A stretch of 21,772 nucleotides of DNA from a virus. This document shows positions 1 to 21,772 of this stretch, piece by piece. The notes under the pieces are model-generated. The model was not told the origin of the DNA, did not search any database, and saw nothing but the letters and a program-made list of their open reading frames with translations. The position numbers were made by a program, and so were the translations under genes. How positions within the stretch are numbered: the stretch's first letter is position 1; every line of letters starts with the position of its first letter. The DNA is taken from positions 1 through 21,772 of the IMG/VR virus record IMGVR_UViG_3300038701_000444, one strand, 5' to 3'.

Positions 1-798
1 ATTGAAAACTACTACGGCAGGCCATTAACCAATGACCAAGTAATGTTTCGACGTGAGAAGGTGGCCGAACTAGGCTCTGTCGAGGGCTTCAAGCGTGAGT
101 ATCCAGCGACAGCAAAAGAAGCATTCGAGAACGCAGCTAATAAGCAGCTGATTGACGGTTTGAATGTAAGTAGGGCGCTAGTACCTAAGCCAGACCTTCA
201 GGCGATAGGGCCGCGAATACTGGGTGTTGATGTTGCAAGGTTTGGTGACGATAAGTGTTCATGGTTCTGGCGGCAAGGGCGATATGCTAAACGTTTAGAA
301 TCTGAAGGTAAAATAAGCCTCACTGAATCGACAGGCATAACCAAGCGAATCATTGACCAGCTTAGGCCCGATGCCGTGTTCATTGACTTAGGCATGGGCG
401 CTGCACTCGTTGATAGCCTGCACGAGATGGGTTATGACGAGGTAGTCGGCGTTAACTTTGGCGGTGAGGCTTACGATAAGAATAAGTACACAAACAAGCG
501 TAATGAGATGTGGCAAGAGTGCGGTGAGTGGTTAAATGATTCGCCTGTGTGGATTGACGCTGAAGGTGATGATGCCGACGCAATCGAAATGGACCTATGT
601 TCACCTGAATACAAGTTTGACTCTAAAGGCCGAAAGGTCATGGAGAGCAAAGATGACACCAAGAAGAGGCTAGGTCACTCGCCTGATGACGGTGACGGGT
701 TGGTGTTGACATTTGCTCAACCAGTCGCTATGGCATACGCTGACGACAGCGGGTATAATAGTTTCAACAGTGGCCGCAGCGAAACAACAGGATATTAG
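1..798 (+). CDS. terL: Terminase large subunit, C-terminal part (5' end outside window)
   Basis: The reading frame is open from base 1, so the ATPase half lies outside the window and 265 residues remain. The visible part matches the RNase H-like nuclease domain of phage large terminases, which cuts concatemeric DNA during head filling. Three acidic motifs are seen: GVDVARFGDD (Asp at about residue 77 of the fragment), AVFIDLGMG (Asp about 129) and HSPDDGDGL (Asp about 229-232). The segment FKREYPATAKEAFE before the nuclease domain is typical of the linker in this family. The portal gene starts 2 bases after its stop, the usual order in tailed phages. The internal ATG at 43 is not a credible start because homology-like sequence continues upstream of it. 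The family call is firm; the subfamily is not resolved. Confidence 0.93.
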   Translation: MENYYGRPLTNDQVMFRREKVAELGSVEGFKREYPATAKEAFENAANKQLIDGLNVSRALVPKPDLQAIGPRILGVDVARFGDDKCSWFWRQGRYAKRLESEGKISLTESTGITKRIIDQLRPDAVFIDLGMGAALVDSLHEMGYDEVVGVNFGGEAYDKNKYTNKRNEMWQECGEWLNDSPVWIDAEGDDADAIEMDLCSPEYKFDSKGRKVMESKDDTKKRLGHSPDDGDGLVLTFAQPVAMAYADDSGYNSFNSGRSETTGY

Positions 799-800
799 GC

Positions 801-2924
801 ATGCAAGAATACGACACAGAAAGTGAAGAATTAGAGCAGGAAGAAGACCTAAACCTGTGTAACAAATACAGTGATGATGAGTTATCGAGACATTATTTAG
901 ACATCACGGCCGGTATTGAGAAAGACCGTGAAAGCATGGTTGAGTACCTCAAGAAGCATAAGAAGGCTATCAAACGTTGCAAGCTGCTACCTGATAATCT
1001 TGAAAAGAACTTCCCGTACAAGAACGCATCCAACGTCGTGCTCCCATACGTGTTAGACGCAGCGCTGGATTTCAATGCACGAGCCGTCCCGCCATTACTT
1101 GAACGTCAAGACATTTGCTACATCAAGGTCCAAGGCAAGGACGAGCACATCATCCCTCAAGAGTTGCCAATGGCTATTCAGCAGATAGCAGCCCAGCAAG
1201 GCCAAGAGGCCGCAATGCAGTTTGAGCAGCAAGCCATGGCTCAGATTGAAGCACAAACACCACCAAAGCAGGCAAGAGCCGAACGGGTAGCGACTGCAGT
1301 TAATTATGACCTGCAGTGCGGTATCGAAGGGTGGCGCGAAGAGATTGACCGGGGCTTAATGATACTTCCTGTTGTCGGGATGTTCTTCAAAAAGACATAC
1401 CAAGACAGCTCAAAGAACTGCCGCGTATCGGAAATGATATGGGCTGATAAGATGATCTATGATCACAACGCCCCAACTTTTGACGCTACTCCCCGCAAAT
1501 CGTTTGAATTCACCAAGACTCGTAACGAAGTAGTTTCGATGGTCCGGTCCGGCATTTACTGCAATATGGACCGCGTTGAAAAAGATAAGGAAAAGAAAGA
1601 ATACACATTCATTGAGTCTCATTGCGATATTGATCTTGATGATGATGGGTATGCAGAGCCGTATATGGTCGTACTGGATACCGAAACCAATAAGTTTGTA
1701 TCGATTTACGCGCTATTTGAAGAGTCAGACGTTAAGCGCAACGATAAAGATCAAGTTGTTTCTATTGACGGCGAGAAACATTTCACTCAGACGATATTCA
1801 TTCCAAACCCTGACGGTACAGCAACAGGGCTAGGTTATGGAATCCTATTGAGCGACATGTTCGACGTGATAGACACTGGCACTAATCAGATGATCGACGC
1901 TGGCACACTCAATAATACTGCAGCTAATTCAGCCATTATCCGCCAAGGGCAAAGAGTAGGGCCACGCGGGGCTAATCGAAGCAAGAAAGGCACGATAGAC
2001 GTACAGATAGGTAAGCTCACCACATTGGAAACCGGTGGCACTGGTCCATTACGTGATGACATCATGCAATTGCCGTTTAGCGGACCATCCGAATCACTGC
2101 GAATATTCATTGAACAACTAAAGATTGATGCGCGTGAAATGGTGGCCGCTAGTCACATGGTTGATGCGAACCCTAACGAAGCTATGGGTTTATACTTAGC
2201 ACGTCTTCATGAAGCTCTAGTTAAGCCTAACAGCATAATGATTCGTGTATTTAACGGGCTCACTAAAGAGTTTAAGCGAATCTATGATATTCAGCGCCGA
2301 TACTTAGGTCAGGAAGCCTATCAAGAGATTACAGGTGATCAACAAGCCGATTGGACTGCAGACTTTGAAGAAGACTATGACATTCGCACAACCGCAGATC
2401 CAAGCCAAGGTTCTGAAATGGAACGTGCCGCACGAGCTGAGACATATTTGGACCGCGCTCAAATGCTGCCGCAGGTGTTCGACCTTCGATACGCTGCCGA
2501 ACTATGGGTTGAGTCTATCGGACTAGACAAAGAGAAAGCAGTCCCTGCACCACAGCCTAATGAGCCAGACCCAATCCAATTGATTATCGCTCAAGCCCAG
2601 AAGCAAACATCTGAGGCGGAACAGCTCGCAGCGCAAGCAGATATGATTAGCGCACAAGCTAAGCTAATCGATGCCAACATTAAGCTTGCCAAGCTGGATA
2701 TAGAGATAGAAGAAATCGAAAGTAAGGTTTTGAAAAACTTGTCTGAAGTAGACAAGAACCAAAGCGGCGAACAGGTATCAGCAAGAAAGCTGGCACTTGA
2801 TGAGCTAAAAAACCAACGTGACAGTCTAAGAGGGCTGATAGATGCGACACAAGACCGAAGTCAAAGAATGGCTGAACCATCCACTAACCAAGCTATTCCA
2901 AGAGGCTTTACAGAAGGAATGTGA
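801..2924 (+). CDS. Portal protein
   Basis: This 707-residue protein follows the terminase directly and has the size of large podovirus portals (P22 gp1 is about 725 aa). The portal is the dodecameric ring at the head vertex through which DNA enters and leaves. The acidic N-terminus is followed by a conserved-looking patch, FPYKNASNVVLPYVLDAALD, near residues 70-90. The C-terminal 130 residues are rich in Ala, Gln, Lys and Glu and predicted helical and coiled-coil, like the barrel-forming tail of P22-type portals. AGGA at 789-792 gives a good ribosome site for the ATG at 801. The last 83 bases overlap the next gene in another frame. The call rests on position, length and the N-terminal pattern, since portals diverge strongly. 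Confidence 0.85.
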   Translation: MQEYDTESEELEQEEDLNLCNKYSDDELSRHYLDITAGIEKDRESMVEYLKKHKKAIKRCKLLPDNLEKNFPYKNASNVVLPYVLDAALDFNARAVPPLLERQDICYIKVQGKDEHIIPQELPMAIQQIAAQQGQEAAMQFEQQAMAQIEAQTPPKQARAERVATAVNYDLQCGIEGWREEIDRGLMILPVVGMFFKKTYQDSSKNCRVSEMIWADKMIYDHNAPTFDATPRKSFEFTKTRNEVVSMVRSGIYCNMDRVEKDKEKKEYTFIESHCDIDLDDDGYAEPYMVVLDTETNKFVSIYALFEESDVKRNDKDQVVSIDGEKHFTQTIFIPNPDGTATGLGYGILLSDMFDVIDTGTNQMIDAGTLNNTAANSAIIRQGQRVGPRGANRSKKGTIDVQIGKLTTLETGGTGPLRDDIMQLPFSGPSESLRIFIEQLKIDAREMVAASHMVDANPNEAMGLYLARLHEALVKPNSIMIRVFNGLTKEFKRIYDIQRRYLGQEAYQEITGDQQADWTADFEEDYDIRTTADPSQGSEMERAARAETYLDRAQMLPQVFDLRYAAELWVESIGLDKEKAVPAPQPNEPDPIQLIIAQAQKQTSEAEQLAAQADMISAQAKLIDANIKLAKLDIEIEEIESKVLKNLSEVDKNQSGEQVSARKLALDELKNQRDSLRGLIDATQDRSQRMAEPSTNQAIPRGFTEGM

Positions 2925-3132
2925 ATCATCCCGTCAAAAGATGATGGATGAAATCGAGAACTTGCATTTCAACACTGCACAAGATATGCAGAATCGAACC
3001 ATTGAATACAACGCAGCTCAATACGTTTATAAGTGTTTTAGCGATGAAGACGCAACAAACACAATCATTGAACTGATGAGCGCACACGGTTTACTTGAAG
3101 AAGAGGAAGACCAGAATGAAGCTACCCATTAA
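2842..3132 (+). CDS. Small hypothetical protein overlapping the portal 3' end
   Basis: This 96-residue, highly charged and probably all-helical protein has an acidic C-terminus (LLEEEEDQNE). I do not recognise a named family. The start at 2842 lies inside the portal gene but is preceded by AAGAGGG (2828-2834) seven bases upstream, a stronger site than anything before the internal ATG pair at 2941. This implies an 83-base overlap with the portal. Its 3' end overlaps the co-chaperonin gene by 17 bases, so all three are probably co-translated. Its position between portal and scaffold suggests a head-assembly role, which is inference only. Confidence 0.7.
   Translation: MRHKTEVKEWLNHPLTKLFQEALQKECESSRQKMMDEIENLHFNTAQDMQNRTIEYNAAQYVYKCFSDEDATNTIIELMSAHGLLEEEEDQNEATH
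3102..3110 (+). promoter_or_regulatory. Ribosome binding site setting the GroES-like start
   Basis: AGAGGAAGA lies 5 bases before ATG 3116. It argues for that start over the in-frame TTG at 3095, which has no comparable site. The same bases encode the acidic tail of the upstream gene. Confidence 0.7.
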
Positions 3133-3502
3133 GCCAGTTGGCTATCGAATGTTAGTTAAGCAAGTGATCCAAGAGAATAAGACCGAATCAGGTTTAATTC
3201 TAGCGACTGACGAAGAACACGAGCGCCAGCAGCGTGGATTCCCGATCTATGAAGTATTGGCCCAAGGTGACGCATGCTACAAAGCTAGAGACGGGCAAGA
3301 GTTCCCTGAGGGCAAGTGGTGCGAAGTCGGTGACATTATCTTGATGGATGGATACGCAGGCAAGAAGGTAAGCCCTGACGAGTTTATTTCACTTAACTCT
3401 GATGACGAAGAAATGAAGGCGGAGCTTAAAGATATGAAGCGCCTTAAATTAAACTTTCACTTAGTAAATGACGACTCAGTTATGGGAGTTCTAAAGAAAT
3501 GA
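3116..3502 (+). CDS. GroES-like co-chaperonin
   Basis: This 128-residue protein has a GroES/Cpn10 layout. The N-terminal strand IKPVGYRMLVKQ is followed by a mobile-loop segment (about residues 19-40) carrying the hydrophobic triad in GLIL (26-29), which in GroES docks onto GroEL. The conserved core VGDIILMDGYAGKK (71-84) follows, then a final strand HLVNDDSVMGVL. It is about 30 residues longer than bacterial GroES (about 97 aa), mainly from an acidic/basic helical insertion near residues 88-112. T4 gp31 is the classic phage GroES substitute, needed to fold its coat protein. Here the gene sits just before the scaffold and coat genes and overlaps the next start as ATGA, so a role in folding the coat or other virion proteins with host GroEL is likely. 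No GroEL gene is visible. Confidence 0.85.
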   Translation: MKLPIKPVGYRMLVKQVIQENKTESGLILATDEEHERQQRGFPIYEVLAQGDACYKARDGQEFPEGKWCEVGDIILMDGYAGKKVSPDEFISLNSDDEEMKAELKDMKRLKLNFHLVNDDSVMGVLKK

Positions 3503-4410
3503 GCGAAAACAGCGAAGCAGTAACGCCACAAGAGGCATTTATTCAAGGCATGGGTGAAGACGAGCCGGCCGTGATTGACAATGAAGCTGTCGATAACGAA
3601 GAATTTGACAGTGAAGAACCACAAGAATTAGTGCTAGATCATGACCCTAGTGACGATGACCCAGATGAATACTGGCTAGAGTTTGCCAAGTCGAAAGGCT
3701 GGAGCGATAACTCTGAGAAGGTAAAGCCAGGGTATTTCACTGATTACAAGGCTTTTGTGCGCAATCATGACCGCATCCAAGACAGTAAAATGTCAAAGAG
3801 TGAAGTCAGCAAGCTACAGAAAGCAATTGAGGAAACAGCACGGCAGACCGGTGAACTGACACGCATGCAGCAGCAGCGCCATGAGCAAGAAGTGGCGACG
3901 TTAAAGCAGCAGTTAGAGCAACGCAAAGAGGCGGCTAAATCATCCTTGGATTTTGATGATTACGAAGAGGCAGATAGCCAGCTCAAGAAGCTTGAGACAA
4001 CGACGGCAACCACAACATCCGAGCAAGAGCCTACAGAGCCTCCTATTTTTGTTTCGTTTCGAGAAGATAACCCAGAGCTAAAGCATGGAGCCGACACGTT
4101 TGATGAGGAGTTAAATACGCTCGTTGAATCAAAGGTCAACAATGCTTTACGGTCTGGTGAAATCAAATCTGAATACCAGCTTGTTAAGTTTATGGAAAAG
4201 GCTGTTGAAAGCTCCAAAAGTGGCTTGGCGCGGTACCAGCAAAAGCCAACACGAACAGCGCCGCCAACAAACCGAGCTAATAAATCAGTGACCATCAAGC
4301 CAACGCCGGATAAGCTAAACCCAGATGCACGTAAATTCTATGATCATTTCAAAAGCATAGGTCTAGACGGTGCAGCAGAAGAATTCCTCAACTCAACACT
4401 AGGAGCATGA
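3499..4410 (+). CDS. Putative capsid scaffolding protein
   Basis: The 303-residue product has a strongly acidic N-terminal 65 residues, a Gln/Glu/Lys-rich coiled coil around residues 95-165 and a basic, Thr/Pro-rich stretch near 245-270 before a short helical C-terminus. This mixed acidic, coiled-coil and basic-tail design, and the place just before the decoration and coat genes, are typical of podovirus scaffolding proteins. These co-assemble with coat protein and leave before DNA packaging; in P22 a basic C-terminal element binds coat. Its start overlaps the stop of the GroES-like gene as ATGA. No protease motif was seen. Scaffolds share little sequence, so the call rests on architecture and synteny. 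Confidence 0.7.
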   Translation: MSENSEAVTPQEAFIQGMGEDEPAVIDNEAVDNEEFDSEEPQELVLDHDPSDDDPDEYWLEFAKSKGWSDNSEKVKPGYFTDYKAFVRNHDRIQDSKMSKSEVSKLQKAIEETARQTGELTRMQQQRHEQEVATLKQQLEQRKEAAKSSLDFDDYEEADSQLKKLETTTATTTSEQEPTEPPIFVSFREDNPELKHGADTFDEELNTLVESKVNNALRSGEIKSEYQLVKFMEKAVESSKSGLARYQQKPTRTAPPTNRANKSVTIKPTPDKLNPDARKFYDHFKSIGLDGAAEEFLNSTLGA

Positions 4411-4414
4411 TCTA

Positions 4415-4969
4415 ATGAGTAAGACAAGTAATCGACAATCAGCAACAACTCAACGCGGAAGCGAAGACCGTTCACGTACTACAGGACGGGAGAAACGTCA
4501 AGAAATTAGACAAAAGACATCAAAACCTTTAAAATTATCGGTAGAAGGTGTTAAGACTGCTTTAGAAAAAGATCTAGGCAAGTCAATACAGCTTAAATGG
4601 GTGCGGCATACCACAATCGACCATCACGAAAACATCGGTTGGGAAATGGTACCAGACACTCTAAAGAGTAAAATAAACCGGTACACTGAAGACGGACGAC
4701 TAAAGCCAAAGTCAGAAAATGTACAGGACGCAGAAGCAGGTGCTTACACTGCACAAGTTGGGAAGAATGAATATAACTTCCTGATGTATAAAGACCTTGA
4801 AGCCTACTTAGCGGAAGACGTAGAGTGGAATAAAGAAGAGGCGGCGCGGCCAATGGATTCTATACAGAGTTCGGCGGCAATGGGCGAAAGAGCCGGTTTA
4901 GGTGGTGACGTTGGATCATACCAGCCTAAACAAAAGGTGAAAATTGAAAAACAACGTGAAGCATATTAA
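4415..4969 (+). CDS. Conserved phage virion-type protein, function unknown
   Basis: This 184-residue protein has a Ser/Thr/Gln/Arg-rich, probably disordered N-terminus (about 1-38). A compact domain follows with LKWVRHT and GWEMVP segments, a Glu/Lys-rich helix near residues 125-145 and a Gly/Ala-rich, basic tail. The W-V...GW-x-x-VP spacing resembles a small protein often found between scaffold and coat genes in podoviruses, but I cannot name a family with confidence. It begins 4 bases after the scaffold-like gene. A capsid-associated or assembly role is inferred from position. Confidence 0.65.
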   Translation: MSKTSNRQSATTQRGSEDRSRTTGREKRQEIRQKTSKPLKLSVEGVKTALEKDLGKSIQLKWVRHTTIDHHENIGWEMVPDTLKSKINRYTEDGRLKPKSENVQDAEAGAYTAQVGKNEYNFLMYKDLEAYLAEDVEWNKEEAARPMDSIQSSAAMGERAGLGGDVGSYQPKQKVKIEKQREAY

Positions 4970-4981
4970 TTAGGAGGCCTT

Positions 4982-5569
4982 ATGGCTAACTCAGATATAC
5001 CACGCGGTTTCTCGCCTATCGGCTCAACGTCTTCTTCAGACTACACTGGAAAGACTCAGGCCTACGCGATTGCCGCAGCAGATACAACTATTTACGGTCG
5101 TGGCGACCTCGTTAAGCGTACCGGTGAAATGGTAACGATTGACGGTCAAACCTATCCAGTCGTTGCACGAGCTACAGCAGGCGGAACTCTATTAGAGGGC
5201 GCTATTGTTGGCTTTGATATCGACACAGATAGCTACTCGACTTTCCGAAGTGCTGGTGCTAAATCAGCTCCCAGAATTTGTTACTTGCCAGCCGATCCAT
5301 ACGTTGAGTATGAAGCGCAGGCAGACGGTAACATTCCAGATGCAAGCGCAGGCTTGAACGCCGCTATCATTGTTGGTAACGCAGACTCTGTAACTGGTCA
5401 ATCAATCATGGAAATTGATTCAGGCACAACTACTGCACCAGCAACCACTGCTACCCTAGCTTTACGCTTAGTTCGTCGTTCACGATCAGTGAGCAACGAG
5501 TCAGGTGCGAATGCTGTTTGGGTTGTTCGAATCAACAACAGCGCAACGCGCTCAACAACCGGACTATAA
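4982..5569 (+). CDS. Putative head decoration / capsid-associated protein
   Basis: The 195-residue product is rich in Ala, Gly, Ser and Thr and looks mostly beta. The N-terminal half contains GDLVKRTGE and LLEGAIVGFDID, patterns seen in phage structural proteins placed before the coat gene. The C-terminal part (LALRLVRRSRSV and after) is basic. TAGGAGG at 4971-4977 is a near-perfect ribosome site, which suggests high expression, and the coat gene follows after 12 bases. A decoration or cement protein on the capsid is the best reading; another minor head protein is possible. Confidence 0.6.
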   Translation: MANSDIPRGFSPIGSTSSSDYTGKTQAYAIAAADTTIYGRGDLVKRTGEMVTIDGQTYPVVARATAGGTLLEGAIVGFDIDTDSYSTFRSAGAKSAPRICYLPADPYVEYEAQADGNIPDASAGLNAAIIVGNADSVTGQSIMEIDSGTTTAPATTATLALRLVRRSRSVSNESGANAVWVVRINNSATRSTTGL

Positions 5570-5581
5570 GGGGGTAATATT

Positions 5582-6508
5582 ATGGATGGTGCACAAGGTG
5601 GACGTACTACCTCGGGTGATTTAGGTCGCCTCATAGAGTCCGGCGTTAATGCCGTGATTAACCAATCAAACAAAGAATATGCTCCTGAGTATAGCGACAT
5701 TTTAAGCGTCCAAAGCTCAACAAAGGCATATGAAACCGATACGCCATTTGGTGATTTCGGAGTTGCTAAAGTAAAAGATAAAGGCGCAGGCCTTGAGTAT
5801 GATGATATGGTCGCGGGTAATTCTAAGAAATACCAGCACATCACATATGCTTTGGGCGCTCAGATTGAATGGGAAGCGATGCAAGATGATCAATACCAAG
5901 ACTTAGGCGTAAAAGCTGGTCAAGGTTTGTCACGAGCATTAAACCAGACTAAAGAAATTGTTGCAGCTAACGTCTTTAACCAAGGCTACGGATCAACGAC
6001 TACCTGGGACGGTCAAGCGTTATTCTCAGCATCACACGCTTTATTGAAGGGCGGAACGATGTCCAACATGCTAGCAACTGCAGCACCGTTGTCTGAGGCT
6101 GCACTTGAAGATGCCTTGATCAATATTTCATTGTTCGTTGATGATGGTGATCGAATCATCAAAACTATGCCGATGTCTTTGCATATCGCCCCAGGCAATA
6201 TGTTTAACGCTGAGCGCATTATGGCTTCAACGCTTCAAAACGATACAGCCAACAACGCAACTAACGCTATGAAGTCTATGGGCGTATTGCCGGGTGGCTA
6301 TAAAGTTAACCACTTCTTCACTAACGCTGACAATTGGTTTATTAAGACTGATGCAATGAACGGCGGTAAGATGTTCCTTCGTAATCCAGCGCCTATTACT
6401 GGCATGGATGACGACTTTGGTACATTCGACTATCGTCACAAGATTGCACAACGCTGGTCGGTTGGTGTTTCTGATTTCCGTGGTTACTACGGCTCAGGCG
6501 ACAACTAA
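5582..6508 (+). CDS. Major capsid protein
   Basis: This 308-residue protein has the hallmarks of an HK97-fold coat protein of the Mu gpT-like type. They include an N-terminal helical arm, a spine region (QHITYALGAQIEWEAMQDD, about 85-103) and the motif WDGQALFSASH (142-152), with LHIAPGNMF in the second half. A strong ribosome site (GGGGG, 5570-5574) lies 7 bases upstream and an intrinsic terminator lies 7 bases after the stop, as expected of the most abundant virion protein. All nine arginine codons are CGN, unlike the genes from 7305 on. No N-terminal protease-cleaved domain is evident, consistent with a separate scaffold. Confidence 0.88.
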   Translation: MDGAQGGRTTSGDLGRLIESGVNAVINQSNKEYAPEYSDILSVQSSTKAYETDTPFGDFGVAKVKDKGAGLEYDDMVAGNSKKYQHITYALGAQIEWEAMQDDQYQDLGVKAGQGLSRALNQTKEIVAANVFNQGYGSTTTWDGQALFSASHALLKGGTMSNMLATAAPLSEAALEDALINISLFVDDGDRIIKTMPMSLHIAPGNMFNAERIMASTLQNDTANNATNAMKSMGVLPGGYKVNHFFTNADNWFIKTDAMNGGKMFLRNPAPITGMDDDFGTFDYRHKIAQRWSVGVSDFRGYYGSGDN

Positions 6509-6515
6509 AATACCT

Positions 6516-6540
6516 CGGCACCTTCGGGTGCCGTTCTTTT
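6516..6540 (+). terminator. Intrinsic terminator after the capsid gene
   Basis: A perfect 7-bp stem (CGGCACC 6516-6522 with GGTGCCG 6527-6533) closes a UUCG-type tetraloop and is followed by TTCTTTT. It lies 7 bases after the coat stop and before the next ribosome site. It should reduce transcription into the downstream structural genes or stabilise the 3' end of a coat mRNA. Confidence 0.88.
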
Positions 6541-6559
6541 ATAGAACGAGGAAAATATT

Positions 6560-6976
6560 ATGGCAAGTCCAACACGATTTACTAAAGTAGGCACATCTGG
6601 AAAAACCGGTGTCGCTTCAAACACTCAAGACTCCTATCTTCAAACTTTCGAATTCCCAGTTGTTGCCGTTGCGAGTGCGGCAGAGCAAGACACTGGCGTT
6701 GCAGCCCCTACAAAGGCCGTGCAAGTCATTAGTGCAATGCTCTACGTTAATACGGCAGAAGCTACAGCAGCGGCTAAAACGCTCACAGTGGGTACAACTT
6801 CTGGCGGCGGTGCAGATGCATTAGATGCAACCTCTGTTGCTGCTACTGGTCCAATTGGTACGCCTGTAACGGCTGCCTTTGTTGGTGGCGGTAACTGGTC
6901 TTACACTTTAGCTGGTGCAGATTTCGCAGAGTTGGACGCGGTTGCAGTAATTACCGTTAAAGCTATCGACGTATAG
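6560..6976 (+). CDS. Small beta-rich structural protein
   Basis: This 138-residue product is very rich in Ala, Thr, Val and Gly (for example TAEATAAAKTLTVGTTSGGG), with no charged helical segments. Such composition is usual for a beta-sandwich virion protein. It is the first gene after the terminator and has its own GAGGAAA ribosome site. I do not recognise the family. A decoration, head-fibre or connector-associated role would fit. Arginine is almost absent. Confidence 0.55.
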   Translation: MASPTRFTKVGTSGKTGVASNTQDSYLQTFEFPVVAVASAAEQDTGVAAPTKAVQVISAMLYVNTAEATAAAKTLTVGTTSGGGADALDATSVAATGPIGTPVTAAFVGGGNWSYTLAGADFAELDAVAVITVKAIDV

Positions 6977-6984
6977 GCCGAGAC

Positions 6985-7305
6985 ATGAAGTCACCCATTA
7001 CTGTTACACAAAGCAGCTTAGGGTCTTCACGCTGGATTCCCGTTGATTACAAGCAAACACCATTCAATATAGGGATGGGCGTTAAGCTTTCAGCGGGTGC
7101 GGTCCTGACTTATACAGTCGAGCACACGTTTGACGATATTCAAAACCCAAATATAACGCCGGTAGCGTTTCCGAATGCCGACCTAAACTCGCTTTCAGCT
7201 AATGATGACGGAAATTATGCCTTTCCTGTAAAGGCTATCCGTTTGACTGTTGGTTCGTACACGTCAGGCGATGCAACGTTATTGATCGTTCAAGGAGGTA
7301 CGTAA
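6985..7305 (+). CDS. Small structural protein, likely paralogue of the protein at 8823-9140
   Basis: This 106-residue, beta-rich protein has the pattern TYTVEHTFDD ... DLNSLSAND ... PVKAIRLTVGS ... ATLLIVQGG. The same order of elements is seen in the 105-residue protein at 8823-9140, including matching positions of Ala-Ile-Arg-Leu/Val near the C-terminus. The two are probably diverged copies of one beta-sandwich fold. The stop overlaps the next start as TAATG. A virion role is inferred from context. Confidence 0.6.
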   Translation: MKSPITVTQSSLGSSRWIPVDYKQTPFNIGMGVKLSAGAVLTYTVEHTFDDIQNPNITPVAFPNADLNSLSANDDGNYAFPVKAIRLTVGSYTSGDATLLIVQGGT

Positions 7306-8546
7306 TGTCTGGGACAGTTACATATAGAGGCGCTGGACTTTCTGGCGGTGTCGGGTCTGGCATAAATCTTGACGCATGGGGGCATCAAAAGGTTGTCCAT
7401 GATTATTCCTTGGTTCATGGTATGTTCACGTTTGAGGTCCCTTCAGCGGTTTGGAAGGAGTCTAGAAACGGTATTGAAGATATAACAGGCTTTACAAATG
7501 CAACCTCAGTGGATGGCAAATTAAATTTAGTTGCGGGTGCTACGCTTGGTGATCTGACTGTGTTGGATACTTTTAGGCATCCTCGATATGAGCCTAACAG
7601 GGGTCATACCTATTCTGCGAGCGTGTTCTTGCCTGACCCTACTGCTGATGGGGTTCGGGATTTTGGCATGTTCACAGGGGAATCAGGCGTATTTTTTAGG
7701 TTGAAGTCTGACGGTAATTTATACGCTTGTAGAACTACTACGACATCTGGCGCGGGTACAGTAACGTTTGATGATGAGCCAATTACAATCCCATTCCCTA
7801 TTGACTTAGAGAAGGGAAATATTTATGACATTCAAATGCAGTGGCGCGGCGTAGGAAATATAAAATTCTTTATTGGCAACCCAGCAACCGGACTTCTAGA
7901 AGAGGTTTATTCGATGGATCTGCTAGGGAATCTTGAGCAGTTGAGCGTGTACAACCCTGCTATGCCGATAGCATTTAGATGTGAAAATCTAGGCGACAAC
8001 GTTGCGATTGAGTCAGGGTGTGTTGATGTAAGCACAGAGGGCGGCTCTAATTACGATGGAACCTATGGATCTCTAGGGACTAGCACGGACTCGGGCTCTA
8101 TAGCTGTTAGCGGAATAGACACGCCTGTGTTAGTTGTTCACAGTAAAAGCTCATTTTCAGGAAGGATAAATACAAGGGATATATTAAACCTAACGGCTAT
8201 CGGTTACGCTGACCAACGGTGTGTTTTCAGAATATGGCTAACAAGGGATGGTACTGCAATTACCCTAAACGACCAAGCATGGACTGACTTTAGGGACGCT
8301 AACATTGAATACATCGAGTACAACACGCCAATTGTAGCGACGCCAGTTAGTTTTGATAAAACCAAGGCTATACAGCAGTTTTCAGCAAGGGTCAATCTAG
8401 ACGACTCGTACACGTCAGACGCCGTTTTTGATAAGGCTGCCGCGCTAGTCCTCACTCCTGGTGACTATTTGATTTTCACCATGCAAAGGGAAAATGCAGG
8501 GAATGCGAATGTTGGTGTAACCTATGAGTTTAGTGAGGAAATATGA
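7305..8546 (+). CDS. 413-residue phage structural protein
   Basis: The protein opens with DAWGHQKVVHDYSLVHGMFTF (residues about 23-43), which resembles a motif at the start of many podovirus and siphovirus structural proteins. A beta-rich body follows with repeated receptor- or fibre-like strands. It could be a head fibre or a large decoration protein, or a beta-jelly-roll carbohydrate-binding virion protein; the sequence does not decide. By hand count 14 of 18 arginines use AGA/AGG, against 0 of 9 in the major capsid gene, so the gene looks recently acquired. It starts inside the stop of the previous gene (TAATG) and ends in an ATGA overlap with the next. Confidence 0.6.
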   Translation: MSGTVTYRGAGLSGGVGSGINLDAWGHQKVVHDYSLVHGMFTFEVPSAVWKESRNGIEDITGFTNATSVDGKLNLVAGATLGDLTVLDTFRHPRYEPNRGHTYSASVFLPDPTADGVRDFGMFTGESGVFFRLKSDGNLYACRTTTTSGAGTVTFDDEPITIPFPIDLEKGNIYDIQMQWRGVGNIKFFIGNPATGLLEEVYSMDLLGNLEQLSVYNPAMPIAFRCENLGDNVAIESGCVDVSTEGGSNYDGTYGSLGTSTDSGSIAVSGIDTPVLVVHSKSSFSGRINTRDILNLTAIGYADQRCVFRIWLTRDGTAITLNDQAWTDFRDANIEYIEYNTPIVATPVSFDKTKAIQQFSARVNLDDSYTSDAVFDKAAALVLTPGDYLIFTMQRENAGNANVGVTYEFSEEI

Positions 8547-8821
8547 TCACAATCACAAGCACGGCTACATCGATAACGGTTGACATGGGTGATTATTACC
8601 CGGATGTGGTAAAATTCAAGCGCGGATACTGGCCGAAAGATAAGGTTTTCTATGTTCTTGAGAACACGACCCATATCGAGGTTGATGCGGCTGATGACAA
8701 TGATTGGATGTTGAATCATGACGGTGGGAATATCGGGCTTCAGGTTGGGTCAATAAATGGCTCCACTCCTGTTAGTAATTCTGATTTATTTAATAAGATA
8801 ACAGCTTTGTTGGAGCAATAA
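8543..8821 (+). CDS. Small hypothetical protein in the structural block
   Basis: The 92-residue product has a Thr/Ile-rich N-terminal strand (ITITSTATSITVDMG), an acidic middle (VDAADDNDW) and a short helix at the end. It is not a family I can name. It is coupled to the gene before it through ATGA and followed after 1 base by another small gene, so it belongs to the same transcript. It may be a partner or chaperone of the 413-residue protein, as inference only. Confidence 0.6.
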   Translation: MITITSTATSITVDMGDYYPDVVKFKRGYWPKDKVFYVLENTTHIEVDAADDNDWMLNHDGGNIGLQVGSINGSTPVSNSDLFNKITALLEQ

Positions 8822-8822
8822 A

Positions 8823-9140
8823 ATGGCATCATATGTAAACGTAAAAAAGACCTATACGGGCGCAGGGAATAAAGACGCCATTCAATTAAACCGCTGGTCA
8901 AGAGACAATTACTCTTTAAAAATGGACGTGACTGGAACGATTGACTTTACCGTGCAAGGGACACTCGACTATGTTAATAGGTCTGGCGAAACTGTTACAT
9001 GGAGCGACATCGATTCACTGGTTAACTTAACTGCTAGTTCATTTGAGAAAATCACAGACTCCCCTTTAGAGGCTATCAGGGTTGTCATTAATAGTGGTGC
9101 AGGATCGGTATTGTTTCATGTAGCTCAAAATGGTGAATGA
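8823..9140 (+). CDS. Small structural protein, likely paralogue of the protein at 6985-7305
   Basis: This 105-residue beta-rich protein contains DFTVQGTLDYV, DIDSLVNLTA and PLEAIRVVINSG, matching in order and spacing the elements of the protein at 6985-7305. Three of its four arginines use AGA/AGG, as in the neighbouring 413-residue gene, while the paralogue has only CGN (2 of 2). This suggests it arrived with the 7305-9140 block rather than by local duplication. The function is unknown; a virion role is likely. Confidence 0.6.
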   Translation: MASYVNVKKTYTGAGNKDAIQLNRWSRDNYSLKMDVTGTIDFTVQGTLDYVNRSGETVTWSDIDSLVNLTASSFEKITDSPLEAIRVVINSGAGSVLFHVAQNGE

Positions 9141-9142
9141 TA

Positions 9143-9406
9143 ATGTCAAAAGATGGGCGTTTTAACAGTACTTATGCTGAAGGTGATACCAATACCATTG
9201 ACGACGATACTGGACAAAAAGTAAAGCTGTCTGAAGTTCGTCATCGGTGGGATGGATGCTATGTGACCGAGGAAAATTGGGAGCCGCGTCAACCGCAGGA
9301 TTTCCCAAGAGTACCGAGAACACCTAAAGCACCTAAGAATTACCGAAATGAACCGCCAATTGTGGCATACACACCACCGGATAAATCAACGCTAGGGGTC
9401 GAATAA
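9143..9406 (+). CDS. Conserved small phage protein with WDG/NWEPRQPQDF motif
   Basis: This 87-residue, proline-rich and hydrophilic protein contains RWDGCYVTEENWEPRQPQDF at about residues 35-54. A motif of this kind (tryptophan-rich, then N/DWE-x-R-x-PQDF) recurs in small proteins beside head-tail connector genes of tailed phages. I chose ATG 9143 because GGTGA (9132-9136) is spaced 6 bases from it. The ATG at 9137 overlaps the previous stop (ATGA) but touches that site. The role is unknown; a structural or connector accessory is plausible. The stop overlaps the next start as TAATG. Confidence 0.65.
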   Translation: MSKDGRFNSTYAEGDTNTIDDDTGQKVKLSEVRHRWDGCYVTEENWEPRQPQDFPRVPRTPKAPKNYRNEPPIVAYTPPDKSTLGVE

Positions 9407-10386
9407 TGTCACTACCCACATCACCAACAGATCCCTTTGGCCGTGACACTTCCGGCTCTACCTCTTTTCGATTAACCACCTATGACATGGTGAAAGAGGC
9501 TTACACGTATTGTGGTATTGCCTTAGACACTGAGGGTGAAGATTTAACGCCGGGCTATCTAAGCGAGGGCAAGCGGTCACTGAATACCATGGTTGCGACT
9601 TGGCAAGCTCAAGGCATCCACTTGTGGACCTACACTGAAGGTTTCCTATTCTTAGAGCCTGGCGTTAACAGCTACACGTTAGAGCAGGTACGCGCAACGA
9701 ATCGATACCTAGAAACCACGACCACATCCGATATCACTGCAGGTGGAAGCACGGTTGATCTAGCCTCAGTTTCTGAAATTACAACTGACTATTGGTTAGG
9801 TGTAATGGGTGAAGATAATAACTTGGTATGGAATCAAGTATTAACCGCGACAACGCCAACGATCACTATCGACGGGACTTTTCCTGACGATATTGCATCT
9901 GGTGCGACGGTCTATTACTACGAATCCCAAATTAAGGGGTGCGAGCGTGTACTTGATGTAAGGCGAATTAGCTTAGTTGGCACCAATAACGAAACACCAA
10001 TTAAATTTGACAGTCATCAAGGTTTTTTCCGCCTACCGGATAAGGCCACGCAAGGTTCAGTAAGCGAGGCAACCTATGACCGTACTTTAGCTGAAGGTGT
10101 GCTTTATATTTGGGCTACTCCTGCAAATTCTACCGAGCAAATTAGATTTACGTATGAACGAAAGTTAGAGGACTTCATTAATAACGATGACTGTCCAGAT
10201 TTCCCTAAGTATTGGATGGAAGCTTTGACCTTTAACTTAGCCAAACGGCTAGCTGCTAAATACAATGTTCCTGCAGTTCGAAAGCAGGACATTTACGCTA
10301 TGGCTGAAGAAACACTTGATCAAGCTTTAAGTTTTGATGACGCTACTTATGACATTGACATTTCAATTAACGGGTCCACACGATAA
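9406..10386 (+). CDS. P22 gp4-like head-tail adaptor / DNA stabilisation protein
   Basis: The N-terminal helices include SLNTMVATWQAQGIHLWT (residues 58-75), a signature of P22 gp4-type proteins. The protein is 326 residues, about twice P22 gp4 (166 aa). The extra length comes from a beta-rich insertion of Thr-, Ile- and Asp-rich strands around residues 85-200, followed by the conserved end with ERKLEDFINNDD and a helical C-terminus. In P22, gp4 binds the portal ring first and seats gp10 to keep packaged DNA from leaking. The gp10-like gene follows directly (TAATG overlap), in keeping with this. Some gp4 proteins have cell-wall hydrolase activity; no catalytic motif could be confirmed here. 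Confidence 0.85.
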   Translation: MSLPTSPTDPFGRDTSGSTSFRLTTYDMVKEAYTYCGIALDTEGEDLTPGYLSEGKRSLNTMVATWQAQGIHLWTYTEGFLFLEPGVNSYTLEQVRATNRYLETTTTSDITAGGSTVDLASVSEITTDYWLGVMGEDNNLVWNQVLTATTPTITIDGTFPDDIASGATVYYYESQIKGCERVLDVRRISLVGTNNETPIKFDSHQGFFRLPDKATQGSVSEATYDRTLAEGVLYIWATPANSTEQIRFTYERKLEDFINNDDCPDFPKYWMEALTFNLAKRLAAKYNVPAVRKQDIYAMAEETLDQALSFDDATYDIDISINGSTR

Positions 10387-11837
10387 TGCAATATCCACTA
10401 GGCGGGTATAATCGAGATTATGGCAGTCGGATTGCGAGAACAGATGCGCTTAACTGTCTTCTAGAGCCCAACATTGACGGCTCTTTCTTTAGAGTACGCC
10501 GCGTTGCTGGTTTACGTGACGGTTACGACGTGGGCTTAGGTCCAATTCGTGGCGTATTTGAGAACCAAGGCGAAGGTTTTGTAGTCTCACGAAACAAGCT
10601 GTACAAGATCGCAAATGATGACACCGTGACCGAATTGGGCGACGTTGGCGGCTCAACCACTCCCGCGTACATTAATGCGAACGGTGCCGACGACAACCAG
10701 ATCATTGTTATTTCTGATGGTAATGGTTACATCTACGAAGAGGGTGGCGTACCTGAGTTTCAGCAGATAACCGATCCAGACTTTTCACCAGGGTTCGGTG
10801 TCGCTTCATTGAATCAGATATTTTGGGCGCCACGTCCAGAATCAAACACATTGCAAGGTTCTGACACTGCTAACGGTTTGGCGTGGGATGCACTACGTAG
10901 AGTGAGTGCAGAACAAAACCCTGACATTCTCGTTCAGCCGGTGGCGTTGAATTCCTCAATGTGGCTCATGGGGCGCAAGGTTTGCGAATATTGGCAGACC
11001 GATTTATCAGACACAACCAACCCTATTCGGTTCGTGGCTGGCGCAACTATTCAAAGGGGCGTTGGTGCGGATCAGTCAATTGCTAGCTTTCAGAACAGTG
11101 TGTTTTGGCTGGCTGACGATTTAACCGTATGGCGAGCACAAGGCAGCCAAGCAAGCAAGATTAGTGATTTGAATCTTGAGTATGCTATCCGTGGCGATGG
11201 CAGGGCGGCAGGTTACAGCGCACCAGAACGCGCTGAAGGCTTCTTCATTGATCACCCAGTTCATAAGATGTACGTCTTAACATTCCCGTCAGACGGCGCG
11301 ACATGGGTTTATGATGTAAGTACGGACCTTTGGCACCGAAGAGAATCTTCAGGCATTGGTCGGTGGCGTGGGCGCTACAGCTTTCTTTTCAAAAACAAGG
11401 TCTATGTTGGTGATTATCAGATAGGTAAGCTTTGGGAATTCACAGAAGAAGAATTCAGCGAGAATGGCGAAACGCTTAAGTGCCAAATCATACCGCCAGC
11501 AATTAGAAATACTGATTTCGATATGACTGTTGAATCGGTCGAGTTATTTATGGAAGTAGGTGTTGGTCTTATTGGCAATATTGATGCGTTCGGAATTCCG
11601 AAAAACGAACCAATTGAGCCAGCGATCACGGTTGAATATTCGAAAGACGGCGGCAATAGCTGGACTTTTAAGCCTGACTTGTCGCTAGGTAGAATTGGCC
11701 AGCGCAGTATTCGAGTGAAATCTCGATTATTTGGCCGGGTCCGCAAGGAATACGCATTTATGCTTAGGTTCACAGTGACCGACAAGGTGCCTGTGGAAAT
11801 GTACGAATTACATGTTGATACATCGGTGAGCGGATAA
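10386..11837 (+). CDS. P22 gp10-like tail hub / packaged DNA stabilisation protein
   Basis: At 483 residues it is close to P22 gp10 (472 aa). It shows the same opening (a short Y-x-L/N-x-x-RxxG-like segment with DALNCLLEP), followed by repeated beta-propeller-like strands and CEYWQT, FWLADD, WVYDVSTDLWHRRES motifs. The order gp4-like then gp10-like is as in P22-type phages. In P22 a gp10 hexamer forms the hub between gp4 and the needle and tailspikes. No gp26-like needle is evident nearby; the 58-aa ORF that follows is too short to be one. Confidence 0.85.
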   Translation: MQYPLGGYNRDYGSRIARTDALNCLLEPNIDGSFFRVRRVAGLRDGYDVGLGPIRGVFENQGEGFVVSRNKLYKIANDDTVTELGDVGGSTTPAYINANGADDNQIIVISDGNGYIYEEGGVPEFQQITDPDFSPGFGVASLNQIFWAPRPESNTLQGSDTANGLAWDALRRVSAEQNPDILVQPVALNSSMWLMGRKVCEYWQTDLSDTTNPIRFVAGATIQRGVGADQSIASFQNSVFWLADDLTVWRAQGSQASKISDLNLEYAIRGDGRAAGYSAPERAEGFFIDHPVHKMYVLTFPSDGATWVYDVSTDLWHRRESSGIGRWRGRYSFLFKNKVYVGDYQIGKLWEFTEEEFSENGETLKCQIIPPAIRNTDFDMTVESVELFMEVGVGLIGNIDAFGIPKNEPIEPAITVEYSKDGGNSWTFKPDLSLGRIGQRSIRVKSRLFGRVRKEYAFMLRFTVTDKVPVEMYELHVDTSVSG

Positions 11838-12013
11838 TGGCGATTAATGTTCCAGTATTAGATACGACACAAAGATTAATTGAGCTTAATTCAAAAATAG
11901 TTCAAGAGATGGAAAGGTCCGGCGTACCAAGTGACTATTTTGAGGAGCTTTGGTATGCCTTAATTAAAGAGCTAGAGTCAATCGACGCTCGTTTGATTGC
12001 TGGTGGCCTTTAA
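11837..12013 (+). CDS. Small ORF (58 aa) after the tail hub gene
   Basis: ATG overlaps the preceding stop as TAATG and the frame runs 58 codons to TAA at 12011-12013. The product begins MAINVPVLDTTQRLIELNSK and continues as an amphipathic helical protein with acidic patches (DYFEEL, KELESID). Its length and helical character suggest a small assembly or tail accessory factor. I do not recognise a family. Translational coupling to the gp10-like gene supports it being real. Confidence 0.55.
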   Translation: MAINVPVLDTTQRLIELNSKIVQEMERSGVPSDYFEELWYALIKELESIDARLIAGGL

Positions 12014-12051
12014 CATATTAAATTGATAGAATAAACACAGATTACAGCCAA

Positions 12052-12086
12052 ATCGGAAAGACGATAGTGCTAGATCGGTGAAAGAC
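12052..12086 (+). repeat. Short direct repeat in the gap before the ejection genes
   Basis: ATCGGAAAGAC (12052-12062) is followed by ATCGGTGAAAGAC (12074-12086), 22 bases apart start to start. The 94-base gap from 12014 to 12107 is the longest on the + strand and otherwise holds only the ribosome site AGGA (12097-12100). No convincing -10/-35 promoter pair was found. The repeat may be chance. Confidence 0.3.
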
Positions 12087-12107
12087 AACTGATTTTAGGA
12101 TAACACT

Positions 12108-12722
12108 ATGGGACTTTTTAGTAATATTGGCGAATTTCTTTTTGGCAAAGGGCCTGATACTGAGGCCGCACAATCTGCCTTAGCATCTGGCAACCAAGAC
12201 GCACTAGCAAATATAGTGATGGGCTTAAATCAAGCTCAAGGCACTCTTCAACCCATGATAGATCAAAGCACTGGCTATAATTCTAAAATAGCCAATATGC
12301 TAATGGGTAAAACCGACCCCACAACAATACCGGGATATAACGCGATGACTAACGCTCGTCGTGAGGCTGTTGGTGATCTCGGAACGGGGATGGCCGGGAC
12401 AGGCAAGTTCTTTTCTGGCTCAACTGCAGAAGGCGCAGCCAATATCGGCGGGAGCATGCAAAACCAGCTTATGCAGCAGTATTTGAGTAATCTAATGATG
12501 GGTGCGCAACCCGGAAATCAAGCAGCAACCAACTTAGCTGGTATGCAAATGGGCGGCGGCACATCGGGAGCCAATATAATGGCAGGCGGCGGTGCTAATA
12601 TGGCTAACATGATCATGGCCGATCAGTCCGAAGGGGTTTTTGGTGACATCCTTGGAGCCGCAGCAACTCTAGGCGGTGCATATCTTGGAGGTAAGGGTAA
12701 CAAGGGAGGCGGCAATGGCTAA
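12108..12722 (+). CDS. Putative ejection (internal virion) protein, P22 gp7-like
   Basis: This 204-residue protein opens with MGLFSNIGEFLFGKG and is rich in Gly, Ala, Met, Asn and Gln, with a Gly-rich C-terminus (ATLGGAYLGGKGNKGGG). That composition is typical of the first of the three podovirus ejection proteins (P22 gp7, gp20, gp16), which leave the head with the DNA and form a channel through the cell envelope. It is the first of three consecutive genes of this sort, and its end overlaps the next gene by 8 bases. The assignment rests on position and composition, not on a catalytic motif. Confidence 0.65.
   Translation: MGLFSNIGEFLFGKGPDTEAAQSALASGNQDALANIVMGLNQAQGTLQPMIDQSTGYNSKIANMLMGKTDPTTIPGYNAMTNARREAVGDLGTGMAGTGKFFSGSTAEGAANIGGSMQNQLMQQYLSNLMMGAQPGNQAATNLAGMQMGGGTSGANIMAGGGANMANMIMADQSEGVFGDILGAAATLGGAYLGGKGNKGGGNG
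12702..12709 (+). promoter_or_regulatory. Ribosome binding site setting the second ejection gene start
   Basis: AAGGGAGG lies 5 bases before ATG 12715, inside the end of the preceding gene. It makes 12715 a better start than the in-frame GTG at 12676. Confidence 0.65.
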
Positions 12723-13839
12723 TCTAGGTTTATCCCAAGCTGCTAACAACTTTGTTAATGCTTACGCCATGGGCAAGCAACAAAAACAGCAGCAGCAAGA
12801 ACAAGAAAAGAACGAGCAGGTCAACTCATTGCTGGGTGGCATGCTTATGGGCACTGCCACGCCCGATCAATCACAACAACTTGCGGAAATGGCACCTAAT
12901 CAGTTTTTAAGCGCTCAGAATTACTTGCAAAATCAAGCCGCATCTGCCGCAGCCGCTCAGGATGTAATGAGCCAAGAGGAAGATATTGCAGACTTAACCT
13001 ATTTATTATCAACCGATGACACTGCAGCTCAAGACGCTTATTTGCAAAAGCGAATAAACACAATCACAGAGCGTGGCGGCGACCCAAGAGAGACCAATAT
13101 GCTGCTTAGCATGCCTGCAGATCAGAGAAGCAAAGCAATTGAAATGCTGGCTGCTCAGAACAACATTAAACGACCGGCTGGTGATAAGTTTGAACAAGGC
13201 ACTGGCGATATGTCTGGGTATGTGTTTAACGCTTCTAAGGGCACTTATGAGGCTGATCAAGCAACACTAGACAGGCTCGCGACGGAAGCTGCAGAAGAGG
13301 CTAAAAAAGAAGGTATATTAACCGGAAAGGACTTAGCCGGAGTTAACGACAAGGTGACAAATCTAGTGAGTGGCGCACAAGACATAGTTGCTGCTGCACA
13401 ATCGCTTGAAGCATTGGAGGCTAACTCAACGCCAGCGGCACAGCTAGCTGCTGTATTTAAGTTCATGAAGGCGAACGATCCTACGTCTACTGTTCGAGAA
13501 GGAGAGCAGGGTCAAGTTTACGCTGCAGAGGGCGCGATGAAGGGCTTCGCTGCACAAATCAACCAGATGCTCGGTAAAGGTGGCTTGTCTGAAGAAAACT
13601 TCAACGACTTAGTGAATACCGCTAAAGTAATGGCAAATAGCGCTGTAGGCTCAACAAATCAAACCGTAGGCTCATATTTAACGGTGCTTGAGGATTCATT
13701 AAGTGCCAAATCATTGAAAGATTTACAGAGTCGGGTGCCACCCACCTTTAAAGTTACTGAAACACCCAAGGAATCACCAAAATACACCGATGATGCTATG
13801 AGTGAAGTTGACAGCATAATGAAAGATTTAGGGCTTTAG
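12715..13839 (+). CDS. Putative ejection (internal virion) protein, P22 gp20-like
   Basis: The 374-residue product is rich in Ala and Gln and nearly all helical. It has a Gln-rich stretch near the N-terminus (KQQKQQQQEQEKNEQ, residues about 20-34), long Ala-rich helices and a charged C-terminus. By position between the gp7-like and the 705-residue protein it corresponds to gp20 of P22-type phages, an ejected protein that helps DNA cross the envelope. Low conservation is normal for the family. It ends 3 bases before the next start. Confidence 0.65.
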   Translation: MANLGLSQAANNFVNAYAMGKQQKQQQQEQEKNEQVNSLLGGMLMGTATPDQSQQLAEMAPNQFLSAQNYLQNQAASAAAAQDVMSQEEDIADLTYLLSTDDTAAQDAYLQKRINTITERGGDPRETNMLLSMPADQRSKAIEMLAAQNNIKRPAGDKFEQGTGDMSGYVFNASKGTYEADQATLDRLATEAAEEAKKEGILTGKDLAGVNDKVTNLVSGAQDIVAAAQSLEALEANSTPAAQLAAVFKFMKANDPTSTVREGEQGQVYAAEGAMKGFAAQINQMLGKGGLSEENFNDLVNTAKVMANSAVGSTNQTVGSYLTVLEDSLSAKSLKDLQSRVPPTFKVTETPKESPKYTDDAMSEVDSIMKDLGL

Positions 13840-13842
13840 TAA

Positions 13843-15960
13843 ATGACAACTCAAACTGTAAGCGCAGATCAAATAAAGTCAGCCGTTGCCGCTAAATTAT
13901 CTTCTGGTGAGATTAATAGTGACCAAGCAAGGTTAATATTAAAAACTTGGGGTGAAAAGAATGGCCTAATCCAACCCCAAAAGCCTATGAATCTAGTTCA
14001 AGGCACTGTTAAAAGTGTCACTGAAGGCGTAAAAGATCTACCAGAGACGGTAGCTGGGCTTGGAGAAACGGCATTAACCATAGGTACTTCAGCGCTGGCA
14101 GAGCCATTGGCTGGATTTGCCGGAATGGGGATGACTGCACTAGGGTCTGCATTTGATGTGGAAGATCCGGTAGCGCTCGGGGTAAAAGCAGTTGAAGGTA
14201 CGAGAGATGCAATAACCTACAACCCCAAGACTGGTTACGGTCAAGATTACATGGGACTTGTAGGTAAGGCGCTAACGCCACTAGGTAAATTACTTCAGAA
14301 AACCTCTGAATTTACCGGTGAGATTGGTTATAAATCACCAGTTGCGCCTGAACTGACCGGTGCTGCAGCGTATGCAATTCCAGAAGCGCTACTTGAAATC
14401 GTGGGTGTAAAAGGCACTAAGGCCGCCAAAACCAAAGCAATCAAGGCTCAGGTTGATGCTGGGAATATAGACGACATAATGACACCTCAAGTTCAAGCTT
14501 TGCTAGAAAAGCAAGGCTTTACTACTGATGAAATAGCTAGGATAGTCGAAATCGATCCAGCTCAACTAGAAAGAATTAAGCGGTTTGACGAGCTGGGCAT
14601 CCAAGCCACTAAAGGTGATGTCACGCAATTGACTGCAGATAGAAAGCCAGAGCAACAGCTACTAGAAACTGCAGAAGGTGAAGCTGCGAACGAAATGCGT
14701 CAACTAAGAGTGCAGCAGAGCGCGCAAATAGAAAACAATCTCAATGCCTTGGTTGACCGAAGTATTGATAATGAAGTCTTAGGCGCGTCAATTAAAGATG
14801 CCCTGATGGATAGGAAAAGCATGACTGAGGAGGCTTACAGGCGTTCTTATGATGCACTAGCAGAGGCACAGAAGGGTGTTGATGTCCCAGTGCTGATTGA
14901 TGACTATCGCAACATTGACAACCTTCCAGATGCTGGCGAGCTGCGAGACATTCAAGCCAATAAGCCAGCCCTATATGACACCTTGGAAGGCGTTCTTACT
15001 GAGTTTGGAATTAATCCAGATGAAAAGAAAATAGCAGCTTTGATCGAAAAGGGTGTTAACCCGCAGCACGTTAATTTGGCTAACTTTGACCGGCTTAGAA
15101 AGCGCTTAGGTAACATTGAGCGAATGGACGACACTGGAATGATGGGTCGCATAATAAACCCAATTCGAAAGGAACTAGACCGGCAAGTTGAATTGGCAAC
15201 TAAAACGCTTGAAAACTCAAGTGATGCTAATATCGCCAACTTAGCGAAAGATGCCAGACTAAATTACCGAGCGTCAAAGCTTGAGTTTGATGGAAAAACA
15301 TTGGCAGACGATTTAACTAAAAAGGCCCCAAGGTCCGAGCAGCCAGCGATTTACTCAAGCGAAGTTTATAATAAAATTGTAGCGCCGAATGTGCCAATCG
15401 AAAAACTTGACGACATGATTCAGTCATTAAAAGCTCAAGGCAAGCAAGGCGATGTTGCTATTGCTCAATTGCAATCGAATACCATCATGGACTTACTTGA
15501 CAGTAGCTTGAAAGGTACAACGAACACCATAGACGGGTCTAAAGTATTTTCCCCTGCGGCATTTCAGCGAAGGCTTGAGGTTCTTAATAAAAATGGCAAG
15601 CTAAAGCTAATCTTTCAAGATAATCCGCGCGCGTATAAGACACTGATGGATAATGCGCAAGCAATGCAAGACTTAACGCCAGGAAAGCTTGATATCGTTA
15701 AGGGCTCAGGTAGTACCATGTTAGATATCGTCAACACACTAGGATTGGCAAAAGTTACTGCAATGATACCTTTTGGTGGCGCAGCGATGGAAGGCTTGAA
15801 CGGTCTGTCAACAAGGTCAAAGAATCGAAAAGTATTTAATAAGGCGCTAGAACGTAGGCCGGAAGTTAAAGAGGCGGTCGGCATAATGGCGAGCAATTAC
15901 CCTTCACTAGCTGCCGCGCTTGGCATTGGATATGTTGCGCAACAGACAGAGGATGAATAA
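13843..15960 (+). CDS. Large ejection (DNA transfer) protein, P22 gp16-like
   Basis: At 705 residues this is close to P22 gp16 (about 609 aa) in size and place. Residues about 50-110 and 630-700 are Gly/Ala-rich and hydrophobic (for example GLGETALTIGTSALAEPLAGF and a C-terminal segment ending in a helix with ALGIGYVAQQ), compatible with membrane contact after ejection. The middle (residues about 210-600) is a long charged helical region. No lysozyme or transglycosylase motif was seen. Its stop overlaps the first tail-fibre gene (TAATG). Confidence 0.72.
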   Translation: MTTQTVSADQIKSAVAAKLSSGEINSDQARLILKTWGEKNGLIQPQKPMNLVQGTVKSVTEGVKDLPETVAGLGETALTIGTSALAEPLAGFAGMGMTALGSAFDVEDPVALGVKAVEGTRDAITYNPKTGYGQDYMGLVGKALTPLGKLLQKTSEFTGEIGYKSPVAPELTGAAAYAIPEALLEIVGVKGTKAAKTKAIKAQVDAGNIDDIMTPQVQALLEKQGFTTDEIARIVEIDPAQLERIKRFDELGIQATKGDVTQLTADRKPEQQLLETAEGEAANEMRQLRVQQSAQIENNLNALVDRSIDNEVLGASIKDALMDRKSMTEEAYRRSYDALAEAQKGVDVPVLIDDYRNIDNLPDAGELRDIQANKPALYDTLEGVLTEFGINPDEKKIAALIEKGVNPQHVNLANFDRLRKRLGNIERMDDTGMMGRIINPIRKELDRQVELATKTLENSSDANIANLAKDARLNYRASKLEFDGKTLADDLTKKAPRSEQPAIYSSEVYNKIVAPNVPIEKLDDMIQSLKAQGKQGDVAIAQLQSNTIMDLLDSSLKGTTNTIDGSKVFSPAAFQRRLEVLNKNGKLKLIFQDNPRAYKTLMDNAQAMQDLTPGKLDIVKGSGSTMLDIVNTLGLAKVTAMIPFGGAAMEGLNGLSTRSKNRKVFNKALERRPEVKEAVGIMASNYPSLAAALGIGYVAQQTEDE

Positions 15961-16898
15961 TGGCAACACTTAAACAAGAGTTCATATTCTTCAACGATGA
16001 AGACGGACGCATCCGGCCTAACGCTAAGATGAAGTTTTTCGAGGCTGGCACAACTACCCCAAAAGCAACCTATACCACCGTTGATCTAACTAGCCCTAAC
16101 CCATGGCCGGTTGTAGCAAGTGGTGACGGTATATTTCCGCCAATTTTCTTAGAAACGGGCGGTTATAAGGTCGAGGTTTACGATCAAGATGACGTACTCA
16201 TCCGAACACGCGACAACCTAAACATTGCAGAAACTACCGTTTTATCAACGTCTAACTTTTACTTTTCTACTTTAGTAGACGCAAAACTAGGTGTCAGCAT
16301 TAATGGAAGCCCAATCAATTTGCAAGTTGGGCAAGTAGCGCGCACCGCAGGTAAGAATACAGTAGATGACGGCGAAGGCGCAGAGTGGCTTGTTGTTGCT
16401 GCAGGTACCGGCACGGCAGATGATGACCTTTATGCCGACATTGATAACGGGTTGCAATTGCAAAGGCTATTTAACCAGCTATACGCAAAAAACGATCTAT
16501 CTGACGTAGCGTCTACCTCTCAATCAAGAGCCAATCTTGATGTATTTTCCAAAGCCGAGTCATTTAAGCAAAGCTCTACTAATGATGTGTTTACTGGAAG
16601 TTCATCATCGGTTGATTTAAGTGCTTTACCTGGGGGTTTTCCTGGTGACGGCTTCTACATTATAGAGCATGAGGCGGGATCTAGCATTCCTGCTTCTTCA
16701 ACCATGATTTATATCGATGAAGCTGTTGATTCTAGTTTTACTGGCTATTGCGTGTCGGGGGGGCCTGGGTCATTCGGGGCAAGGGTTAGCTATAGCTCGT
16801 CAGGAACCGCAGTTACCGTAACTCAAGTACAGTTAAGCGGACTTGGTAATTCGACTATAAATATATCAAGAATTGCAAAAATCGGAGGTCAATCCTGA
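15960..16898 (+). CDS. Tail fibre / tailspike protein 1 with N-terminal adaptor
   Basis: The first ~85 residues form a known type of podovirus tailspike adaptor: GRIRPNAKMKFFEAGTTTPK, then PVVASGDGIFPPIFL and GYKVEVYDQDD. Such adaptors attach the fibre to the phage tail. After a linker with AKNDLSDVASTSQSRANLDV, a phrase common in phage fibres, the distal part is Ser/Gly/Thr-rich and beta-like. The 312-residue length is short for an enzyme-bearing tailspike, so it may be a simple fibre or a branching partner for the next gene. Arginine codons are all CGN in the adaptor (5 of 5) and all AGA/AGG after residue about 165 (4 of 4), a sign of domain exchange. A G7 run lies at 16757-16763. Confidence 0.8.
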   Translation: MATLKQEFIFFNDEDGRIRPNAKMKFFEAGTTTPKATYTTVDLTSPNPWPVVASGDGIFPPIFLETGGYKVEVYDQDDVLIRTRDNLNIAETTVLSTSNFYFSTLVDAKLGVSINGSPINLQVGQVARTAGKNTVDDGEGAEWLVVAAGTGTADDDLYADIDNGLQLQRLFNQLYAKNDLSDVASTSQSRANLDVFSKAESFKQSSTNDVFTGSSSSVDLSALPGGFPGDGFYIIEHEAGSSIPASSTMIYIDEAVDSSFTGYCVSGGPGSFGARVSYSSSGTAVTVTQVQLSGLGNSTINISRIAKIGGQS

Positions 16899-18379
16899 TG
16901 GGCTTATTTGTAAATCCAATAACATTTCAGAATGACACAAAAGGCCGGACAATGCCTTATGCGTCATATGACTTTTACGAAACTGACACGTATAACCGAA
17001 AAGCCACGTATTCAGATATCGGTCTGACTTCTGTGAATCCTAATCCAGTAATAGCCGATGGTGCCGGTAAGTTTCCGCCAATCTATCTAGATGATAAAAA
17101 CTCATACCGGGTTGTGTTTAGCGAGTTCTCACGGCCTGATGTATATACGCAAGTCTGGGAGCGAGACGGCGTTACATCCGGCTTAGATGTGACTAGCGGG
17201 CTGACCTCTATCGACTCAGTAGCCGACCTATTCGGGCTTACGGGGGTGGATGGGCAGCAGATAAGTGTGGGCGAGTGTCAACCCAGTACAAGTGTTGGTG
17301 GTGGCAAGTTTGCGTGGGACCAAGGTGTTCATGATGGTGGCACGTTTATAGACCCTACGCGCACATTCCCTACGCCAGCAGAATGGGCTAACGGCTTGAC
17401 TGACCCCGCTGTGATTGCTTGGTTTGACACAAGCGGCGGCACTGTTAATGGGTGGGAGAGGCTCGGTGTCGAGTACGTTACTCCTGAAATGTTTGGATTG
17501 AATACGCTTGATGAGCTTCAGGCTCTCATTGAGACAACACTTCCTGATCTTAAATTTAAACCATTCTCACGGCTTGAGCTTCGTAACAGTAGAGAAAGTT
17601 CAGAAGGGCTGTTTGATGCGCCTAACTTCGCTGGACAAACTGATTATGGTAACGAGCCTATTGGTTTTATTTTTCATCATTACACAGATGGCGGCATGAT
17701 TCAGATAGATAATGTCGGTGAATCCAATGACATTATCCGATTAAAAAATGCACAAAACGCAAACAGAAGGCCGGATAAGCCTTCCTCATTTGTAGGTTCA
17801 GGTAATTTTCTAGCATTCGATGAGCATGACGACTCGCTGGGGTTTTCCCAAAGACTGGGTTTTATTGATAAGGCTTTTAAGATTGTATGGACTGGCGTTA
17901 AAGGGATTGCCACATTGTGGCAAAATAAAGCGGATGACGGCACGCCTGCATTCAGATTGCAGACGACAAACAATCACGACTACATCTTAAATATACTCAA
18001 CGGTCTGACCACGAATGTATTTAATTTCAGGAATGATGTTACGTATACGAGAGCACGTATAGACAGTCATCCAGATCAAACAAACGGAATGTACATAAAT
18101 GCTGGTGCGGGGAATCTGGTTCTTGATTCTACAAGCCAAGTTCGTGTAAATAAGCCGCTTTCGACAAGTTCGGGGAATTTACAGCTAACGACGGGCGATG
18201 CTTCTCCGGTTGAATCATTATTACCGTTGAAGTTAAGGCAATATTCAACTGCGGCACTACCCAGTGCCGCAACATATAGCGGTTGCGTTGTTAGTATAAG
18301 TGACAGAGCAGGAAAGCCTAGCCCAGTCGTCTATTCTGACGGGGCAGCATGGTATTATATGGATAATACCGCAGTTTAA
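16898..18379 (+). CDS. Tail fibre / tailspike protein 2, adaptor paralogue
   Basis: The N-terminal ~80 residues (KGRTMPYASYDFYET ... NPVIADGAGKFPPIYL ... SYRVVF) are clearly paralogous to those of the previous gene. A middle domain of unknown type follows, containing TSIDSVADLFGLTGVDGQQI, a segment often seen at the start of phage tailspike domains. The C-terminus (STAALPSAATYSGCVVSISD ... GAAWYYMD) is a small cap module found at the ends of many phage fibres. No pectate-lyase or deacetylase motif could be identified by eye. Arginine codons are CGN in the first 160 residues (6 of 6) and mostly AGA/AGG afterwards (10 of 15). It is the probable main receptor-binding protein. It starts inside the previous stop (TGATG). 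Confidence 0.8.
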   Translation: MGLFVNPITFQNDTKGRTMPYASYDFYETDTYNRKATYSDIGLTSVNPNPVIADGAGKFPPIYLDDKNSYRVVFSEFSRPDVYTQVWERDGVTSGLDVTSGLTSIDSVADLFGLTGVDGQQISVGECQPSTSVGGGKFAWDQGVHDGGTFIDPTRTFPTPAEWANGLTDPAVIAWFDTSGGTVNGWERLGVEYVTPEMFGLNTLDELQALIETTLPDLKFKPFSRLELRNSRESSEGLFDAPNFAGQTDYGNEPIGFIFHHYTDGGMIQIDNVGESNDIIRLKNAQNANRRPDKPSSFVGSGNFLAFDEHDDSLGFSQRLGFIDKAFKIVWTGVKGIATLWQNKADDGTPAFRLQTTNNHDYILNILNGLTTNVFNFRNDVTYTRARIDSHPDQTNGMYINAGAGNLVLDSTSQVRVNKPLSTSSGNLQLTTGDASPVESLLPLKLRQYSTAALPSAATYSGCVVSISDRAGKPSPVVYSDGAAWYYMDNTAV

Positions 18380-18385
18380 CCAACC

Positions 18386-18391
18386 GAGGAG
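18386..18391 (+). promoter_or_regulatory. Ribosome binding site of the 40-aa ORF
   Basis: GAGGAG lies 6 bases before ATG 18398. It is a strong site and the main evidence that the tiny ORF is translated. Confidence 0.55.
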
Positions 18392-18397
18392 AATCAC

Positions 18398-18520
18398 ATG
18401 CACTACCTAAACGTTTACATGACCGCGCAACCAGACCCGACTCCGCCGCCTGATGACGATAAGCCGGAAACGGCAGAGGAGCAGCACAATAACGGGACTG
18501 GTACCGGCCACCAAAAGTAA
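18398..18520 (+). CDS. Small ORF (40 aa), Pro/Asp-rich
   Basis: An ATG with a strong upstream site (GAGGAG) opens a 40-codon frame that ends in TAA overlapping the next start (TAATG). The product begins MHYLNVYMTAQPDPTPPPDD and is then acidic and hydrophilic. No family is recognised. It may couple translation of the membrane protein that follows, or be a small virion tail-associated peptide. Confidence 0.5.
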   Translation: MHYLNVYMTAQPDPTPPPDDDKPETAEEQHNNGTGTGHQK

Positions 18521-19068
18521 TGGAATTTTTGTATGGACGCGAAAGCGGTCTAATTGTTGACTGCATATTTATTCTTCTGTTCCTTGTGTCTTACACAAGG
18601 CTAAGGAACAGCGCGTCCATATATTCTTTATTTTTTGGCATTGCAATTCCTGTTTTCGCTTATAGTTATCTATATGCAGTGGAATACATGCATAAATTCA
18701 ACGTTGATTATCATTTAGTGATGGCTGGCCTAGTGTCGGCTTTTTTCGTTTGCATTCTTGTTTGCTCGAAAGGTTATGGGCTGCTTTTGTGTGCGATAGG
18801 TCTAAATGTTTTACTGCATGCAGTGATGATTATTAAAGAACCTGCGCAGCAAATGCACTTAATTAGCCCAAAAGGTTACACTGTAATATATGACAGTTAC
18901 GAGAATGCGAGAATCTTAGTAGTTTCTCTCCAATTATTGGGGTTAACACTTGGCGGCAAATATGGGAGATATAGCGATATTAATAGTCGGTTTCGCTCTG
19001 ATATTCGTCGCGCTTTTAATGATTTTCGCGTTCATTCCATCCGCTTACTACGAGCTAAAAGGTCATGA
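18520..19068 (+). CDS. Multi-pass membrane protein of unknown function
   Basis: This 182-residue protein has about five hydrophobic segments (residues about 10-26, 33-54, 66-83, 85-105 and 130-147), then a strongly basic C-terminal tail (RFRSDIRRAFNDFRV and after). The size and position just before lysis genes allow a holin, but the number of segments is higher than usual. A superinfection-exclusion or other membrane moron function is also possible. It has AT-rich, AGG-bearing codons before position 18962. The basic tail coincides exactly with the region that also encodes a membrane segment in another frame. It ends in an ATGA overlap with the coiled-coil gene. Confidence 0.6.
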   Translation: MEFLYGRESGLIVDCIFILLFLVSYTRLRNSASIYSLFFGIAIPVFAYSYLYAVEYMHKFNVDYHLVMAGLVSAFFVCILVCSKGYGLLLCAIGLNVLLHAVMIIKEPAQQMHLISPKGYTVIYDSYENARILVVSLQLLGLTLGGKYGRYSDINSRFRSDIRRAFNDFRVHSIRLLRAKRS

Positions 19069-19270
19069 CGCAGAAAAAAAACGAGCCGAGCGTCAACTGG
19101 CAAGTAATCCACCAAAGCCAAAAAGAACAGGCGGCAAGATCGGAGCGCATCGAGAAGAACCAAGATCGCGCAGACGAGAAGATCGACAAGCTGGTGTCTG
19201 CCATGTCAGAGTTGACAAGTACACTTACAGGGTATTCGCGAGAACTTCGACATACAAGCAAAGACCTTGA
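18962..19270 (+). CDS. Candidate overprinted one-TM membrane ORF
   Basis: An ATG at 18962 opens a 102-codon frame lying wholly within the end of the membrane protein gene and the start of the coiled-coil gene, each in a different frame, so it has no private bases. Residues about 4-27 form a convincing membrane helix (AILIVGFALIFVALLMIFAF), followed by YYELKGHDAEKKRAERQ, a normal-looking membrane-proximal helix. After residue about 50 the product becomes very basic and looks less natural. The ribosome site is weak (GGCGG, 18953-18957). Lysis regions often have nested genes such as Rz/Rz1. It may be a real small holin or spanin-like protein, or only the N-terminal part may be used. Confidence 0.4.
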   Translation: MGDIAILIVGFALIFVALLMIFAFIPSAYYELKGHDAEKKRAERQLASNPPKPKRTGGKIGAHREEPRSRRREDRQAGVCHVRVDKYTYRVFARTSTYKQRP

Positions 19271-19430
19271 GGAAACTAATGAGCATGTTAAAAGCTTGAC
19301 TTCTCGCGTTACAGTTCTTGAAATACAAGGAGCGTCACGAGAAACAAGGCTAAAGATAATTATTGGAGCGATGGCTGCTGCAATGTCTTTTGCCTCGGCT
19401 TGGGTTCTTGCTGTTTTTACGGGGAAATAA
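19065..19430 (+). CDS. Coiled-coil protein with C-terminal membrane anchor
   Basis: The 121-residue product has a long charged coiled coil (residues about 15-90) and one C-terminal membrane helix (about 97-118, KIIIGAMAAAMSFASAWVLA). This layout resembles XhlA-type and related phage lysis-associated membrane proteins. The start overlaps the previous stop as ATGA; the AAAAGG sequence (19057-19062) is only 2 bases from the ATG, so coupling or reinitiation probably drives translation. An A8 tract (19074-19081) lies at codons 4-6. Confidence 0.62.
   Translation: MTQKKNEPSVNWQVIHQSQKEQAARSERIEKNQDRADEKIDKLVSAMSELTSTLTGYSRELRHTSKDLEETNEHVKSLTSRVTVLEIQGASRETRLKIIIGAMAAAMSFASAWVLAVFTGK
19074..19081 (+). 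other. A8 homopolymer tract near the start of the coiled-coil gene
   Basis: Eight adenines are read as AAA AAA AAC in the coiled-coil gene and GAA AAA AAA in the overprinted frame. A gain or loss of bases in the transcript, or a ribosomal shift here, could join the overprinted membrane helix to the coiled coil. See findings. Confidence 0.5.
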
Positions 19431-19432
19431 TT

Positions 19433-19876
19433 ATGGAAATTACAGTAAATCGATTCAAATCAAACAATGACGCGACGTTATCTGCAGTAAGCATTGATGG
19501 TGAGTTTCAATGCTTCGGGCTAGAGGATGAATATCGAGAAGATAAAATAGCCGGCGAAACTCGAATACCAGCAGGTCGTTATCGAGTCGGCATTCGTGAC
19601 GTTGGTGGATTTCATGGCCGGTACGGCCGGAAGTTCAATTTTCACGTCGGTATGCTGCAGGTATTAGATGTACCTAATTTTGAATACATCTTGATTCACA
19701 TCGGTAACACTGACAAAGATACTGCAGGGTGTTTGCTAATTGGTGAGAATTGCACTGCAGGAGATTCGCTTACGGTTCTGTCTAGCACTGCAGCGTATAA
19801 GAAATTCTACGTTAAGGTTATCGAGTCTGCAGTAAATGGTGATCTATTTATCAACTACGTGGATTCTGATCGATGA
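19433..19876 (+). CDS. DUF5675-like protein, candidate cell-wall enzyme
   Basis: This 147-residue protein carries the features I associate with the DUF5675 family: GETRIPAGRY (41-50), HVGMLQVLDVP (71-81) and ILIHIGNTDKDTAGCLLIG (86-104). The latter includes His89, Gly91-Asn92 and Gly99-Cys100. The spaced His ... Gly-Cys arrangement recalls the active site of L,D-transpeptidase-type enzymes, but that link is my inference. It lies between coiled-coil/TM and holin-like genes, where an endolysin would be expected, and no other muralytic gene is visible in the window. ATG 19433 is favoured over TTG 19400 because GGGG (19421-19424) precedes it at good spacing. Its stop overlaps a tiny 23-aa ORF (ATGA). 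Confidence 0.7.
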   Translation: MEITVNRFKSNNDATLSAVSIDGEFQCFGLEDEYREDKIAGETRIPAGRYRVGIRDVGGFHGRYGRKFNFHVGMLQVLDVPNFEYILIHIGNTDKDTAGCLLIGENCTAGDSLTVLSSTAAYKKFYVKVIESAVNGDLFINYVDSDR

Positions 19877-19944
19877 CGCACACGCATCCAGTTAACCAGG
19901 TAAAACCAACTTGGTTAAATATCAAGAGGCCGAAGAATGGATAA
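19873..19944 (+). CDS. Possible 23-aa leader ORF before the holin-like gene
   Basis: An ATG overlapping the previous stop (ATGA) opens a 23-codon frame ending 8 bases inside the next gene. The product begins MTHTHPVNQVKPTWLNIKR. It contains a hairpin (19892-19918) and covers the next ribosome site (19924-19929). It could couple translation of the holin-like gene to upstream flow. It may also be chance. Confidence 0.25.
   Translation: MTHTHPVNQVKPTWLNIKRPKNG
19892..19918 (+). promoter_or_regulatory. RNA hairpin just upstream of the holin-like gene's ribosome site
   Basis: TTAACCAGGT (19892-19901) pairs with ACTTGGTTAA (19909-19918) over ten positions with one G-U wobble and a seven-base loop. 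The holin ribosome site AAGAGG begins 6 bases later. There is no T tract, so a translation-control role fits better than a terminator. Confidence 0.5.
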
Positions 19945-20179
19945 GTTTAATTCAATGTTCGAACCGCTTTGGGTGTTCCTTCACCGCGGGCACATAGTCC
20001 GCCGATTCGTTCTTTTTGCTGCAGTGTGGATGACGTTTGATTCATATAACTGGGCAAAAGCCTATGCTATGACTGCAGACCCTAACGAATTTATTTATGC
20101 TGCAGTTCTCGGTGTTCCTTCTGCGTTATTAGCTGCAGCAATCAAGTTTTATAGCACTGGTAGAAATGAGGGCAAATAG
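19937..20179 (+). CDS. Holin-like protein, two membrane segments
   Basis: The 80-residue product has two membrane segments (about 22-42 and 52-72) joined by a short polar loop (MTADPNEF), with a positively charged segment before the first (HIVRR) and a charged tail (TGRNEGK). This is the size and layout of a class II holin, which opens the inner membrane at the programmed time of lysis. AAGAGG lies 7 bases before the start. The next gene is also holin-like, so the pair may act together or as holin and antiholin. Confidence 0.65.
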   Translation: MDKFNSMFEPLWVFLHRGHIVRRFVLFAAVWMTFDSYNWAKAYAMTADPNEFIYAAVLGVPSALLAAAIKFYSTGRNEGK

Positions 20180-20614
20180 ATGTTTGAAACACTCGCAACA
20201 GTTCTCGCTAGTTCCGGCGCTGGCTCAATTATTGGTGGCATCTTTGGCTTACTTGGTCGTAAAGAAGAAAGGAAAGCTCGAGAGGCTGATTATAAATTTA
20301 AGCTCGAGTCTATGCGTTTGGGCGGTGATATTGCGATTGAAACTACGGACGCTCAAGCATTCCTCGAGTCACAGAAAACAATAAGCAAATTCGGCGGTGC
20401 TGTTAAAAGCGCTGTACGGCCTATTATAACGGGTTTCTTGCTTTGGCAATGCTATGTGATATTGACAAGCCTAGAATCAATCACAGGTGGTTTAGAATCC
20501 CTCCCTGCTGACATTACGCTCGAGTTGTACCGCGACATCGTTCTAAACATAATCTCACTAACTGCTACGGCGGTGAATTGGTGGTTTGCTGCTCGAGGTA
20601 CATCAAAGAAATAG
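20180..20614 (+). CDS. Three-TM holin-like protein (GTA-type holin family candidate)
   Basis: This 144-residue protein has a Gly/Ala-rich first hydrophobic segment (about 7-25), a charged helical stretch (RKEERKAREADYKFK, about 27-41), a second segment starting AVRPIITGFLL (about 78-98) and a third near 119-137 ending NWWFAARG. The order of charged helix, Arg-Pro at the membrane edge, and final W-W-F-x-x-R matches what I recall of the 3TM holins linked to gene-transfer-agent release. It follows the preceding gene with no gap (stop ends at 20179, ATG at 20180). Five CTCGAG palindromes occur inside it. This is the last + strand gene of the late operon. Confidence 0.6.
   Translation: MFETLATVLASSGAGSIIGGIFGLLGRKEERKAREADYKFKLESMRLGGDIAIETTDAQAFLESQKTISKFGGAVKSAVRPIITGFLLWQCYVILTSLESITGGLESLPADITLELYRDIVLNIISLTATAVNWWFAARGTSKK
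20277..20597 (+). repeat. Cluster of five CTCGAG palindromes
   Basis: CTCGAG begins at 20277, 20303, 20363, 20519 and 20592, all inside one gene, and I found none elsewhere in the window. Three are in frame as CTC GAG and two fall as GCT CGA G, so no single codon pair explains them. Confidence 0.7.
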
Positions 20615-20625
20615 CGCGCTGGTTA

Positions 20626-20658
20626 ACTCCAAACGCGCCGAGAGTTTGCGTTTAGAGT
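20626..20658 (+). terminator. Possible hairpin between convergent genes
   Basis: ACTC-c-AAACGC (20626-20636) can pair with GCGTTT-a-GAGT (20648-20658), ten pairs with one internal mismatch and an 11-base loop. It lies where the + strand late operon meets the - strand genes and overlaps the stop of the latter. No clear T tract follows on either strand, so efficiency as an intrinsic terminator is doubtful. Confidence 0.35.
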
Positions 20659-21083
20659 AGTTTGAATTTGTTAACTTTACCGCCTGTAAACGCATCCTTC
20701 CTTGTTGCGTACTTGACCGACTCTACAGCGCTACACCCAAAATCAAGTGCAGCAAGTGCCCATCTAGAGCCACTTCCAATTGCGTCAGAATAGTAAAGCG
20801 GCACCATCTTTAGCACACCATCCCACTGAGTGACCATATTCGCCTCACCGTTAGCGATGACTATTGCTGATAGGTCATAATCAATTTCAGACTCTTTATG
20901 CTCGTCAAATTCTTCAATAAAGCTTCTGGTATCTGATTCACTTGAGCTAACAAACCAGATCCAGCCGCGACGTTTATCAATTGTCTTTTTGTTTGCCGTG
21001 TCAGTACAAACCCTTGATCCTGCCGTTATTCTAGAATCGTAAGCAATTATCTTGTTTTTATGATCGTATACAATTGTTGTCAT
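20652..21083 (-). CDS. HslV / proteasome beta-like Ntn hydrolase
   Basis: From ATG 21083 the 143-residue product begins MTTIVYDHKNKIIAYDSRIT. After loss of Met this exposes an N-terminal Thr-Thr like HslV (TTIV...). Asp16 in AYDSR fits the position of HslV Asp17, and Lys32-Lys33 in ANKKTID match the HslV NVKKV region with catalytic Lys33. The segment SESDTRSFIEEFDEH resembles HslV's GGTADAFTLFELFE, and AIGSGSRWALAALDFGCSA (101-119) matches HslV's AIGSGG region. It is shorter than HslV (about 176 aa). GTG 21110 is rejected because it would bury the Thr; AAGGG precedes ATG 21083. Family known: self-compartmentalised peptidase. The phage function is unknown, and no HslU-like ATPase is visible. 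Confidence 0.8.
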   Translation of the reverse strand: MTTIVYDHKNKIIAYDSRITAGSRVCTDTANKKTIDKRRGWIWFVSSSESDTRSFIEEFDEHKESEIDYDLSAIVIANGEANMVTQWDGVLKMVPLYYSDAIGSGSRWALAALDFGCSAVESVKYATRKDAFTGGKVNKFKLL

Positions 21084-21164
21084 TTCCCCACCCTTTTCGT
21101 TTTGCCGCACTTACATCGGTATATAAGCAGCGGCCTGTTAATAATCCATAGTTTGTATTCGTGG

Positions 21165-21473
21165 TTACAAGTCTTGCTCTTTGACGAAGAATCCATCTAC
21201 CATCTTTCCCTTTCTATCCTTGATTTTTAGCCACGCTGATAAAAACGCATCGTTCAATGTAAAGCCTTTCTGTACGCATAAGTTGTTAAGGCATACCAAC
21301 GCATCACCTATTTCTAATTTAAGCTCGTGCGGCTTGTCCTTGGCTAGGCATTCGGCAATTTCACCTATCTCTTCCACAAGCTTGATGAATTGCTTGTCTG
21401 ATGTAGTACCTTCGATCAGATTACGGTCATGCGCCCATTGTGTCGTACTGTCTTGCAAGTCGTTTAAGTTCAT
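21165..21473 (-). CDS. MazG-like nucleotide pyrophosphohydrolase
   Basis: The 102-residue all-helical protein has the paired metal-binding motifs of the MazG superfamily: EEIGE (34-38) and EIGDALVCLNNL (54-65, with Glu54 and Asp57). Such enzymes hydrolyse NTPs or dNTPs to monophosphate and pyrophosphate. Phage MazG proteins are thought to adjust nucleotide pools or ppGpp-type signals during infection, though the substrate cannot be read from sequence. Its start overlaps the stop of the 64-aa gene upstream (ATGA on the - strand). Confidence 0.85.
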   Translation of the reverse strand: MNLNDLQDSTTQWAHDRNLIEGTTSDKQFIKLVEEIGEIAECLAKDKPHELKLEIGDALVCLNNLCVQKGFTLNDAFLSAWLKIKDRKGKMVDGFFVKEQDL

Positions 21474-21664
21474 AGTCCATACCCCAATAATTTATCCAGT
21501 TCGTCAACCTTGCTATTCGCCACTTCTTCAGCGTTCCGGCGCTTGCGTGTCAGCTCTGGGTTCTCGTCCGAATTGCGCTTGTTAGGTTTAGCGATCGGTA
21601 TCTGAAACCCTGTACACCAGTGCTTAGCGTTTGCTTTCGACTCTTCGTTTAGTTCTACTTTCAT
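21470..21664 (-). CDS. Small hypothetical protein (64 aa)
   Basis: This highly charged, hydrophilic protein begins MKVELNEESKANAKHWCTGF and is Lys/Arg/Glu/Asn-rich, ending in a helix DELDKLLGYGL. No family is recognised. A GGGG ribosome site lies on the - strand before ATG 21664. It overlaps both neighbours by ATGA junctions, which places it firmly in the - strand operon. Confidence 0.6.
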   Translation of the reverse strand: MKVELNEESKANAKHWCTGFQIPIAKPNKRNSDENPELTRKRRNAEEVANSKVDELDKLLGYGL

Positions 21665-21771
21665 ATCTGAATCCCCAAGGCCAAGCTAATTTTAACTAAA
21701 GTCGAAGACCTTGGCGTTGCCCTGTTCGACAAAAACTTTCTAAAAACGCACTCACCGACTTCGCACAATTC
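21661..21771 (-). CDS. C-terminal end of an HTH-like protein (cut by the window edge)
   Basis: A frame open from the right edge runs 36 codons and stops at TGA 21661-21663, overlapping the next start as ATGA. The end reads FRKFLSNRATPRSSTLVKIS followed by LALGIQI. This is very like the last part of a Cro/C1 (XRE) helix-turn-helix domain, in which P-x-x-x-TL-x-KI-x-x-ALGI forms the final helices. It may be a repressor or other DNA-binding regulator of the phage. Only a fragment is visible, so the fold is likely but not proven. Confidence 0.5.
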   Translation of the reverse strand, partial: ELCEVGECVFRKFLSNRATPRSSTLVKISLALGIQI

Positions 21772-21772
21772 A

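Follow-up and report, generated by a model that had tools for sequence, protein, structure and literature searches.

The question raised by this locus is whether an open reading frame (ORF) laid across two other genes encodes a protein of its own, and what such a protein would do. The locus lies in a viral sequence of 21,772 bases, IMG/VR record IMGVR_UViG_3300038701_000444, positions 1 to 21,772, which is referred to in its full length as the window. The source virus is a tailed phage. After the tail-fibre gene, the window carries a peptide ORF, a multi-pass membrane gene, the overprinted ORF, a coiled-coil gene and a DUF5675 gene, in this order. Two relatives were found, L002 by a protein search of IMG/VR and L003 by a search with a two-row alignment. 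The features of the locus are:

18398-18520, + strand: small conserved peptide ORF with an MTxQPDPTP motif, first in the conserved block
18520-19068, + strand: upstream multi-pass membrane gene, 182 aa, with an Arg/Lys-rich C-terminal segment; identity 54% (L002) and 43% (L003)
18939-18943, + strand: candidate Shine-Dalgarno sequence GGGGT for TTG 18950; the same pentamer stands before the aligned starts of L002 and L003
18950-19270, + strand: overprinted membrane ORF in its likelier full extent; 106 aa from TTG 18950, 102 aa from ATG 18962
18971-19027, + strand: predicted membrane helix of the ORF (residues 4-22 from ATG 18962), based on Kyte-Doolittle hydrophobicity, a structure model and codon resampling
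19031-19063, + strand: juxtamembrane segment FIPSAYYELKG (residues 24-34), which does not vary among the three sequences
19064-19267, + strand: basic, poorly conserved tail of the ORF, over the coiled-coil gene
19065-19068, + strand: ATGA junction, coding in three frames; present in the window, L002 and L003
19065-19430, + strand: downstream coiled-coil gene (121 aa), whose product has a membrane helix at its C-terminus and is weakly XhlA-like
19433-19876, + strand: DUF5675 gene (PF18925, E 7.3e-29)
19937-20179 and 20180-20614, + strand: two more putative membrane genes, possibly of holin type, with one hydrophobic stretch above threshold each

The ORF at 18962-19270 on the + strand is open, and its frame opens at 18947 after a TAA at 18944-18946. 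The upstream gene and the coiled-coil gene occupy the two other frames, and positions 19065-19068 are read in all three. The initial annotation had described this ORF as having no private bases, and every base is indeed shared with the multi-pass or the coiled-coil gene, also when the ORF is counted from 18950. Its length is not very remarkable, given other out-of-frame ORFs of up to 85 aa on the same strand of the window and of up to 148 aa on the opposite strand. The ORF stands above chance because it is conserved in two relatives, not because of its length.

Both relatives share the order of small peptide, multi-pass gene, ORF, coiled-coil gene joined by the ATGA junction, and M15 peptidase gene. 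Stops in relatives had been named beforehand as grounds for rejecting the frame; none were found, and the frame is open over its full length in both. Over the full length, the identity to the ORF of the window is 43% for L002 and 50% for L003. Within codons 1-34, 28/34 positions are identical between the window and L002, 24/34 between the window and L003, and 27/34 in the remaining pair, and FAFIPSAYYELKG is invariant in all three sequences. All constraint tests are based on only these three sequences, and L004, L005, L006, L008, L009, L017 and L018 are the same two contigs as L002 and L003.

Further scans of viral contigs with a protein, a two-row alignment, a three-row alignment and a DNA pattern returned the same two contigs only, and scans of genome contigs returned no relative. 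With tblastn, neither the ORF of the window nor the first 45 residues of the L002 ORF matched the phage collection, and a search of plasmids gave only two matches at chance level (E 3 and 5). With 17500-20500 as a blastn query against phages, only the tail fibre matched, in two Vibrio phage VBM1 records. When nine records were searched with a profile, hits were confined to the two source contigs; the seven other phage records gave none. No counterpart was recognised in the annotation tables of phages with an L002-like downstream membrane gene or a similar portal. The scans were insensitive, as the upstream protein or the coiled-coil protein of the window alone found none, despite the homologues in L002 and L003. 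Therefore, further relatives may exist unseen. As a separate observation, a GroES-like co-chaperonin gene (3119-3502; PF00166, E 1.7e-7) lies shortly after the portal gene of the window, and in two phages with similar portals a co-chaperonin is also annotated near the portal.

The conserved open frame could be a by-product if no protein were made and the DNA were conserved for another reason, such as the C-terminus of the upstream protein or regulatory DNA or RNA. In the overlap with the multi-pass gene, third positions of the upstream codons differ in 2/35, 4/35 and 4/35 codons in the three pairs (6-11%), compared to 77/145, 99/147 and 94/145 codons outside the overlap (53-67%; Fisher p 8e-8, 1e-9 and 7e-9). 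Sorted by new-frame positions 1, 2 and 3, the substitutions number 6, 2, 10; 6, 4, 11; and 6, 4, 12. This is a coding pattern, which is reversed for the upstream frame. That the substitutions follow the codons of the new frame and not those of the upstream frame argues against a by-product. When the upstream protein was kept fixed and its codons were resampled with phage codon usage, the observed similarity of the new frame was reached in 0 of 20000 resamplings for all six ordered pairs, and none of 5000 resamplings per sequence attained its observed hydrophobicity in any of the three, which also speaks for an encoded protein.

Differences that are silent in the new frame were compared to their expected numbers as a further test. 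Window and L002 differ silently at 11/17 in both directions (expected 4.2 and 4.1), and L002 and L003 at 12/21 and 13/21 (expected 5.1 and 5.2). For window and L003, the values of 7/21 against 5.2 expected (p 0.25) and 9/21 in the reverse direction (p 0.053) are not significant. Over the first ~34 codons, the excess is thus found at p 0.053 or lower in five of the six ordered comparisons. Silent differences of the upstream frame amount to 3-5 of 17-21 against 4.5-5.8 expected, and this test indicates no residue constraint on that frame. Judged from the aligned sequences, the first ~34 codons of the new frame are under purifying selection, as is expected of a functional overlapping gene, and by the same comparisons the new frame is the better constrained one over this stretch.

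There are cautions to these results. At the 3' end of the upstream gene, the DNA as such is conserved. Over the last two windows of 30 residues in this gene, frame +2 as a control shows 15-19 identities and 5-8 stops, whereas the new frame shows 16-24 identities and no stops. The control frame is higher in one of the six comparisons (window and L003, first of the two windows, 18 vs 16). Identity by itself therefore does not decide the matter; the stops and the codon positions do. A low third-position divergence (0.32, compared to 0.63-0.75 further upstream) is found as early as 18889-18948, where the new frame has a stop. This stretch contains GGGGT and may include initiation signals. That the end of the gene is conserved in general, in frame +2 and at 18889-18948 as well, is what would be expected if only the DNA were conserved. 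However, the alignment fold of 18885-18985 contains no compensatory pair, and RNA structure at the start is weak. Together with the codon pattern and the resamplings, this leaves an open frame without a protein as a very improbable explanation, and it is very probable that the ORF is a genuine gene.

The reverse test was applied to the upstream gene. With the new protein kept fixed and the codons resampled, the observed similarity of the upstream frame was reached in 0 of 20000 resamplings for the six ordered pairs. By this measure the upstream frame does not appear to be free in the overlap either, and shared descent confounds the comparison. The overlap is not saturated, so that shared descent contributes to the resampling results. 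The arginine-rich tail of the upstream protein had been explained as a consequence of the membrane helix in the new frame. This explanation did not hold: the Arg and Lys residues expected from resampling are 4.4, 4.1 and 3.8 for the window, L002 and L003, whereas 10, 9 and 10 are observed, and the observed numbers were reached in fractions of only 0.002, 0.002 and 0.000 of the resamplings. A basic upstream tail simply as a by-product of the helix is therefore rejected.

The start of the gene was revised as well. ATG 18962, which had been taken as the start to be kept in relatives, is ATG in L002 and ATA in L003. The aligned start codons are instead TTG 18950 in the window, ATG 4989 in L002 and ATG 4986 in L003, at a distance of 6, 6 and 9 bases from GGGGT. 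The energies of the anti-Shine-Dalgarno duplex at these starts (-5.4, -5.4 and -6.0) are not exceptional, given a 10% quantile of -5.8 at random positions. For ATG 18962, the energy is -4.8 in the window and -1.5 at its counterpart in L002. Because the starts align behind a shared GGGGT and their duplex energies compare better, the sequences modestly favour TTG 18950 over ATG 18962. L003 also has AGGAG before GTG 5010/ATG 5013 (duplex -7.3), which may indicate an inner start in this sequence.

Instead of a separate start, +1 ribosomal frameshifting from the multi-pass gene could provide an alternative C-terminus to the upstream protein, consisting of an extra helix and a basic tail. The two frames are jointly open over 18947-19065, the reduction in third-position divergence begins just before, at 18889-18948, and the overlap of L003 contains the codons AGG AGA in succession, all of which would suit such a mechanism. 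However, inspection of the aligned codons by eye revealed no slippery sequence common to the three. In all three sequences, a new-frame stop lies one codon before the aligned start, so that the conserved opening coincides with the start. This stop and the aligned starts behind GGGGT fit separate initiation, and frameshifting is considered improbable.

The part of the ORF that lies over the coiled-coil gene behaves differently from the first ~34 codons. It is open for 68, 69 and 70 codons in the window, L002 and L003, and stays open in 0-3 of 4000 cases when the codons of the coiled-coil gene are resampled. When these codons are permuted within the gene, the tail is open in 50, 117 and 1119 of 20000 cases (0.25%, 0.6% and 5.6%). 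With 5.6% under permutation, the open tail of L003 is weak evidence if taken alone. The observed similarity of the tails was reached in 3 and 11 of 4000 resamplings for window and L002, in 0 and 70 for window and L003, and in 332 and 226 for L002 and L003. None of the six comparisons shows an excess of new-frame silent changes in the tail. Its net charge of +12, +8 and +12 is not clearly above that of resampled codons (fractions 0.050, 0.757 and 0.075). The constraint that had been predicted for the third frame was thus confirmed for the first ~34 codons, but not over the coiled-coil gene, where the silent-change test gave no sign of residue constraint. We read the tail as tolerated, positively charged and probably little constrained.

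The strong membrane helix that had been noted for the ORF was recovered, with a best 19-residue Kyte-Doolittle mean of 3.23 at residues 4-22. A structure model of the ORF from the three-row alignment contains a helix at residues 2-47, with a mean pLDDT of 87 for residues 1-10 and 91 for residues 11-20. The mean pLDDT values of 58.0 for the ORF model and 50.7 for the model of the upstream protein, both from three-row alignments, are too poor for a fold search. Based on its charge flanks, the product would be a single-pass protein with its C-terminus inside. Neither an i-spanin nor a class III holin of the T4 type would agree with this predicted N-out/C-in topology.

An i-spanin, the inner-membrane half of a two-component spanin, was considered since the ORF combines an N-terminal membrane helix, as judged by hydrophobicity only, with a charged helix in a lysis region. 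An overlapping layout is moreover described as common among spanins (PMC6139136). On the other hand, a regular-expression scan of 1.9-2.4 kb per sequence found no conserved + strand ORF with a lipobox in the module. The scan gave single matches in one sequence each, and a match inside the ORF itself occurred in L003 only. In addition, the charge flanks suggest C-in, whereas i-spanins are C-out, and the residues of the tail are not conserved. An i-spanin is thus improbable. In tailed phages that infect Gram-negative hosts, the Rz/Rz1-type spanins are described as membrane-associated lysis genes that overlap (PMC6139136). Unlike the ORF, they overlap each other and not two other genes, they have a lipobox partner of which none is conserved in the module of the ORF, and their topology is likely the opposite one.

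The surroundings of the ORF are probably a lysis region. The conserved block is followed by a slot that holds three different genes: DUF5675 at 19433-19876 in the window, M15_4 at 5499-5885 in L002 (PF13539) and M15_3 at 5503-5877 in L003 (PF08291). These differing enzyme genes after a conserved block suggest a modular exchange of the lysis enzyme. By its position, the DUF5675 gene would be the endolysin gene, as L002 and L003 have their M15 peptidase genes there. Of the two putative membrane genes that follow, 19937-20179 matched no Pfam or PHROGs family and 20180-20614 matched phrog_6637 (function unknown) alone. The coiled-coil protein matched PF10779 at E 3.8e-4 and 21.0 bits, which is below the cut-off of 34.7, and two other families score equally well or better.

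At the other end of the block, copies of the peptide ORF with 35-40 residues precede the multi-pass gene in all three sequences (18398-18520; 4448-4561 in L002; 4446-4553 in L003). The L003 copy had no tblastn match among phages. In PHROGs, the window copy had no match at E 0.1 and the L002 copy matched only phrog_36939, at 0.05. A DNA pattern of the peptide matched only the L002 and L003 contigs in the viral contig collection. Two observations concern the remaining sequence downstream. The 26 copies of CTGCAG in the window exceed the 6.3 expected, and none of 100 shuffles reached as many; 10 of the 26 lie within 657 bases at 19482-20138, and none occur in the 10,309 bases of L002. A gene for a MazG-type pyrophosphohydrolase lies at 21165-21473 on the - strand (PF03819, E 3.3e-9).

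The block between tail fibre and lysis enzyme could also serve outside lysis, with the ORF encoding a superinfection-exclusion or other envelope protein. This would agree with a block of peptide, multi-pass gene, ORF and coiled-coil gene that stays constant while the next enzyme gene changes. However, the enzyme gene immediately follows the block in each of the three sequences, further putative membrane genes come next, and no Pfam or PHROGs family names such a role. Such a function is unlikely. For a lysis protein the setting would be fitting, with an M15 peptidase gene next in line in both relatives.

Family searches did not name a function. The ORF had no match in Pfam or PHROGs at E 0.001, including no Pfam holin match, and no PDB match better than E 0.73. 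All candidates remained above the threshold of E 0.001 and were rejected: LapA (E 0.16 for the window, 0.036 for L002), OAD_gamma (E 0.19), phrog_13757 (unknown; 0.053), the endolysin phrog_8251 for the L003 ORF (0.078) and the holin phrog_20 for the L002 ORF only (E 0.018), which is the best holin hint.

Another possibility is a single-gene lysis protein (amurin) or a holin-like toxin, whose helix alone would disturb the envelope or a cell-wall enzyme. The anatomy of the ORF resembles that of phiX174 E (NC_001422), which is likewise overprinted, with an out-of-frame membrane helix that ends in FIPS and a basic tail, and a 23-column local alignment to E was obtained for all three sequences. 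The similarity is only weakly above shuffles: the scores of 32, 36 and 32 were reached by 177, 35 and 89 of 5000 shuffles, and sequence homology to E was not established by this test. The relatives moreover own M15 peptidase genes for lysis, so that an amurin would not be needed, and the PDB search gave no better support. An amurin or holin-like toxin is therefore regarded as quite unlikely. A further idea, an amurin-like or holin-modulating peptide overprinted across two genes of an enzyme-bearing cassette as a convergent counterpart of phiX174 E, is speculative and given little weight.

The explanation preferred here is a separately translated overprinted gene at a two-gene junction in the probable lysis region of a tailed phage, with an accessory role; taken as a whole, its chances are put at about even. 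Overprinting at the junction of the multi-pass and coiled-coil genes would have created the new gene, and ribosomes would initiate inside the upstream gene at TTG 18950 behind GGGGT. Following the positive-inside rule, the product would be a single-pass inner-membrane protein with an acidic N-terminus outside and a basic tail in the cytoplasm. Function would rest with the conserved helix and FIPSAYYELKG, and the tail would mainly add positive charge. The product would act in the inner membrane beside the multi-pass protein and the protein with the coiled coil and transmembrane helix. Its specific role as an accessory or timing component of lysis is proposed tentatively, at somewhat less than even chances.

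Regarding origin, codon usage that is less like the genome is described as a criterion for the younger frame of an overprinted pair (PMC8227390). In the first overlap, the agreement with phage codon usage is -0.071, -0.073 and -0.137 for the new frame and 0.066, 0.053 and 0.145 for the upstream frame, which makes the new frame lower in all three sequences, each with few codons. In the second overlap, again with few codons, the new frame is closer to the phage codon usage than the coiled-coil frame in all three. These values give only a hint that the new frame may be the younger, overprinted frame in the first overlap.

The layout itself has precedents in small phages. The ssDNA microvirus phiX174 has no endolysin enzyme; its K bridges into gene C in a third frame and has an accessory role. 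MS2 L spans the end of the coat gene and the start of the replicase gene, with some private bases between the two. Gene E of phiX174 is described as nested in gene D, and gene K as starting within the 3' end of gene A (PMC8227390). Thus, E differs from the ORF in lying within one host gene. K resembles the ORF by starting in the 3' end of one gene and bridging onward, and differs in being a microvirus gene. Single-gene lysis genes of leviviruses are reported to be small and overprinted on other genes (PMC7693330), and MS2-L is described as a soluble N-terminal domain followed by a transmembrane domain (PMC10688784). Unlike the ORF, MS2 L is an RNA phage gene with a C-terminal helix. In a survey, 3,474 of 20,499 overlapping viral genes were reported to overlap two others (PMC7017920). 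The three-frame bridging layout, which had been called unusual, is accordingly uncommon, but the precedents of phiX174 E and K and MS2 L qualify this description. From a non-exhaustive literature search, what seems less usual is the combination of a tailed dsDNA phage gene without a private base that bridges two genes, and of a hidden frame that is the better constrained one.

Gene-calling programs are reported to be biased against overlapped genes, as described for o-spanins (PMC6139136), and such proteins can therefore be missed. Here, a three-way alignment shows the hidden frame of a tailed phage as the better constrained one. The lysis regions of metagenomic phages are thus worth searching for overprinted membrane genes.
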